Source: Streptomyces megasporus (lineage in GTDB: Bacteria > Actinomycetota > Actinomycetes > Streptomycetales > Streptomycetaceae). From it: a DNA stretch of 64,000 bases. The DNA is taken from positions 1 through 64,000 of the forward strand of contig NZ_JODL01000021.1 in NCBI RefSeq assembly GCF_000718985.1, read 5' to 3'. Each line of letters opens with the position of its first letter. The first letter of the stretch is position 1. Below are positions 1 to 64,000 of the stretch, one piece after another. A model generated the notes under the pieces. That model saw nothing but the letters and a program-made list of their open reading frames with translations. It made no database searches and had not been told where the DNA came from. Position numbers and translations under genes: made by a program.

Positions 1-314
1 CTTCCCTTCGCTGTTCCCGACTCTATCAGAACCCTTTTCGGTTTCCGAATCCCCGGTCGGCGGGGTCCTGCCTTTTCCTGCACGCCGTTTCCGGCGCGGC
101 CCTCACCGTAGCGGATTTCCCCGCCGGCTCCTAATCGAGCCGCTCCGGAAACGCATTACGGCATGCCGTAATCCACCCCGGAAGGGTTGTCACACGAGTG
201 AGTGGTCGCCGCAGGACGCGGCAGAAGATTGCCGGGAGAACCGTTCCGGCCCCTGGCAACTCGGAGAACCTTACGGATCGGTCCTCGCGCTGTCAAGCCC
301 GCTGGAGCCGACCG
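1..314. other. Intergenic region left of the MarR gene
   Basis: No supported coding sequence. It holds the possible leftward stable-RNA promoter near 16-60 and an 18-bp perfect palindrome at 155-172 (ATTACGGCATGCCGTAAT), which looks like an operator for an unidentified dimeric regulator. The remainder up to the MarR stop at 315 shows nothing I recognise. Confidence 0.5.
16..60 (-). promoter_or_regulatory. Possible rRNA/stable-RNA promoter reading out of the window
   Basis: On the minus strand this stretch reads GTTCTGATAGAGTCGG, with TAGAGT as a likely -10 hexamer at 20-25, followed by a GAAGGGAAG run at the window edge. This resembles the promoter and leader of Streptomyces rRNA operons, which would lie to the left of the window. 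Similar TAGAGT boxes precede tRNA genes at 40275 and 54101. The rRNA genes themselves are not visible, so this is inference from similarity to remembered leaders. Confidence 0.35.
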
Positions 315-875
315 TCAGTCCAGGTCGCTGAGTCGGCCGTCCGCGTCCGGTTGGGCGTCCTCCACCCGGCGCAGGAGGCGTGTCAGCAGCTCTCCCAGGG
401 TGCCACGTTCCTCGCTCGACAGGTCCTGGAGCAGATCCTCCTCGAAGGCGGAGGCCATCCTCATGACCTGGAGCCACTTCTCGCGCCCCTCGTCCGTCAG
501 CTCGACGATGACCCGGACCCGGTTGTTCTCGTCCCGCTCTCGGGTGACCAGGCCGGTGGCGACCATGCGATCCATGCGGTGGGTCACGGCGGCGGGGGTG
601 AGTCCCAGGCGCTTGGCCAGGGCTCCCGGACCGAGCCGGTAGGGCTCGCCCGCCATCACCAGTTGCTTCAGGACCTCCCACTCGGCCTGGTTGAGACCAA
701 GCGTCGCGAGCTGGCGTCCGTACGCGACGCTCATGCGTCGGTCGAGGCGGCTGAGCGCGTTGACGACCTTCTCGACCTGGGGGTCCAGATCACCGTATTC
801 GCGCTGGTAGATGGCGATCTGCTCGTCGAGCGTGGGCTCGCGCGTCCGACCGGGCGAGGGCTGCTCATCAGGCAT
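315..875 (-). CDS. MarR-family transcriptional regulator
   Basis: A 186-residue protein with a winged helix-turn-helix of the MarR type. The segment LNQAEWEVLKQL leads into the recognition region LGLTPAAVTHRMDRMVATGL, followed by the wing TRERDENNRVRVIVELTDEG. The N-terminal extension of about 40 residues and the acidic C-terminus are outside the DNA-binding core. It is divergent from the MFS transporter starting at 1008, which it probably represses through sites in the 132-bp gap. The start is ATG at 873-875. The ligand is unknown; drugs or phenolics are typical for the family. Family call is strong, target is inferred. Confidence 0.9.
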   Translation of the reverse strand: MPDEQPSPGRTREPTLDEQIAIYQREYGDLDPQVEKVVNALSRLDRRMSVAYGRQLATLGLNQAEWEVLKQLVMAGEPYRLGPGALAKRLGLTPAAVTHRMDRMVATGLVTRERDENNRVRVIVELTDEGREKWLQVMRMASAFEEDLLQDLSSEERGTLGELLTRLLRRVEDAQPDADGRLSDLD

Positions 876-949
876 GGGCCGGAGTATGACACGAAAGACT
901 TCGCGCTGAAGCGTTTCTCTATGTAGTCTTTAGCGTCGAACCTTTACTT

Positions 950-977
950 CAAAGGGTGTGGAGCGTCACACCCTTTG
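950..977. promoter_or_regulatory. Inverted repeat upstream of the MFS transporter
   Basis: Two perfect 11-nt arms, CAAAGGGTGTG and CACACCCTTTG, are separated by GAGCGT. The repeat ends about 30 nt before the transporter start. It may be an operator for the divergent MarR regulator or a leader hairpin; its position between the divergent genes favours the operator reading. Confidence 0.5.
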
Positions 978-1007
978 TTTCTTTGGCAAAACGAGGCTTT
1001 GAGGTAG

Positions 1008-2342
1008 GTGAGTGTGACCTCCGCGACAAACGCAGCACTGCGCCGCATCCAGATGGGCAACGCACTGAGCGCGTTCGGCAACGGCTTCACCGTTCCGTTC
1101 CTGTTCATCTACGTGGCACAGGTGCGGGGCCTTGGCGCGAGTACCGCCGGGACGGTGCTGGCGCTGTTCGCCGTGGCCGCGCTGGTCGTGCTGCCCTTCA
1201 CCGGGCGGGTGGTCGACCGGCGGGGTCCGCTTCCCGTGGCCGTCGCAGGGACGGTCCTCGCCTCCGTCGGCTCGCTCGGCATCGCGCTCTCGACGGGCGT
1301 GGCGGCGATCTTCGCGTCCGCCGCCGTGTTCGGCGCGGGCATCGCCGTGATCCAGCCCGCACTCGCCACGATGATCGTGTGGTGCTCCACGACGTCGACG
1401 CGGTCGCGCGCCTTCGCCACCCAGTTCTTCCTCAACAACCTCGGCCTCGGCGTCGGCGGTCTGCTGGGCGGGCTGGTCATCGACACGGAACGGCCGGCGT
1501 CGTTCCTGCTCCTGTTCGGGATCGAATCGGCGATGTACGTGCTCCTGGGCGTGACCGTCGCGACCGTCCGGCTGCCGAAGGGGCCTCGTGTCGAGGCCGC
1601 CGGCCGGGTCGAGAACGGCGCTCCGGAGCCGGGCGGCCGACGGTCGCTGATGTCCGACCGGGCGATGGTGACGCTGTGCGTGCTCGGCTTCATGGTGTTC
1701 TTCACCTGCTACGGACAGTTCGAGTCCGGGCTGTCGGCGTACGCCGTCGAGGTCTCGCGGGTCTCCCCCGCGACGCTGGGCGTCGCGCTCGCCTCGAACA
1801 CGGCCGTGATCGTGCTGGCCCAGTTCGTCGTGTTGAGGGTCGTGGAGCGTCGGCGGCGCAGCCGGGTGATCGCGGTGGTCGGACTGATCTGGGCCGTGGC
1901 GTGGCTGGCGGCCGGGGTGTCCGGGCTGGTGGCCGAGCGGCACGCCCTGGCCGTCGCGGCGCTCATCTCCACATACGCGCTGTTCGGCCTGGGTGAGGTG
2001 CTCCTGTCGCCGACCGTGGCGCCGCTGGTGGCGGACCTGGCCCCGCCCCGGATGGTGGGTCGGTACAACTCGGCTTTCGCGCTGGTGAAGCAACTGGCCC
2101 TGGCGGTCGGCCCGGCGGTGGGCGGCCCGATGGGGGCCACGCTGCACGTGCCCTACATCGTGATGCTGGTGCTGTGCTCGCTCGGCGTCACCGCGCTGGC
2201 CCTGCTCCTGGGGAGGCGGCTGACCCCCGCGCAGGACAATCCGCTGCGGAACGTGGTCGTCGCCTCCTCCGTGCCGACCGGGGCGTCGGCCGGGGTGCCG
2301 TCCGGCTCCTCCCGGACGGCCGAGGCCGCTCAGACCGCCTGA
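1008..2342 (+). CDS. Major facilitator superfamily exporter
   Basis: A 444-residue membrane protein with about twelve hydrophobic spans and the MFS loop 2-3 signature as GRVVDRRGP (near residue 70). A central cytoplasmic loop (around residues 190-215) separates two six-helix halves. The C-terminus is a Ser/Ala-rich tail. It probably works as a proton-coupled drug or metabolite efflux pump. The GTG at 1008 is the longest start; a second GTG at 1014 sits 9 nt after GAGG and may be the true one. The 3' end overlaps the convergent SpoIIE gene by 13 nt. Regulation by the divergent MarR protein is inferred from arrangement. Confidence 0.88.
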   Translation: MSVTSATNAALRRIQMGNALSAFGNGFTVPFLFIYVAQVRGLGASTAGTVLALFAVAALVVLPFTGRVVDRRGPLPVAVAGTVLASVGSLGIALSTGVAAIFASAAVFGAGIAVIQPALATMIVWCSTTSTRSRAFATQFFLNNLGLGVGGLLGGLVIDTERPASFLLLFGIESAMYVLLGVTVATVRLPKGPRVEAAGRVENGAPEPGGRRSLMSDRAMVTLCVLGFMVFFTCYGQFESGLSAYAVEVSRVSPATLGVALASNTAVIVLAQFVVLRVVERRRRSRVIAVVGLIWAVAWLAAGVSGLVAERHALAVAALISTYALFGLGEVLLSPTVAPLVADLAPPRMVGRYNSAFALVKQLALAVGPAVGGPMGATLHVPYIVMLVLCSLGVTALALLLGRRLTPAQDNPLRNVVVASSVPTGASAGVPSGSSRTAEAAQTA

Positions 2343-4162
2343 CCCGAGACGGACTCGGGCAGCACGAACTCGCACCACACCGCCTTGCCCCCGCCCGGGG
2401 TGCGCCGGGAGCCCCAGGCGGAGGCGATGGTCGCGACGATGGAGATGCCGCGGCCGGTCTCGTCCACGGGTTCCGCTCGGCGGCGACGCGGCAGGTGGTC
2501 GTCGCCGTCGGTCACCTCGATGATCAGACGCCGGTTGGTGCGGCGCAGCCGCAGACACATCGGTGGGGTGCCGTGCTGGAGGGAGTTGGCCACCAGCTCG
2601 CTGGTGGCCAACACGCCCAGGTCGTGCAAGTCCGAGGGGAAGCGCCAGCTCGTCAGGACGCCGGAGGCGAAGGCGCGGGCCCGTGGGGCGGCCTCGACCC
2701 CGCCGAGGAGGTCGAGCGCGGCGTTGTGGAAGAGCTCGGCCTCGTGCCCCGTGCGGACCGGGTGTTGGAGAGCGAGCAGAGCGACGTCGTCGTCGTGCGC
2801 GGCGGTGATGCCCAGGGCGCGCTGGAGCCGGTCGCAGATGATTCGCGGGTCGCCGGTGGCCCCGGCGAAGGCCTGTTCCAGGGCTTCGATGCCCTGGTCG
2901 ATGTCGGCGTCGCGGCGCTCCACCAGGCCGTCGGTGTAGAGGACGGCGGCGGAGCCGGGACCGAAGGAAACCGAGGCCGAGGTGTGCAGCCAACCGCCGG
3001 TGCCCAGCGGGGGGCCGGTGGCGGCGTCGGCGCGGTGGACCGTGCCGTCCGGATCGCGGACGAGGATCGGCAGGTGGCCCGCGGAGGCGTACACCAGGTG
3101 GCCCTCGTTGGGATCGTGCACGGCGTAGACGCAGGTGGCGATCTGGTTGGGGTCGATCTCGGCGGCGAGCCCGTCCAGGAGTTGGAGCACCTCGTGGGGC
3201 GGCAGGTCCAGCCGGGCGTACGCGCGGACGGCCGTGCGCAACTGGCCCATGACGGCGGCCGCCCGCACCCCGCGGCCCATCACGTCCCCGATGACCAGCG
3301 CGGTGCGGCCCGCGCCCAGGGTGATGACGTCGTACCAGTCGCCGCCGACCGCCGCGTCCGTGCCGCCCGGGCGGTAGGTGGCGGCCACCCGCAGGTCGTC
3401 GGGCTGTTCGAGCTGCTGCGGCAGCAGGCTGCGCTGGAGGGTGACGGCCGCCTCGCGCTGCCGCCGCTCGCTGGCGCGCAGCCGTTCGGCGGCCTCGACC
3501 TGGTCCGTCACCTCGGCCGCGAAGACGAGGACGCCGTGTCGCGGTTCGGAACCCGACAGCTCGATGGGCGTGCAGGTGAAGGTGTAGTAGCCCGGGCGCG
3601 TGCGGCCGGGGGCGCCGAGGACGCGACGGGACTTGACCGTGCGGGGCCTGCCGCTGCGCAGGACCTGGTCCATCAGCGGGAGCAGACCCAGCTCGGCCAA
3701 CTCCGGAAGGGCCTCGCGGGCGGGGGCGCCGGGGGTGCGGGGGCCAAAGGCGGCGGTGTAGGCCTCGTTGACGAACGCGACGTGGTGTTCGGGCCCGTGG
3801 ACGAGGGCGACCAGGGCCGGGAGGTGCCCGAGCAGGTCGTGTGCGGACAGGGCGTCGATGCTGCGTCTCGCCCCGTCGACGGCCGGAGCGGACGAGTCGC
3901 CGCGCTCACCGTGCTCGGCGTGCTCGTCCCGGGCCGCCGGGACGGCGCCGGTGGGGGTGGCCGGTGCCTTGCGCTGCCGTCGTACCGCCCGAGCGGCGGT
4001 GCGTCGCTGTGTGCCGGGCAACCGAGCGCTCCAGCGCGTGAAGTTCACTGCGTGCGGTCCGATCCGATTCCGATGCGTCTGTTGTGCCTGTGCCTGCTCT
4101 GCCTGCCGTGCCCGCCGCCCCCGCTGGTGACTCTTCGCTGACACGAGCCCACCCATGGTCAC
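2330..4162 (-). CDS. PAS-SpoIIE phosphatase with C-terminal ATPase domain
   Basis: A 610-residue multidomain signalling protein. After a basic, Arg/Gln-rich stretch, a PAS domain covers about 105-225. A PP2C/SpoIIE serine phosphatase follows at about 235-455, with GGDWYDV (273-279) and GDVMGRG (292-298) supplying metal-binding aspartates. The C-terminal 130 residues are a HATPase_c anti-sigma-kinase-like domain, with N-box ATSELVANSLQHG and GRGISIV. Such proteins control anti-sigma/anti-anti-sigma partner switching. No partner gene is adjacent. GTG at 4162 is used; ATG at 4156 is an alternative. It converges on the MFS gene. Confidence 0.88.
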   Translation of the reverse strand: MTMGGLVSAKSHQRGRRARQAEQAQAQQTHRNRIGPHAVNFTRWSARLPGTQRRTAARAVRRQRKAPATPTGAVPAARDEHAEHGERGDSSAPAVDGARRSIDALSAHDLLGHLPALVALVHGPEHHVAFVNEAYTAAFGPRTPGAPAREALPELAELGLLPLMDQVLRSGRPRTVKSRRVLGAPGRTRPGYYTFTCTPIELSGSEPRHGVLVFAAEVTDQVEAAERLRASERRQREAAVTLQRSLLPQQLEQPDDLRVAATYRPGGTDAAVGGDWYDVITLGAGRTALVIGDVMGRGVRAAAVMGQLRTAVRAYARLDLPPHEVLQLLDGLAAEIDPNQIATCVYAVHDPNEGHLVYASAGHLPILVRDPDGTVHRADAATGPPLGTGGWLHTSASVSFGPGSAAVLYTDGLVERRDADIDQGIEALEQAFAGATGDPRIICDRLQRALGITAAHDDDVALLALQHPVRTGHEAELFHNAALDLLGGVEAAPRARAFASGVLTSWRFPSDLHDLGVLATSELVANSLQHGTPPMCLRLRRTNRRLIIEVTDGDDHLPRRRRAEPVDETGRGISIVATIASAWGSRRTPGGGKAVWCEFVLPESVSGQAV

Positions 4163-4194
4163 ATGACCAGTGTGGCCGACGGCACCGACATCCG

Positions 4195-5613
4195 TCAGGG
4201 CCCCTCGGGATGGCGGCCGGTGCCCGCGGCGAGCTCGAACTCGGCGCGCGGGTGTTCCAGCGAGCCGAGCGAGACGATCTCACGCTTGAACAGCCCGGCC
4301 AGCGTCCACTCCGCGAGGATGCGCGTCTTGCGGTTGACCGTCGGCACCCGGCTCAGGTGGTACGCGCGGTGCAGGAACCAGGCGGGGTAGCCCCTGAGCT
4401 TACGGCCGTAGACCTGGGCGACGCCCTTGTGCAGGCCGAGGGAGGCGACGGAACCGGCGTAGGCGTGCCGGTACGCCTTGAGTTCCTCTCCGCGCAACGA
4501 CGCCACCAGGTTGTCGGCCAACAGGCGGGCCTGACGCACCGCGTGCTGGGCGTTGGGAGCGCACTCGCGGCCCGGTTCTCCCCCGGGGCCCCCGGCTCCG
4601 GAGGCGCCCCCCGCCGCCAGGTCCGGGACGGAGGCGGCGTCCCCGGCGGCCCAGGCGTGCTCGACGCCGTCGACGCGCAGGGTCGCGGTGCAGCGCAGCC
4701 GGCCGCGTTCGTCGAGGGGGAGGTCGGTCTCGGCGAGGACGGGGTGGGGTTTGACGCCCGCGGTCCACACCAGGGTCCGGCAGGGGTGGCGGGAGCCGTC
4801 GCTGAGGTGGGCGACGCGGTTCTCGCAGGAGTCGAGGCGGGTCTCCAGGCGCACGTCGATGTTGCGGCGGCGCAGTTCGCGCACGGCGTAGCGGCCCATC
4901 GCCTCGCCGACCTCGGGGAGGATGCGGTCGGTCGCCTCGACGAGGATCCATTTCTGGTCCGCGGGGCGGATGTTGTGGTAGTAGCGGCAGGCATGGCGGG
5001 CCATGTCCTCCAGCTCCGCCAGTGCCTCGACACCCGCGTAGCCGCCGCCGACGAAGACGAAGGTGAGGGCGGCGGCGCGGACGTCGGGGTCACGGGTGGA
5101 GGAGGCGATGTCGAGTTGTTCGAGGACGTGGTTGCGCAGCCCGATGGCCTCCTCGACGGTCTTGAAGCCGATGCCGTGGTCGGCGAGGCCGGGGACCGGG
5201 AGGGTGCGCGAGACGGAACCGGGGGCGAGGACGAGTTCGTCGTAGGGCACCTCGATGGGGCCGGTGCCCGCGTGCTCGGTGGCGAGGGTCTCGACGGTGG
5301 CGACGCGTCGGGCGTGGTCGATGGACGTGGCCTCGCCGGTCACGACCCTGCAGTGGGGCAGCACGCGGCGCAGGGGCACCACGACGTGGCGGGGGGAGAT
5401 GGAGCCGGCCGCCGCTTCGGGGAGGAAGGGCTGGTACGTCATGTACGGATCGGGACCGAGCACGACGACCTGCACGCCGCCTCGCCCCTCTCGCGCACTC
5501 CGCAGCTCCCGTTTCAGGCGCTGCTGGAGGCGCAGGGCGGTGTACATGCCGACGTAGCCGCCGCCGACCACGAGAATGCGCGCGGGTTCCTTCGTCACCT
5601 GTCCATGACGCAC
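4195..5613 (-). CDS. ndh: Type II NADH dehydrogenase (non-proton-pumping)
   Basis: A 472-residue FAD-dependent pyridine nucleotide-disulphide oxidoreductase. The N-terminal FAD site reads VVGGGYVGMYTAL, and a second Rossmann site for NADH reads FVFVGGGYAGVEAL near residue 170. WAAGDAA gives the conserved FAD-contact aspartate. The C-terminal 90 residues are amphipathic, as expected for a monotopic membrane-bound NDH-2. It transfers electrons from NADH to menaquinone without proton translocation. The GTG seven codons in, before TKEPARI, is an alternative start. It is divergent from atrA, sharing a 312-bp control region. Confidence 0.9.
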   Translation of the reverse strand: MRHGQVTKEPARILVVGGGYVGMYTALRLQQRLKRELRSAREGRGGVQVVVLGPDPYMTYQPFLPEAAAGSISPRHVVVPLRRVLPHCRVVTGEATSIDHARRVATVETLATEHAGTGPIEVPYDELVLAPGSVSRTLPVPGLADHGIGFKTVEEAIGLRNHVLEQLDIASSTRDPDVRAAALTFVFVGGGYAGVEALAELEDMARHACRYYHNIRPADQKWILVEATDRILPEVGEAMGRYAVRELRRRNIDVRLETRLDSCENRVAHLSDGSRHPCRTLVWTAGVKPHPVLAETDLPLDERGRLRCTATLRVDGVEHAWAAGDAASVPDLAAGGASGAGGPGGEPGRECAPNAQHAVRQARLLADNLVASLRGEELKAYRHAYAGSVASLGLHKGVAQVYGRKLRGYPAWFLHRAYHLSRVPTVNRKTRILAEWTLAGLFKREIVSLGSLEHPRAEFELAAGTGRHPEGP

Positions 5614-5925
5614 CCGCGGACGGGCGTTTGTCCACAGGCCCGGGGAATCGTATGACCGGCAAAAGGACCGCTTCCGAGATGTGCGCTCCTCTCGGGGGCG
5701 TGGTGTTTTCGCAGCTCATCGGGGGTTTGGTGGCCGCGTGGGAGGGGTGGCGGGGGCGCCGGCGGACGGGTACTCCGATCGAGGGCGGACGTGGCGGAAC
5801 ACCCCCTACTCCCGCGGCTCGGTCGCGACTATGTTCGTAGGGCGTCGGGGCGAAGTGCGACCGTGCCCCGACGGCAAGGGCGGGGGGTCTCCGGGGGGAG
5901 ACTGCCACTACCGGGGGAATACAAC
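5614..5925. other. Divergent control region between ndh and atrA
   Basis: No coding sequence is supported. The region must hold promoters for ndh (leftward) and atrA (rightward). It contains G-rich tracts, and an ACCGGGGGAATACAAC segment immediately before the atrA ATG provides a weak ribosome-binding site. I found no confident palindromic operator. Confidence 0.4.
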
Positions 5926-6753
5926 ATGCATATTCATGGCATTCAGAGCTCTCGTTGGTCGACCGCCGTCGCGGAGCCGTCCGAGGGCGACGGGTCGGCG
6001 CGCACGGTCGACGGCGGGAGCGGGCGCACCGCTCCGCTTCGGGTCGACGCCCAGCGCAATCTGGAGCACGTGTTGCGGGCTGCCCGCGAGGTCTTCGGCG
6101 AGTCGGGGTACGGCGCCCCGATGGAGGACGTGGCCCGCCGGGCGCGGGTCGGGGTGGGCACGGTCTACCGGCGTTTTCCCAGCAAGGACGTGTTGGTGCG
6201 GCGGATAGCCGAGGAGGAGACCACGCGGTTGACCGAGCAGGCGCGGGCGGCGCTGAGCCAGGAGGAGGAGCCGTGGTCGGCGCTCTCCCGGTTCCTGCGC
6301 ACCTCGGTGGACTCGGGGGCGGGCCGGCTGCTGCCGCCGCGCATACTCCGGGTCGGCTCGTTCGCCGACGGGCCGGTCGAGACCGCCGGTGTCGCCTCCG
6401 GCAGGGCGCGCACGGCGCAGGGCGGTGGGCACGGGCAGCCGGGTCTGCGGCTGGTGGACGACCGGCCCGTGGCGGAGGCCGAGCCCGCGGAACCCGACCC
6501 GAAGGGCTCCGCGGAGGACCCGAGCGCCGCCGAACTGCTGGATGTGGTGGGGAGATTGGTGGAGCGCGCTCAGGAGGCGGGTGAGCTGCGGCCGGACGTG
6601 ACGGTCGCGGACGTGCTGCTGGTGATAGCGACGGCGGCGCCCTCCCTGCCGAACCCGGCGCAACGGGCGGCGGCCTCGGCACGGTTGCTGGACATCCTGC
6701 TGGAAGGGCTCAGGCCTCGGGGGCCTCGGGTCGCGAAGCCCGCGGGAGTCTGA
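5926..6753 (+). CDS. atrA: TetR-family regulator AtrA
   Basis: A 275-residue TetR-family protein. The N-terminus begins MHIHGIQSS, and the DNA-binding domain runs from LRVDAQRNLEHVLRAAREVF through the HTH MEDVARRARVGVGTVYRRF. I recognise this as AtrA of Streptomyces. In S. coelicolor AtrA activates actII-ORF4 and nagE2, and in S. griseus it activates strR. The ligand-binding half carries a variable Ala/Pro/Glu-rich insert (around residues 175-205). The reading frame is open 45 codons further upstream, but ATG 5926 matches the known N-terminus. It is divergent from ndh, the arrangement expected for this locus. Confidence 0.9.
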   Translation: MHIHGIQSSRWSTAVAEPSEGDGSARTVDGGSGRTAPLRVDAQRNLEHVLRAAREVFGESGYGAPMEDVARRARVGVGTVYRRFPSKDVLVRRIAEEETTRLTEQARAALSQEEEPWSALSRFLRTSVDSGAGRLLPPRILRVGSFADGPVETAGVASGRARTAQGGGHGQPGLRLVDDRPVAEAEPAEPDPKGSAEDPSAAELLDVVGRLVERAQEAGELRPDVTVADVLLVIATAAPSLPNPAQRAAASARLLDILLEGLRPRGPRVAKPAGV

Positions 6754-6993
6754 GGAGGCGGCGATTCGGTGGCCGTCGCGGAAGCGCGGACGCCGAATCC
6801 CGATCCGATGTCAGGGCGATTTTCGGTCATGTTCGAACCGCTGCCGCTCGGCCCCTCGAAAACTCCGTTACCTCACGAGTGCACTCCGTGCGCACCGTTC
6901 TGCGATTCATCGCCCCGGATGAGTGATTGAGGCGCACGCCCGGGATCGTGCAGCCGCCGCTGTGTCACGCTGTGCCGGTGTTCGCTGGCAACG

Positions 6994-9012
6994 GTGTGTA
7001 CGGGGGTTCTCGCTGTGCGTGTTGATGGACGGGAGGGGGCTGCCGGTTCGGGGGGTTCGGACGAGGCGGGCGGACCGGACAGAGAGGTGCCCGGTGCGTG
7101 CGCCCCGCCCTCTGGTCCCACCCGGTCCGATGCCGTTTCCGTGGGGGAGGCGTCGGGGCGGGCGGCCGAGGAGCCGCCGAGCGACACGGAGTTGCTCGCT
7201 CGGACGCGCGGTGGGGACGCCGGCGCGTACGAGGAGCTGCGCCGGCGGCACGGTGAAGCGATCCTCCGCTACGCCCGTCACTGCTGCCGGGACGAGACCA
7301 CCGCGAGAGCCCTGACGGACGAGGTCTTCGCACGGGTCCTGGCGGCCGTGCGTGCCGGCTCGGGGCCCGACACGGCGATGCGCGTCCACCTGCTGGCGAC
7401 CGTCCGGCGGGTGGCCGCGGTCTGGGGCGGGTCGGCCGGGTGGGAACGGCTGGCCGACGGGTTCGCGGTGTTCGCGGTGGCGGCCGGCTCGTCGGAGAGC
7501 GGGGAGTCCTTCGAGTCCGACGCGGATGTGCGGGCCATGCGGAAGGCCGAGCGGTCGACGGTGGTGCGTGCCTTCCGCGGTCTGCCCGAGCGGTGGCAGG
7601 TCGTGCTCTGGCACACCGTGGTGGAGGGCGAGTCACCGCGGGAGGTCGCACCGCGGCTGGGCCTGACGCCGGGCGCGACGGCGATGCTGGCCTACCGGGC
7701 GCGGGAGGGGCTGCGGCAGGCGTACCTCCAGGCCCACATCAGCCGGTCGCGGGCGGTGACGGGTGACTGCGCGCGCCACGTCGACCGGTTGGGGACGTAC
7801 GCCCGCGGAGCCCTGCGGGCGCGGATGGACCGTGGGCTGCGCCGGCACGTGGAGCGGTGCGCCGACTGCCGGTCGGCGGCGTTGGGGACCTGGGAGGTCT
7901 GCGAGCGGCTGCGCGCCCTGCTGCCGGTGGCGGTCGTCGGCTGGGGCGCGAGGACGTACCCGGCCGGGGAGGCCGGCGCGCCGGGAGCCGAGGGTGCCGC
8001 CGCGGACACTCCCGTGGCCGCCGGGGCCTCGGGGACGGCGTCCCTCCCGCTGTCCTTCCCCCTGGTCGGGGGCGCGATGGACACGCCGGAGCCGGCGGTG
8101 CCCGGCACCGCCGGCGCGGCCGGGAGCGGTGCCGCGGTGTTCGAGGGGCTGGGGGCCACGGCGAAAGCCGGCGTCACGGCGGGTGTGATGGCCGCCGCCG
8201 TGGCCACCGCGCTGACCCTGGCGCTGGTGGCCGACGGTCAGCGGCCCGACGGTCCACGGCCCGGATCGCCGCCGTCGGTGGCGAGTGTGCCCGGCGTGCC
8301 CGGGTCCGGGGCGGCGGACGCGAGGGCGGGAGGGTCGGAGCCGCTGGGCGTGCTGTCGTCGGAATCGGCGGGGAGTTCCGGGGGCGGCACACCAGTCCTG
8401 CCGCCCGGCGCCGAGTCGGCGCCGGGCCCGCGAGCGGGTTCCTCGTCCCGGCCGGAGACCGGCCCGGGGTCCTCGGGGCCGGGTCCGGAGTCCGGGCCGG
8501 GAGCGGAGTCGTCCCTCCCCGGGCCCGCGCCGACCGGCCGGGTGCCGGCGCCGACGGCGTCCCCTAGCCCCTCGACGCCGTCCGCGTCCACCGTCCACCG
8601 GCTCGACCGGTTGGCCCGGAACTCGTCCGCCGCGCCCTCCCTGCGCAGCGGTGAGAGCGGCTGGATGTGGCCGCGTTCCGGGCTGCGCATCGGCGGACGG
8701 GACCGGGGCCACGGGGTGACGGTGCGCGCCCGTTCCACCCTGACGGTCGGCCTGGGCCGTTCCTGCACGGCGTTCGACGCCCTCGTCGGGGTCGACGACC
8801 TGACGGCGGTGCCCGCCGCGGTCCGTTTCTCCGTCTACGGCGACGGCGTTCTGCTGTGGCGGTCGGACGTGGTCCGCCGGGGCGACGCCCCGGTGCCGGT
8901 CCACGTCTCCCTCTCCGGCCGCGAGACGCTCCGGTTGGTGGTCGAGCCGCGCACCGCCCTGGACGCGGCGGCGCTGGCGGGTTGGGCGCAGGCGCGGATC
9001 ACCTGCGGCTGA
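6994..9012 (+). CDS. ECF-like sigma factor fused to zinc finger, TM span and NPCBM-like domain
   Basis: A 672-residue chimeric protein. Sigma-70 region 2 lies at about 65-120 and region 4 at about 185-247 (LPERWQVVLWHTVV, then LGLTPGATAMLAYRAREGL). A zinc-finger anti-sigma-like motif HVERCADC follows near 285-292. A single membrane span (AGVTAGVMAAAVATALTLAL) near 390 leads to a long Ser/Pro/Gly linker. The C-terminal 110 residues (WPRSGLRIGG to ARITCG) resemble an NPCBM/NEW2 carbohydrate-binding module. The layout suggests a sigma factor tethered to the membrane and controlled from outside by glycan binding or proteolysis. The GTG start is uncertain; several downstream GTGs are possible. Confidence 0.8.
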   Translation: MCTGVLAVRVDGREGAAGSGGSDEAGGPDREVPGACAPPSGPTRSDAVSVGEASGRAAEEPPSDTELLARTRGGDAGAYEELRRRHGEAILRYARHCCRDETTARALTDEVFARVLAAVRAGSGPDTAMRVHLLATVRRVAAVWGGSAGWERLADGFAVFAVAAGSSESGESFESDADVRAMRKAERSTVVRAFRGLPERWQVVLWHTVVEGESPREVAPRLGLTPGATAMLAYRAREGLRQAYLQAHISRSRAVTGDCARHVDRLGTYARGALRARMDRGLRRHVERCADCRSAALGTWEVCERLRALLPVAVVGWGARTYPAGEAGAPGAEGAAADTPVAAGASGTASLPLSFPLVGGAMDTPEPAVPGTAGAAGSGAAVFEGLGATAKAGVTAGVMAAAVATALTLALVADGQRPDGPRPGSPPSVASVPGVPGSGAADARAGGSEPLGVLSSESAGSSGGGTPVLPPGAESAPGPRAGSSSRPETGPGSSGPGPESGPGAESSLPGPAPTGRVPAPTASPSPSTPSASTVHRLDRLARNSSAAPSLRSGESGWMWPRSGLRIGGRDRGHGVTVRARSTLTVGLGRSCTAFDALVGVDDLTAVPAAVRFSVYGDGVLLWRSDVVRRGDAPVPVHVSLSGRETLRLVVEPRTALDAAALAGWAQARITCG

Positions 9013-9101
9013 TCCCGCGTGCCGCGTTCCGTCCTCCCGCTCCCCGTCCCCGCGCTCCCCGTCCTCCCGCGCCGTGTGCCGCGTGCCGTCGGCGGGACGG
9101 T

Positions 9102-11243
9102 TCACAGGCTCGGACGATGCGGCACCCCTCCGGCCACCGCGCGCTGTCGCGGCGCCGCCGTGCCCGTCCAGCAGCTTCCGCGGCGGGCCAGCAGGCGGCG
9201 CAGCCAGACCTCGGTGGAGACCAGTTCCGCCAGCCCGTCCAGCGGCAGCGGTTCGCCCTCGGCCGCCGCGCGCAGGGCCTTGCGCACGACGCGGGCCTCG
9301 ATCAGCCCGGCGTCGGCGAGCAGGGGCGCGTCGAAGAGGTCGACGAGTTCGCCGATCCGGGACCGCAGCCCCGTCCGCACGGCCGCCACCTGCGTCGCCT
9401 GGGAGGGCGTGCCCCAGCCGGGCGGCAGGTCGTGGATGCCCGCGCCCGCCAGGACGGCCCGCAGGACGGACGCCCGTGCCCCCGGTTGGACGCGCAGGGA
9501 CTCGGGAAGCGCGCGGCAGGCCCGGACGACCTGGTTGTCCAGGAAGGGCGCGTGCAGTCGCTGGCCGCGGACCTCCGCGGCCTGGTCGAGGACCCGGTGG
9601 TCGGCCGCCAACCGGGCGAGCGCGGCCCGCGCCCGTCGTTCGCCCGGACGCGCCCCGGCCTCCGGGGAGGCCGGGCGCAGGGCCGCATGCTCCAGGCGAA
9701 TCGATACTTCGGCCAATACCTCTCCGGTCAGCCAGCCTGCCGCGGGCCCCGGACGGCACCAGGCGAGGGCGGCGAGCGAGGCGTCCAACACCCCGAGCGT
9801 GCCGTCGGGCCCGGCCTCCCACGCGACATCGCGTTCCCGCAGTCGCCGCGCGGCCTCCAACACCCCGTCCCGGTAAGGGGTACGGGCCAGTCTGCGCGCC
9901 GCGCGGTAGACGGTGAGCGGGACGAGCACCGCCCGTCCGGCCGTTCCCTCCGCCCGCGCCAGCGCCGTGACCGGCCGCAGCAGGTGGCGGCGGCGCCGGT
10001 CGAGCAACAGGTCGGCCAGCCGGGCCGGGTGCGCGTCGAGCGCCTGGCGGGCGCCGTGGCCGGTCAGATGGTCGGCGCTGCCCGCGGCCAGGCGCCGTCG
10101 GTGGCGTTCGGCGACGACCAGCGAGGGGCCGGGTTCGTCGGTCAGCGGTCCGTCGAGGAGCGAGCCGCCGTCCGGCCCGGCGTACGGCAGGGCCTCCTCC
10201 CCCGCCGCGACGACGACGTGGTGCAGCCGGGGGTTCTCGGCGATGCCGCGGGCGCGTTCCAGTTCGGCCTCGCGGCCCGAACGGGGGTCAAGCGTCAGGT
10301 CGTTGAAGGTGACGGCGAGCAGCCGCTCGCCCGCCGACGTCCCCGGTGTGCCGTACACCGTGCCCGGCATCCCCGGCAGTCCGGCAGCCAGCAGCGCGAG
10401 CGTCGCCGACGCGCTGCCGCCGGAGAGGTCCGCGCCGACGCCGGGCGCCGGTCCTCTCACCGGCCGGCCCGCGCGGCGCTGGGCGGGTCCCATGCCGGGG
10501 ATCGGTCCGGGGTCGAGGGTGTCGAGGTCGGGCACGGGCGCGTGGCGCGGACTGGCCAGCCGCACCCGGACGGCCTCCACCAGCGCGTCGCGGACGCCGG
10601 CGACCGCGGCGTCCGCGTCCACCGGAGGCGCGGCGACGACGGTGGGCACGGCGGGTTCGTAGCCGGCGATCTCGCGGCTGCGGCCGTCGCGCATGATCAG
10701 CGCGTGACCGGGCGGTACGCGGCGCACGCCCGCATAGGGGGTGCCGTCGCCCAGGGCCTCGGGCGCGTCGGGGCAGGCGAGCAGGGCGGCGAGGTGACCG
10801 ACGTCGAGTTGGGCCTCGATCAGGTCGGCGAGCGGCAGCGCGGCGGTGGCGTAGGCGGTGCCGCCCGCCCACGGGGTGTGGAAGACGGGCCGGGCGCCGG
10901 CGAGGTCGGTGGTGACGGTGACGCGGCGGCCGACGCGGACCACGACGGTGTAACTGCCGGGCCAGGCGGTGAGATGGCGCAGGGCACCGCCGCGGGCGGC
11001 GTACAGCGCGGTGCGCAGCGCGTCGTCGGAGGCGCCGCAACAGCCCAGGACCGCGAGCTTGTTGCCGCCGTCGACCTCGACCATGCGCACCTCGTCGGGC
11101 CGCCAGTCGCCGACGGCCCACAGGGGGTCGGGGCCACCCCACAACTGTCGCGCGCCGACCGGCTGGATGGTGTGCCCGGGACGGGGAACGGCGATGCTCG
11201 CGCCGTGTGCGTTGTCTGCGGCCCATCCGACCAACCACCGCAT
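9102..11243 (-). CDS. Asparagine synthetase-like (AsnB/lasso-cyclase superfamily) protein
   Basis: A 713-residue protein with an N-terminal Ntn-amidohydrolase-like half (about 1-215, including [14 protein letters not shown] and [17 protein letters not shown]) and a C-terminal PP-loop ATPase-like half. The nucleophile Cys2 of true class II glutaminases is missing, because the protein starts MRWLVGW. The PP-loop reads [15 protein letters not shown] instead of the usual [18 protein letters not shown] is the conserved AsnB C-terminal motif. ATG 11243 is chosen for its GGAGG site 5 nt upstream, although the frame stays open to 11432. No precursor peptide or RiPP protease gene is adjacent. Function is unknown; free asparagine synthesis is unlikely. 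Confidence 0.75.
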
Positions 11244-11863
11244 CGCCGCCTCCGCATGGGCCATCAAGCCGTCGTCGGCGATCGCGGATCGCCGCGACCC
11301 CCGTCGTGTGCGGACCATGCTGCCACGGGATGGGCGTACAAGAGGCGCACGGGAGCGCGGACGCGCGGACATCGGTGCCGCCTCGCGGCCCCCGACGCCG
11401 CCGGCCGAGCCGCCCGCGGCGAACAGCGGCATTCGGCCAAATATCCGCTGTGAGATATGCCGTGCGAAACATCGTCAGCGGTCCGGGAGGTGACGTCACC
11501 TCCCGGACCGAACCGCCGTTCGCGGGGAATGGAACGGCGGTATTCCCCCAGCCCACTGTTTCCTGTGCAGTGGGCCGACCCACGCAGCACCCATGGAAGC
11601 GCTTCCCCTCCGCACCGCACAGAGCGCACGGACAGGCGCACCGGCACACACCCGGAGCACACGCCAGGGGCGCATGCGCGGCGTACTCCACGGTGGTCCG
11701 CGCGCCGTCCACGCGTTGCCGATTGCGCACTCTTGTGCGGAGTCGATTCCCGCCATCCCCGATGCCGCCCCTTAACGGTAGGGATGCGGCGAACTACGCT
11801 GGGTTGACGAACGCCCCGCGGGTACGGTGCGGGGCGGCCGTCGGCTGTGTGTCAGGGGTGCGC
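11244..11863. other. Long intergenic region with a 32-bp palindrome
   Basis: This 620-bp gap separates the divergent AsnB-like and TPR-regulator genes. It contains the perfect palindrome at 11479-11510 and a shorter symmetric element near 11725 (GCGCACTCTTGTGCGG). Small open frames here look like shadows, with no ribosome site plus codon bias to support them. Promoters for both genes must lie here. Confidence 0.5.
11479..11510. promoter_or_regulatory. 32-bp perfect palindrome
   Basis: Two complementary 16-nt halves meet at GGTGAC|GTCACC with no spacer, flanked by GGTCCGGGA and TCCCGGACC. The absence of a loop makes a classic terminator less natural than an operator or a cruciform site. It lies between divergent genes. 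Confidence 0.6.
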
Positions 11864-13345
11864 ATGTCCAGGGAGCCACGCGGGCCGAACGAGAAACTCG
11901 GCGCCGTTCTCGCCCTCGCGGGGATCAGCAACGCCGGACTCGCCCGCCGGGTCAACGACCTCGGCGCGCAAAGGGGATTGAACCTTCGCTACGACAAGAC
12001 ATCGGTCGCCCGGTGGGTCTCCAAGGGCATGGTGCCGCAGGGTGTCGCCCCCCACCTGATCGCCGCCGCGATCGGCAGCAAGCTGGGCCGCCCCGTCCCC
12101 CTGCACGAGATCGGGCTGGCCGACGCCGATCCGGCGCCGGAGGTGGGCCTGGCCTTTCCCCGCGACGTGGGGGCGGCCGTGCGGTCGGCGACCGAGCTGT
12201 ACCGGCTGGACCCGGCCGGACGGCGGGGCAGCGGCGGCATCTGGCAGTCGTTGGCGGGCTCGTTCTCGGTGAGCGCCTACGCCGTGCCCACCTCGCGCTG
12301 GTTGATCAAGCCGGCCGACAGTTCGGTGGCCCGGGACACGGCGGCCCCGACGAAGGCCCGCGAGACGGGCGGGGGGAAGGCGGCCCCGAGCGTGCCCGCG
12401 GCGCCGCCCCCGCCCGCCCCGACGTCCCTGCGCGTCGGCCACAGCGACGTGGCCAAGCTCCGCGAGGCGGCGGAGGAGGCCAGGCGGTGGGACTCGAAGT
12501 ACGGCGGCGGCGACTGGCGTTCGTCGATGGTGCCCGAGTGCCTGCGCGTGGACGCCACCCCGCTGCTGCTGGGTTCCTACAGCGACGAGGTGGGGCGCGC
12601 GCTGTTCGGCGCCACCGCCGAACTGACGCGCCTGGCGGGGTGGATGGCCTTCGACACCGGCCAGCAGGAGGCCGCGCAGCGCTACTACATCCAGGCGCTG
12701 CGGTTGGCGCGGGCGGCGGCGGACGTGCCGTTGGGCGGGTACGTCCTGGCCTCGATGTCGCTCCAGGCGACGTACCGCGGTTTCGCCGACGAGGGCGTGG
12801 ATCTCGCGCAGGCCGCGTTGGAGCGCAACCGGGGTCTGGCCACGGCCCGCACCATGAGCTTCTTCCACCTGGTGGAGGCGCGTGCCCATGCCAAGGCGGG
12901 CGACTCGGCGGCCTGCGGCATGGCGCTGGCGGCGGCGGAGAGCTGGCTGGAGCGCTCCCGGGACGGCGATCCGGACCCGTCCTGGCTGGACTTCTACTCC
13001 TACGACCGGCTCGCCGCCGACGCCGCCGAGTGCTACCGGGACCTGAACGCGCCGCGCCAGGTGCGCCGGTTCACCGAGCAGGCACTGTCGCGCCCCACAG
13101 AGGAGTTCGTCCGCTCGCACGGCCTGCGGCTGGTGGTGTCGGCCGTCGCCGAGCTGGAGTCGGGGAACCTGGACGCGGCCTGCGCGGCGGGCACCCGTGC
13201 GGTGGAGGTCGCGGGCCGGATCTCCTCGGCGCGGACGAAGGAGTACGTGCGGGACCTGCTGCACCGGCTGGAGCCGTACGGCGACGAGCCGCGCGTGGCG
13301 GAACTGCGGGAGCGGGCACGGCCGCTGCTGGCCGCGCCGGCGTGA
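11864..13345 (+). CDS. Sporulation-associated HTH/TPR-like regulator (Orf1590 type)
   Basis: A protein of 493 residues starting [20 protein letters not shown]. An HTH-like N-terminal domain ([16 protein letters not shown], then [16 protein letters not shown]) resembles XRE-type DNA binding. The middle is Pro/Ala-rich. The C-terminal half is helical with TPR-like repeats ([20 protein letters not shown], then [14 protein letters not shown]). This composition matches Streptomyces proteins annotated as sporulation-associated, related to S. griseus Orf1590, which I recall rather than verified. The ATG at 11864 is preceded by GGGGTGCGC, a weak site. It probably controls late developmental genes. 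Confidence 0.75.
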
Positions 13346-13500
13346 TCCCCGGCGGCGTCCCGGCGTGATCCCCGGCGGGGCCGGGCGGGCCGCGTTCGGG
13401 TCCGCGCCGGCCCCGGATCGGTCCGCGGCAGCCGCCGAACGGGTCACACCGTGGGCCGTCCGAGGGTTGTTTGTCGGTGGTCCGGGCCATGATGGAAGGC

Positions 13501-14763
13501 GTGTCCACTGTCTCCACGGCTCCCTCCATGGTTCCCGCGAGGCGCGCGGCGTACGACTGCGACGTGCTGGTGGTCGGCGGCGGGATCGTCGGCCTGTCGA
13601 CGGCGTACGCGCTCACCCGCGCCCGGCCCGGCACGCGGGTGGTGGTGCTGGAGAAGGAGCCCGGTCCGGCCCGGCACCAGACCGGCCGCAACAGCGGAGT
13701 GATCCACAGCGGCGTCTACTACCGTCCCGGCTCGCTCAAGGCCCGGTTCGCGGTGCGGGGCGCGGCGGAGATGGTGAAGTTCTGTGCGGAGCACGACATT
13801 CCGCACCGGGTGACGGGGAAGTTGATCGTCGCCACCGAGCGGGGGGAGCTGCCCCGACTGCACGCGCTGGTGCAGCGCGGCCGGGAGAACGGCATCCCGG
13901 TGCGCGAGTTGGGCCCGGCCCAGATCGCCGAGCACGAGCCGCACGTCAACGGGTTGGCGGCCATCCACGTCGCCACCACCGGTGTCTGCGACTTCGGCGC
14001 GGTCGCCGCGGAGTTGGCGCGGCTGGCCTGCGACGCCGGCTCGGAGGTCCGCTACGGCGCCGAGGTGACGGTGGTGGACCGCCGTCCCGGAGTGGGCGTG
14101 GCCGTCCGGACGGCGACGGGTTCGGTGGTGCGGGCCCGGGTTATGGTCAACTGCGCGGGGCTGCACTGCGACCGCGTGGCGCGGCTCGCCGGGGACGCGC
14201 CGCCGGTGCGGATCGTCCCGTTCCGGGGCGAGTACCACGAGCTGTCCCCGGCCCGTGCCGGGTTGGTGCGGGGGCTGGTCTACCCGGTGCCGGACCCGGC
14301 GTTCCCGTTCCTGGGCGTCCACCTGACGCGCGGTGTGGACGGCTCGGTCCACATCGGCCCCAACGCCGTGCCGGCCCTGGCCCGTGAGGGCTACCGGTGG
14401 GCCACCGTCCGTCCCCGCGACCTGGCCGAGGTGCTGGGCCGGCCCGGCACCTGGCACCTCGCCCGCCGCCACTGGCGGTACGGCGCGGGCGAGTTGCGCC
14501 GCTCGTTGTCCAAGGCGGCCTTCACCGAGGCCGTACGCCGTCTGCTGCCGGAGGTGTCCGCCGAGGATCTCGTCCCGGCCCCGGCGGGGGTGCGGGCCCA
14601 GGCGGTCGGGCCGGACGGGACGCTGGTGGACGACTTCCTGATCACCGAGGCCCCGCACACCGTCCACGTCCTCAACGCGCCCTCGCCGGCGGCGACGGCC
14701 TCCCTGCCGATCGGGCGGGAGGTGGCGGACCGGGCGCTGGCCGCGCTGGACGCGACGCGCTGA
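13501..14763 (+). CDS. lhgO: L-2-hydroxyglutarate oxidase-like FAD enzyme
   Basis: An FAD-dependent DAO-family oxidoreductase of about 420 residues. The dinucleotide site reads VLVVGGGIVGLSTAYAL near the N-terminus. GRNSGVIHSGVYY is characteristic of the LhgO family, and the C-terminus has the second FAD contact VLNAPSPAATASLPIG. The family oxidises L-2-hydroxyglutarate to 2-oxoglutarate, a metabolite-repair reaction coupled to the respiratory chain. GTG 13501 is used; in-frame starts at 13471 and the ATGs at 13489 and 13492 are equally possible. It is followed after 93 nt by trmB on the same strand. Confidence 0.82.
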   Translation: MSTVSTAPSMVPARRAAYDCDVLVVGGGIVGLSTAYALTRARPGTRVVVLEKEPGPARHQTGRNSGVIHSGVYYRPGSLKARFAVRGAAEMVKFCAEHDIPHRVTGKLIVATERGELPRLHALVQRGRENGIPVRELGPAQIAEHEPHVNGLAAIHVATTGVCDFGAVAAELARLACDAGSEVRYGAEVTVVDRRPGVGVAVRTATGSVVRARVMVNCAGLHCDRVARLAGDAPPVRIVPFRGEYHELSPARAGLVRGLVYPVPDPAFPFLGVHLTRGVDGSVHIGPNAVPALAREGYRWATVRPRDLAEVLGRPGTWHLARRHWRYGAGELRRSLSKAAFTEAVRRLLPEVSAEDLVPAPAGVRAQAVGPDGTLVDDFLITEAPHTVHVLNAPSPAATASLPIGREVADRALAALDATR

Positions 14764-14856
14764 GCCCGGCCGGCGGTGCGTCCGTCGGCCCGCCCGCCGG
14801 GGAGCGCCCGTCGAAGGAGCGCCCGTCGAAGGGACGGCCGTACACTCGTACCCACT

Positions 14857-15693
14857 GTGTCCGAGAAAGCGCCAGAGAAGACGATTCCCACGCCCCCCGT
14901 CGAGGCGTCCGCCGCGTCGCCGGCCGTGCCGGTCGCCGAACGCCGCCGGGGGAGCATGTTCCCCGACGGCACCGGCCCCTCCGCCAATCCGGCCGGGGAG
15001 CGCCACGAGCGCCGCATCCGCAGCTTCCAGCCCCGTCGCAGCCGCGTCACCGCCAACCAGCGGGACGCCCTGGTGCGGCTGTGGCCGAAGTGGGGGGTGG
15101 AGATCGACGGCGACCGCACGCTGGATCTCGACGCGCTCTTCGACACCCTCCCGCCGGGGTCGCCCGTGGTCCTGGAGATCGGTTTCGGGATGGGCGAGGC
15201 CACCGCGGAGATGGCCGCCGCCGACCCCGGCACCGGCATCCTCGCCGCCGACGTCCACACCCCCGGCCAGGGCAACCTGCTGGGGCTGGCCGAGCGGAAC
15301 GGGCTGACGAACGTCCGGGTCGCCAACGGGGACGCGATCATCCTGCTGCGCGAGATGCTCGCCCCGGACAGCCTCGCCGGGATTCGCGTCTTCTTCCCCG
15401 ATCCGTGGCCCAAGAAGCGCCACCACAAGCGCCGCATCATCCAGCCCGAGTTCGTCGAGCTGGCCGCCTCCCGGCTGGTGCCGGGCGGGTTGCTCCACTG
15501 CGCCACCGACTGGGAGCCGTACGCGGAACAGATGCTCCTGGTGCTCGGCGACTGCCCGGCGCTGGAGAACACCCGGCCGGACGGCGGGTACGCGCCCCGT
15601 CCCGACTTCCGGCCGCTCACCCGCTTCGAGCAGCAGGGCCTGTCCAAGGGCCATGTCGTCCGCGACCTGGTCTTCCGCCGTCGCGTCCCCTGA
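14857..15693 (+). CDS. trmB: tRNA (guanine-N7-)-methyltransferase
   Basis: A 278-residue SAM-dependent methyltransferase that forms m7G46 in tRNA variable loops. The SAM-binding motif reads VVLEIGFGMGEATAEMA. The family signature FFPDPWPKKRHHKRRI and ATDWEPYAEQM follow. An Actinobacteria-type N-terminal extension of about 80 residues with Ala/Pro bias precedes the core. GTG 14857 begins VSEKAPEK and fits the usual Streptomyces start. Just upstream, a 15-bp unit (GAGCGCCCGTCGAAG) is tandemly duplicated at 14802-14831. Confidence 0.9.
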   Translation: MSEKAPEKTIPTPPVEASAASPAVPVAERRRGSMFPDGTGPSANPAGERHERRIRSFQPRRSRVTANQRDALVRLWPKWGVEIDGDRTLDLDALFDTLPPGSPVVLEIGFGMGEATAEMAAADPGTGILAADVHTPGQGNLLGLAERNGLTNVRVANGDAIILLREMLAPDSLAGIRVFFPDPWPKKRHHKRRIIQPEFVELAASRLVPGGLLHCATDWEPYAEQMLLVLGDCPALENTRPDGGYAPRPDFRPLTRFEQQGLSKGHVVRDLVFRRRVP

Positions 15694-15817
15694 GCGGGGA
15701 CGGTCGGGGACGGCCGCCGCGCGAACGGCCCGAGGGGCGGCTTGATCCGTGCGGGGAGACACGGAGCGCCGGGGCCGGAACTGGCTTTCCGGTCTCCGGT
15801 GCGTTAAAGCTCGTCGG

Positions 15818-17035
15818 GTGCGCCAGAAGGTTTCCACGCCACCGGCGGACGGGCGCGGTGCGCGTCTCGCCGCGGCCGTGGGCACGGCTGCCCTGACGGT
15901 GCTGCTCGGGCTGTGCGGCGCGGTGATCCTGGGACTCGTCCACCAGCAGACCGGCTCCGAGGGTTTCCTCGTCGGCCTGGGGCTGGCTCTCCTGCCGGTG
16001 CCGGTGCTGCTCGGCGCGTTCCACTGGCTCGACCGGGCCGCGCCCACGCCCCGGCGGAACCTCCTCTTCGCCCTCGGCTGGGGCGCCTGCGCGGCCACCC
16101 TGGTGTCGATCACCGTGAACGGCTTCGCCACCGAGTGGCTGGCCTCCAGCGTCCTGCCCCGGGCCCCCGACCGGGCCGACGCGCTGGGCGCGACCGTGGT
16201 CGCGCCCTTCGTGGAGGAGACGGCGAAGGCGGGCGCGATCCTGCTGCTGTACCTGCACCGGCCGCGGGACTTCGGCGGTGTCGTCCACGGCGTCGTCGTC
16301 GGGGGCGTCGCCGCCACGGGGTTCGCCTTCACCGAGAACGTCCTCTACCTGGGCAGGGCCTTCGGCGACGACCTGGCGTTCGGACACGTCGGCCTGGAGT
16401 CGACCACATTGGGGACGTTCCTCCAGCGCGCGGTGCTGGCCCCTCTGGCGCATCCCCTCTTCACGGTGCTGGTGGGCCTGGGGTTCGGCGCGGCGGCGTC
16501 GGTGGCCCGGCGCCGGCGGGCGCTGCGCACGGCGCTGCCGCTGCTGGGCCTGGCCGCGGCCGTCACGCTGCACGCCGTGTGGAACGGTGCCGCGACCCGG
16601 CCGACGGAGGTCTTCCTCGCCGTCTACGGCCTGTTCATGGTGCCCGTGCTGGGCGTGGTGGTCTGGGTGACGCTGTGGGCGCGACGCCGGGTGCTGCGCA
16701 CCGTGCGCGCCACGCTCCCCCAGTACGTGGCGGCGGGCTGGCTGACGGTTCCCGAGCCGTACGCCCTGTCGTGCCTGCGCACCCGCGTCCTGGCCCGGGA
16801 GTTGGCGCGCCACCGGTACGGGCGGCGGGCCGCCCGCGAGGTCGCCGAGTACCAGCGGGCGGCCGTGTGTCTGGCGCTGCTCCGTGCCCGCGCGGAGCGC
16901 GGTGCCCCACCGCCGGGTTTCCTCGCCCACGAACGCGACCTTCTCCGCGTCCTCTGGCACCACCGTCCACTGGCCTCCCCGGCCACCGCCTCGGCGGCGG
17001 TCCATGCCGTCCCGCACGCGGCGCACCGGCGCTGA
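15818..17035 (+). CDS. PrsW-family intramembrane metalloprotease
   Basis: A 405-residue polytopic membrane protein with about eight to nine spans. PrsW signatures are all visible: VEETAKA, TGFAFTENVLY, the histidine in LAHPLFT, and HAVWNG, which together form the predicted active site. In Bacillus, PrsW cleaves an anti-sigma factor; here the substrate is unknown. The C-terminal 110 residues are cytoplasmic and Arg-rich. GTG 15818 is chosen because the frame upstream to 15749 lacks family character. It converges on the ATPase gene at 17087. Confidence 0.85.
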   Translation: MRQKVSTPPADGRGARLAAAVGTAALTVLLGLCGAVILGLVHQQTGSEGFLVGLGLALLPVPVLLGAFHWLDRAAPTPRRNLLFALGWGACAATLVSITVNGFATEWLASSVLPRAPDRADALGATVVAPFVEETAKAGAILLLYLHRPRDFGGVVHGVVVGGVAATGFAFTENVLYLGRAFGDDLAFGHVGLESTTLGTFLQRAVLAPLAHPLFTVLVGLGFGAAASVARRRRALRTALPLLGLAAAVTLHAVWNGAATRPTEVFLAVYGLFMVPVLGVVVWVTLWARRRVLRTVRATLPQYVAAGWLTVPEPYALSCLRTRVLARELARHRYGRRAAREVAEYQRAAVCLALLRARAERGAPPPGFLAHERDLLRVLWHHRPLASPATASAAVHAVPHAAHRR

Positions 17036-17086
17036 TCCGCCGTCCGCGCGCACCGGTCCCGGCGTCGGACGGGTGGTCGGCGTCCG

Positions 17087-17773
17087 TCAGTTCCACCTCG
17101 TGGCCTGCGCCGGCATGGCCCGGAAGCGTTTCCGGGCGTGTTCCAGGGCGGTGTCCGGGTCGTGGCCGTGGGCGCGGAGCCAGTGGAGGACGTCGGTGAT
17201 CAGGTGGACGGCGGTCTCCGCGGTCGCGGCCCTCGTCGCCCGGACGGCGCCGTGCCCCGAACCGTGCCCGGAGCCGTGCCCCGAACCGTGGTCGGAGTCG
17301 CAACCGGAGCCGTACAGGGTGAGCAGCGCGTCGGCCCTGGTGACGTGCGCGCCGCCGGTGAGGCCGGTGTCCAGCTCGCACCACGTCACCTTGGCGCCCG
17401 GGCGCAGGTAGACGCCCCAGCCGGCGGTCACGGCGTCGAGGAGGGCCAGTCCCCGACCCGACTCGTGGTCGTCCGGCGCGCTCAGGAGGGTGGGCAGTGC
17501 CCGCGTGTCCGGGTCGGCCAGTTCGATGCGCAGCCGCGTCCGGTTCGTCGAGACGGAGAGGGTGACCGGTGTGCCCGCCCCGACGTGCGTGATGACGTTC
17601 GCGACGAGTTCGCTGACGCAGAGCTGGGCCTCGTCGATGAGTTCCGGGAACCCCCAGAGCGTCAACCGCGTCCGAACGGCGCGCCGCAGAGCGGCCACCT
17701 CCTCCGGCTCCGCCGGAAAGGGCAGTTCCCACCGCCTCATGGACGGACAGTGATCGAGACGCATGGACGCCAT
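17087..17773 (-). CDS. Anti-sigma-factor-like ATP-binding protein with GSGH repeat
   Basis: About 228 residues. The HATPase_c fold is shown by DEAQLCVSELVANVITHVG (N-box), ELADPDTRALP and ESGRGLALLDAVTAGWG. This is the stand-alone regulatory ATPase class common in Streptomyces, often coupled to DUF5753 XRE regulators such as the divergent gene at 17994. A short tandem repeat of Gly-Ser-Gly-His units (DNA near 17258-17300) interrupts the C-terminal part, which otherwise is helical. ATG 17773 or 17764 is likely; an open frame extends to 17827. A DUF397 partner is not seen. Confidence 0.78.
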   Translation of the reverse strand: MASMRLDHCPSMRRWELPFPAEPEEVAALRRAVRTRLTLWGFPELIDEAQLCVSELVANVITHVGAGTPVTLSVSTNRTRLRIELADPDTRALPTLLSAPDDHESGRGLALLDAVTAGWGVYLRPGAKVTWCELDTGLTGGAHVTRADALLTLYGSGCDSDHGSGHGSGHGSGHGAVRATRAATAETAVHLITDVLHWLRAHGHDPDTALEHARKRFRAMPAQATRWN

Positions 17774-17993
17774 CCCTCCGACCCCGGTTTCCCGCTCCCG
17801 CCGTCCTCGGTGACCGCGACGGCACACCGAGTGACGAACGCATGAGAGTATTACACGGTAATTCTCACTGTGTAACTCTCAACAGAGAATCCCCCTCGAA
17901 TCTCCTCCTCCGTGAACTACCTTGTTCCGGCGACGCATTCGGAACACGGACGGGCGGGCATCCGGCGCCTGGCGAAGGGAGAGGTGGCCGGCC

Positions 17994-18837
17994 ATGGCTA
18001 CTGGACCGACGACACGGCGCCGACAGCTCGGCGCCCACCTGCGCAGACTGCGCCGGCAGAAGGGACTGTCACTGGAGGAGGCCGGTGAACTGGTCGGCCT
18101 CTCCAAGGCCACGGTCAGCCGCTACGAGACCAAGGACGGGTCGGTCAAGTGGGCCTTCGTCGACGCCCTGTGCCGCGCGTACGGCACGTCGGACGAGGAA
18201 CGCGCCCACCTCGTCGAACTCGCCAAGGACGCCAGGGCCGAGGGGTGGTGGCAGTCGTACTCCGAGGCGATCCCCGACCGGATGACCCTCTTCCTGACCC
18301 TGGAGAACGAGGCGGTCCGGGAGGACCACTACGCGGCCGTCCAGGTGCCCGACCTGCTCCAGACCCGCCGCTACGCGGAGGCGCTGCACCGCACCGACCT
18401 CGACGCGCCGGACGAGGAGCGCCTCCGGGCCGTCCTCGACGTCCGCATGAAACGGCAGGAGGTCCTCACCCGTCCCGATCCCCTTGAGCTGCGGGTCGTC
18501 CTGGACGAGTCGGCGGTCCGACGCGCCGGACCGCCGGACGTCCACAGGGAGCAGTTGGCGCACCTGGTCGAGTGCGCGCGCCTGCCCAATGTGGACCTGC
18601 GCGTCCTGCCGTTCGACAGGGGGTTCTCGTCCTCCGCGCTCGGCACGTTCCTCGTCCTGGTGGGCACGGGACCCGTCGCTGGACGTCGTGTACCAGGAGA
18701 GCCTGACCGTCTCCCTCTACCTGGAGAAGGAGGCGGAGGTGGAGGAGTACCGCAGGGCGTTCGCCGACCTGTGGCACAGGGCGCTGGAGCCGGACGCCTC
18801 GATCGCCGTGCTCGACGAGCTGCGCAAGGAGGCGTGA
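17994..18837 (+). pseudogene. XRE/DUF5753 regulator with a single frameshift
   Basis: ATG 17994 follows GGGAGAGG. The N-terminal XRE domain reads LGAHLRRLRRQKGLSLEEAG, and GLSKATVSRYE is the recognition helix. The DUF5753 ligand-binding region follows (VPDLLQTRRYAEALHR, then VLDESAVRR). Near 18668-18670 the frame shifts by one base in a G run: upstream is GTFLVLVG, and downstream the family continues in another frame as DPSLDVVYQESLTVSLYLE to the stop at 18837. Restoring one base would give a normal-length Scr1-type protein of about 280 residues. It may be a true mutation or a sequencing error. It is divergent from the ATPase gene. Confidence 0.75.
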
Positions 18838-18975
18838 CGCCCCCCGCCCCCCCCCCGCCGCCCGTGTGACCGCACGGCTCGGCCCCGAGGCGGGGCGAGG
18901 AAGGCCCGGAGATCGGCGGCGAGGAGGTGGTCCCCCAACCCTCCACCCGCACGGGAGAACGCGGTCCGAATCCCC

Positions 18976-19006
18976 TTGACCTCAAGGGAACTCGAGGTGT
19001 GAGAGT
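18976..19006 (+). promoter_or_regulatory. MerR/SoxR-type promoter with 19-bp spacer
   Basis: TTGACC (-35) and GAGAGT (-10) are separated by 19 bp, and the spacer carries the near-palindrome CCTCAAGGGAACTCGAGG at 18980-18997. That sequence is close to the known SoxR box CCTCAAGTTAACTTGAGG. Long spacers with a central dyad are characteristic of MerR-family activated promoters. It lies about 50 nt before the monooxygenase-like gene. Confidence 0.65.
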
Positions 19007-19055
19007 GGTCGGCGAACGCGACGGACACACCTGTGACCAGCGGAGGAGGCCCACC

Positions 19056-19781
19056 GTGCCCGCATACCCCGACCCCACCCGTCCCGACGTCGGCGCCGCG
19101 CTCTTCAGCACCTGGGACGTGGGGACGCCCGAGCGACAGCGTGCCGCCGTGGAGGCGATCGCGACCACGTGGGGGGAACGCCCCTGGCCGACGCCGGAGT
19201 TGCAGACGTACACCGTGTACGCCGGAACCGACGGCCGGACGCTGCTGCACCACTCCCAGTGGACGAGCCAGGAGGCGTACGAGGATTTCGTCCGCGACCA
19301 CCGGCAGGAGCGGAACGACGAGATCGACGCCGCGGTGCCGGGGATCGAGCGGGTCGAGTTGGTGCGCACCCGGCTCTACCGCAGCTTCCCGCCCGTCCGG
19401 GAGGGCGAACGGCCCGAGCCCGGCTGCATCGTGATCGTGAACGTGGTGTTCGAGGGCCCGGACGAGGCACGGCAACGGGCGTGGGTCGACGCGGTCTGCG
19501 AGGCGCTCGCGACCGACGAGGGCCTGCCGCCCGGAGGTATCGCCGCCCATTTCCACCTGAGCTTCGACGGCACACGCGTCGTCAACTACGCGGAGTGGGA
19601 GAGCGAACAGGCCCACATCGACGCGCTGAGGGCATCCGGCCGGGGCATCGGCTCGACGACCCCGCAGTGGCACCGCGTCCAGAACTTCCCCGGGCTGCTG
19701 AGCGGCGATGACGTCAAGCGCTACCACCTGCGGTTCGCCGCCGCCCGGCCCCCGGAGCCGGCCGGCTCGTCGGCGCGCTGA
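19056..19781 (+). CDS. Antibiotic biosynthesis monooxygenase-like (ABM) double-domain protein
   Basis: A 241-residue cytoplasmic protein with two ABM-like ferredoxin-fold halves. The first contains TVYAGTDGRTLLHHSQWTS and the second AHFHLSFDGTRVVNYAEWES; both end in similar helical segments (EAYEDFVRDH; QAHIDALRAS). The fold serves quinone-forming monooxygenases and heme-degrading enzymes, but the reaction is not predictable. GTG 19056 follows CGGAGGAGG. Control by a MerR/SoxR-type activator is suggested by the upstream promoter, which hints at a redox or quinone-stress role. Confidence 0.7.
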   Translation: MPAYPDPTRPDVGAALFSTWDVGTPERQRAAVEAIATTWGERPWPTPELQTYTVYAGTDGRTLLHHSQWTSQEAYEDFVRDHRQERNDEIDAAVPGIERVELVRTRLYRSFPPVREGERPEPGCIVIVNVVFEGPDEARQRAWVDAVCEALATDEGLPPGGIAAHFHLSFDGTRVVNYAEWESEQAHIDALRASGRGIGSTTPQWHRVQNFPGLLSGDDVKRYHLRFAAARPPEPAGSSAR

Positions 19782-19900
19782 GGCACGCCGGCCGTACCGC
19801 GCGCCGGTGAAGGGTCCCACCGCGACCGAAGAACCCCGCGACCGAAGAGCCCGAGGACACCGGGAGCGCCGGGAGCACCGGGATCACCGGAAGAGACCGA

Positions 19901-19937
19901 CGACCCTGGTGTCGGGGGGGGTGGGTCACCAGGGTCG
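19901..19937 (+). terminator. Hairpin terminator after the ABM gene
   Basis: Arms CGACCCTGGTG and CACCAGGGTCG enclose a 15-nt G-rich loop, about 120 nt after the stop codon. Confidence 0.5.
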
Positions 19938-20023
19938 CCGGGGCATGGGGGTGCGGGGGCAGGGGGCGTTGACCACACGCCACCGCCACCGCCTCCGTCT
20001 CCGTCTCCTCCCGGAGCGGCGGC

Positions 20024-20055
20024 GCTCCACGCGCACCGACCGGTGCGCGTGGAGC
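20024..20055 (-). terminator. Terminator after the M23 peptidase gene
   Basis: A perfect 15-bp stem (arm GCTCCACGCGCACCG) with a 2-nt apical spacer lies 31 nt downstream of the peptidase stop. It could also serve the convergent gene. Confidence 0.65.
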
Positions 20056-20085
20056 GGTGGCGCGGAGGCGGTGGGAGGAGGTGTG

Positions 20086-21117
20086 TCAGATGTTCTGGCC
20101 CTTGCCGCGGAACCAGGCCAGCGGATCGATCGGGTCGCCGCCGCCCGGACGGACCTCCAGGTGGAGGTGCGGGCCGGAGGAGTTGCCGGTGGAGCCGACG
20201 CGGCCGATCACGTCGCCGGTCGTCACCTTGCCGCTGGTCCTGGTCATCGACGACAGGTGGCTGTACCAGATCTCGGTGCCGTCGTCGAGCCTGAGGATGA
20301 TGCGGTAGCCGTAGGAGCCGGCCCAGCCCGCCTCGACGATCTCGCCGCTGTGGACGGCCTTGACGGGGGTGCCGGAGGGCGCCGCGAAGTCCAGGCCGGT
20401 GTGGGTGCTGGCCCACATCGAACCGGACTGACCGAAGGTGGAGGTCAACTGGTACGAGGAGAGCGGGAGGGTGTAGCTGGCGGCGAGCTTGGCCAGACGC
20501 TCGGCCTCGGCCTTCCGCTTGGCCTCCTCGGCGGCCTTGCGCTTGCGCTCGGCCTCCTCCTTGGCGGCCTTCTCCGCCGCTTCCTCGGCCGCCTGGGTCG
20601 CGGCCTGGTCGGCGGCGGCCTCCACGGCCGCCTGGGCGGCGTCCGCCTGCTGCTGGTCGGCCTGCTGGAGGATGCGCGCCCGCAGGGCCTCGCCCGCGTC
20701 GGCGGTCAGGGTCTCGGTCGTGGTCTCGCCGCCCAGGTCGGCCCGCTCGGCGAGGGTGTCGGTGCCGCCGGAGTCCTGGTCGTCGGAGCCCGAGTCGGCC
20801 AAGAGGCCGCCGATGCCGGGCAGGTTGTCGGCGACGGCGCCCAGGTCCGGCATGGAGATGGGGGCCGGGGACTTCTCCTTGGCCGTGGCGATGCCGCCCG
20901 CGCCGACCGCCGCGATCATGCCGACGCCGAGGACCGCTCCGCTGCGCGCCATGCCGTTGCGCTGCTTGACCACACGGTGCCTGCCGCGGACCGGGCGTAT
21001 GGAGTCCTCGGTGGGGTTCCACGCCGTCCGGTGCCCGTCCTCGGCCGGGCCGAACGGGGTGAGGGAGGCGGTGTGCGGATCGTGCGAGACCTCGGGGGCC
21101 GGACTGCTGGACGCCAC
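20086..21117 (-). CDS. Secreted M23 peptidoglycan metallopeptidase
   Basis: About 343 residues. GTG 21117 (VASSSPAPEV) follows an AAGGAG site 9 nt upstream; the frame stays open to 21219 inside the riboswitch. A hydrophobic segment (SGAVLGVGMIAAVGAGGIATA) provides an export signal. An Ala/Glu/Lys-rich coiled coil (about 150-220) precedes the LytM/M23 domain. THTGLDFAAP and GPHLHLEVRPGG supply the zinc ligands. It should cleave peptide cross-links in cell-wall peptidoglycan during growth or germination. Expression is probably controlled by the c-di-AMP riboswitch in its leader. Confidence 0.9.
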   Translation of the reverse strand: MASSSPAPEVSHDPHTASLTPFGPAEDGHRTAWNPTEDSIRPVRGRHRVVKQRNGMARSGAVLGVGMIAAVGAGGIATAKEKSPAPISMPDLGAVADNLPGIGGLLADSGSDDQDSGGTDTLAERADLGGETTTETLTADAGEALRARILQQADQQQADAAQAAVEAAADQAATQAAEEAAEKAAKEEAERKRKAAEEAKRKAEAERLAKLAASYTLPLSSYQLTSTFGQSGSMWASTHTGLDFAAPSGTPVKAVHSGEIVEAGWAGSYGYRIILRLDDGTEIWYSHLSSMTRTSGKVTTGDVIGRVGSTGNSSGPHLHLEVRPGGGDPIDPLAWFRGKGQNI

Positions 21118-21143
21118 GGAGGCGCTCTCCTTTCCTTCCTTCT

Positions 21144-21300
21144 CGCCTACCGGGTTAGCTGACGGGTTCGGAGCAGGAAGGTCTCCTACGGATCGCACTC
21201 GTGGTGCGGCCCGATTCACCCCAATTGGTGGTTCCCCGGTTCCCTGGGCACGGCCTCTCGGTGCCGCGAGACCGCGCGTTCGGGATTCGGCGACGGCGCA
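21144..21300 (-). promoter_or_regulatory. c-di-AMP (ydaO-yuaA) riboswitch
   Basis: Read on the minus strand, the leader contains GCCGAATCC near its 5' end, then GGGGAACCACCAATTGGGG, TGAATCGGG, GTAGGAGACCTTCCTGCTCC, GAACCCGTCAGCTAACC and GGTAGGCG. These are the conserved blocks of the ydaO class, which often precede cell-wall hydrolase genes in Streptomyces. c-di-AMP binding normally turns expression off. It ends about 27 nt before the GTG of the M23 gene. Confidence 0.9.
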
Positions 21301-21540
21301 CGGTGCCGCCTCTTGCGGCGGCGGTGACGGCCGCGCTGCGTTATCGAACGTTAATAGAGGGACGCACGGGATTCCAAGTCTCCCCTTTAAAGCGGAAGTA
21401 ATTTCAGGGAGGACTTAACCACTCAATAAGGGACTGATTCGGGCGAGTTGGCCACGGAAATTCAACGGAGAGACGCGTCACATTCCCTGACGTTGCGTCA
21501 AATGTTATGCGGAGGGGTGCGCCCCGGATACGCACGGTGA
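21301..21540. other. Intergenic region upstream of the riboswitch
   Basis: An AT-richer stretch (21340-21510) should hold the promoter for the riboswitch and peptidase gene, reading leftward. It is also the 3' flank of the SpoIIE gene. No open frame or clear hairpin is visible. Confidence 0.4.
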
Positions 21541-22701
21541 TCATGCCGCGGGCGACGGGACGGGGTCGCGCATGACCGCCAACAGCGCCATGTCGTCGTC
21601 CGTGCCCCCGCCCGTGTACGCCTCGACGTCCGCGACGAGCGTGTCCAGGAGCTGCTCCGGCCCGGTGAAGCGGCGGCCCCGCAGACGGGCCACCGGATCG
21701 TAGAAGACGCCCTCGGCGTCCCGTGCCTCGGTCACCCCGTCCGTGTAGAGCAGCAGCAGGGCGCCCGGCGGGAAGGGCACCGGCTCCGCATGGCCGCCGC
21801 CGCTCGCCAACTCCCCAAGCCCCAGCGGCAGCGCGTACGATTCGGGCTCCAGGACCCGCAGGGACGAGCCGTCGGCGGAGAGCAGCAGGGGCGGCGGGTG
21901 GCCCCGGTTGACGACCCGCAGGGTCTCCGGCCGCTCGGCCGGGATCTCGGCCAGGACGGCCGTGACGAACCCCTCCATCCGGCCGTTCCCCTCCCGCTGC
22001 TCCCCCTCCCGCAGCAAGGAGTGCTCGATCCGGTCCGCGACCGCCGCCAGGTCCGGCTCCGTCTCGGCCGCCTCCCGGAAGGCCCCGAACATCACGGTGA
22101 CCGAGGCCACCGCGTCCAGCCCCTTGCCGCGTACGTCGCCCACCAGCATCCGGACCCCGTACGGCGTCTGCTGCACGCCGTACATGTCGCCGCCGATCAG
22201 GGCGTTCACCTGGGTCGCCTCATAGCGCACCGCGAGCTTCAGGTCGCCGATCCGAGCGGGCGGGACGGGCAACACGGCGAGCTGGACCGCCTCGGCGACC
22301 CGACTGACCGAGGCCAGCCGCAGTTCGCTGTGGTGCAGGGCGTGGTGGACGGCCACGGCCAACACGCTGACGGCGGTGATCGCCATCAGTCGCAGGGCGC
22401 CCTCCAACACGGTCAGCTCGTCCACCCACAGCGCCAGGGCGGCGACCGTGGCCGCCGAGGCGATCCCGGTGAGTACGGTCCCGCGTCCCGTCCACAGGGC
22501 GGCGGCGGCCATGGGCGCGGCGAACATCAGACTCGACAGCAGGCTGGTCGGCGTCAGGAAGTCGATGATCACCCCGAACACGATCAGCAGCAGGGGGAGC
22601 AGCCACGGCGGACGTCCGACGCCCGGAATGGCGCGCAGCCGGGCCCTGCCCCCACCACCCGTCCCCTGCCGTGTGTCGCCGTACACCTCTCCACTCTCCA
22701 C
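21541..22701 (-). CDS. Membrane SpoIIE-family serine phosphatase
   Basis: About 386 residues. GTG 22701 (VESGEVYG) has GGAGGG about 9 nt upstream. Four to five hydrophobic spans (WLLPLLLIVFGVIIDFL, then MFAAPMAAAALW and AITAVSVLAVAVHHAL) cover about 30-145. The SpoIIE/PP2C domain follows, with IGGDMYGV, VGDVRGKGLDAVA, LLLLYTDGVTEARD and DDDMALLAV supplying metal-binding aspartates. It probably dephosphorylates an anti-anti-sigma factor in response to a membrane signal. Many Streptomyces genomes carry dozens of these; the partner is unknown. Confidence 0.87.
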   Translation of the reverse strand: MESGEVYGDTRQGTGGGGRARLRAIPGVGRPPWLLPLLLIVFGVIIDFLTPTSLLSSLMFAAPMAAAALWTGRGTVLTGIASAATVAALALWVDELTVLEGALRLMAITAVSVLAVAVHHALHHSELRLASVSRVAEAVQLAVLPVPPARIGDLKLAVRYEATQVNALIGGDMYGVQQTPYGVRMLVGDVRGKGLDAVASVTVMFGAFREAAETEPDLAAVADRIEHSLLREGEQREGNGRMEGFVTAVLAEIPAERPETLRVVNRGHPPPLLLSADGSSLRVLEPESYALPLGLGELASGGGHAEPVPFPPGALLLLYTDGVTEARDAEGVFYDPVARLRGRRFTGPEQLLDTLVADVEAYTGGGTDDDMALLAVMRDPVPSPAA

Positions 22702-22790
22702 GACGACCGGCCCTCCGGCGAGTCGACCGGCACCGGCGGGGTTACGTCCGTGATCCGTGGTGCCGAAGGGACGTATGCGGCGGTGGTCGC

Positions 22791-22824
22791 GGGCACCCGG
22801 AGCCGATGTCGGCTCCGGGTGCCC
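22791..22824 (-). terminator. Hairpin between tRNA-Lys and the SpoIIE gene
   Basis: A perfect 14-bp stem (arm GGGCACCCGGAGCC) with loop GATGTC. It lies upstream of the SpoIIE start and downstream of tRNA-Lys on the same strand, so it may insulate the two. Confidence 0.55.
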
Positions 22825-22950
22825 CTCGACGGGGCGGGCTCCGGCGGTGGGAAGGAGAATCCGCTCGCCCGCGCGAGTCTGCCGTGGCCGCCGCCGCGCC
22901 GGCCACCGGTTCGGCGTGGTGCGGGCCCCCAAGCGGCCCCGGAGACGACA

Positions 22951-22982
22951 GAACCCCCGCTGACGCAGGTCAACGAGGGTTC
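22951..22982 (-). terminator. Terminator of tRNA-Lys
   Basis: A 14-bp stem including two G-U pairs encloses loop CTGC. The minus-strand arms are GAACCCTCGTTGAC and GTCAGCGGGGGTTC. It sits 18 nt after the tRNA 3' end. Confidence 0.75.
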
Positions 22983-23000
22983 CGACCCCGAGGGGGCCGG

Positions 23001-23073
23001 TAGGCCGTGTGGGACTCGAACCCACAACCAATGGATTAAAAGTCCACTGCTCTGCCAATTGAGCTAACGGCCC
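23001..23073 (-). tRNA. tRNA-Lys (anticodon TTT)
   Basis: The minus strand folds into a standard cloverleaf. The acceptor stem GGGCCGT pairs with ACGGCCT (one G-U), the anticodon loop CTTTTAA shows TTT, and the T loop is GGTTCGAGTCC. CCA is not encoded. A hairpin terminator follows. Confidence 0.95.
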
Positions 23074-23180
23074 GCCCCCGAAGCATAGCCCGGAGGCGGG
23101 CCGGGCTTCGAAGGCATTGCGCACGACGTGACGGCAGTGCCCACCGATGGACCCACGGCCCCGGCCCGGCGGCGGACACG

Positions 23181-23223
23181 CCGAGGGCCCGCTCCTGAAC
23201 GGGAGTTCGGAGCGGGCCCTCGG
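23181..23223 (-). terminator. Terminator of the DEAD-box helicase gene
   Basis: A perfect 15-bp stem (arm CCGAGGGCCCGCTCC) with a 13-nt loop lies 30 nt after the helicase stop. Confidence 0.7.
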
Positions 23224-23252
23224 TCAAGAGCGCCGGTCAAGGGCGCGGGACG

Positions 23253-25193
<1,941 letters not shown>

Positions 25194-25430
25194 GCGAAAT
25201 GAAAACCTTCCGAAGTCATGGCACGCGCCCACAACTCCGTGTTCTTCGCATACGACCGCCTCGATGCGGTCAGCCACGGCTCAGCCAAGGAACGCGCCAC
25301 GCGGCGCGCTGTCAAACGGCGCCGGGCAAATGGGATCAAACGATCTACCACCATACGGCCCGGCGCCCCCGGGCGCAAATCCCTTCCGCGGGAAGACTCT
25401 TGTGACGACGGTCACGACCGGTCGGCGAGT

Positions 25431-26162
25431 CTACCGACCCGTCCCGCCGAACCCCCCACCGGGGCCGTGCGGGAAGGGGAGGCCGGCGCCGAGCCCCTCG
25501 GCGGGCCGGCCGGTCCCTCCGACGTCGGCCTCGTAGGAGGCGTACACCTCGCGCGGGTCGCTCTCCGCCCCGATTCCTCCCGCGGGGCCGTCGGCCCCGT
25601 CACCCCCGCCCTCGTCCCCTCCCCCGCCGCCGGAGTCACCGGAGCCACCGCCGTCGCCGCCGCCGTCCCCACCACCGCCGGACGGAGGCGGGTCGGCGGG
25701 CGGAGGCGTGGGCTTCGGAGGAGGCGGGGTGCCGGCACCGCGCGTGGGCGAGGGGGGTGCGGACGGCCGGCCGCCCTTGCCGGCCGACGGCGACGGCCGC
25801 GCCGAGCGCGACGCGCTCGCGGACGGGGAGGAGGACGCGGACGGCGAACCGGACGTCTCGCGGTCCTTCCTCCCCTTGTCGTCCCCGCCCCTCGCCGGCT
25901 CCCCGCGACCGTCGTCCCGCCCTCCTTCCCCACCGCGCGGCACCACCGCGCTCCCGGTGGGAACGCCGTCGGTGCCCCGGGACTCCCGGTGTCCGACCGG
26001 ACGGCGTTCGGCGCCGTCCCCGTCGGGCGGTGGGCCGACCGTCACACAGCCGCCGAGGGCGGCGAGCAGCAGGGCGCCGGCGGCCGTGCGGACCCCCGCG
26101 CGCCCACCGGTGCGGACGGACGTGCGGGACGGGATGCGGGGAGCGGTTCGGTCTCGGCGCAC
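25431..26162 (-). CDS. Low-complexity lipoprotein
   Basis: A 243-residue protein with an N-terminal signal and lipobox LLLAALGGC (Cys near 39), so probably membrane-anchored by lipidation. After the Cys the chain is almost entirely low complexity: Ser/Ala/Pro repeats, PPPPKPTPPPADPPP, then a Gly/Asp run. The last 50 residues (SDPREVYASYEADVG to the Gly-rich end) are the only ordered-looking part. No domain is recognised. It may be a wall-spanning spacer. Codon third-position GC is consistent with a real gene despite low complexity. Confidence 0.6.
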   Translation of the reverse strand: MRRDRTAPRIPSRTSVRTGGRAGVRTAAGALLLAALGGCVTVGPPPDGDGAERRPVGHRESRGTDGVPTGSAVVPRGGEGGRDDGRGEPARGGDDKGRKDRETSGSPSASSSPSASASRSARPSPSAGKGGRPSAPPSPTRGAGTPPPPKPTPPPADPPPSGGGGDGGGDGGGSGDSGGGGGDEGGGDGADGPAGGIGAESDPREVYASYEADVGGTGRPAEGLGAGLPFPHGPGGGFGGTGR

Positions 26163-26215
26163 GGGGCGGCACCTCCGGGAAAGGGAACTGGGACGGGCTC
26201 ACTGCCCAACTCCCG

Positions 26216-26596
26216 TCAGCCGGCCAGGTAACGCGCGAGGGCCAGGCCCACCCAAACCGCCCCCAGGGCGACCGCCGCGGTGACCACCGCGTATGCCGCC
26301 GCCATGCGCCGCCGGCCGCGTTCGGCCAGCCGCAGCGTCTCGTAGGAGAAGGTCGAGTACGTCGTCAGCGCACCGCACAGCCCCGTGCCGAGCAGCGCCC
26401 GCGCCTGCGGCCCGACGGCGCCCCAGGCCGCCCCGGCCACCAGCCCCAGCAGCAGACTGCCCACCACGTTGACGGTGAGGGTGCCCCAGGGGAAGACCGA
26501 CTCGTGCCGCGCCTGCACCGCGCGGTCCACCACGTACCGCAGGCACGCCCCGGCCGCCCCGCCGAGCGCCACCAGCGGCCAGTCCGGCGCGCTCAC
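26216..26596 (-). CDS. crcB: Fluoride channel subunit CrcB (second copy)
   Basis: A 126-residue four-helix membrane protein beginning [21 protein letters not shown]. Family motifs [14 protein letters not shown] and [15 protein letters not shown] are present, the latter holding the conserved Thr/Tyr/Ser-Phe pore residues. CrcB/Fluc forms dual-topology or heterodimeric fluoride exporters. The GTG start overlaps the stop of the upstream crcB by 4 nt (GTGA), indicating translational coupling and a heterodimer. The ORF reads further upstream to 26635, but that part overlaps crcB-1. Confidence 0.92.
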
Positions 26597-27084
26597 CGCG
26601 CCACCGCCGCCCGGGTCGCCGCGGCGGAAGCCCACACGGCGCCGAGCGCGACGGCGAACGTGCCGCCCAGATACGCCAACGCCAGGGCGGCGCCCGTCCC
26701 GCCCCGCTCCAGCAGCCGCACGGCGTCGAGCGCGTGGGCGGAGTAGGTGGTGAAGCCGCCCAGCACGCCCACGCCGAGGAAGGGCCGCGCCAGCGGATGC
26801 CGCACCCGGCCGTGCTCACTCACCAGCACCATCACCACGCCGATCAGCGCGCAGCCCACCGCGTTGACGACGAGAACCGCCCAGGGGAAACCGCCCGGCG
26901 GGGTGGGCCAGGCGAGCGTGAGACCGTGGCGGGCCGTCGCGCCGAGCGCCCCGCCCGCCGCGATCGCAGCGAGGACCGCCCGGGCACGCCCACCGGCGGT
27001 CTCGGCCCGCTGGGCGGGCACCCGCAGATCGACGTCCGGGTCGACGGGCTCGCCCGACCCGTCCTCCCGCCCCCCGTGGCTCAC
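26593..27084 (-). CDS. crcB: Fluoride channel subunit CrcB (first copy)
   Basis: A 163-residue protein whose GTG start overlaps the stop of the upstream zincin gene by 4 nt. A hydrophilic N-terminus of about 35 residues ([14 protein letters not shown]) precedes the four-helix CrcB core. Motifs [16 protein letters not shown] and [15 protein letters not shown] correspond to the selectivity region of Fluc channels. With the downstream copy it likely forms a heterodimeric fluoride exporter that protects enolase and pyrophosphatase. No fluoride riboswitch was recognised upstream. Confidence 0.92.
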
Positions 27085-27443
27085 CCGTAGCCCAGGGCGT
27101 GCAACCGCTCGTCGTCGATGCCGAAGTGGTGGGCGATCTCGTGCACGACCGTGATCTCCACCTCTTCGACGACCATCTCCCGGCCGCCACCGTCCCGCTC
27201 GCACATCCGCAGGGTGGGGCCGCGGTAGACGGTGATCCGGTCCGGCAGGACCCCCGCGTACCACTCGCCGCGCTCGGTCAACGGCGTGCCCTCGTACAGC
27301 CCGAGCAGCTCCGGGTCGTCGGCGGGGGGCTCGTCCTCCACGAACACCGCCACGTTGTCCATGAGCCGCGTCAGTTCCGGAGGAATCCGGTCGAGCGCCT
27401 CGGCGACCAGTTCCTCGAACTCCTCGCGCGTCATCTCCAGCAC
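27081..27443 (-). CDS. Small zincin-like metallopeptidase family protein
   Basis: A 120-residue protein (start GTG 27443, [16 protein letters not shown] 27434 also possible). [16 protein letters not shown] contains an HExxH zinc motif with a downstream Asp, as in the DUF1025/'possible zinc protease' family. Substrate and role are unknown. It is the first gene of a three-gene operon with the two crcB copies, joined by a GTGA overlap. The divergent metallophosphoesterase starts 74 nt away. Confidence 0.87.
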
Positions 27444-27516
27444 GCGCCCATTGTCCGCCACGCCGCCCGGTCCCGGAACCGCATAGTCCCTGGACGAGCA
27501 GGGCATATGGCACGGC

Positions 27517-29136
27517 ATGAGCCGTGAACCACTCCGGCCGCTCCGGGGTCTCGCCCGCAGCGCCGCAGCCGTTCCCCGCTCTCTTCGGCGCTCCCTCCGA
27601 CGCTCTCCCCGACGCCGCCGGGCACACCGCCCGACGCCGACCCTCTCCCTCGTCCACACCCCCCGTCCCTGGGCTCGCGCGCTCGCGCTGGTCGCCGTCA
27701 CGCTGCTGGGCGCCTGGCTCGGGCTGCTCGTCGTGGGCAGTGTGAAGGCCCCCGTGGGGCCGGTGGACACCAGGATGTCGCTGCGCCCCTCGTCCGCCGG
27801 AGGGACGGAGATCGAGGTGCCGCCGCTGGGCGCGCTCGAACTGGACAGCCACGTCGCCCCGCTCGGCCTCCACGTCGGCATCGACCGGCTCGACCCCGAG
27901 CGCGCCCGGGCCCTGGTCGACCACCCGGAACGGATCAGCGGCCTGGAGGAGGAGATCACGCGGGACGTCCGGACCGGTACGCGGGACCTGGCCGTGCGGT
28001 CCTGCGTCGCGGTGCTCACCGGTGCCACGGCGCTCGGCCTGGCCGTCTACCGGCGCCCGCGGCGCGCGCTCGCGGCGGGCGGACTCGCCCTGGCGCTGCT
28101 GGCCGCGTCCGGCGCGACGGCGTACGCGACGTGGAACCCGAAGTCGGTGCTGGAGCCGAGGTTCTCCGGGCTGCTGGCCGGCGCGCCGAGCGTGGTCGGC
28201 ACCGCGCGGAGCATCGTCACCGAATTCGACGTCTACCAGCAGGAGCTGGCCCGGCTGGTGACCAACGTCACCAAGCTGTACGACGCCACCTCCACCCTTC
28301 CCACCTACCGGCCCGACCCGAGCACCATCCGGGCGCTGCACGTCTCCGACATCCACCTCAACCCGGCCGCGTGGCACATCATCGCGTCCCTGGTCGAGCA
28401 GTACGACATCGACGTGATCATCGACACCGGCGACACCATGGACCACGGCACCGCCGCCGAGAACGGCTTCCTCGACCCCGTGGAGGACCTCGACGCGCCG
28501 TACGTGTGGGTGCGCGGCAACCACGACTCGGAGGTCACCCAGGAGTACCTGGAGGGCCTGGAGAACACCCACGTCCTGGACGACGGCGAGTCGGTCGTCG
28601 CGGGCGGCGTGCGGATCGCCGGCATCGGCGACCCGCAGTTCACGCCGGACCGCTCGGTGGTGGCCAAGGGCGACCCGGCCGAGCGCACCGCCGGCCGCGA
28701 GCTGGCCAGGGCGTTGCGCGAGAGCGAGGGGAGGGGCGAGCCGGTGCACATCGCGGCGGCCCACAACCCGATGGCGGCCCAGGAGACGGACGGCGACGTG
28801 CCGCTGGTCCTCGCAGGCCACACCCACCAACGCGAGACGCGGGTGATGGAGGACGGCACCCGGCTGATGGTGATGGGCTCCACGGGCGGCGGCGGCCTGC
28901 GCGCCGTGGAGGGCGACGAGCCGCAGAAGGTGACGGCCACCGTCCTCTACCTGGACCAGGAGACCAAGCGGCTCCAGGCGTGGGACGAGATCACCCTTGG
29001 CGGCCTGGGGCTGACGACGGCCGAGGTCAGCCGCCGGTTGCCGGAGGAGGCGGAGCCCGGCTCCCCCACCCCGACGCCGTCCCCGACTCCCTCGCCCACC
29101 CCCTCACCGACCCCCTCCCGAACACCGTCCGACTAG
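27517..29136 (+). CDS. Membrane-anchored metallophosphoesterase
   Basis: A 539-residue protein. Two N-terminal membrane spans ([19 protein letters not shown] near 60; [21 protein letters not shown] near 190) enclose an extracellular segment. The calcineurin-like domain (about 265-490) shows [23 protein letters not shown] and AGHTHQRE, the dimetal-binding residues. The C-terminus is a Pro/Thr/Ser tail. Family members hydrolyse phosphodiesters, but the substrate is unknown. It is divergent from the zincin/crcB operon. The start codon is ATG 27517. Confidence 0.88.
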
Positions 29137-29262
29137 CTTCCGCGGACCTCCGTCGGGCTCCCTTCCGAGACACCTCCGACAAACGGTTTTGGCGAACGGT
29201 CCCGCCATCCCATATGCTTCTCACGTCCCCGACGCGCTGAGAAGCGCCCAGGTGGGCCATCA

Positions 29263-29335
29263 GCCCTCATCGTCTAGTGGCCCAGGACGCCGCCCTTTCA
29301 AGGCGGTAGCACGGGTTCGAATCCCGTTGGGGGCA
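29263..29335 (+). tRNA. tRNA-Glu (anticodon TTC)
   Basis: A 73-nt cloverleaf. Acceptor GCCCTCA pairs with TGGGGGC, the anticodon stem CCGCC/GGCGG has loop CTTTCAA giving TTC, and the T loop is GGTTCGAATCC. First gene of a Glu-Asp-Phe cluster; CCA is not encoded. Confidence 0.95.
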
Positions 29336-29372
29336 CGCACCACCCTGTGCGAGACTAGTGCTCGTACAATCT

Positions 29373-29447
29373 GGTCCTGTGGAGCAGTTTGGAGTGCTCG
29401 CCACCCTGTCAAGGTGGAGGCCGCGGGTTCAAATCCCGTCAGGACCG
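29373..29447 (+). tRNA. tRNA-Asp (anticodon GTC), copy 1
   Basis: A 75-nt cloverleaf with acceptor GGTCCTG/CAGGACC and anticodon GTC in CACCCTGTCAAGGTG. It is identical to the copy at 40330-40404. A TACAAT box lies just upstream at 29365. Confidence 0.95.
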
Positions 29448-29451
29448 CTGC

Positions 29452-29525
29452 GGCTGGGTAGCTCAGTTGGTACGAGCGTCCGCCTGAAAAGCGGAAGGTC
29501 GCCGGTTCGACCCCGGCCCCAGCCA
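29452..29525 (+). tRNA. tRNA-Phe (anticodon GAA), integration target
   Basis: A 74-nt cloverleaf with acceptor GGCTGGG/CCCAGCC and anticodon GAA in CGCCTGAAAAGCGG. Its 3' half from 29481 onward, plus the terminator, is repeated at 34112-34219. This marks it as the attachment site of an integrated element that left the tRNA intact. Confidence 0.95.
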
Positions 29526-29588
29526 CCGCAGGAAAGCCCCCGTGCGAGCCCGCTCGCCGGGGGTTCTTCCGTATCCGAACACTCTCGG
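29481..29588 (+). repeat. Left attachment-site repeat (3' tRNA-Phe plus terminator)
   Basis: It matches 34112-34219 at 105 of 108 positions, and weaker similarity continues about 20 bp further (CTTTCCACCCGGC against CTTTCCGTCCGGC). Confidence 0.85.
29535..29565 (+). terminator. Terminator of the tRNA cluster
   Basis: CCCCCG and CGGGGG pair, then GCGAG and CTCGC with a bulged T and loop CCCG, followed by TTCTT. A copy with one changed base lies at 34166-34196. Confidence 0.75.
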
Positions 29589-29639
29589 CACCCACGTCTT
29601 TCCACCCGGCAAGGCCGCGGAATCCTCGTGCGCGAGCCG

Positions 29640-30021
29640 GGACGGCTCCTCCGCTCGGAAACACCGCCACAGGACATCGCCGGGCGCCTGAACGTGCCAG
29701 GCCATGAGCCGGCACAGATCGCCTCGATCTACCTCCGGTAAGACGAGACGCAGGGCACCGCGCATGCGGCCCAAGACCGGCCCGCACGGCGTCTACGGGC
29801 GACTCGAAGAGCCGGGGCACGTCATGACCCGCGTGCGCGACGAGATCAGCGCTCGCATGCCGACGCCGGAGGAAGCCGCCGTCTTGGAGCTCCTGCCCGG
29901 TGTCCCGGTCCTGGAAGTGCCGCACACCAGCCTCGACCAGGACGGCGTTCCCTTCGAGGTCTCCCGCTACGTGCACCGCGCGGACCAGACCGGATTACTG
30001 TACGAACTGCCCGTCGAGTAG
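29640..30021 (+). pseudogene. Truncated GntR/UTRA-domain regulator
   Basis: Only the effector-binding part of a GntR-HutC regulator survives. PPQDIAGRLNV and EPAQIASIYLR in one frame match the start of a UTRA domain. An in-frame TAG and then a frameshift near 29770 intervene before TGPHGVYGRLEEPGH, which begins the intact tail ISARMPTPEEAAVLELLPG to the stop at 30021. The HTH domain is missing. Family members such as KorSA repress transfer genes in pSAM2-like elements, which fits the integrated-element context. A short translated product from 29761 cannot be excluded. Confidence 0.65.
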
Positions 30022-30033
30022 CCAGGAGTCCGC

Positions 30034-30546
30034 ATGGAAAGCCCGAGAGTCCGCCCGTTCGAGGAAGCCGATCTGCCCGGCACAGCGGCGGCACTGGTGG
30101 AGGTGCACGCGACGGACGGGTATCCCGTCGAAGGGGTCGCCGACCCGGAAGCCTGGCTGCGGTCGGATGACGTGTTGGCTTCCTGGGTGGCAGAGGCCGA
30201 CGACCAGGTCATCGGACATGTGGCAGTGATGAGCCCCAACGGCGAGGACGCCGTGTCTCTCTGGACCCGGCAGAGCGGAGAGAGTCATGAGCGCGTGGCC
30301 GTACTCGGCCGACTCTTCGTGACCAAGAGCGCCCGGAAGCAAGCCCTGGGCGAGAAGCTGATGCGGACCGCGACGACCTACGCGCAGGCCCGTGGACTCC
30401 GCCTGGTGCTCGACGTCATGACGAAGGACACCGCCGCCATACGCCTCTACGAGCGCCTTGGGTGGCGCAGGATCGGCGAGACCACGCACCACTATGGCGA
30501 CGGCCAACAGACCAGCGCCCTTTGCTACGTCTCGCCATCCAGCTAG
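30034..30546 (+). CDS. GNAT-family N-acetyltransferase
   Basis: A 170-residue GNAT protein. The core runs from VRPFEEADLPGTAAALVEVH through VAVLGRLFVTKSARKQALGE, which carries the acetyl-CoA-binding loop, to AAIRLYERLGWRRIGET. It starts 12 nt after the GntR remnant and ATG 30034 follows CAGGAG. The substrate is unknown; GNATs next to GntR regulators are common on actinomycete elements. The stop TAG (30544-30546) lies exactly on the IS630 target TA, and the uninterrupted site would have encoded the same stop. Confidence 0.85.
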   Translation: MESPRVRPFEEADLPGTAAALVEVHATDGYPVEGVADPEAWLRSDDVLASWVAEADDQVIGHVAVMSPNGEDAVSLWTRQSGESHERVAVLGRLFVTKSARKQALGEKLMRTATTYAQARGLRLVLDVMTKDTAAIRLYERLGWRRIGETTHHYGDGQQTSALCYVSPSS

Positions 30547-31634
30547 TCTCCTGAGTCGGGAATTCTGTTCAGATATGCAGCGAGGCGTTCGAGGATCTCG
30601 TCCGCGGTCTTGGTCCACACGTAGGGCCTGGGGTTGGTGTTCCACCTGGCGATCCAGTCGCGGATGTCGCGTTCGAGGGCCTGGACGGAGCGGTGGACGC
30701 CTCGCCGTATCTGTTTGTTGGTCAACTCGGCGAACCACCGCTCCACCAGATTCAGCCAGGACGCCCCGGTGGGGGTGAAGTGCAGGTGAAACCGGGGATG
30801 AGCCAGCAGCCACTTCTTGATCGCGGGGGTCTTGTGGGTGGCGTAGTTGTCCAGCACCAGGTGGATGTCCAGACCGGCGGGCACTTCCTTGTCGAGCTTG
30901 ACCAGGAACTTGTTGAACTCCTCGGCGCGGTGCCGGCGGTGCAGGGAGCCGATCACCTTCCCCGTGGCCACCTCCAGGGCGGCAAAGAGGGTGGTGGTGC
31001 CGGCGCGGACGTAGTCGTGGGTGAGCCGCTGCGGAACTCCCGGCATCATCGGCAGCACCGGCTGGGAGCGGTCCAGCGCCTGGATCTGGCTCTTCTCGTC
31101 CACACAGAACACCAGCGCCCGCTCGGGCGGATCGAGGTAGAGGCCGACCACGTCGTGCACCTTGTCGACGAAGTACGGGTCGGTGGACAGCTTGAAGGTC
31201 TCGGACCGGTGCGGCTGCAGGCCGAAGGCCCGCCAGATCCGCGAGACGGTCGACTGCGACAGACCCATCTCCTTGGCCATGGACCGCGTTGACCAGTGCG
31301 TGGCGTTCCGCGGCGCGGTCTCCAGCGTCTTGGTGACGACCGCGGCGACCTGCTCGTCGCTCACCGATCTGGGGCCTCCAGAGCGCGGCATGTCCCCCAA
31401 TCCGGCGATGCGGTACAGCACGAACCGGGCCCGCCACCGGCCCACCGCATGGGCCGTGGTGCCCAGCCGGGCCGCCACGTCCTTGTTCGTCGCTCCCTCG
31501 GCGCAGGCCAGGATGATCCGGCAGCGCAGCGCCCAGGCCTGCGGGGTGGAACGGCGCCGCACCCAGCCCTCCAGCGCGGCCCGCTCCTCGTCCGTCAGGA
31601 TCAATTCGGCCTTTGGCCGCCCGGTACGCGCCAT
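30543..31634 (-). CDS. IS630-family transposase
   Basis: A 363-residue DDE transposase. The N-terminal helix-turn-helix region (ACAEGATNKDVAARLGTTAH and GLSQSTVSRIWRAFGL) gives paired-type DNA binding. Catalytic residues appear as FCVDEKSQIQA, LVLDNYATHK and WLNLVERWFAE (D, D, E). The length is normal and the frame is uninterrupted, so it is probably active. Its stop TAG is completed by target bases. Codon use resembles other Streptomyces genes. Confidence 0.93.
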   Translation of the reverse strand: MARTGRPKAELILTDEERAALEGWVRRRSTPQAWALRCRIILACAEGATNKDVAARLGTTAHAVGRWRARFVLYRIAGLGDMPRSGGPRSVSDEQVAAVVTKTLETAPRNATHWSTRSMAKEMGLSQSTVSRIWRAFGLQPHRSETFKLSTDPYFVDKVHDVVGLYLDPPERALVFCVDEKSQIQALDRSQPVLPMMPGVPQRLTHDYVRAGTTTLFAALEVATGKVIGSLHRRHRAEEFNKFLVKLDKEVPAGLDIHLVLDNYATHKTPAIKKWLLAHPRFHLHFTPTGASWLNLVERWFAELTNKQIRRGVHRSVQALERDIRDWIARWNTNPRPYVWTKTADEILERLAAYLNRIPDSGD

Positions 31635-31680
31635 GCGCCGAGCCTACACTTCTGAACAGAACTCCTGACTCAGAAGACTA
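30544..31680 (-). mobile_element. IS630-family insertion sequence
   Basis: Inverted ends of 31 bp (30543-30573 and 31651-31681) match at 28 positions; the left end reads CTAGTCTCCTGAGTCGGG. The element proper is 30546-31678, flanked by a TA duplication within CTAG, the known IS630 target. A single transposase fills it. The target is the overlapped stop codons of two convergent genes, both of which remain intact. Confidence 0.88.
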
Positions 31681-32523
31681 GATGATCTGCTGCTGTCCCT
31701 GTTGCGGCTGGTCAAGTTGCTGTTCCCTCATGCGCTGTTCTGCGCGCAGTTTTTCCACAGCGGTGGCAAAGTTTTCGAGGTTTATGGATTCTTCAGCCGC
31801 ATTGTACGGAGCAATACCCAAATCCAAAGCAGTCGCGTGTTCCTCGATACTGTCTGCCGTTTGCTGAAGATTGAAGGCTCTCTCTCGCGGCTTGAAGTAT
31901 CCAGCCGCTGCAGTGATCACCGTAACAGTGAAGCCAAGAGCGATTAGCACTCCCTTTCCGGGTTGAGGCGGATCGTACCAAGCGGTTACTGCGGAGACCC
32001 CTGCCGAGCTAAGGAAAAGTAGCCACTGCATCACGAGATGAACACGCCGATAGTGTCGTGACTCTGCGCGCAACCGGGCTACCTCCGCTGGCAGCCTTTC
32101 CTTATATGATGCCTGTCGGTCGACAGGAGGAGGAGTGCGCCGTCTAGCTTCTAGGATGTGCCACTCCTCAGCCAAAGAAAGCTCAAGAAGGAGCTTCCTG
32201 ACCGGGGTCTTAGCATCTCTCCAGGTTGCAGGTTCAGAGAACTCGGCGATCGCCTGGGCAATAAAGGCGATAACTAAAATCAAGGTAGCGCCGCCGAATA
32301 TTCCGTTAATTGCAGTCGGAGTGTCCGAGTTCAGCCAGACGAGAACCTTTAGACTGACCCAAGTAAGCAGCGTGGCAGCGATGACGATTGGAGTGCCGTA
32401 AAGTCCGGCAATCTGCAGGCGGCGATTTCTGATGCGCTCCTTGAAGTCGGCAATCTCGCGACGATGCTCGATTAGAGCATCAGTGGTTACTGCGGTAACA
32501 ATGGTTCGTGCTGGTCCAGTCAT
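31678..32523 (-). CDS. DUF4231/SLATT-like membrane protein
   Basis: A 281-residue protein with four hydrophobic spans: GTPIVIAATLLTWVSLKVLV (about 44-63), GATLILVIAFIAQAIAEF (about 78-95), VMQWLLFLSSAGVSAVTAWY (near 167-186) and LIALGFTVTVITAAAGYF (near 195-212). The segment YKERLPAEVARLRAESRHYR before the third span, and the helical NLQQTADSIEEHATALDL after the fourth, resemble DUF4231/SLATT proteins. SLATT proteins are predicted pore-forming effectors linked to nucleotide-sensing defence. ATG 32521-32523 has GGGGGAAAG upstream. Its codons are visibly AT-richer than neighbouring genes, suggesting transfer. The family assignment is by resemblance only. Confidence 0.6.
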   Translation of the reverse strand: MTGPARTIVTAVTTDALIEHRREIADFKERIRNRRLQIAGLYGTPIVIAATLLTWVSLKVLVWLNSDTPTAINGIFGGATLILVIAFIAQAIAEFSEPATWRDAKTPVRKLLLELSLAEEWHILEARRRTPPPVDRQASYKERLPAEVARLRAESRHYRRVHLVMQWLLFLSSAGVSAVTAWYDPPQPGKGVLIALGFTVTVITAAAGYFKPRERAFNLQQTADSIEEHATALDLGIAPYNAAEESINLENFATAVEKLRAEQRMREQQLDQPQQGQQQII

Positions 32524-33025
32524 TAGCTACTTTCCCCCCTTCAGCAGGGATCCCAGGAGAGGAGAGCGGATCGTGGTCCCCCGAAGCCAATTACTCATTC
32601 GCGGGTTCAGAGCATCCGGCATGCGTCAGATCATACGGACGCCGAAGAGAGTAAACGATGGTGTTGGCTGAACTGCCGTACAGCAGGCTGGGAGACACCA
32701 CCGGCCTCTCAGAGTCTGTTGTGGGGTGTCATGGAACACTATTGCGCGAAGTTCAAACGCCCACGTGACCGCACCAGATGGCAGACCGCCCGGACGACCC
32801 GTTGGAGCCCTCCCGCACTCATGGCTCTTCGACTCCTGACATCAACGACAGCGCACAGCCATACCCTGGAACGGTCTAGTAGAACAGTAGGAGGCCCCAA
32901 CACCTATGAGTGCACAGCTTCAGTGATCGAACTTACAAGGCAGTGATCGCACCAGTAACTGAGCAGTTTTGGGCCTCCTGAGCCGTTATCGCAGCTAATG
33001 GCCCTCCTGCGGTTGACCCACAGCG
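32524..33025. other. AT-richer gap inside the integrated element
   Basis: No convincing gene. An inverted pair AGGAGGCCC (about 32890) and GGGCCTCCT (about 32971) brackets a short stretch with two CAGTGATCG copies, possibly remnants of a lost element gene. A frame from 32719 to 32946 has no family features. Confidence 0.4.
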
Positions 33026-33682
33026 CTACTCCAACGCCTCGCTCACGGAGGCCGAGTGCTCCGGGCAGTAGACGGGAGGCGCCTTGATGACCATCACTCG
33101 GCCTGCCTCTCCCGGGTATCCGCCCTGCATGGTCTCGACCACCTCCTCCGGGCTATCGCCCATGTCCAGCAGCGTGCACACGGCCTGCCCCTGAGCACCG
33201 AGAGCACCGTCTTCCGCGCGTGCCAGCGACGGTGCCTGTGCCTTGACCGCAGCCGCATAACGAGAGTCCCGCTCGGTTGCCTGCGTCGAGTCGTCTGTCT
33301 CGGGCGACTCGCTGGCCCCGGAAGGCTTTGACGGTACTTCGGGCGTCTCCTCATCGGGGGGTAGCCCGCACTCCTGCCGGCTCGCCGCCACGGTGAACGA
33401 GGCCGCCTGCCCGTTGACCTCTTGGCCGCACACCACCCATGAGTCGTACTCAGGGCCGCTTCGGTACTCCTTCTCCGTGTCTCGGAAGCCGAACAAGACC
33501 CCTGAGTCGCTCAGGGCAGCCTCTGTCTCTCCCTTGGTCCTGCCCACGAAGTTGGCGATAGACGGGCTGGCAGCGACGGTCTCTCGCCCCCCCGTCCTTG
33601 CTGGCACATCGGTGGAGTCCGAGGAGCAGCCCACCAGAGCGGCAAGCGCAGCGGCACAAAGCACGACCGTACGGATGCGCAC
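33026..33682 (-). CDS. Lipoprotein with PASTA-like and DUF732-like segments
   Basis: A 218-residue protein. GTG 33682 starts VRIRTVVLCAAALAALVGC, a signal peptide with a lipobox Cys near residue 19. After a spacer, NFVGRTKGETEAALSDSGV resembles the start of a PASTA module. The C-terminal segment AAVKAQAPSLARAEDGALGA to VYCPEH, with paired cysteines, resembles DUF732 secreted domains of actinobacteria. It is probably exported and anchored to the membrane. It sits at the right end of the tRNA-Phe element. The frame is open upstream to 33826 but lacks a ribosome site. Confidence 0.7.
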   Translation of the reverse strand: MRIRTVVLCAAALAALVGCSSDSTDVPARTGGRETVAASPSIANFVGRTKGETEAALSDSGVLFGFRDTEKEYRSGPEYDSWVVCGQEVNGQAASFTVAASRQECGLPPDEETPEVPSKPSGASESPETDDSTQATERDSRYAAAVKAQAPSLARAEDGALGAQGQAVCTLLDMGDSPEEVVETMQGGYPGEAGRVMVIKAPPVYCPEHSASVSEALE

Positions 33683-34111
33683 AGAGATTCCCCCACCGAA
33701 AATGACCACTAAACCAGCGTGCGCGCACAGTAGCGTGCCATACCAGGGCTTGTCTGGCTCTTGAGGGCTTTGCCCGCATTCCCTTGGGTGTCTGGTTACA
33801 GCTCGACGCCGTACCAGAGCTGACATCTATGCCTGACGCCAACAGCAGTGGACAGGCGCAGACCTGAATGGCGCGCTACGGAGCGGGAGCGCGCCCCGGG
33901 GCGCGGCAGTCCAGCATTGACCGGCGCATCGATCGAACTTGTACGGCGGCGGTCAGGTCGGTCTGTGCGCATCAACCGGGCCGTCACCGGACGCGGCTGA
34001 CGGCAGTCTGACGGCAACGTCAGCGAACGCCGCCGTACGCAGCCGTACGTCATGAGCTGTCAACCTCGGTCGTTGCCGGGCCGGAAGGTGATCCACTCCG
34101 TACGATCAACT
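33683..34111. other. Intergenic segment beside the right attachment site
   Basis: No gene is supported. It contains GTACGGCGGCG (33941-33951) and its inverse CGCCGCCGTAC (34028-34038), plus adjacent CTGACGGCA copies near 33999-34018. Such repeats could be integrase arm-binding sites left after loss of the integrase gene. Confidence 0.4.
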
Positions 34112-34219
34112 CGCCTGAAAAGCGGAAGGTCGCCGGTTCGCCCCCGGCCCCAGCCACCGCAGGAAAGCCCCCGTGCGAGCTCGCTCGCCGGGGGTTCTTC
34201 CGTATCCGAACGCTCTCGG
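34112..34219 (+). repeat. Right attachment-site repeat (partial tRNA-Phe)
   Basis: A copy of the 3' half of tRNA-Phe and its terminator, starting within the anticodon arm. The preceding bases do not form a D arm or acceptor strand, so it is not a functional tRNA. Three substitutions distinguish it from the left copy. Confidence 0.85.
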
Positions 34220-34439
34220 GGACCACATCTTTCCGTCCGGCGGCCCGTATGGCTGCCCCTGCTACCCCAAGACCGAGGCACGCCGGCTACCGCCTGGAGG
34301 CGAGCTGTCGTCCGAATGGGCATTGGCCGAGCACCACGGCCCTGCGGGGAGCGGGCGGCACTGACCACGGTGTGCCCCGGCCACGCCGCCCCCGATCTCC
34401 CGCAACGGCGAAGGAGGGCGGTGTTCGGCGGAGGGCGCG

Positions 34440-34954
34440 TCAGGAAATCCACATCAGTACGGTGTCGCCCTCGCGGGCCGCGGCGGTGAGGAAGCGCCTC
34501 GGCTCCCCGTAGTGCCCGCGCACGTACTCCGGCACGCTCTCCCACCTCGTCCCGGATGGACGGGTACACGTCCGCCTCGGCCGGGTCGGCCGCGCGGACC
34601 TCGCGTGTCAGTGCCTCGAACGGCAGCCCGGCCGGGGACTCCGCCGCGGCGGCCACGCGCTCGGGGACGAGGTGGCGGGGCGGGGTGTGACCACCCGGTC
34701 GCCGGCGCCCGGGATCGCCTCCTCGCCGAAGACGATGTCGACGGGAAGGCGGGGAAGGCGGCGCGCTCCAGCAGGACGCGGATGGCGTCCCGCACCTTGT
34801 CGACGTCCAGGCAGCGGGCCTCCTCGGCGGACGTCTCGGTGCCCCAGGCCGCCTCGCGCAAGGCGAGGACGAACCCATGCGCCCACTCCGAGTCGCCGAG
34901 CATCCACTCGAACTCGTCCGGGGTGAGGCGTGCGTGCTCCCCGATCGCTCCCAT
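34440..34954 (-). pseudogene. DUF1877-family gene with several frameshifts
   Basis: Family blocks appear in order but in different frames. MGAIGEHARLTPDEFEWML to LLERAAFPAFP lies in the first; VDIVFGEEAIPGAGDRVVTP is in a second (shift near 34750); VPERVAAAAESPAGLPFEAL to DVYPSIRDE is in a third (shift near 34670); and VPEYVRGHYGEPRRFLTAAA with stop TGA at 34440 needs another shift near 34540. The intact family is about 165-170 residues. It adjoins the right attachment site. Multiple sequencing errors are an alternative to decay. Confidence 0.65.
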
Positions 34955-35000
34955 GCCGCGAACGGTGGGGGTGGCACCGACAACCACGTCCGGCCGGCCG

Positions 35001-36101
35001 CTACGGGCCGTCGGTCTCGCGTCCGCCCGGGTGACGGTGGCGCCAGACCCAGAAGACGGCGCAGGAGACGATCGCCCAGCCGGCCAGCACCAGGTAGGGC
35101 TGGACGTGCCGGTGGCCGGGGAAGTAGACGGCCGTGTGCTGGGCGTTGACGGAGGCGCCCGGGGGAAGCCAGCGGCCGATCGTGCCCAGGGGCGAGGGCA
35201 GCAGGGGCCAGGAGACGGCGCCTCCGGAGGAGGGGTTGCCGATCAGGACCATCAGGCCCCAGGTGGGGAGCATGGCCCAGCGGCCGATCAGGGTCTGGAA
35301 CATCGTGAAGACCATGCCGGAGGCGAACATGGTCAGGGCCAGGATCATCCAGGAGTGGACGAAGGGGAAGTCGACCGCGCCGAGCCCCCAGTCCACGATG
35401 GCGGTGATGGAGAAGCCTCCGAGCAGGGAGTACGCGGCCGTGAAGGCGATCCGCTCGGGCGGGTTCAGTGCCTTGGCGTTGACGCTGAGCTGGATGGCGC
35501 CGATGAAGCCGGCGACCACCGCCGCGAGGGTGACGTAGAACAGGGCCAGGCCGCGCGGGTCGCCCGGGTCCAGCGGTTTGACGTCCCGCACCGTGACTCG
35601 CAGCCCGGTCTCCTCGCCCACGGCCCGGGCGGCCTGCGTCAGCAGCTCGGCGACGGAGGCGCCGGACGCGCCGGAGACGTTCAGCACCGGCCGTTCCCGA
35701 TCGAGGTCGGCGGGGACGAGAAGGACGGCGAAGACCTTCTGGGCCTCCAGGGCGTCCTCGGCCGCCGCGCGAGTGGGGTACTCGTGCAGTTCCAGGGAGG
35801 AACGCAGGTCCTCGCTCATGGCGTCCGCGAAGACCTCCGCCCGCTCCTCGTGCGCCGCGGTGTGGCCGACGACCGCGACGGGGATGCGGCGCGGGGTGGG
35901 GTCGGCCATGGCGTAGGTGTACGAACCCGCGAAGAGCCCGGCCGCCGCACCGATGATCAGCACCAGCACGGTGGCGGGCAGGAAGGGCGACTCCTTGAAA
36001 CGCCCCCACCACCGGGACACGGTTCCACCGTGGGCACGGGCATCATGTGAGTCGGGCGTACCGCGCGGACCGTGCGAGAGGGGGTGGCGCTGGTCGCTCA
36101 T
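35001..36101 (-). CDS. YhgE/Pip-like (ABC-2-type) membrane protein
   Basis: A 366-residue protein starting MSDQRHPLSHGPRG (an upstream in-frame start at 36134 is less likely). A first span, FLPATVLVLIIGAAAGLFAGSY, is followed by an extracytoplasmic domain of about 130 residues. Five further C-terminal spans then follow (VTLAAVVAGFIGAIQLS to VLAGWAIVSCAVFWVW). This topology is that of YhgE/Pip and ABC-2 transporter permeases, also labelled DUF3533. Function is unknown; export of a lipid or peptide is possible. It is divergent from hrpA. Confidence 0.75.
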   Translation of the reverse strand: MSDQRHPLSHGPRGTPDSHDARAHGGTVSRWWGRFKESPFLPATVLVLIIGAAAGLFAGSYTYAMADPTPRRIPVAVVGHTAAHEERAEVFADAMSEDLRSSLELHEYPTRAAAEDALEAQKVFAVLLVPADLDRERPVLNVSGASGASVAELLTQAARAVGEETGLRVTVRDVKPLDPGDPRGLALFYVTLAAVVAGFIGAIQLSVNAKALNPPERIAFTAAYSLLGGFSITAIVDWGLGAVDFPFVHSWMILALTMFASGMVFTMFQTLIGRWAMLPTWGLMVLIGNPSSGGAVSWPLLPSPLGTIGRWLPPGASVNAQHTAVYFPGHRHVQPYLVLAGWAIVSCAVFWVWRHRHPGGRETDGP

Positions 36102-36208
36102 GCGCCTCACCCTAGCCAGACAAATGCCCCACAAGACCGCATAGCGCCCGAAGGTCCCGGTGAATTGATTCGCTCGGCACTCGGCGCGGGTGCGATCCTG
36201 GAGTCCGT

Positions 36209-39200
36209 ATGTCCACTGTGTCTGATCCCACCCTCCCCGCCCTCCTGGAACGGCTGACCGAGCTGATGCCGCGCGACCGGCAGCGGCTGGGGCGGCGGCT
36301 GGACGGCACCCGCCGCATCCGCAAGCCGGAGGCGCGGCAGGCCGTCCTGGCCGAGATCGCCTCCGAGATCGAGCAGGCAGAGCTGCGCGTCGCCGTGCGG
36401 CGGGACGCCGTGCCCGCGATCGACTACCCCGAGCAGCTCCCCGTCAGCCAGAAGAAGGACGAGATCCTGGCGGCGATACGGGACCACCAGGTGGTGATCG
36501 TCGCCGGTGAGACGGGCTCGGGGAAGACCACGCAGATCCCCAAGATCTGCCTGGAGCTGGGGCGCGGGGTGAAGGGCCTGATCGGCCACACCCAACCGAG
36601 GCGGATCGCGGCCCGCACGGTGGCCGAGCGCGTCGCCGAGGAACTGCGCACCCCGCTGGGCGAGGCGGTGGGCTGGAAGGTCCGCTTCACCGACCAGGTG
36701 GGTGAGAACACCCTGGTCAAGCTGATGACGGACGGCATCCTGCTCGCCGAGATCCAGACCGACCGCGAGCTGCGCCAGTACGACACGATCATCATCGACG
36801 AGGCACACGAGCGCAGCCTCAACATCGACTTCCTGCTGGGCTACCTCGCCCGGCTCCTGCCGCGCCGTCCGGACCTGAAGGTCGTGATCACCTCCGCGAC
36901 CATCGACCCCGAGCGGTTCTCCCGACACTTCGGCGACGCCCCGATCATCGAGGTGTCCGGCCGCACCTACCCGGTGGAGGTCCGCTACCGGCCGCTGCTG
37001 GAGGAGGAGGGGGACAACCCGGACCGGGACCAGATCACCGCGATCTGCGACGCGGTGGACGAGCTCCAGGCGGAGGGGCCGGGCGACATCCTGGTCTTCC
37101 TCTCCGGTGAGCGGGAGATCCGCGACACCGCCGACGCGCTGAACAAGAAGAACCTCCGCTTCACGGAGGTGCTGCCGCTGTACGCGCGGCTGTCGCACGC
37201 CGAGCAGCACCGCGTCTTCCAGCGGCACAGCGGGCGGCGGATCGTGCTGGCCACCAACGTGGCCGAGACGTCGCTGACCGTCCCGGGCATCAAGTACGTC
37301 ATCGACACCGGCACCGCCCGCATCTCCCGCTACAGCCACCGCACCAAGGTCCAGCGGCTGCCCATCGAGCCGATCTCCCAGGCCAGCGCCAACCAGCGCA
37401 AGGGGCGCTGTGGACGCACCTCGGACGGCATCTGCGTCCGGCTGTACTCCGAGGAGGACTTCCTCTCCCGTCCGGAGTTCACCGACCCGGAGATCCTGCG
37501 GACGAACCTGGCGTCCGTCATCCTCCAGATGACCGCGGCCGGGCTCGGCGACATCGAGCGCTTCCCCTTCATCGACCCGCCGGACCACCGCAGCATCAAG
37601 GCCGGCGTGCAACTGCTGGAGGAGCTGGGTGCCCTCGACCCCAAGCAGAAGGACCCGCGCAAGCGGTTGACGGAGACGGGCCGGAAGCTGGCCCAGTTCC
37701 CGGTGGACCCGCGGCTGGCCCGGATGGTGCTGGAGGCCGACCGCAACGGCTGCGTCCGCGAGGTCATGGTGATCGCCGCGGCCCTGTCCATCCAGGACCC
37801 GCGCGAGCGTCCCGCCGACAAGCAGCAGCAGGCCGACCAGCAGCACGCCCGTTTCCGGGACGAGAACAGCGACTTCATCACCCTGCTCAACCTGTGGAAG
37901 TACGTGCGGGAGCGGCAGAAGGAGCTGTCCTCCTCGGCCTTCCGTCGCATGTGCAAGTCGGAGTTCCTCAACTACCTGCGCATACGCGAATGGCAGGACA
38001 TCTACCTCCAGCTCCGTCAGGTCGCGAAGTCCATGGGCATCCACCTGAACGACCAGGAGGCGGCCCCCGACCACGTCCACCAGTCGCTGCTGGCCGGACT
38101 GCTGTCGCACATCGGGCTCAAGGACGCCGGGGGCGAAGGCGCGAAGAACGCCACGAACAGCACCACGAAGAACGCCGCGAAGAACAACGAGTACCTGGGC
38201 GCGCGCAGCGCCAAGTTCGCGATCTTCCCCGGTTCGGCGCTGTTCAAGAAGCCACCGCGCTGGGTGATGTCGGCCGAACTGGTGGAGACCTCGCGGCTGT
38301 GGGCGCGGGTCAACGCGAAGATCGACCCGGACTGGATCGAGCCGCTCGCCGGGCACCTGGTCAAACGCACCTACAGCGAGCCGCACTGGGAGCAGCGGCA
38401 GGCGGCGGTGATGGCGTACGAGAAGGTGACGCTCTACGGCATCCCGATCGTCGCGCAGCGCAAGGTGAACTACGGGCGCATCGACCCGGAGACCAGCCGT
38501 GACCTGTTCATCCGTCACGCGCTGGTGGAGGGCGACTGGCGCACCCACCACCAGTTCTTCCGGGAGAACCGCAAACTGCTGGACGAGGTCGAGGAGTTGG
38601 AGCACCGGGCCCGACGGCGCGACATCCTCGTCGACGACGAGACGCTGTTCGACTTCTACGACCGGCGCATCCCCGAGCACGTGGTCTCCGGCGCGCACTT
38701 CGACTCCTGGTGGAAGAAGAAGCGCCACGACGAGCCGGACCTGCTCAACTTCGAGAAGTCGATGCTCATCAACGAGCGGGCCGAGGAGGTCACCAAGGCC
38801 GACTACCCGGACGTCTGGCAGCAGGGGCAGCTCAGGCTCCGGGTGACGTACCAGTTCGAGCCGGGCACGGACGCCGACGGCGTGACCGTCCACGTCCCGC
38901 TCCAGGTGCTCAACCAGGTCGCCTCCGAGGGGTTCGACTGGCAGATCCCGGGCCTGCGCGAGGACCTGGTCACCGAGCTGATCCGCTCCCTGCCCAAGGC
39001 GATCCGCCGCAACTGCGTGCCCGCGCCCAACTTCGCCCGGCGCTTCCTGGAGATGGTCTCCGACGGCGGCCGGGTGCCCGAGCGGACGCTGCGGGAGCCG
39101 CTGACGGCCGTGCTGGCGCGCGAGTTGACGCGGATGACGGGCGTACGGGTGGAGCAGGACGACTTCGATCTCTCCAAGGTCCCCGACCACCTGAAGATCA

Positions 39201-40228
39201 CCTTCCGGGTGGTGGACGAGCGTCGCCGCAAGCTCTCCGGCGATTCCGAGAGCAAGGACCTGGAGGAGCTGAGGGTCGCCCTGCGGCCCCGCACCCGGGC
39301 CGCCCTGTCCAAGGCGTTCGACTCCGCGAAGGAGGGGCCCCGCGTCGAGCAGCGCACCGGGCTGACCTCCTGGACGATCGGCACACTCCCCCGTACTTTC
39401 GAGACCCGGCGGGCGGGGCAGCCGGTCAAGGCGTATCCGGCGCTGACGGACGACGGCGACTCGGTGTCGGTGAAGCTCTTCGACACCGAGGAGGAGCAGC
39501 GGCAGGCGATGTGGCGCGGCACTCGCCGGCTCGTCCTGCTGAACCTGCCCTCCAACCCCGCCAAGTTCGCCCAGGACCGGCTCTCCAACCACGACCGGCT
39601 GGCTCTCGCGGCCTCCCCGCACGGCAGTGTCCAGGCCCTGTTCGACGACTGCGTGACGGCCGCCGCCGACCGCCTGTTGGCGGCGCACGGCGGTCCGGCC
39701 TGGGATGAGGAGGGCTTCCGCAAGCTCTTCGACGCGGTGCGCGCCGACATCGTCGACGCGACGGTGGCGACCGTCCGCCAGGTACGGGAAGTGCTCGCCG
39801 CCTGGCAGACGTGTGAGCGCCGCCTGAAGACTCCTCAACTGTCGGGCAGTCCGGCACTCGTGCCGAATCTGGCGGACGTGCGGGAGCAGCTCTCGGAGCT
39901 GATCCGCCCCGGCTTCGTGACCGAGCACGGCGCCAAACGCCTGCCGGACCTGCTGCGTTACCTGGTGGCCGTGGACCGCCGTCTCCAGCAGCTCCCCACC
40001 AACGTCGATCGGGACCGTGCCCGGATGGCGAAGGTGAAGGAGATGCGGGACGAGTACGAGTGGCTGCTGGAGCAGTTCCCGCCGGGGCGGCCGGTGCCGC
40101 GCGAGGCGAGGGAGATCCGCTGGATGATCGAGGAACTGCGGGTGAGCTACTTCGCGCACGCCCTGGGCACGGCGTACCCGGTGTCGGACAAGCGCATCGT
40201 CAAGGCCGTGGACGCGGCGGCGCCGTAG
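36209..40228 (+). CDS. hrpA: ATP-dependent RNA helicase HrpA
   Basis: A 1339-residue DEAH-box helicase. Motif I GETGSGKTTQIPK lies near 98-110, motif II DEAHERS near 195, motif III SAT near 230 and motif VI QRKGRCGR near 393. The helicase-associated HA2/OB region follows. The long C-terminal DUF3418 domain, from about residue 700, is specific to HrpA. A short Asn/Lys/Thr-rich insert (NATNSTTKNAAKNN, near 655) is unusual for this GC-rich genome. HrpA resolves stalled ribosomes and processes mRNA in E. coli. The ATG at 36209 fits. A 1377-codon open frame on the other strand is an artefact. Confidence 0.95.
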   Translation: MSTVSDPTLPALLERLTELMPRDRQRLGRRLDGTRRIRKPEARQAVLAEIASEIEQAELRVAVRRDAVPAIDYPEQLPVSQKKDEILAAIRDHQVVIVAGETGSGKTTQIPKICLELGRGVKGLIGHTQPRRIAARTVAERVAEELRTPLGEAVGWKVRFTDQVGENTLVKLMTDGILLAEIQTDRELRQYDTIIIDEAHERSLNIDFLLGYLARLLPRRPDLKVVITSATIDPERFSRHFGDAPIIEVSGRTYPVEVRYRPLLEEEGDNPDRDQITAICDAVDELQAEGPGDILVFLSGEREIRDTADALNKKNLRFTEVLPLYARLSHAEQHRVFQRHSGRRIVLATNVAETSLTVPGIKYVIDTGTARISRYSHRTKVQRLPIEPISQASANQRKGRCGRTSDGICVRLYSEEDFLSRPEFTDPEILRTNLASVILQMTAAGLGDIERFPFIDPPDHRSIKAGVQLLEELGALDPKQKDPRKRLTETGRKLAQFPVDPRLARMVLEADRNGCVREVMVIAAALSIQDPRERPADKQQQADQQHARFRDENSDFITLLNLWKYVRERQKELSSSAFRRMCKSEFLNYLRIREWQDIYLQLRQVAKSMGIHLNDQEAAPDHVHQSLLAGLLSHIGLKDAGGEGAKNATNSTTKNAAKNNEYLGARSAKFAIFPGSALFKKPPRWVMSAELVETSRLWARVNAKIDPDWIEPLAGHLVKRTYSEPHWEQRQAAVMAYEKVTLYGIPIVAQRKVNYGRIDPETSRDLFIRHALVEGDWRTHHQFFRENRKLLDEVEELEHRARRRDILVDDETLFDFYDRRIPEHVVSGAHFDSWWKKKRHDEPDLLNFEKSMLINERAEEVTKADYPDVWQQGQLRLRVTYQFEPGTDADGVTVHVPLQVLNQVASEGFDWQIPGLREDLVTELIRSLPKAIRRNCVPAPNFARRFLEMVSDGGRVPERTLREPLTAVLARELTRMTGVRVEQDDFDLSKVPDHLKITFRVVDERRRKLSGDSESKDLEELRVALRPRTRAALSKAFDSAKEGPRVEQRTGLTSWTIGTLPRTFETRRAGQPVKAYPALTDDGDSVSVKLFDTEEEQRQAMWRGTRRLVLLNLPSNPAKFAQDRLSNHDRLALAASPHGSVQALFDDCVTAAADRLLAAHGGPAWDEEGFRKLFDAVRADIVDATVATVRQVREVLAAWQTCERRLKTPQLSGSPALVPNLADVREQLSELIRPGFVTEHGAKRLPDLLRYLVAVDRRLQQLPTNVDRDRARMAKVKEMRDEYEWLLEQFPPGRPVPREAREIRWMIEELRVSYFAHALGTAYPVSDKRIVKAVDAAAP

Positions 40229-40274
40229 CGCCACGACCACGGTCGGTGAGTTCGCCTAATGACCCTGAGCTGCT

Positions 40275-40280
40275 GTAGAG
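40275..40280 (+). promoter_or_regulatory. Likely -10 box for tRNA-Asp copy 2
   Basis: TAGAGT sits about 50 nt upstream of the tRNA, resembling boxes before other stable RNAs in this window. No strong -35 was identified. Confidence 0.4.
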
Positions 40281-40329
40281 TCTCTTCTCGCAGCTCGGAG
40301 ATCCGACGGAGATCCGACTGTGGTTTCCA

Positions 40330-40404
40330 GGTCCTGTGGAGCAGTTTGGAGTGCTCGCCACCCTGTCAAGGTGGAGGCCGCGGGTTCAAATCCCGTCAGG
40401 ACCG
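40330..40404 (+). tRNA. tRNA-Asp (anticodon GTC), copy 2
   Basis: The same 75-nt sequence as 29373-29447, with acceptor GGTCCTG/CAGGACC and anticodon GTC. It has its own terminator, so it is an independent transcription unit. Confidence 0.95.
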
Positions 40405-40410
40405 CCCTCG

Positions 40411-40445
40411 CAACGGCCCGAGTCCCCAGCGGACTCGGGCCGTTG
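40411..40445 (+). terminator. Terminator of tRNA-Asp copy 2
   Basis: A perfect 15-bp stem (arm CAACGGCCCGAGTCC) with loop CCAGC begins 7 nt after the tRNA. Confidence 0.8.
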
Positions 40446-40612
40446 GCTGTTCTTCTCCCCTTTCCCGTCCTTCCGCGCCCCTCCTCGCCCCTCCCTCCCT
40501 TTCCCGCCGTTTTCCCGTCACCGCTCCGGCACCTTCCCGTGCCATGTGCCGGCGGGCCGTCTTGACGCCCCGGCGGGGTGCGGGTACCCCTGCTACAAGG
40601 GAGGTGGGCGCC

Positions 40613-40924
40613 ATGCCGACTACTCCGAATCCCCCTCGCTCCCCGCGGCACGAGATACGGGCCCTGCTGAGGGCCCATCTGGCGGCCGCGGCCCGCTACG
40701 GTCACGCGACCCACCGTTGTCCGGTCTGCCACCGGTTGCGGCTCCTGGCGATGGAGCCGGCGAACGAGCGCCCCCGGGCGCGTCCCGAACCCGAACTCTC
40801 CCCCGAGCCTTCCCCCGACGGTCCTCCGTCTCCGTCTCCGTCGCCGGCGGTCGCCACACCGGGTGAGGCGGTGGCGGACGAGGAACAGGGCGAGGGTGAA
40901 CCGGCCACCGTGGGCGGGCGGTGA
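40613..40924 (+). CDS. Small DUF6274-like protein
   Basis: A 103-residue protein with ATG 40613 after GGGAGGTGG. The conserved-looking core reads HEIRALLRAHLAAAARYG followed by HRCPVCHRLRLLAME, which has a CxxC-like pair (CPVC) that could bind zinc. The C-terminal half is Pro/Ser/Glu-rich. It resembles the Streptomyces family DUF6274 found near bldC, a recollection rather than a search result. Function is unknown. Confidence 0.7.
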   Translation: MPTTPNPPRSPRHEIRALLRAHLAAAARYGHATHRCPVCHRLRLLAMEPANERPRARPEPELSPEPSPDGPPSPSPSPAVATPGEAVADEEQGEGEPATVGGR

Positions 40925-41033
40925 GCCGGCCGACCGCATGCCGCTTTCCGGCCGTCATGGCCCCGGAAGCGAGCCGTCGTACGCTTATTTCCCATTACCG
41001 CACGGTAGTTGCCGCGAGCAAGAGGTGTGCGCT

Positions 41034-41219
41034 GTGACGGGAGTCACCGAATCGGTTCACCAAGAGGGGGAATTCACCCCCTTCTCCGGCTCGCCAAATT
41101 TAATATGTGCCATTGCACAGCTCGCTCCCGGCGGCCTTCCCCACGGTCCCGCCGCACTCCCCGCGCGGCCGAAGGACACTCGACGGGTGATCAACTTGCC
41201 GCTGGAGCACGTCAGTTGA
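41034..41219 (+). CDS. Small hypothetical protein (61 aa)
   Basis: GTG 41034 follows AAGAGG by 8 nt and starts VTGVTESVHQEGEF. The 61-residue product ends RRVINLPLEHVS. Base composition in the middle is AT-richer than usual (AAATTTAATATG). A very strong hairpin follows immediately, supporting a real transcription unit. No family is recognised. Confidence 0.5.
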   Translation: MTGVTESVHQEGEFTPFSGSPNLICAIAQLAPGGLPHGPAALPARPKDTRRVINLPLEHVS

Positions 41220-41220
41220 C

Positions 41221-41277
41221 GCGTGGAGGCCCCTGTGGCCGGAGGCTTTCGACCTCCGGCCACAGGGGCCTCCACGC
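41221..41277 (+). terminator. 25-bp perfect stem terminator
   Basis: Arms begin GCGTGGAGGCCCCTGTGG and are fully complementary over 25 bp, around loop CTTTCGA. It starts right after the stop of the 61-residue ORF and faces bldC, so it may work in both directions. Confidence 0.8.
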
Positions 41278-41285
41278 ATACGAAA

Positions 41286-41319
41286 GACCGCACTGGGCCC
41301 GGCGGAGCCCAGCGCGGTC
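41286..41319 (-). terminator. Hairpin downstream of bldC
   Basis: GACCGC-A-CTGGGC pairs with GCCCAG-C-GCGGTC, one mismatch, 8-nt loop. It lies 100 nt after the bldC stop on the minus strand. Confidence 0.55.
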
Positions 41320-41418
41320 GATGTTCAGACCACGTGGGGGACACTGGCCTGACAGGTGGTGCGGACGGGCGATGGAGCGGGATGGGGGTCCCTGTACGCC
41401 CGTTTTCTACGGGGTTGT

Positions 41419-41625
41419 TCAGCCCTCGCTGCGCTGCTGCGGGATACCCGCCAGCAGGGCGCGCACCTCCGCCTCGCGGTAGCGGCGGTGCCCTCCGAGC
41501 GTGCGGATGGACGTGAGCTTGCCTGCCTTGGCCCAGCGCGTGACCGTCTTCGGGTCCACACGGAACATGGTGGCGACCTCAGCCGGGGTCAGCAGCGGCT
41601 CGGCATCAGGGGTGCGAGCGGTCAT
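41419..41625 (-). CDS. bldC: Developmental regulator BldC
   Basis: A 68-residue MerR-like DNA-binding protein, essentially the entire known BldC: MTARTPDAEPLLTP, the helix-turn-helix EVATMFRVDPKTVTRWAKAG, then GHRRYREAEVRALLAGIPQQ. It lacks the dimerisation helix of classical MerR proteins. BldC binds direct repeats as head-to-tail oligomers and delays the onset of sporulation. ATG 41625 is preceded by GAGGCCGC. The upstream 500 bp is unusually long and gene-free. The convergent hairpins on its 3' side insulate it. Confidence 0.97.
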   Translation of the reverse strand: MTARTPDAEPLLTPAEVATMFRVDPKTVTRWAKAGKLTSIRTLGGHRRYREAEVRALLAGIPQQRSEG

Positions 41626-42123
41626 GAGCGGCCTCCTCGGGAGAACCGAACCATCACGGTTCTTTCCTCTAAATTCTGCACCTTGACCCACGTTGCCCGA
41701 AATGGCGGACGCGGGCCGAGTCGGTTATAGGACGAACGGCTTGTCCTCGGCACTACAACTACACCATCTGTCCAGCCACGTCGGCCAAACCGATGGAATT
41801 GCCCTCGCAGGTGTCCAACCTCGGCGGAACCCGATGGACCATGCCATAACGGACAGTCACTCCATCGTGACGATCGGTTACAACGTGAGCAGAGCCCTTC
41901 AGCCCCCGAGGAGACGTGCAATACCGATGGTTCCGACCTTGGTTGGCCGGATGAAGCCCTCTCCGGACTCCTTGTCCTATTTTGACACGAGAGGTGACCT
42001 TGATGACAAGACCCCGGTAAGTGCTTTCCATCACGCTTGAGCCGATAACCCGGATCGCGAGGATCGAGAAGGCCCTTCACGCGCGGAGCGCACGCGCCCC
42101 CAAAACACCGTCACCGGCACGCC
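41626..42123. other. Gene-free leader/promoter region of bldC
   Basis: About 500 bp of AT-richer sequence. On the minus strand TTGTCA near 42000 and CAAAAT about 20 nt later could be a promoter. No ORF has a ribosome site and codon bias together. The length suggests a long leader or several operators. Confidence 0.4.
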
Positions 42124-42987
42124 TCAACTGGCCAGCCCTCGTTGGCGCACCGCCCGCCAGCGCTCGGTCAGCCGCTCGTACGCGGCACTCGCCCGCTCCC
42201 CGTCCCCCTCGCGCAGTGCCGCCAGGCCCTCCGCGGTGTCGGCCGCGGAGTGATCCGCGGCGAGTTGCTCCTCGGAGATGGTATACACCAGTCCGCCGTA
42301 GTCCAGTTCCACCAGCGAACGGGGGTGGAACTCCTCGAGCCAGCGCCCCACGTCCACCAGCGCCTCGACGAGCGGATTGTCCTCCAACTTCTCGCGCAAA
42401 ACCTTCAGTCCGCGCGCCACCCGCCGCCGGGCCTGCACCATCGGGGTGCGGTACCGCAGGACGAGCGACTCCTCCCCGCCGCTCCCGACGCCTCCGCCCG
42501 TCCCCTTGCCGTACTCGCGTTCCTCGTCCGCGAACAGCACGAACCAACGGATCGGGACGTGCCACGCCGCCGAGCGGATCCACGGCCTGGCGTCCGGGTT
42601 CCGCTCGCGCCAACGGTCGTAGTCCGCCGCCGCCTCACGCCGCACCACCGGTGGCACCGCCGCGTCCAGGACCGGCGCCGGCAGTTCGTCGCCGACCCGG
42701 GACAGCGCCTGCCAACCGCGCAGCCTGGTCCGCCAGGGACAGACGCAGAGCACCCCGTCCACCTCGGCGACGAACGCGTCCGCGCTCTCGCGCACCGGCA
42801 CCACCACGGGCGGCACCGGCACCAGATCCGCCAGGGATCGGCGCAGTTCGTCCTGGGCGCCGGGCAGTCGATCGCGTCTGGCGTAGCGGGCCCAGTGCGA
42901 GCGCTCCGGCTCGGGGAAAGCGGCCAGCGGTTCGTAGACCCGCAGGTACGACGCGTACGGGACGACCACCGGAGTAGTGAGGGCCAC
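42124..42987 (-). CDS. Conserved actinobacterial hypothetical protein
   Basis: A 287-residue cytoplasmic protein. GTG 42987 ([20 protein letters not shown]) follows GGGAGGAAG. Aromatic- and acid-rich segments such as [19 protein letters not shown] and [19 protein letters not shown] are distinctive. No signal, membrane span or enzyme motif is visible. The position between bldC and vdh is conserved in Streptomyces as I recall. It is divergent from vdh. Function is unknown. Confidence 0.75.
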
Positions 42988-43188
42988 GGGTTTCTTCCTC
43001 CCGGAGCGGTTGGTCGAGCGTGGACGACGGCAGTTCGATACCCCGATCGTGGCACCGATTCCGCTTCGCTGTACCCCCGGGGGCCGGCAAGCCGTACCCT
43101 CGTGCCATCCGGCCCGCCCCCGTGGTCTCCGCCACAAGCGGGGAGAATCGGGAGGGCATCCCTTCCGCGACATACAGGAGTCACCACC

Positions 43189-44322
43189 GTGACTGACGTA
43201 CGTCCCGCCGTCAGCGCCGACGGACCGGTCGAAACCAAGGCCCTGCACACCCTGTTCCACTCCGACCAGGGCGGCCACGAACAGGTCGTGCTCTGCCAGG
43301 ACCACGAGAGCGGTCTGAAGGCCGTCATCGCCATCCACTCCACCGCCCTGGGCCCGGCCCTCGGCGGCACCCGGTTCCACTCCTACGCCTCCGCCGACGA
43401 TCCCGAGGAGGCCGCCGTCCTGGACGCGCTCAACCTCGCCCGGGGCATGTCGTACAAGAACGCCCTCGCAGGACTGGAGCACGGCGGCGGCAAGGCCGTG
43501 ATCATCGGCGATCCCGACCAGCTCAAGAGCGAGGCGCTGCTGGAGGCCTACGGACGCTTCGTGGCCTCCCTCGGTGGCCGCTACGTCACCGCGTGCGACG
43601 TGGGCACCTACGTGCAGGATATGGACGTGATCTCGCGCACCTGCCGCTGGGTCACCGGCCGCTCCCCCGAGAACGGCGGCGCGGGCGACTCCTCGGTGCT
43701 CACCTCCTTCGGCGTCTTCCAGGGCATGCGGGCCAGCGCGAAGCACCTGTGGGGCGAGCCCACGCTGCGCGGTCGCAAGGTCGGCGTCTCCGGCATCGGC
43801 AAGGTCGGCCGGCACCTGGTGGAGCACCTCGTCAAGGACGGCGCCGAGGTCGTGGTCACGGACGTGCGCCCCGAGGCGGTGGACGCCATCCGCGCGGCGC
43901 ACCCGGAGGTGACCGCGGTCGCCGACACCGACACGCTGATCCGCACCGAGGGCCTTGATGTGTACGCGCCCTGCGCGCTCGGCGGTGCCCTGAACGACGA
44001 GACCGTTCCGGTCCTCACCGCCAAGGCGGTCTGCGGCGCGGCCAACAACCAGCTCGCCCATCCGGGCGTCGAGAAGGCCCTCGCCGACCGGGGCGTCCTC
44101 TACGCGCCGGACTACGTGGTGAACTCCGGCGGCGTGATCCAGGTGGCGGACGAGCTCCACGGCTTCGACTTCGCTCGTGCGAAGGCAAAGGCCGAAAAAA
44201 TCTACGACACCACCCTCTCGATCTTCGAGCGCGCCAAGGCCGACGGGGTGCCCCCGGCGGTCGCGGCGGACCGCATCGCCGAGCAGCGGATGGCTGACGC
44301 CCGACGGGCCGGCCGGTCCTGA
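43189..44322 (+). CDS. vdh: Valine (branched-chain amino acid) dehydrogenase
   Basis: A 377-residue Glu/Leu/Phe/Val dehydrogenase. The catalytic lysine region reads [10 protein letters not shown], with [13 protein letters not shown] and the NAD-binding site [15 protein letters not shown]. The end of the NAD domain holds [13 protein letters not shown]. The enzyme deaminates valine and other branched-chain amino acids to 2-oxo acids, supplying precursors for polyketides and fatty acids. GTG 43189 lies 8 nt after AGGAG. A 12-bp-stem terminator follows. Confidence 0.94.
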
Positions 44323-44374
44323 CCCACGGGCCTCACGCTGACCGAACGCCCACCGGGACGTCACTCACGGTGAC

Positions 44375-44406
44375 GGGTGGTGAGGGGGAGACATCCCTCA
44401 CCACCC
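44375..44406 (+). terminator. Terminator of vdh
   Basis: A perfect 12-bp stem, GGGTGGTGAGGG with CCCTCACCACCC, encloses the loop GGAGACAT about 50 nt after the stop. Confidence 0.75.
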
Positions 44407-44642
44407 CTGGGCGGGTGACCGGGCGGACAGAAGGTAAAATCGTCACTGACCAGCGAAGAAATGGTCACCAGGCGGGGCGGGCACCTGCCGTGTCGTGCGG
44501 GCGGCGTACCGTACGGGCACGGAAGCAGGTACCGTTGAAGCTCCACGGACGGTCTCTCGATCGCATCGAGGGTCCGCTCCGCATCGTGAACGCGTGTCAA
44601 GACTCTGGGGCCGTTGAGCCCCGTCGTTGAGGGGGTCGAGCC

Positions 44643-44921
44643 ATGGGGCGCGGCCGGGCCAAGGCCAAGCAGACAAAGGTCGCCCGCCAGCTGAAGTACA
44701 ACAGCGGTGGGACTGATCTTGCACGCCTGGCTGAGGAGCTGGGCGCATCGACGTCGAGTCAGCCGCCGAACGGCGGACGGTTCGAGGACGATGAGCTGGA
44801 CGACCCGTACGCACGGTACGCGGATCTGTACAACGACGACGATGAGGACGCGGAGGACGACGACCAGTCGCCCGACGCGCGCCACTCCTCCTCCCAGTCG
44901 AACCACCGACGCCGCGCCTGA
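44643..44921 (+). CDS. DUF3073 family protein
   Basis: A 92-residue protein with the conserved N-terminus MGRGRAKAKQTKVARQLKYN and DLARLAEELG. The tail is strongly acidic (DEDAEDDDQSPDA). The family is restricted to actinobacteria and its role is unknown; the basic head and acidic tail suggest nucleic-acid or protein binding. It lies between vdh and purM, with a shared bidirectional terminator downstream. Confidence 0.9.
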   Translation: MGRGRAKAKQTKVARQLKYNSGGTDLARLAEELGASTSSQPPNGGRFEDDELDDPYARYADLYNDDDEDAEDDDQSPDARHSSSQSNHRRRA

Positions 44922-44965
44922 CGCCGTCGTCCACTGAACACAGCGGTCTCATACCGATCACCACC

Positions 44966-44997
44966 ACCCGGTCCGGGTCACACCGGACCGGGTTTTG
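44966..44997 (+). terminator. Bidirectional terminator between DUF3073 and purM
   Basis: An 11-bp stem, ACCCGGTCCGG with CCGGACCGGGT, loop GTCACA, then TTTTGG. Confidence 0.75.
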
Positions 44998-45027
44998 GTG
45001 CACTCTCGTTCCGGTCATGCCGCTCGC

Positions 45028-46113
45028 TCAGGACGCGTAGTCCCCGGTGAGGGCCACCGCCTCGGCGTGGTCGCCCCGCTCGGTGATCTCGCCGGCCGGC
45101 CAGGCGTCCACGCCTCGCTCCCGCAGCAGGGCCAGGGAGGCGTCGACGGACTCCGGCGGCATGACGGCGATCATGCCGACGCCCATGTTGAGGGTCTTCT
45201 CCAGCTCCGCCCGCTCGACCCGTCCGAGTCGGCCGACGGTGTCGAAGACCGGTCCCGGCGTCCAGGTGGAACGGTCCACGGTGGCGTGCAGGCCGTCGGG
45301 GACGACTCGGGCCAGGTTGCCGGCGAGTCCGCCACCGGTGATGTGCGAGAGGGCGTGCACCTCGGTGGCGCGGATCAGCGCCAGACAGTCCAGCGAGTAG
45401 ATCTTGGTCGGCTCCAGCAGCTCCTCGCCCAGGGTGCGGCCGAACTCCTCGACGTGCCGGTCCAGCGTCCAGCCCGCCCGTTCGAAGAACACGTGCCGGG
45501 CCAGCGAGTACCCGTTGGAGTGAAGACCGGAGGCCCCCATCGCGACGACCACGTCACCCTTGCGGATGCGATCCGCGCCCAGGACCTCGTCGGCCTCGAC
45601 GACGCCCGTGCCCGCGCCGGCCACGTCGTACTCGTCGGGGCCCAGCAGCCCGGGGTGTTCGGCGGTCTCCCCGCCGACCAGCGCGCAACCGGCCAGGACG
45701 CAGCCCTCGGCGATGCCCTTGACGATCGCCGCGACCCGCTCGGGGACGACCTTGCCCACGCAGATGTAGTCCGTCATGAACAGCGGCTCGGCGCCGCAGA
45801 CCACCAGGTCGTCCACCACCATCGCCACCAGGTCGTGGCCGATCGTGTCGTGGACGTCCATCTTCTGCGCGATGGCGACCTTGGTGCCCACGCCGTCGGT
45901 GGCGGAGGCCAGCAGGGGGCGCCGGTAGTCCTTGAGGGCGGAGACGTCGAAGAGTCCGGCGAAGCCGCCCAGGGCGCCGATGCTCTCGGGCCTGCGGGCC
46001 TTCTTCACCCACTCCTTCATCAGCTCGACGGCGCGGTCGCCCGCCTCGATGTCCACTCCGGCGGCGGCGTAGCTCGCGCCCTGGCCGGCCGCGGCGGGAT
46101 TGGTGGAGGTCAT
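45028..46113 (-). CDS. purM: Phosphoribosylformylglycinamidine cyclo-ligase
   Basis: A 361-residue AIR synthetase starting MTSTNPAAAGQGASYAAAGV. It converts FGAM to AIR using ATP. Motifs include LLASATDGVGTKVAIAQ, VVDDLVVCGAEPLFMTDY and SHITGGGLAGNLARVVPDG, characteristic of the PurM/PurL ATP-binding superfamily. The ATG 46113 follows AGGGAGATC. It lies 47 nt downstream of purF, so the two form an operon. Length is normal. Confidence 0.96.
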   Translation of the reverse strand: MTSTNPAAAGQGASYAAAGVDIEAGDRAVELMKEWVKKARRPESIGALGGFAGLFDVSALKDYRRPLLASATDGVGTKVAIAQKMDVHDTIGHDLVAMVVDDLVVCGAEPLFMTDYICVGKVVPERVAAIVKGIAEGCVLAGCALVGGETAEHPGLLGPDEYDVAGAGTGVVEADEVLGADRIRKGDVVVAMGASGLHSNGYSLARHVFFERAGWTLDRHVEEFGRTLGEELLEPTKIYSLDCLALIRATEVHALSHITGGGLAGNLARVVPDGLHATVDRSTWTPGPVFDTVGRLGRVERAELEKTLNMGVGMIAVMPPESVDASLALLRERGVDAWPAGEITERGDHAEAVALTGDYAS

Positions 46114-46160
46114 GATCTCCCTCTGTGACGGACGGTGTGGCTCACGTGACTCGGCGCGGA

Positions 46161-47720
46161 TCAGGGCCTGCGCAGCGCGTCGGCCGCGCCGGCGCCGCCC
46201 AGCAGGGTCTTCACGCCGTCGGGATCGGCGCTCGCCGCTTCGGCCGTCTCCGACTCCAGCAGGTGCTTGCCCAGCAACTGCGGGTCCGGCAGTTCCATCG
46301 GGTACTCCCCGTCGAAGCAGGCCCGGCACAGGTTGGGCTTGGCGATCGTGGTGGCCTCGACCATCCCCTCCAGGGAGATGTAGGCCAGGGAGTCCGCGCC
46401 CAGCGAAGTGCCGATCTCCTCGACCGACAGGCCGTTGGCGATCAGCTCGGCGCGGGTGGCGAAGTCGATGCCGAAGAAGCACGGCCACTTGATCGGCGGG
46501 GAGCTGATCCGCACGTGCACCTCGGCCGCGCCCGCCTCGCGCAGCATCCGCACCAGGGCGCGCTGGGTGTTGCCGCGGACGATCGAGTCGTCGACGACCA
46601 CCAGGCGCTTGCCGCGGATGACCTCCTTGAGGGGGTTGAGCTTGAGGCGGATGCCGAGCTGGCGGATGGTCTGCGAGGGCTGGATGAACGTCCGGCCCAC
46701 GTAGGAGTTCTTGACCAGGCCGCTGCCGTAGGGGATGCCGCTGGCCTCCGCGTAGCCGACGGCGGCGGGGGTGCCGGACTCCGGGGTCGCTATGACCAGG
46801 TCCGCCTCCGCCGGCGCCTCGGCGGCCAGCCGGCGTCCCATCTCCACGCGGGAGAGGTAGACGTTGCGGCCGGCGATGTCGGTGTCGGGGCGCGCCAGGT
46901 AGACGTACTCGAAGACACAGCCCTTCGGCTTCGCTTCCGCGAACCTTTGCGAACGGAACCCTTCCTCGTCGATGGCGACCAGCTCGCCCGGCTCGATCTC
47001 CCGGATGAAGGAGGCGCCGACGATGTCGAGCGCCGCCGTCTCGGAGGCGACCACCCAGCCGCGCTCCAGCCGGCCGAGCACCAGCGGACGGATGCCCTGC
47101 GGGTCGCGGGCGGCGTAGAGGGTGCGCTCGTCCATGAAGACCAGGCTGAACGCGCCCTTGACCTTCGGCAGGACCTCGGGGGCCGCCTGCTCCACGGTGA
47201 GCGGCCTGCCCCCCTCGTCGACCTGGCCCGCCAGCAGGGCGGTGACCAGGTCGGTGTCGTTGGTGGCGGCGACCTGGGTGGCCCGTCCGCCCGTGCTGGG
47301 CAGGGCGGCCACCATCTCGGCCAGCTCCGCGGTGTTGACCAGGTTGCCGTTGTGGCCGAGCGCGATCGAACCCTGCGCGGTGGCCCGGAAGGTCGGCTGG
47401 GCGTTCTCCCACACCGAGGCGCCGGTCGTCGAGTAGCGCGCGTGACCGACCGCGATGTGGCCCTTGAGGGAGCCGAGGGAGGTCTCGTCGAAGACCTGGG
47501 AGACCAGTCCCATGTCCTTGAAGACGAGGATCTGCGAGCCGTTGCTCACCGCGATGCCCGCAGACTCCTGTCCCCGGTGCTGCAGCGCGTACAGACCGAA
47601 ATAGGTGAGCTTGGCGACCTCCTCCCCCGGGGCCCAGACACCGAAGACGCCGCAGGCGTCCTGGGGGCCCTTCTCACTGGGGAGCAGGTCGTGGTTGAGT
47701 CGTCCATCACCACGTGGCAC
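46161..47720 (-). CDS. purF: Amidophosphoribosyltransferase
   Basis: A 519-residue protein catalysing the first step of purine synthesis, PRPP plus glutamine to phosphoribosylamine. A propeptide of about 22 residues precedes the nucleophile in QDACGVFGVW (Cys near 23). The PRPP site reads VVVDDSIVRGNT, and FFGIDFATRAELIA holds the conserved C-terminal Fe-S-type region. GTG 47720 (MPRGDGRLNHDLL when initiated) matches the usual Streptomyces start rather than the longer open frame to 47768. First gene of purF-purM. Confidence 0.96.
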   Translation of the reverse strand: MPRGDGRLNHDLLPSEKGPQDACGVFGVWAPGEEVAKLTYFGLYALQHRGQESAGIAVSNGSQILVFKDMGLVSQVFDETSLGSLKGHIAVGHARYSTTGASVWENAQPTFRATAQGSIALGHNGNLVNTAELAEMVAALPSTGGRATQVAATNDTDLVTALLAGQVDEGGRPLTVEQAAPEVLPKVKGAFSLVFMDERTLYAARDPQGIRPLVLGRLERGWVVASETAALDIVGASFIREIEPGELVAIDEEGFRSQRFAEAKPKGCVFEYVYLARPDTDIAGRNVYLSRVEMGRRLAAEAPAEADLVIATPESGTPAAVGYAEASGIPYGSGLVKNSYVGRTFIQPSQTIRQLGIRLKLNPLKEVIRGKRLVVVDDSIVRGNTQRALVRMLREAGAAEVHVRISSPPIKWPCFFGIDFATRAELIANGLSVEEIGTSLGADSLAYISLEGMVEATTIAKPNLCRACFDGEYPMELPDPQLLGKHLLESETAEAASADPDGVKTLLGGAGAADALRRP

Positions 47721-47796
47721 GTCCTCGAGTCTAGGGCAGGTCCCGCGGTGCTCCGAACCGGGGAGCACCCCCGCCCGCCCTTCTCACCGTGCGGCA

Positions 47797-48600
47797 TCAG
47801 CCCAGTACAGGGAGGTGGCCACGGAGATCGGCGCGTTCGCCGCTCGCTGTGAGATGCGCCGCATCCAGCTCCTTCTCCCAGCTCGTGCGGCCGGTGGCGA
47901 GACGGATCCAGGTGAGCGGATCGGTCTCCACGACGTTGGGCGGGGTGCCGCGGGTGTGCCGGGGCCCCTCGACGCACTGGACGACCGCGAAGGGCGGGAT
48001 GCGCACCTCCACCGCGCTCCCGGGCGCCTTGGCCGCCAGGGCGTCGGCCAGCAGTCGCACGGTGGCGGCCAGCGCGTGCCGGGCCGGCGGGACGCGGACG
48101 CCGGTGGCTCGGGTGAGGTCGTCGCCGTGGACGACCAGCTCCACCAGGCGGGTCACGGTGAAGTCCAGGGCGCGCATGGCGCCGAAGTCGTGCGGCAGCA
48201 GCACATCGGTCCGCACGGCCTGCTCCAGGACGGGCTCCAACTCCTCGACGGCGGCGTCCACGGCGTCCGCGGCGTTCGGGAACGTCTTGGCGTGCCGGCG
48301 GGTCGCCTCGTCCAGTTCGTGGGCGACGCCGGCGGTGGACACCGCCCAGGCGCTGAGGTCCGTCTCCGGCACGTTCGCGCGGGGCGGGGGCTCGGCGAGC
48401 AGTCGGGGCAGCGCCTCGATCTGCCCGGCGATGTGGACCACGAGATGGTGCACGTCCCAGCCCGGCAGCCCGGAGGGCCGGGTCATCTGGTCGGGCGTGA
48501 GCCTGTGCACCGCGTTGCGTACGGACTCCACCTGCCCGATGAGCCCGGCCCGCACCAGGGCCGGGTCGTACGTCCTGGGCTTGCGCTTCACCGGAGGCAT
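47797..48600 (-). CDS. Maleylpyruvate isomerase/DinB-like family protein
   Basis: A 267-residue protein starting MPPVKRKPRTYDPALV. LPGWDVHHLVVHIAGQ is the conserved DinB/mycothiol-dependent maleylpyruvate isomerase N-terminal helix with metal-ligand histidines. Further helices contain DFTVTRLVELVVHGDDL. The C-terminal part (AVEVRIPPFAVVQCVEGP) resembles a sterol-carrier-like domain. Such proteins are mycothiol-dependent enzymes of unknown substrate. It lies directly upstream of purF on the same strand, separated by 76 nt. Confidence 0.8.
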   Translation of the reverse strand: MPPVKRKPRTYDPALVRAGLIGQVESVRNAVHRLTPDQMTRPSGLPGWDVHHLVVHIAGQIEALPRLLAEPPPRANVPETDLSAWAVSTAGVAHELDEATRRHAKTFPNAADAVDAAVEELEPVLEQAVRTDVLLPHDFGAMRALDFTVTRLVELVVHGDDLTRATGVRVPPARHALAATVRLLADALAAKAPGSAVEVRIPPFAVVQCVEGPRHTRGTPPNVVETDPLTWIRLATGRTSWEKELDAAHLTASGERADLRGHLPVLG

Positions 48601-48666
48601 GGCGTCAGCGTAGAACGCCACGCGCCGGGAACCGGTGCTTACCCGCCGGTCGGCCGGCCGTGAGGC

Positions 48667-49941
48667 TCAACTCTCCGCCCGGTAGTCGCTCTTCGCGGGC
48701 AGGACGACGTCCGTACAGCCGCGCCGCTCCGCGACGTCCTCGACGTAGGCGCGGAAGACCGGCTCCAGGTGGCGTCCGACGGCCTCGGAGTACGGGTAAC
48801 CGGCGGTGAGGACGTGGACGGCGGGCTTCCCGTCGCACACGGAGGTGGCCCACCAGGCGTTCGCGCCGCCGTCGAACCCGCCCCGGCCGGGTATGGCCAC
48901 TCGCTCGTCGTCGATGGGGTCGGTGGCGACGTGGACGGCGGCGTCCCCGAAGAAGCTCTCGGCACTGAGCCACCAGTTCCTGCGGCCCTCCCCGGCTTCG
49001 GCCTCGCGGAACTCCCGGTAGGCGGGGTCGTCCACGTGTCGGTCGTACGCCTCCCTCCGGGCGTCCCTGCTCACGGAGAGCAGGCAGCGTTCCTGCCACA
49101 CCCTCTCGTCCGCGCGGGCCTCCAGCACCCGGTCCGGCAGCCAGCCGGAGGTGTTGACCGGGCTCTCGTCCAGTCCGGCCCGGCCGTACCAGGCGCAGGT
49201 GCCCTCCGCCTCGTCGGGGGCGACGGGCTCGGTGTTCAGCGCCGGTATGCCGTCGGGCGGCTCGGGGAGGCGCTCGGGGCAGCCCAGTTCGTCGGCGAGG
49301 TTGTTGGCGGTGGCGACCGCGATGTCGGCCAGCCGGTCGCGGTCGGCCTGGCGGAGTTGGCCGTCCGGCGCGAAGGCGCGGTAGAAGGCCAGGTCCAAGG
49401 TGGCGGAGGCCCGTACCGCGGCGATCCCCGCGCCCCGGTGCTCGCCGCCGGGGCAGGGCAACCGGACGGTGACCGAGTTCTCGGTGACCTTTCCGGCGAT
49501 GCCGCCGCCGAGTGGCTGGGGGACCACCGGAACGCGGATGTACGGGTTGGAGGGGTCCAGCGCGTCCTCGAAGCTGTCGTCAACCGGCTCGGACGTCCAC
49601 CTGGTGGGCTCGGTGGCGACTTGGGCGATGAAGAACTGCCTGGTCCCCGACTTCCTCCCCGCCGCCTCGGCGACCTCCTCGCTGCGCAGGACGCAGCTCT
49701 GCGGCAGCGGCGCGTCGTCCAGGTGGATGCCCTCCGTGATGTTGTCCGCGGGAGTGATCTCTCCCCCGCTTCCGGACAGGGCCAGTACCTCGCCCACCGG
49801 GACCAGGCCGCCGCACGCCTCGTCCACGGTGTGCCGGCGGTCCCACAGGCCCCACAGCGTCCAGCCGCTCAGCCCGATGGCGAAGACGGCCGTGCCGCAC
49901 AGGACCCGGTTGAAGAGCGTCCGTCGCCGTTCGCGGTCCAT
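48667..49941 (-). CDS. Membrane-anchored extracytoplasmic hypothetical protein
   Basis: A 424-residue protein. One N-terminal span (VLCGTAVFAIGLSGWTLWGLW) follows a basic MDRERRR start, giving a signal anchor. The extracytoplasmic part contains several cysteines (EACGGL, PQSCVL, LPCPGGE, EGTCAWY, RRGCTD) that could form disulphides. No domain is recognised, though the layout resembles other Streptomyces anchored proteins of unknown function. It sits between purL and the maleylpyruvate isomerase-like gene. Confidence 0.7.
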   Translation of the reverse strand: MDRERRRTLFNRVLCGTAVFAIGLSGWTLWGLWDRRHTVDEACGGLVPVGEVLALSGSGGEITPADNITEGIHLDDAPLPQSCVLRSEEVAEAAGRKSGTRQFFIAQVATEPTRWTSEPVDDSFEDALDPSNPYIRVPVVPQPLGGGIAGKVTENSVTVRLPCPGGEHRGAGIAAVRASATLDLAFYRAFAPDGQLRQADRDRLADIAVATANNLADELGCPERLPEPPDGIPALNTEPVAPDEAEGTCAWYGRAGLDESPVNTSGWLPDRVLEARADERVWQERCLLSVSRDARREAYDRHVDDPAYREFREAEAGEGRRNWWLSAESFFGDAAVHVATDPIDDERVAIPGRGGFDGGANAWWATSVCDGKPAVHVLTAGYPYSEAVGRHLEPVFRAYVEDVAERRGCTDVVLPAKSDYRAES

Positions 49942-50043
49942 CCCCGCCCCCTCGGTGTCGTGCGGTCGACGCGTCGTCGGCGGTGAAGTTACCAGCGCCC
50001 CGCCCCCGGGAGGGGCGGGGCGCCGGGCGAGCGGGTGCGACCG

Positions 50044-52305
50044 TCAGGCGCGCGCGTCGGAGAGCAGGGCCGGGATCGTGCTCTCGTGCGCCTCGCGCAG
50101 TTCCGTCAGCGGGATGGAGAACCGCCCCTGGACCTCGATCGCGTCCCCGTCCACGACGCCGATGCGGGTGGCGGGCAGGCCCCGGACACCGCACATGTCG
50201 GTGAACCGCAGCTCCTCGCTCCGCGGGACCGAGACGATCGCGCGGCCCGCCGACTCGGAGAAGAGGAACACGAACGCGTCCAGCCCGTCGGGGACGATCA
50301 GCCGGGCGCCCTTGCCGCCCTTGAGGCAGGACTCGGTCAGCGCCTGGATCAGCCCGCCGTCGCTCAGGTCGTGCGCGGCGTCGATCATGCCGTCGCGGGA
50401 GGCGGAGATCAGGATCTCGGCGAGCAGCTTCTCGCGCTCCAGGTCCACCTTCGGCGGCATGCCGCCCAGGTGGTCGTGGATCACCTGGGACCAGGCCGAC
50501 CCGCCCAGCTCCTCGCGGGTGTCGCCGAGGAGGTAGATCATCTGGCCCTCCTCGGAGAACGCCATCGGGGTGCGGCGGTTGACGTCGTCGATCACGCCCA
50601 GCACGCCGACCACCGGGGTCGGGTGGATGGCGGTGTCGCCGGTCTGGTTGTAGAGGGAGACGTTGCCGCCGGTCACCGGGGTGCCCAGCACCTGGCAGGC
50701 GTCGGCCAGGCCGCGGCACGCCTCGGCGAACTGCCACATGGCGCCCGGGTCCTCCGGCGAGCCGAAGTTCAGGCAGTCGGTGACGGCCAGCGGCTTGGCG
50801 CCGGTGGTGGCGACGTTCCGGTACGACTCGGCCAACGCGAGCTGCGCGCCGGTGTACGGGTCGAGCTTGGCGTAGCGGCCGTTGCCGTCGGTGGCGACGG
50901 CGACGCCCAGGCCCGTCTCCTCGTCGATGCGGATCATGCCGCTGTCCTCGGGCTGGGCGAGGACGGTGTTGCCCAGCACGTAGCGGTCGTACTGGTCGGT
51001 GATCCACGCCTTGGAGGCCTGGTTCGGGGAGCCGACCAGTCTGAGGACCTGCTCGCGCAGTTCCTCGCCGCTCTCGGGCCGGGGCAGCTTGTTCGCGTCG
51101 TCGGCCTGGAGGGCGTCCTGCCACTCGGGGCGGGCGTAGGGCCGGTGGTAGACCGGGCCCTCGTGGGCGACCGTGCGCGGGGGGACGTCCACGATCTGTT
51201 CGCCGTGCCAGTAGATCTCCAGCCGGTCGCCGTCGGTCACCTCGCCGATGACGGTGGCGATGACGTCCCACTTCTCGCAGATCTCGAGGAAGCGGTCCAC
51301 CTTGTCGGGCTCGACGATGGCGCACATGCGCTCCTGCGACTCGCTCATGAGGATCTCCTCGGGCGAGAGCGTGGAGTCGCGCAGCGGCACGGTGTCCAGG
51401 TCGACGCGCATGCCGCCGGAGCCGGCGCTGGCCAGTTCGGAGGTGGCGCAGGACAGGCCGGCGCCGCCGAGGTCCTGGATGCCGACGACCAGCTTCTCCT
51501 TGAAGATCTCCAGGGTGCACTCGATGAGGAGCTTCTCCTGGAAGGGGTCGCCGACCTGGACGGCCGGGCGCTTGGCCGGGCCCGTCTCGTCGAAGGTCTC
51601 GGAGGCGAGGACGGAGACGCCGCCGATGCCGTCGCCGCCGGTCCGGGCGCCGTAGAGGACGACCTTGTTGCCGGTGCCGGACGCCTTGGCCAGATGGATG
51701 TCCTCGTGCCGCATCACACCCACGCACAGGGCGTTGACCAGCGGGTTGCCCTGGTAGCAGGGGTCGAAGACGACCTCGCCGCCGATGTTGGGCAGGCCCA
51801 GGCAGTTGCCGTAGCCGCCGATGCCGGCGACGACGCCGGGCAGGACGCGCTTGGTGTCGGGGTGGTCCGGCGCGCCGAAGCGCAGCGGATCCATCACGGC
51901 GACCGGGCGGGCGCCCATGGCGAGGATGTCGCGGACGATGCCGCCGATCCCGGTGGCCGCGCCCTGGTAGGGCTCGATGTACGACGGGTGGTTGTGCGAC
52001 TCGACCTTGAAGGTGACGGCGTAGCCCTGGCCGACGTCCACGACGCCGGCGTTCTCGCCGATGCCCACCAGCAGGGCGTCGGACTCGGGGGCCTTCTCGC
52101 CGAACTGCTTCAGGTGCACCTTGCTGGACTTGTAGCTGCAGTGCTCGGACCACATCACGGAGTACATGGCCAGCTCGGCGCCGGTCGGGCGGCGGCCGAG
52201 GATCTCGCGGATGCGGTCGTACTCGTCCCGCTTGAGGCCGAGCTCGGCCCAGGGCTGCTCGACGTCCGGGGTGTCGCTCGCGTGCTTGACGGTGTCGAGG
52301 GTCAT
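50044..52305 (-). CDS. purL: Phosphoribosylformylglycinamidine synthase, large subunit
   Basis: A 753-residue PurL. The start [16 protein letters not shown] overlaps the purQ stop by 4 nt (ATGA). Conserved motifs are [39 protein letters not shown] and [10 protein letters not shown]. In the three-subunit enzyme it makes FGAM from FGAR with ammonia delivered by PurQ. Length is typical of the small-PurL type. It is the last gene of purS-purQ-purL. Confidence 0.96.
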
Positions 52306-52982
52306 GAGGTGGCGACCAGCTTCTTCAGAACCGAGGTGAAGAACCCGAGCCCGTCGGTGGTCGGGCCGGTGAGGGCCTCGACTGCGTGCTCGGGATGGGG
52401 CATGAGGCCGACGACGTTGCCGGCCTCGTTGCAGATGCCGGCGATGTCGCGGCGGGAGCCGTTGGGGTTGACGTCCAGGTAGCGGAAGACCACCCGGCCC
52501 TCCGCCTCCAGCTCGTCCAGGGTGCGCTCGTCGGCGACGTAGCCGCCCTCGCCGTTCTTGAGCGGGACGGTGATCTCCTCGCCCTCGGCGTAGTCGCCGG
52601 TCCACGCGGTGGCCGTGTTCTCCACGCGCAGCCGCTGGTCGCGGCAGACGAAGTGGAGGTGGTCGTTGCGGGTGAGCGCGCCGGGCAGCAGGTGCGACTC
52701 GCACAGCACCTGGAAGCCGTTGCAGATGCCGAGCACCGGCATGCCGGCGCGGGCCTGCTCGATGACCGTCTCCATCACGGGGGAGAACCGGGCGATGGCG
52801 CCGCACCGCAGGTAGTCGCCGTAGGAGAAGCCCCCGGGGAGGACGACGGCGTCCACCTGGTGGAGGTTCTTGTCGCCGTGCCACAGGGCCACCGGCTCGC
52901 CGCCCGCGAGACGGACGGCGCGGCGGGCGTCCACGTCGTCGAGGGAGCCGGGGAAGGTGACGACTCCGATACGGGTCGTCAT
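52302..52982 (-). CDS. purQ: Phosphoribosylformylglycinamidine synthase, glutaminase subunit
   Basis: A 226-residue class I glutamine amidotransferase. The nucleophile lies in [12 protein letters not shown], the catalytic His-Glu pair in [10 protein letters not shown], and the oxyanion region in [14 protein letters not shown]. It hydrolyses glutamine and passes ammonia to PurL. It overlaps both purS and purL by 4 nt, indicating translational coupling. Confidence 0.97.
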
Positions 52983-53245
52983 GCCGTGGTCACCTCTTCG
53001 TCCTCTTCGACGCGGACCGTGAAGTCCTCGATCACGGTGTTGGCGAGGAAGGTTTCGGCGAGTTGACGAACCCGGGCGAGGGCGGCGTCGTCGACGGGCC
53101 CCTCCAGTTCGAGCTCGAAACGCTTGCCCTGACGGACGTCGGTGATCCCCTGGTAGCCCAGCCGGGGCAGAGCCCGCTGAACCGCCTGGCCCTGGGGGTC
53201 GAGGATCTCCGGCTTGAGCATGACGTCGACTACGACGCGAGCCAC
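52979..53245 (-). CDS. purS: Phosphoribosylformylglycinamidine synthase subunit PurS
   Basis: An 88-residue protein that bridges PurL and Pur[21 protein letters not shown] and [13 protein letters not shown] are the characteristic PurS segments. It is the first gene of the purS-purQ-purL operon, so the promoter must lie in the following 333 bp. Confidence 0.95.
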
Positions 53246-53578
53246 AGGTACTCCCGGTGGGTGTTGGTGCTGGAGACTGCGTGCTTCAGCCTACCGGGCG
53301 GAAAATTCTACTCGCGTAGATACGGGCGGGTTCGATCATGGTCGGGTATCGGCGCCCCGAAACCACCGAGAAGTCCCGCGTGAAAGAATGGTGAAAAACA
53401 AGGTCCGGTTCACGGCATGACACGCGGGTGGGAATTATCCGCTTCACCGAACAATGCCTGCCGCTGTACAAAGGAAAAAGGCATTGACCCCGACCGTTCG
53501 GAACGCCCGCGTCGCCGCATGTCGAGCGGCGATTCCGCGGGGCTTTGAGCAGCGTTCCTCCCGAAAGGACCGATATCC
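53246..53578. other. Divergent control region between purS and lsrL
   Basis: AT-richer than its neighbours (AAAATTCTACTCGCG; AAAGGAAAAAGGCATTG). It should hold divergent promoters. No gene or clear operator was identified. Confidence 0.4.
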
Positions 53579-53896
53579 GTGGCACAGCGCGTAGTGGTCA
53601 CGCTCTCCGACGACATCGACGGCGGTGAAGCATCGGAAACGGTCTCCTTCGGCCTCGACGGCAAGTCGTACGAGATCGATCTCAACCGAGAGAACGCGAA
53701 GAAGCTCCGCATGGGCCTCGCCCCGTACGTGCGGGCCGGCCGCAAGCGCTCCCGATCCGGCAAGGCGTTCCAGCGGACCTCCATCGCGCCCGACCCGGCC
53801 GCGGTGCGCGCCTGGGCCCGGTCGCACGGCTTCGAGGTGCCGCCGCGGGGGCGCATCCCCAAGCGGATCTACGACGCGTTCAACGAGGCCCACTGA
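53579..53896 (+). CDS. lsrL: Lsr2-like nucleoid-associated protein LsrL
   Basis: A 105-residue Lsr2-family protein. The N-terminal oligomerisation domain reads VVTLSDDIDGGEASETVSFG and SYEIDLNRENAKKLR. The C-terminal DNA-binding domain has DPAAVRAWARSHG and VPPRGRIPKRIYDAF; the PRGRIP segment acts as the AT-hook-like element. I recognise it as LsrL, the second Lsr2 paralogue in Streptomyces. Lsr2 silences AT-rich, often foreign, DNA; the role of LsrL is less clear. GTG 53579 follows GAAAGGAC. It is divergent from purS. Confidence 0.93.
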   Translation: MAQRVVVTLSDDIDGGEASETVSFGLDGKSYEIDLNRENAKKLRMGLAPYVRAGRKRSRSGKAFQRTSIAPDPAAVRAWARSHGFEVPPRGRIPKRIYDAFNEAH

Positions 53897-53997
53897 GCGG
53901 TCCGTTGACCCGACTTGCCAGCCACCCCGGGTGATCGGCTAAAGTCTGGAGCACACCGCAGGGAACGGCCGGAAACGGCCGGGACCGAGGTGGACAC

Positions 53998-54072
53998 GCG
54001 GGTGTAGCTCAGTAGTAGAGCGCCCTCTTTCCAAGAGGGAGGCGCAGTGTGCGATTCCTGTCACCCGCTCCA
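53998..54072 (+). tRNA. tRNA-Gly (anticodon TCC)
   Basis: Acceptor GCGGGTG pairs with CACCCGC, anticodon stem CCCTC/GAGGG has loop TTTCCAA giving TCC, and the 3' CCA is encoded (54070-54072). A TAAAGT box at 53940 is a candidate -10 element. Confidence 0.93.
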
Positions 54073-54100
54073 CTCGCTCCACCGATCTTCCGGGATCGGG

Positions 54101-54106
54101 TAGAGT
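54101..54106 (+). promoter_or_regulatory. Likely -10 box for tRNA-Gly copy 1
   Basis: TAGAGT precedes the tRNA by about 38 nt, matching boxes before other stable RNAs here. Confidence 0.4.
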
Positions 54107-54144
54107 GAAAGACGCGCCGCTCGGTGAGAGCCGGGTGGTGGCAC

Positions 54145-54217
54145 GCGGACGTAGCTCAGTTGGTAGAGCGCAACCTTGCCAAGGTTGAGGTCGCGAGTTC
54201 GAGCCTCGTCGTCCGCT
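54145..54217 (+). tRNA. tRNA-Gly (anticodon GCC), copy 1
   Basis: A 73-nt cloverleaf: GCGGACG/CGTCCGC acceptor, CAACC/GGTTG anticodon stem with loop TTGCCAA giving GCC. It is identical to 58294-58366. Confidence 0.95.
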
Positions 54218-54225
54218 CGGTGGTC

Positions 54226-54256
54226 AAGGCCCCGATCCCCAAGGGATCGGGGCCTT
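54226..54256 (+). terminator. Terminator of tRNA-Gly copy 1
   Basis: A 14-bp stem, AAGGCCCCGATCCC with GGGATCGGGGCCTT, loop CAA, followed by GTTCGTG. Confidence 0.8.
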
Positions 54257-54410
54257 GTTCGTGTCTCCGTGTGCCCGTGTGTTCGGGCGGGCCGGGCGTC
54301 CGCGTTCCTCCCCGCCCTCCCCGCCCGAGCGATGCCCGGTTGACATTTGTCACACGCACTCGTGACAGCCCGCACTGCTCGCCCTCCGATTCCCGCGAAA
54401 CCCTGGGCCC

Positions 54411-55412
54411 ATGGACAACGGAGAACAGGTCATCGAGGTGAGCGGGTTGCGCCGGCGCTACGGCCCGGCGAAGGGGGACGGCTTCGAGGCTGTGAGGGGA
54501 ATCTCGTTCTCCGTGGCGCGCGGCGAGGTGTTCGCGCTGCTGGGGACGAACGGGGCGGGCAAGACCTCCACCGTCGAGCTGTTGGAAGGGCTCGCCGAGC
54601 CCAGCGGCGGCCGGGTGCGCGTGCTCGGGCACGACCCGTACCGCGACCGGGCCCGAGTGCGGTCGCGGATCGGGGTGATGCTCCAGGAGGGCGGTTTCCC
54701 GTCCGAGTTGACCGTCGCCGAGACCGCCAGGATGTGGGCCGGGTGCACCACCGGGGCCCGCCCCGTGGGGGAGGCGCTGGAGACGGTGGGCCTGGCCCCC
54801 CGCGCGAACGTCCGCGTCAAGCAGCTCTCCGGCGGCGAGCGGCGGCGACTGGACCTGGCGATGGCGCTGCTCGGCCGGCCCGAGGTGCTCTTCCTGGACG
54901 AGCCGACGACCGGGCTGGACGCCGAAGGGCGGCGGGACACCTGGCGGTTGGTGCGGGAGCTGCGCTCGACGGGCACGACCGTGCTGCTGACCACGCACTA
55001 CCTGGAGGAAGCCGAGCAGTTGGCCGACCGGCTCGCGATCATGCGGGCGGGACGGATCGTCGTCTCCGGCACCCCCGCCGAGGTCACCGCCACACGGCCC
55101 TCCCGCATCCGCTTCACGCTCCCCGAGGAGGTGCCGCCGGCGCGGCTGCCGCTGTCGCTGCGGGCCGCCGCGGACGGGCGGCGGGTGGAGATACGCACCG
55201 AGCGGTTGCAGGAGGCGCTGACCGAACTGCTGCTCTGGGCCCGCCGGGAGGACGTCGAGCTGGAAGGACTGGACGCCCGGTCGGCGTCCCTCGAGGAGGC
55301 CTTCCTGGAGATCGCCCACGGAGATCCCGCGGACCACGAGGGGCTCGGGGGACACGAGGAGACCACGGACGCCACCCACACCGCGCGGCCGGCGAAGGCG
55401 GGAGCACGATGA
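54411..55412 (+). CDS. ABC transporter ATP-binding protein
   Basis: A 333-residue ABC-2-type ATPase. Walker A is GTNGAGKTS, the signature is QLSGGERRRLDLAMA, Walker B is VLFLDEPTTGLD and the switch His is TTHYLEEAEQLADR. A C-terminal extension of about 100 residues includes a regulatory-like segment (ARLPLSLRAAADGRRVEI). It powers the permease at 55409 with which it overlaps by 4 nt (ATGA). Substrate is unknown; such exporters next to two-component systems often give resistance to antimicrobial peptides or drugs. Confidence 0.93.
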   Translation: MDNGEQVIEVSGLRRRYGPAKGDGFEAVRGISFSVARGEVFALLGTNGAGKTSTVELLEGLAEPSGGRVRVLGHDPYRDRARVRSRIGVMLQEGGFPSELTVAETARMWAGCTTGARPVGEALETVGLAPRANVRVKQLSGGERRRLDLAMALLGRPEVLFLDEPTTGLDAEGRRDTWRLVRELRSTGTTVLLTTHYLEEAEQLADRLAIMRAGRIVVSGTPAEVTATRPSRIRFTLPEEVPPARLPLSLRAAADGRRVEIRTERLQEALTELLLWARREDVELEGLDARSASLEEAFLEIAHGDPADHEGLGGHEETTDATHTARPAKAGAR

Positions 55413-56221
55413 GCGCGACGGACACCACACCCACCACGGACACGTCCCCCGGAGAGGCGACCGCCTCCCTGCGGCGGATGCGGGCGCTCGCCCGGGCCGA
55501 GCTGACGCTGCTCGTCCGCAACCGCACCGCGATGTTCACCGCCCTGCTGATGCCCCTGGCCATGGTGCTGTTCATGCGCTCCACGGTCGAGCAGCTCTCG
55601 CTGGGGAACACCGGCCTGAGCACCACCGGCCTGGTGATGACGGGCGGGATCGCCATGGTGCTGATCTTCGTCGTCTACACCAACCTCATCCCCACCTACG
55701 TCTCCCGCCGCGAGGAGTTGGTGCTCAAGCGGCTGCGGACCGGCGAGGTGCGCGACGGGGAGATCCTGGCCGGCACCTCGCTGCCGGTGACCGTCCTGGC
55801 CCTGCTCCAGTGCGTGGTGCTGGTCGCGGCGGGCGCGACCCTGCTGGACATGTCCCCGCCCGAGCGGCCCGAACTGCTGCTCCTGGGCGTGCTGCTGGGC
55901 CTCGTCCTGATGGTGTTGGCCGCCGCCGTGACGGCCGTCTTCACCAGGACCGCGGAGAGTTCGCAGATCACCGCGCTGCCATTGGTGATGGTCTCGTTCA
56001 TCGGCTCCGGGGTGTTCGTTCCTCTGGAGGTCATGCCGGACCGGATGGCCGACGTGATGCGGCTGCTGCCCATGACACCGGTGATCGACCTGGTGCGGTA
56101 CGGCTGGTTCGGCGGCGGGGAGCCCGGTGAGGTGCTGCGGGCCGTCGGGGTCGCGGTGGTCTGGTCGGTGGCCTCGGTGTTTGCTGTACGGCGGTGGTTC
56201 CGCTGGGAACCGCGTCGGTGA
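55409..56221 (+). CDS. ABC-2-type permease
   Basis: A 270-residue permease with six spans: first AMFTALLMPLAMVLFM, then TGGIAMVLIFVVYTNLI, VTVLALLQCVVLVAAGATLL, LLLGVLLGLVLMVLAAAVTA, LPLVMVSFIGSGVFVPLEVM and VGVAVVWSVASVFAV. ABC-2 family members export drugs or polysaccharide. It is translationally coupled to the ATPase by ATGA overlap. The sensor kinase gene starts 19-25 nt downstream. Confidence 0.9.
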   Translation: MSATDTTPTTDTSPGEATASLRRMRALARAELTLLVRNRTAMFTALLMPLAMVLFMRSTVEQLSLGNTGLSTTGLVMTGGIAMVLIFVVYTNLIPTYVSRREELVLKRLRTGEVRDGEILAGTSLPVTVLALLQCVVLVAAGATLLDMSPPERPELLLLGVLLGLVLMVLAAAVTAVFTRTAESSQITALPLVMVSFIGSGVFVPLEVMPDRMADVMRLLPMTPVIDLVRYGWFGGGEPGEVLRAVGVAVVWSVASVFAVRRWFRWEPRR

Positions 56222-56239
56222 GCCGGGGCTGAGCAAGGA

Positions 56240-57595
56240 GTGAGCGTGGCGGTGGCGGCGGGAAGCGCGGGGAGCGCGGGAAGAGGCGCGTTGGGCTGGC
56301 TGGAGCGGGCGAGACGGGCCAGCGGGCCGGTCCGCTTCCACCAGTACACCCGCTTCACGCTCTACGCCTTCGCCGCCTTCGAGGCCGCGCTGCTGACGTT
56401 CTGGTGCGTGGCCCAGCGCGGAGGCGTGCCCACCTGGCTCGCCGTCCCGCTGATCGCGCTGTTCGCCGCCCACTGCGCCTGTCACCTGTCGCTGGTCCGG
56501 GCCGGGCTGCGGCACTACCTGGGCACGGCCGGGCGGCCGGACGGGCTCGTGGTCGCGTATGTCGCGCTCACGGTCGTCGGGGTGGCCGTCCTCCACACCG
56601 CGGCCGGCGTCGGGGCGCTGGACGGAGGGGCGATGGCCGCCGGCGCCTGGCTGCTGATGTTCGCGGCCGGGCCGCTCCTGCTGGTCCTGTCCGTCCGGGG
56701 CGGCACCGCCCTGATGGCGCTGCTCATCGCGGCCTCCGCGCTGTCCGCGGCGCCGCTGGGAGCGACCGCCGGGGACCTGGGCTACCACGTGAGCGCCGCC
56801 GTCTTCGGAGCGGTGGTCTTCGGCTTCTCCTACCGCTGCTCCGCCTGGGCGTTGCGGGTCGTCGAGGAGCTGGAGGCCGCCCGGGAGACCCAGGCCCGGC
56901 TGGCGGTGGCCGAGGAGCGGCTGCGGTTCGGCCGGGACCTCCACGACGTGCTGGGCCGCAACCTGTCGGTGATCGCCCTCAAGAGCGAGCTGGCCGTCCA
57001 GCTCGCGCAGCGCGGCTCGCCCTCCGCCATGGACCAGATGACCGAGGTGCAGCGCATCGCGCGGGAGTCCCAGCGGGAGATGCGGGAGGTCGTGCGCGGC
57101 TACCGGGAGGCCGACCTGCCCACGGAACTGGTCGGCGCGCGGGGGGTGCTGCGGGCCGCCGGGATCGACTGCCGGATCGAGAGGACCGGCAGGAAGGAGC
57201 TGCCCGAGTCCCTCCAGTCGGCGCTGGGATGGGTGGTCCGCGAGGGCACCACCAACGTGCTGCGACACGCCGACGCCCGGTGGTGCGCGATCCGGCTGCG
57301 GACCGGGGTGGACGGTGGGCCGGCCGGACCGGTCACCGAGCTGACCATGGAGAACGACGGGGTTCCGCCGTCCCGGACCACCACGGGGGGCGGCTCGGGG
57401 CTGGCCGGACTCCGCGAGCGCCTGGCCGCCCTCGGCGGCACACTGACCGACGAGCGGCGCGACGACGGGACCTTCCGGCTGACGGCCCGGGTGCCGAGCC
57501 GGCCGGAGGGCGACAGCGAGCCGGTCGGGGGAGACGCTCCGGGGAATGTCGTGGAGGACGCCGTGAGGGATGTCACGGAGAGGGGAGAGCGGTGA
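56240..57595 (+). CDS. DesK-type sensor histidine kinase
   Basis: A 451-residue kinase. Five to six membrane spans fill the first 200 residues, with almost no extracellular sensor domain. HisKA_3 dimerisation/phosphoacceptor reads FGRDLHDVLGRNLSVIAL (His near 235), and the ATPase shows VREGTTNVLRHADA and GGGSGLAGLRERLAALGG. GTG 56240 overlaps the AAGGAG; GTG 56246, 5 nt after it, may be the true start. It probably senses the lipid environment or the substrate of the coupled ABC exporter. It overlaps its response regulator by 4 nt. Confidence 0.92.
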   Translation: MSVAVAAGSAGSAGRGALGWLERARRASGPVRFHQYTRFTLYAFAAFEAALLTFWCVAQRGGVPTWLAVPLIALFAAHCACHLSLVRAGLRHYLGTAGRPDGLVVAYVALTVVGVAVLHTAAGVGALDGGAMAAGAWLLMFAAGPLLLVLSVRGGTALMALLIAASALSAAPLGATAGDLGYHVSAAVFGAVVFGFSYRCSAWALRVVEELEAARETQARLAVAEERLRFGRDLHDVLGRNLSVIALKSELAVQLAQRGSPSAMDQMTEVQRIARESQREMREVVRGYREADLPTELVGARGVLRAAGIDCRIERTGRKELPESLQSALGWVVREGTTNVLRHADARWCAIRLRTGVDGGPAGPVTELTMENDGVPPSRTTTGGGSGLAGLRERLAALGGTLTDERRDDGTFRLTARVPSRPEGDSEPVGGDAPGNVVEDAVRDVTERGER

Positions 57596-58236
57596 GGGAG
57601 CACGGCCGGGACTCCGGCGGCGGCGAGCGTCCCCTACGGGTGCTGCTGGCCGACGACGAGCACCTGATCCGGGGCGCGCTGGCCGCGCTGCTGGCACTGG
57701 AGGACGACCTGCTGGTCGTCGCGGAGGCGGCGTCCGGCCCCGAGGCGCTGGCGATGGCCCGCGCCCACCGGCCCGACGTGGCGGTGCTCGACCTCCAGAT
57801 GCCGGGCAAGGACGGTGTGGCGGTCGCCGCGGAGCTGAGGACCGAGGTCCCCGACTGCCGCACCATGATCGTCACCGGGCACGGCCGCCCCGGACACCTG
57901 AAGCGGGCCCTGGCGGCGGGGGTGCGCGGTTTCGTGCCCAAGACGGTCTCGGCGCAGCGGCTGGCCCAGATCATCCGCACGGTGTACGCCGGAAACCGGT
58001 ACGTGGACCCGGAGCTGGCGGCCGACGCGATCAGCGCCGGGGACTCCCCGCTGACCGCTCGCGAGGCCGAGCTGCTGGAGCTGGCCGCGGACGGGGCCCC
58101 GATCGTGGAGATCGCCGAGCGGGCCGCGCTGGCTCCGGGGACCGTCCGCAACTACCTCTCGTCGGCCACCGCGAAGCTGGATGCGGAGAACCGTCACGCG
58201 GCCGTGCGCATCGCCCGCGAGCGCGGTTGGCTATAG
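57592..58236 (+). CDS. LuxR/NarL-family response regulator
   Basis: A 214-residue regulator. The receiver domain has LLADDEHLIRGAL, phosphoacceptor VAVLDLQMPG (Asp near 67), and FVPKTVSAQRL. The HTH reads LTAREAELLELAADG and APGTVRNYLSSATAKL. Start GTG 57592 overlaps the kinase stop (GTGA). With the kinase it forms a two-component system likely controlling the upstream ABC genes. A TATAGT box spanning its stop (58231-58236) may belong to the downstream tRNA-Gly. Confidence 0.94.
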   Translation: MREHGRDSGGGERPLRVLLADDEHLIRGALAALLALEDDLLVVAEAASGPEALAMARAHRPDVAVLDLQMPGKDGVAVAAELRTEVPDCRTMIVTGHGRPGHLKRALAAGVRGFVPKTVSAQRLAQIIRTVYAGNRYVDPELAADAISAGDSPLTAREAELLELAADGAPIVEIAERAALAPGTVRNYLSSATAKLDAENRHAAVRIARERGWL

Positions 58237-58293
58237 TGGTCAGCGCACCGCACGGAAACCACGCCGGGAAGGGTGGATCCGAGTTCGGCGCGC

Positions 58294-58366
58294 GCGGACG
58301 TAGCTCAGTTGGTAGAGCGCAACCTTGCCAAGGTTGAGGTCGCGAGTTCGAGCCTCGTCGTCCGCT
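58294..58366 (+). tRNA. tRNA-Gly (anticodon GCC), copy 2
   Basis: The same 73-nt sequence as 54145-54217. It directly follows the response regulator and has a similar but not identical terminator. The two copies flank the ABC/two-component block in direct orientation. Confidence 0.95.
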
Positions 58367-58374
58367 CGGTGACC

Positions 58375-58405
58375 AGGGCCCCGATCCTTCGAGGATCGGG
58401 GCCCT
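58375..58405 (+). terminator. Terminator of tRNA-Gly copy 2
   Basis: A 14-bp stem (arm AGGGCCCCGATCCT) with loop TCG. It faces purC. Confidence 0.8.
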
Positions 58406-58541
58406 CTCCGTTTCCGCACCGCCGCACCGCCGCTCCCCGGGTCCCGGGGCCCCGTTCCCCCGGCCTCGGCCCGGCGCCTCCCCGGCCGGGGTCGGGGCAC
58501 GGCGGTACGCGCCCCGACGACACCGGCGGCCGGCTCGGCGG

Positions 58542-59465
58542 TCAGCTCCAGCGGGTGCCGGTCAGCAGCTCGTACGCCTCGATGTAGCGGGCGCGGGTCC
58601 GCTCCACCACCTCGGCGGGCAGCGCGGGCGGCGGCTGCTCGCCGTGACGGTCCCAGCCGGCGGCCGGGGAGGCCAGCCAGTCACGGACGATCTGCTTGTC
58701 GAACGAGGGCTGCGGCCGGCCCGGCTCCCACTCGTCGGCGGGCCAGAAGCGCGAGGAGTCGGGGGTGAGCACCTCGTCGGCGAGGAACAGCCGCTCCCCG
58801 TCGTCCGTCCCGTCCTCCGCCGGTCCCCAGCCGAACTCGAACTTGGTGTCGGCCAGGATGATGCCGCGCTCCCGGGCGATGTCCCGGCCTCGGGAGTAGA
58901 CGGCCAGGGTGAGCTGGCGCAGCTCGGCCGCGGTGTCGGCGCCGACCCGGCGGGCGACCTCCTCGTAGGCGACGTTCTCGTCGTGCTCGCCGACCTCCGC
59001 CTTGGTGGCCGGGGTGAAGATCGGGGCGGGCAGCTCCGAGCCGTCCACCAGCCCCTCGGGCAGGGCGAGCCCGCAGACCGTCCGGGACTCCTGGTACTCG
59101 ACCAGGCCCGAGCCGGTGAGGTAGCCGCGGGCCACGCACTCCACCGGGACCATGCGCAGGGGCCGGCAGACCACCGTGCGCCCCTCCCAGTCGGCCGGGG
59201 CGCCGGGCGGCAGCTCGGTGGAGACCACGTGGTTCGGCACCAGGTCGGCGAACTGGTCGAACCACCACAGCGAGAGCTGGGTGAGGACCCGGCCCTTGTC
59301 GGGGATCTCGGTGGGCAGCACCCAGTCGTAGGCGGACACCCGGTCACTGGCCACCATCACCAGGTCCCCGGCCTCGTTCCGGTACAGGTCCCGCACCTTG
59401 CCCGTGTGCACGTGTACCAGGCCCGACACCTGTACGGGTTCGGGCTTGTCGACGAATCCGGTCAC
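58542..59465 (-). CDS. purC: Phosphoribosylaminoimidazole-succinocarboxamide synthase
   Basis: A 307-residue SAICAR synthetase. GTG 59465 (VTGFVDKPEPVQ) follows AGGAGGAGCC. Motifs GKVRDLYRNEAGDLVMVASD, VPVECVARGYLTGSG, FTPATKAEVGEHDENV and ILADTKFEFGW are family hallmarks. It joins CAIR and aspartate to give SAICAR using ATP. Length fits the actinobacterial type. Confidence 0.96.
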   Translation of the reverse strand: MTGFVDKPEPVQVSGLVHVHTGKVRDLYRNEAGDLVMVASDRVSAYDWVLPTEIPDKGRVLTQLSLWWFDQFADLVPNHVVSTELPPGAPADWEGRTVVCRPLRMVPVECVARGYLTGSGLVEYQESRTVCGLALPEGLVDGSELPAPIFTPATKAEVGEHDENVAYEEVARRVGADTAAELRQLTLAVYSRGRDIARERGIILADTKFEFGWGPAEDGTDDGERLFLADEVLTPDSSRFWPADEWEPGRPQPSFDKQIVRDWLASPAAGWDRHGEQPPPALPAEVVERTRARYIEAYELLTGTRWS

Positions 59466-59638
59466 GGCTCCTCCTGTGGCTCGGTCCAGGAGTTCCGATT
59501 CTCCCGCACGGCCCCGGTCCGCACCGGACGGGGTCGGGCGGACGGGTGGGGTCCGCGCACGCGAACGGCCCCATCCCGACCGGGGGAAACCGAGGAGAGA
59601 CGCCGGGTGGCCGGGCCGGGAACGCGCCGCGACGAACC

Positions 59639-61114
59639 TCAGTCGTGCCGGCAGATGTGGTCCAGGAGGTTGGCCGTGGCCCGCTGGATCCGGGCGTCCA
59701 CATGGCCGGGTCGGTCCAGGGCCGGGGACCAGGCGAAGGTGCCGGAGGCGAAGACCAGGGCGCCGCTGGGCGCCCGGTACAGGGAGGTCTCCTGGTGGCG
59801 GCGGACGCCGCCGGTGTCCTCGTAGGGCGAGTGGGCGAGCAGCACGCGCTCGGTGTGCAGGGGCAGGGCGACGCGCGGGAAGTAGCGGTCGGCCTCGCCC
59901 GCCACCAGTCCGTGCAGCTCCTCGCCCTCCGCCGCCCCGGTGGCCTCCCACAGCCAGTGGTCGACGTTCCGCACCACCAGCGGGTGCGGCCGGGGCACCT
60001 GGCCCGCGTACTGGACGCCCAGCAGGTGCTGCTCGGGCTCGCCCTGGTCGCGCCAGCGCAGGGACCGCCCCGGGCCGCGGGCCTTGCGGCAGCTCATCAG
60101 CCGGTCGGGGACGCCGGAGGGCGAGGGGCCCAGCTCCACCTGCCAGTACATGGTGTTGGCGGAGAGGAAGACCAGCGAGGTGCCGCTGTCGCGGGCCTTC
60201 TCCACGGCGCGGCGCATCGGCACCGACCAGTACTCGTCGTGGCCGGGGAAGACCAGACCGCGGTAGCGGGAGGGATCGACGCGGCCCGCGTGGAGGTCGC
60301 GGGTGTCGGCGTAGGCCAGGTCGTAGCCGTAGCGCTCGGCCCAGCGGATGAAGTCGTAGGCGTGGCCCACGTGCAGGGGCAGGCCCGCGCCCGCGTACGG
60401 CCGGTCGAAGGAGACCGTGACGGCCGCGTCCTCCTCGCCCAGCAACCGGCCCCGCTCGTCCCAGGCGTGGTACAGGCTGGCGCCGGTGCGGCCGTCCTCG
60501 GGGAAGAGGTTGTACGCCTGCCAGGTGACGTCCGGGAGCACCAGCAGCAGATCGCCGGGCCGCTCGTCGCGGACGGTGAACGGGACGTGCGAGCGGTGTC
60601 CGTCGGCGGTGGTCAGCACGGCGACGTAGGCCCCGGTGCTCCAGTACTCCGGCACCTGGAGCCGCCAGGAGAGCCACCAGTGGTGGCAGGAGACGGTGCG
60701 GTCGGCGGTGAGCGGCGGGGGCTGGACGATGCCGGACAACCGGGGGCTGGTGGTGATCTTGGTGGCGCCCTCGCCGCCGTAGTGGCCGATGCGGTAGACG
60801 TCCACGCCGAAGGGCTGGGGCGGGTTGACCGTGATCCGGAAGTCGATGGACTGGCCCGGGGAGACCGCGCTCTCCGAGGTGAAGCCCTTGATCTGGCAGC
60901 GCACGTCGTCGGCGGCGCGGGGGCCGCCGGTACGGGCCGGCGCCTCGACGCCGGCCAGGCTGCTGTGGTCCAGGTACCAGGGGACGACGTGCCCGGTGTC
61001 GTCGAAGTAGTGCTCGTCGCACCGCAGCCAGGGCAGGGGGCCCTGGCCGAACGGATCGGTGACCGCGTGCGCGAGCGCTCCCGACTCCCAGCGCCGGACC
61101 TGCTCCGTGCCCAC
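59639..61114 (-). CDS. N,N-dimethylformamidase beta-subunit-like protein
   Basis: A 491-residue protein. The N-terminal half has an Ig-like beta region (QIKGFTSESAVSPGQSIDFR, then DVYRIGHYGGEGATKI). The C-terminal half is class-I-glutaminase-like (ERYGYDLAYADTRDL; LVFPGHDEYWS; LVFLSANTMYWQ). This architecture matches the large subunit of N,N-dimethylformamidase. Substrate in Streptomyces is unknown. No signal peptide is seen, and no small alpha subunit gene lies nearby. ATG or GTG near 61114 is assumed. Confidence 0.8.
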   Translation of the reverse strand: MGTEQVRRWESGALAHAVTDPFGQGPLPWLRCDEHYFDDTGHVVPWYLDHSSLAGVEAPARTGGPRAADDVRCQIKGFTSESAVSPGQSIDFRITVNPPQPFGVDVYRIGHYGGEGATKITTSPRLSGIVQPPPLTADRTVSCHHWWLSWRLQVPEYWSTGAYVAVLTTADGHRSHVPFTVRDERPGDLLLVLPDVTWQAYNLFPEDGRTGASLYHAWDERGRLLGEEDAAVTVSFDRPYAGAGLPLHVGHAYDFIRWAERYGYDLAYADTRDLHAGRVDPSRYRGLVFPGHDEYWSVPMRRAVEKARDSGTSLVFLSANTMYWQVELGPSPSGVPDRLMSCRKARGPGRSLRWRDQGEPEQHLLGVQYAGQVPRPHPLVVRNVDHWLWEATGAAEGEELHGLVAGEADRYFPRVALPLHTERVLLAHSPYEDTGGVRRHQETSLYRAPSGALVFASGTFAWSPALDRPGHVDARIQRATANLLDHICRHD

Positions 61115-61475
61115 TCGTCTCCCCTCCCTGTTCCGCGCTCCGTCCCCGCGCTCCGTTCCACGCCGTCGGACACCAGCACATCACATAAAGAGAACGAATG
61201 GTCACCCCTTGTCGCGAAATGCTCGGAGCGCGCGCTCCGACGGGCCGGGAAACCCCGAGAGGTTGCCGGGGTGAGTGGCGAGGTGAGCGGCGGGAGCAGC
61301 AGAGGGATACGGGGAGATACAGGGAGATGCGGCCGGAGAAGCCGGTCGAGAACGGCCGGGCGGGCACCCCGGAAGGCCCCGGACGGGCGGGGAGGGACGC
61401 GGAAGTGGGACACCGAACGTCGGGGATGTCGGGAAACGCCGGAAAACCGAGGCGCACGGCGGGATCGGGTCCGTC
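61115..61475. other. Intergenic region before the dimethylformamidase-like gene
   Basis: No supported gene. It includes short inverted elements (CGGAGCGCGCGCTCCG near 61225; ACCCCGAGAGG...CCGGGGT near 61253-61275). On the minus strand an AT-richer part (61180-61220) may be the promoter of the dimethylformamidase-like gene. Confidence 0.4.
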
Positions 61476-63122
61476 TCAGACCAGCCGTATGGGCTTGTCG
61501 TGCCGCACGCCCACCGCCGCCAGCCAGTCGCGCAGCGGTCGGGGATCGGCCTCCTCGGCGAGGGCGAGGACCGGCCTGGCCAGGTCGGCACGGCGCTCGC
61601 CGTCCACGAACAGGGCGGGACCGTCCAGCCAGTCGAGCCCGGGAGCCGCTCCGGCGGTGTCCACGGCGGCGCAGCACACGGCGGCCGCGATGTGCTCGGC
61701 CAGCAGTTCGCGTCCGCTGCGCGGCGGTTGCAGCGGGAACCCGCCGCCGGGCGGGAGCAGCGCGGCGCCCTCGACGTCCCCGGACGCCGCCCCGGCTCGG
61801 GCGGAGCCCTCCCGGACGGCGTCCTCCCGGGCGACCACGGCGCCGATCCGGGCCGCGACCTCGTCGGTGCCGCCGCCGGCCGTGGCGGCCTCCCCCAGGA
61901 GGCGGTCGATCAGCTCGGCCAGCGTCGGGTTCTCGGTGGCCCGCAGGACGGTGAAGAGGCGGGCGGCCTCGGTGCGCCAGATGCGGTCCACGACCTCGTC
62001 GGGGTACTGCGACCAGTCCACCGGCTCCCAGTCGGGGCCGGGTTCGGCCGGGCCGTCGTGGAAGAGGCGGGCGGCCAGCAGCGAGACCGCGCGGTCCACG
62101 GCCCCGGGCTCCTCCAGCAGGTCACAGGCGGGACGTTCGCCCAACCGCGTGGTGAACCCCTCCGCCAGCCGGTCGCGCCGGGACAGTTCGGTGAGCGCGG
62201 CGACCACACCGGCGTCCAGCCGCTCGGGCCACCGCCCGGTGCGCCAGGCCGGCAGCGCGACCCGGGTCAGCAGCCGGTCCCAGCCGGCGTACGCCAGACC
62301 CACCTGCTCCTGCGCGACGACCCGCAGGCCGTAGTCCACCGCCTGGGCCCGCGCGGCGGCGGCCGCGGCGACCATGCGCTCCATCTCGGCGGCGTGGGAG
62401 GCGCCCGCCCGCAGCAGCAGCCGGGCCACCCAGCCGACGACGTCGTACGCGAGCCGCCGCGGGAGCGGGCCGCCGACCGTCGCGGCGACCGCGGCGGCGG
62501 CGTCCAGACCGCGCACGAAGCGCCGCGCGGCGGCGATGTCCGGGTGCGCGGACGGGCCCGTCCCGGCGACGACCGGGGCGAGCAGCGCCCGCAGCTCGGC
62601 GACGCGCATCCACCACAGGAAGGGGGAGCCGATGACGAGGACGGGGGCGTCGCCGCGCGCCCCACCGGCACGGACGGGCCGAGGGAGCCGTGAGAGACCC
62701 CGGAAGGGGGAGGCGTGCGCCCGGTCCTCCAGCCAACTGTCGCAGTCGGGCGTCAGGGCTATGGCCGAGGGCGCCGGCACGTCCATCCGGTCGGCGAGGT
62801 CGCGTATCAGGCGGTACAGGTCGGGGGCGGCGCTCTCCTCGATCTGCACCGTGGGGCTGACCGCCGGACGCGCCCGCGCGATCACGGCCGCCACCCAGGC
62901 CGCCGCGGCGAGCACCGGCAGGGCGACGGCGACGGCCGCCCAGCGGGCCGCGTCCCAGCCGTCGCCGAGTCGGCCGGTGATCCCTCCCGCGATCAGGACG
63001 GCGGCCACCGCGGCGGGCAGCAGCGCGGCGCCCAGCGCGGTGCCCCGCACCCGCAGGACCGCCAGCGCGTGGTCGCGCGCCGAGCGTGTGCCCATCTCCG
63101 GTACTGCCACGAGTCCGCTCAC
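61476..63122 (-). CDS. M48-like membrane protein lacking the zinc motif
   Basis: About 548 residues. GTG 63122 (VSGLVAVPEMGTRSARDH) or GTG 63110 is the likely start; the frame continues to 63200. Two spans (GAALLPAAVAAVLIAGGITG and AVALPVLAAAAWVAAVIA) are followed by DLYRLIRDLADRMDVPAPSA, resembling the pre-catalytic region of M48 peptidases. Where HExxH is expected, RVAELRALLAPVVAG occurs, so the zinc ligands are missing. The C-terminal half is helical without a known domain. It may be a pseudo-peptidase with a structural or regulatory role. The call is by pattern only. Confidence 0.6.
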   Translation of the reverse strand: MSGLVAVPEMGTRSARDHALAVLRVRGTALGAALLPAAVAAVLIAGGITGRLGDGWDAARWAAVAVALPVLAAAAWVAAVIARARPAVSPTVQIEESAAPDLYRLIRDLADRMDVPAPSAIALTPDCDSWLEDRAHASPFRGLSRLPRPVRAGGARGDAPVLVIGSPFLWWMRVAELRALLAPVVAGTGPSAHPDIAAARRFVRGLDAAAAVAATVGGPLPRRLAYDVVGWVARLLLRAGASHAAEMERMVAAAAAARAQAVDYGLRVVAQEQVGLAYAGWDRLLTRVALPAWRTGRWPERLDAGVVAALTELSRRDRLAEGFTTRLGERPACDLLEEPGAVDRAVSLLAARLFHDGPAEPGPDWEPVDWSQYPDEVVDRIWRTEAARLFTVLRATENPTLAELIDRLLGEAATAGGGTDEVAARIGAVVAREDAVREGSARAGAASGDVEGAALLPPGGGFPLQPPRSGRELLAEHIAAAVCCAAVDTAGAAPGLDWLDGPALFVDGERRADLARPVLALAEEADPRPLRDWLAAVGVRHDKPIRLV

Positions 63123-63329
63123 CCCCTTGCCGATCCCCCCGCGCCTGTCACTCCCCCACTGTGGCACCGGCAACCGACATCGCAATGTGCGGTGGGCCAC
63201 TTGCCGGAGCCGTCCGCGGGAACCCTAGTTGGACCCCGCACAAGCGTCAGCCGGTTGAGAAAGTGGTCACCCGATGGAATGGCTTTGGGCAGAGCCGGGT
63301 GTGTGGGCGCGCGTGTCGGAGGCGGCCGG

Positions 63330-64000
63330 TCACGCCTCCTTGGCGGCCTCGGCCGCGATGTCGTTGCGGTGGTGCGAACCGGCCAGCCGGATGCGGGACA
63401 CGGCCCGGTAGGCCCGCTCGCGCGCCTGCTCCAGGTCGGCGCCGGTGGCCGTGACGGACAGGACCCGGCCACCCGCGCTGAGCACCCGTCCCTCCTCGTC
63501 GCGCCGTGTGCCGGCGTGCAGGACGTACGCGGTGGGGGCGTCCTGTTCGGCGACCTCCTCCAGCCCCTCGATCGGGTCGCCCGTACGGGGGGCGGCGGGG
63601 TAGCCCTCGGAGGCGATCACGACCGTGACGGCCGCGTCGTCGCTCCAGCGCAGTGGCGGGAACTCCGCCAGCCGTCCGGTGGCCGCCGCGTACAGCAGGC
63701 CCGACAGGGGGGTCTTCAGGCGGGCCAGGACGACCTGGGTCTCCGGGTCGCCGAAACGGGCGTTGAACTCCACCACGCGCACCCCGCGCGAGGTGAGCGC
63801 GAGCCCGGCGTAGAGCAGCCCGGAGAAGGGGGTGCCGCGGCGGCGCATCTCGTCCACGGTGGGCTGCAGGACGGTGCCCAGCACCTCGTCGGCCAGTCCG
63901 GGGTCGGCCCAGGGCAGCGGCGAGTAGGCGCCCATGCCGCCGGTGTTGGGGCCCTCGTCGCCGTCGTGGGCGCGCTTGAAGTCCTGGGCGGGCCGCAGCG
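63330..64000 (-). CDS. purD: Phosphoribosylamine-glycine ligase (3' part, start outside window)
   Basis: The C-terminal 222 or so residues of GARS. DFKRAHDGDEGPNTGGMGAY at the window edge is the ATP-grasp family motif, followed by GLLYAGLALTSRGVRVVEFN, ARFGDPETQVVLARL and the C-terminal domain to HRNDIAAEAAKEA. It ligates glycine to phosphoribosylamine. The start lies to the right, beyond the window. Confidence 0.95.
   Translation of the reverse strand, partial: LRPAQDFKRAHDGDEGPNTGGMGAYSPLPWADPGLADEVLGTVLQPTVDEMRRRGTPFSGLLYAGLALTSRGVRVVEFNARFGDPETQVVLARLKTPLSGLLYAAATGRLAEFPPLRWSDDAAVTVVIASEGYPAAPRTGDPIEGLEEVAEQDAPTAYVLHAGTRRDEEGRVLSAGGRVLSVTATGADLEQARERAYRAVSRIRLAGSHHRNDIAAEAAKEA

Follow-up and report, generated by a model that had tools for sequence, protein, structure and literature searches.

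We identified a 108-bp direct repeat at a tRNA-Phe gene in the window (the whole 64,000-nucleotide stretch of Streptomyces megasporus DNA that was analysed). The repeat consists of the 3′ half of the tRNA and its terminator, and its two copies, attL (29,481-29,588, forward strand) and attR (34,112-34,219, forward strand), enclose 4.63 kb. They are identical at 105 of 108 positions, the mismatches lying at 29,510 (A in the left copy, C in the right), 29,550 (C and T) and 29,581 (A and G); a longer alignment of the same repeat gives 121 identities over 130 positions. The mismatch at 29,510 (34,141 in the right copy) sits in the T-loop, which reads TTCGACC on the left and TTCGCCC on the right. 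Among the families listed for the 11-kb region (20 of 30), the second-longest direct repeat is only 34 nt, which puts a chance origin out of consideration. The left copy is part of an intact tRNA-Phe gene (anticodon GAA; 29,452-29,527, forward strand), the only tRNA-Phe that ARAGORN calls here and the sole full-length match in its own genome; at the right copy, which holds the 3′ half only, ARAGORN calls no tRNA. A comparison of the tRNA-Phe region with its own genome returned the two repeat copies and a weak third match, which is a tRNA-Pro gene. The repeat, and the contrast between an intact left tRNA and a fragment on the right, had been reported in the preliminary description, and both are confirmed.

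The enclosed segment begins with a gntR pseudogene (about 29,607-30,021, forward strand), recognised from its UTRA domain (PF07702, 7.6e-16), from DNA alignment and from comparison with the GntR protein of a related element in another Streptomyces genome (G311, see below). The UTRA domain is kept, the helix-turn-helix and two internal blocks are missing, and the frame is broken near 29,763; amino acid identity to the G311 GntR is 89% at residues 176-260 and 31% over residues 68-173. The next gene, an intact GNAT acetyltransferase (30,034-30,546, forward strand; PF00583, 1.2e-16), shares 80% amino acid identity with the GNAT of the G311 element. It is followed by an IS630-family insertion sequence (30,543-31,681, reverse strand; 363-aa transposase, NF033545, 1.9e-80) with inverted repeats at 30,540-30,580 and 31,644-31,684, present as a single copy in its own genome. 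The tetramer CTAG stands on both sides of it (at 30,543 and 31,678) and supplies the stop codons of the GNAT gene and of the gene beyond, so both genes flanking the insertion sequence are whole. The gene beyond is an intact ORF for a 281-aa membrane protein with a SLATT domain (31,678-32,523, reverse strand; NF033634, 2.4e-16, above the cut-off), in an A+T-rich stretch (GC about 0.55 vs. about 0.70-0.75 in the flanks). A further intact ORF, with a GTG start, encodes a DUF732 lipoprotein (33,026-33,682, reverse strand; PF05305, 2.4e-5) with a lipobox-like LVGCSS motif, judged by eye. The right end of the element (33,994-34,111, forward strand; 77% DNA identity to G311) carries a pair of TGACGGCA motifs at 33,998 and 34,009. 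Where two intact cargo genes and an insertion sequence had been counted, three ORFs besides the insertion sequence therefore look intact (GNAT, SLATT and DUF732), and the gntR pseudogene at the left end has to be added.

As first reported, there is no integrase or transfer gene between the repeats: neither the ORF list, nor family scans of the five main ORFs, nor tblastn searches with an integrase and RepSA revealed an integrase, rep or tra gene there. The ORFs scanned between the repeats contain no replication domain of types other than RepSA either, and no PF01580 match, as expected of an FtsK/SpoIIIE TraB, was found on the contig of the window.

We then checked the site in other members of the genus. 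The survey took in 36 same-genus genomes, none of them very closely related to the source species; 33 site regions were fetched, and in 27 the tRNA-Phe gene and hrpA lay on one stretch. A second Phe half was found in none of these 27 loci, also when the search was repeated on both strands with looser settings. The element-free site has the order tRNA-Glu, tRNA-Asp, tRNA-Phe, a variable short region (sometimes with a yhgE-like gene), hrpA and tRNA-Asp. The other six regions were not judged on a single stretch: G020 has an element, with the second copy on another contig; the regions of G002, G003, G032 and G014 end at contig ends (G014 with a weak 39/46 match); and in G012 hrpA is absent within 19 kb of the site. 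The single Phe half at all 27 sites supports an insertion in S. megasporus.

With the right end of the element as query, 295 genus genomes were searched, which led to the G311 element, whose right end matches positions 33,994-34,196 of the window at 77% DNA identity and has a tRNA-Phe gene about 5 kb upstream. Its order is tRNA-Phe, integrase (PF00589, 8.7e-23), RepSA (NF041486, 814 bits against a cut-off of 700), GntR, GNAT, right end and Phe half, with about 5.1 kb between the att copies; no FtsK/TraB gene lies on the contig that carries it. The 3′ part of gntR, the GNAT gene and the right end are alike in the two elements and keep their order, so that the residual genes of the window are colinear with a complete element. 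In G311, TGACGGCA pairs with a spacing of 11 nt flank the att core on both sides (1,070/1,081 and 5,944/5,955 of locus L114), and they are putative arm sites of the integrase. The window has two hits to TGACGGCA (0.15 expected from simple shuffles), namely the right-hand pair; the left pair is gone. Relative to G311, the window has lost the left pair, int, repSA and the N-terminus of gntR. Since the pair is kept only at the right and gntR is truncated, the missing piece extends from just past the left terminator to inside gntR. The IS630 element, the SLATT gene and the DUF732 gene are absent from the G311 element and may be later arrivals. We infer an ancestral element modelled on that of G311 (77-81% DNA identity). 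The Ka/Ks values against G311 (0.13/0.68 for GNAT, 0.07/0.59 for the 3′ part of gntR) mostly reflect the time before decay and were set aside as evidence. The comparison with close relatives proposed in the preliminary description thus yielded uninterrupted sites and an integrase-bearing element at the same tRNA, both from genomes other than very close relatives, and its reading of integrase-mediated insertion followed by decay is borne out by them.

Relatives of the G311 integrase (E ≤ 1e-60) occur in 106 of the 295 genomes. Among its ten best matches, seven from six genomes are at tRNA-Phe (G311 itself, G111, G188 twice, G020, G233 and G209); for the remaining three (G009, G017 and G305) tRNA-Arg is the only tRNA on the stretch. 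In G209 the integrase lies near tRNA-Phe, and the 17.5 kb fetched contain no second Phe half by exact match. More than one Phe half stands at the sites of at least G188, G111, G233, G219, G119, G078 and G173. The G188 site is an array of four Phe halves and two integrases, the integrase at the G219 site is in pieces, and the stretches fetched from G119, G078 and G173 contain no relative of the G311 integrase; none was found either in the approximately 45 kb fetched from G203, whose terminator resembles the left copy in the window. Elements have inserted at the tRNA-Phe site repeatedly in the genus. The gntR-GNAT pair was found in 13 of the 16 GNAT loci fetched, that of the window's own genome included. 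Two of six wider gntR-GNAT loci (G245 and G019) have the order int, repSA, gntR, GNAT; a TraB domain lies between rep and gntR in G245, and none is listed near the G019 locus. The stretches fetched for the other four contain no int or rep, so the gntR-GNAT pair alone is no proof of an AICE. Sequence resembling the right end also occurs away from tRNA-Phe in G195 and G219; the one in G195 lies upstream of a RepSA gene accompanied by a distant integrase.

The two additional cargo genes differ in their distribution. Relatives of the SLATT protein (E ≤ 1e-20) are scattered over 31 of the 295 genus genomes, its own included, and 32 Streptomyces plasmid records match it (44% identity at best); a comparison with phages gave no match. 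The DUF732 lipoprotein gene is found in one of the 295 genomes, its own (E ≤ 1e-10); among 5.8 billion proteins searched, the lipoprotein has, besides itself, five relatives with 49-53% identity. SLATT domains are described as predicted pore-forming effectors in the available text of PMC7159879, and one kind of SLATT protein is reported, in the part of PMC12632851 at hand, to act in phage defence together with a reverse transcriptase (DRT10). The window shares with DRT10 a SLATT-domain membrane protein and is likened to it by that domain only; unlike the system outlined there, it has no recognised reverse transcriptase ORF (UG17) beside the SLATT gene among the ORFs between the repeats. We considered a defence system around this gene and set it aside as a mere possibility, since the 13 loci of relatives (two of them from genomes already counted) have no neighbour in common and PADLOC matched none of the four proteins submitted. 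The SLATT gene stands alone here, so a role as a lone defence effector is only a guess.

In its own genome, no match to the Phe-type integrase was found at E ≤ 1e-60; below that level, the matches consist of broken pieces, next to tRNA-Pro and tRNA-Thr, and of a single distant full frame. The only RepSA gene of the genome lies on contig 1, where a TraB-type gene, a GntR gene and a tRNA-Arg gene accompany it. This locus may represent a complete AICE that uses a different integrase; its boundaries did not emerge, and no direct repeat of at least 35 nt was detected there.

Taken together, we regard the 4.63-kb segment as the decayed remnant of a pSAM2/RepSA-type AICE that was inserted at tRNA-Phe by an integrase (probability roughly 0.92). 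A tyrosine integrase would have inserted the element into the 3′ half of the tRNA-Phe gene, on the anticodon side, with the crossover near the start of the repeat, as known integrases suggest. By the logic of insertion, the 3′ half of the intact tRNA-Phe gene (29,452-29,527) would then be element-borne, completing with its terminator a working gene on the left, and the chromosomal 3′ half, now in attR, would have been displaced 4.6 kb downstream. A later deletion, for which one event is the simplest account, would have taken out the left arm sites together with int, repSA and the beginning of gntR, and left the att copies, the 3′ end of gntR, the GNAT gene and the right end. With the integrase gone, the right Phe half would have had no function and could have exchanged A for C in its T-loop. 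The remnant also houses the IS630 element and the two unrelated cargo genes, SLATT and DUF732. This order of events is the one we consider probable, and the element is presumably immobile at present.

If the tRNA region had undergone segmental duplication or unequal recombination instead of site-specific integration, a similarity that passes the tRNA and, terminator included, reaches about 130 nt would be accounted for. However, shared stretches reaching into the terminator are also found in the Phe elements of G311, G173 and G020, the repeat and those of the other Phe elements compared all start at one and the same tRNA base, and the sequence immediately before the right copy is similar to the right end of the G311 element; judged from the comparison with G311, such an origin appears largely refuted and is barely credible. 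A family of small satellites, so far undescribed and with a defined cargo, as suggested in the preliminary description, would agree with the small size of the segment, with the 5.1-kb G311 relative, which has no FtsK/TraB on its contig, and with the G019 locus, near which none is listed. But relatives encode int and RepSA, the extra cargo of the window is absent from them, and the literature already knows AICE remnants and mobilisable relatives (PMC3218068 and PMC9513070, in their available text); with a backbone that is a pSAM2/RepSA-type deletion remnant, and SLATT and DUF732 cargo that forms no family with it, we consider this proposal very improbable and do not retain it. A small element without tra does exist, that of G311, with its own integrase and RepSA, both of which are missing in the window. 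It is also conceivable, and to us unlikely, that the segment is a CIME that can still be mobilised, with a newly arrived tRNA-Phe AICE or some other resident element excising it in trans or, by accretion, in cis. In its favour, the two att copies are still there, integrase-bearing Phe elements occur in the genus, the G188 array combines four Phe halves with two integrases, and cis-mobilisation in Streptomyces is published (PMC9513070 and PMC8369830, as far as their available text goes). Against it, the left arm-type repeats are gone, the only integrase matches in its own genome are the weak ones, broken or distant, and exact excision would leave an altered tRNA-Phe.

The decayed AICE can be placed among elements of known kinds. 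A functional AICE would have an integrase, a replication initiator (RepSA, RepAM or Prim-Pol type) and an FtsK/SpoIIIE TraB, and all three are absent, the RepSA gene of its own genome being on another contig; an autonomous IME or satellite would have its own integrase, which the segment lacks. With pSAM2-type AICEs (RepSA and a KorSA-like GntR; here the G311 element) it shares the att repeat at the 3′ end of the tRNA, with the tRNA restored, the gntR-GNAT pair, the right end with its TGACGGCA pair, and the gene order; it differs in what it has lost and in its three additional components. pMEA100 and pSE211 reportedly integrate at tRNA-Phe; the comparison drawn here is with the G311 element. 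DAICEs in Streptomyces have lost int and/or rep and kept direct repeats, as the window has, but the definition in the available text of PMC9513070 requires traB, which the window lacks; a trace devoid of traB is mentioned there at a tRNA-Arg site. Similar to CIMEs such as XSAM1 beside pSAM2 (as presented in the part of PMC4891641 at hand), the segment is flanked by att copies and has no recombination or transfer genes; unlike XSAM1 it has no adjacent helper element, and it is CIME-like by gene content. AICEs, AICE remnants, defective AICEs, CIMEs and mobilisable relatives have been described before (PMC3218068, PMC9513070 and PMC4891641, in their available text), and the element is a CIME-like remnant of a known kind, not a member of an undescribed satellite family.

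When the flanks were joined in silico as in exact excision, ARAGORN still called a tRNA-Phe, now with C for A in the T-loop. The right half carries the T-loop C, and with exact excision this change would pass into the one tRNA-Phe gene detected. The T-loop A is conserved in tRNAs generally, and the changed A is presumably position 58 in the usual tRNA numbering. We tentatively suggest, as a possibility that we hold to be less than even, that the fossil has been fixed by the dependence of the host on this tRNA, excision leaving an impaired tRNA-Phe, and not by its cargo; the SLATT gene, possibly a lone defence effector, may simply ride along. If this lock holds, it would be one reason for integrase-less islands to persist at tRNA genes. 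The locus also illustrates cleanly the in-place decay of a pSAM2-type element: the left end, the integrase and replication are the first to go, and the GNAT gene and the right end stay.

Within the decayed AICE remnant at tRNA-Phe, the IS630 copy (30543..31681, reverse strand) is flanked by CTAG at 30543-30546 and 31678-31681, and this tetramer is the end of both convergent genes, GNAT and SLATT; its duplication has kept the stop codons of both. Directly outside the right copy of the tRNA-Phe repeat lies an ORF weakly assigned to DUF1877 (34454-34987), which had matches in none of the 37 compared site stretches; it is lineage-specific and perhaps one more remnant.

Elsewhere in the window, tRNA-Gly occurs twice (54141-54265 and 58290-58414), both genes being intact and their terminators alike; the copies lie 4.15 kb apart and share 90% identity over 125 nt. 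Since the base composition between them is normal, the pair is probably an old duplication. In the rest of the S. megasporus genome, broken integrase pieces adjoin tRNA-Pro and tRNA-Thr (L145, G000:C23:14000-33000; L146, G000:C8:126000-144000), and probably represent additional decayed elements. An integrase-like ORF with RepSA, TraB-type, and GntR genes adjoins tRNA-Arg (CCG) (L230, G000:C1:201000-220900); no long direct repeat was found at this locus, which is possibly a complete AICE.

Among the other genomes of the genus, G188 carries four consecutive tRNA-Phe 3′ halves together with two integrases (stretches L121 and L122; G188:C1, about 7013000-7042000), that is, a tandem array of elements at a single site. 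Sequences that resemble the right end and contain a portion of the Phe att core were also observed away from tRNA-Phe in G195 (L115, about 9100-9234), where the sequence adjoins a RepSA gene accompanied by a distant integrase, and in G219 (L117, about 9525-9636); these may be attachment sites remaining from an integrase swap.
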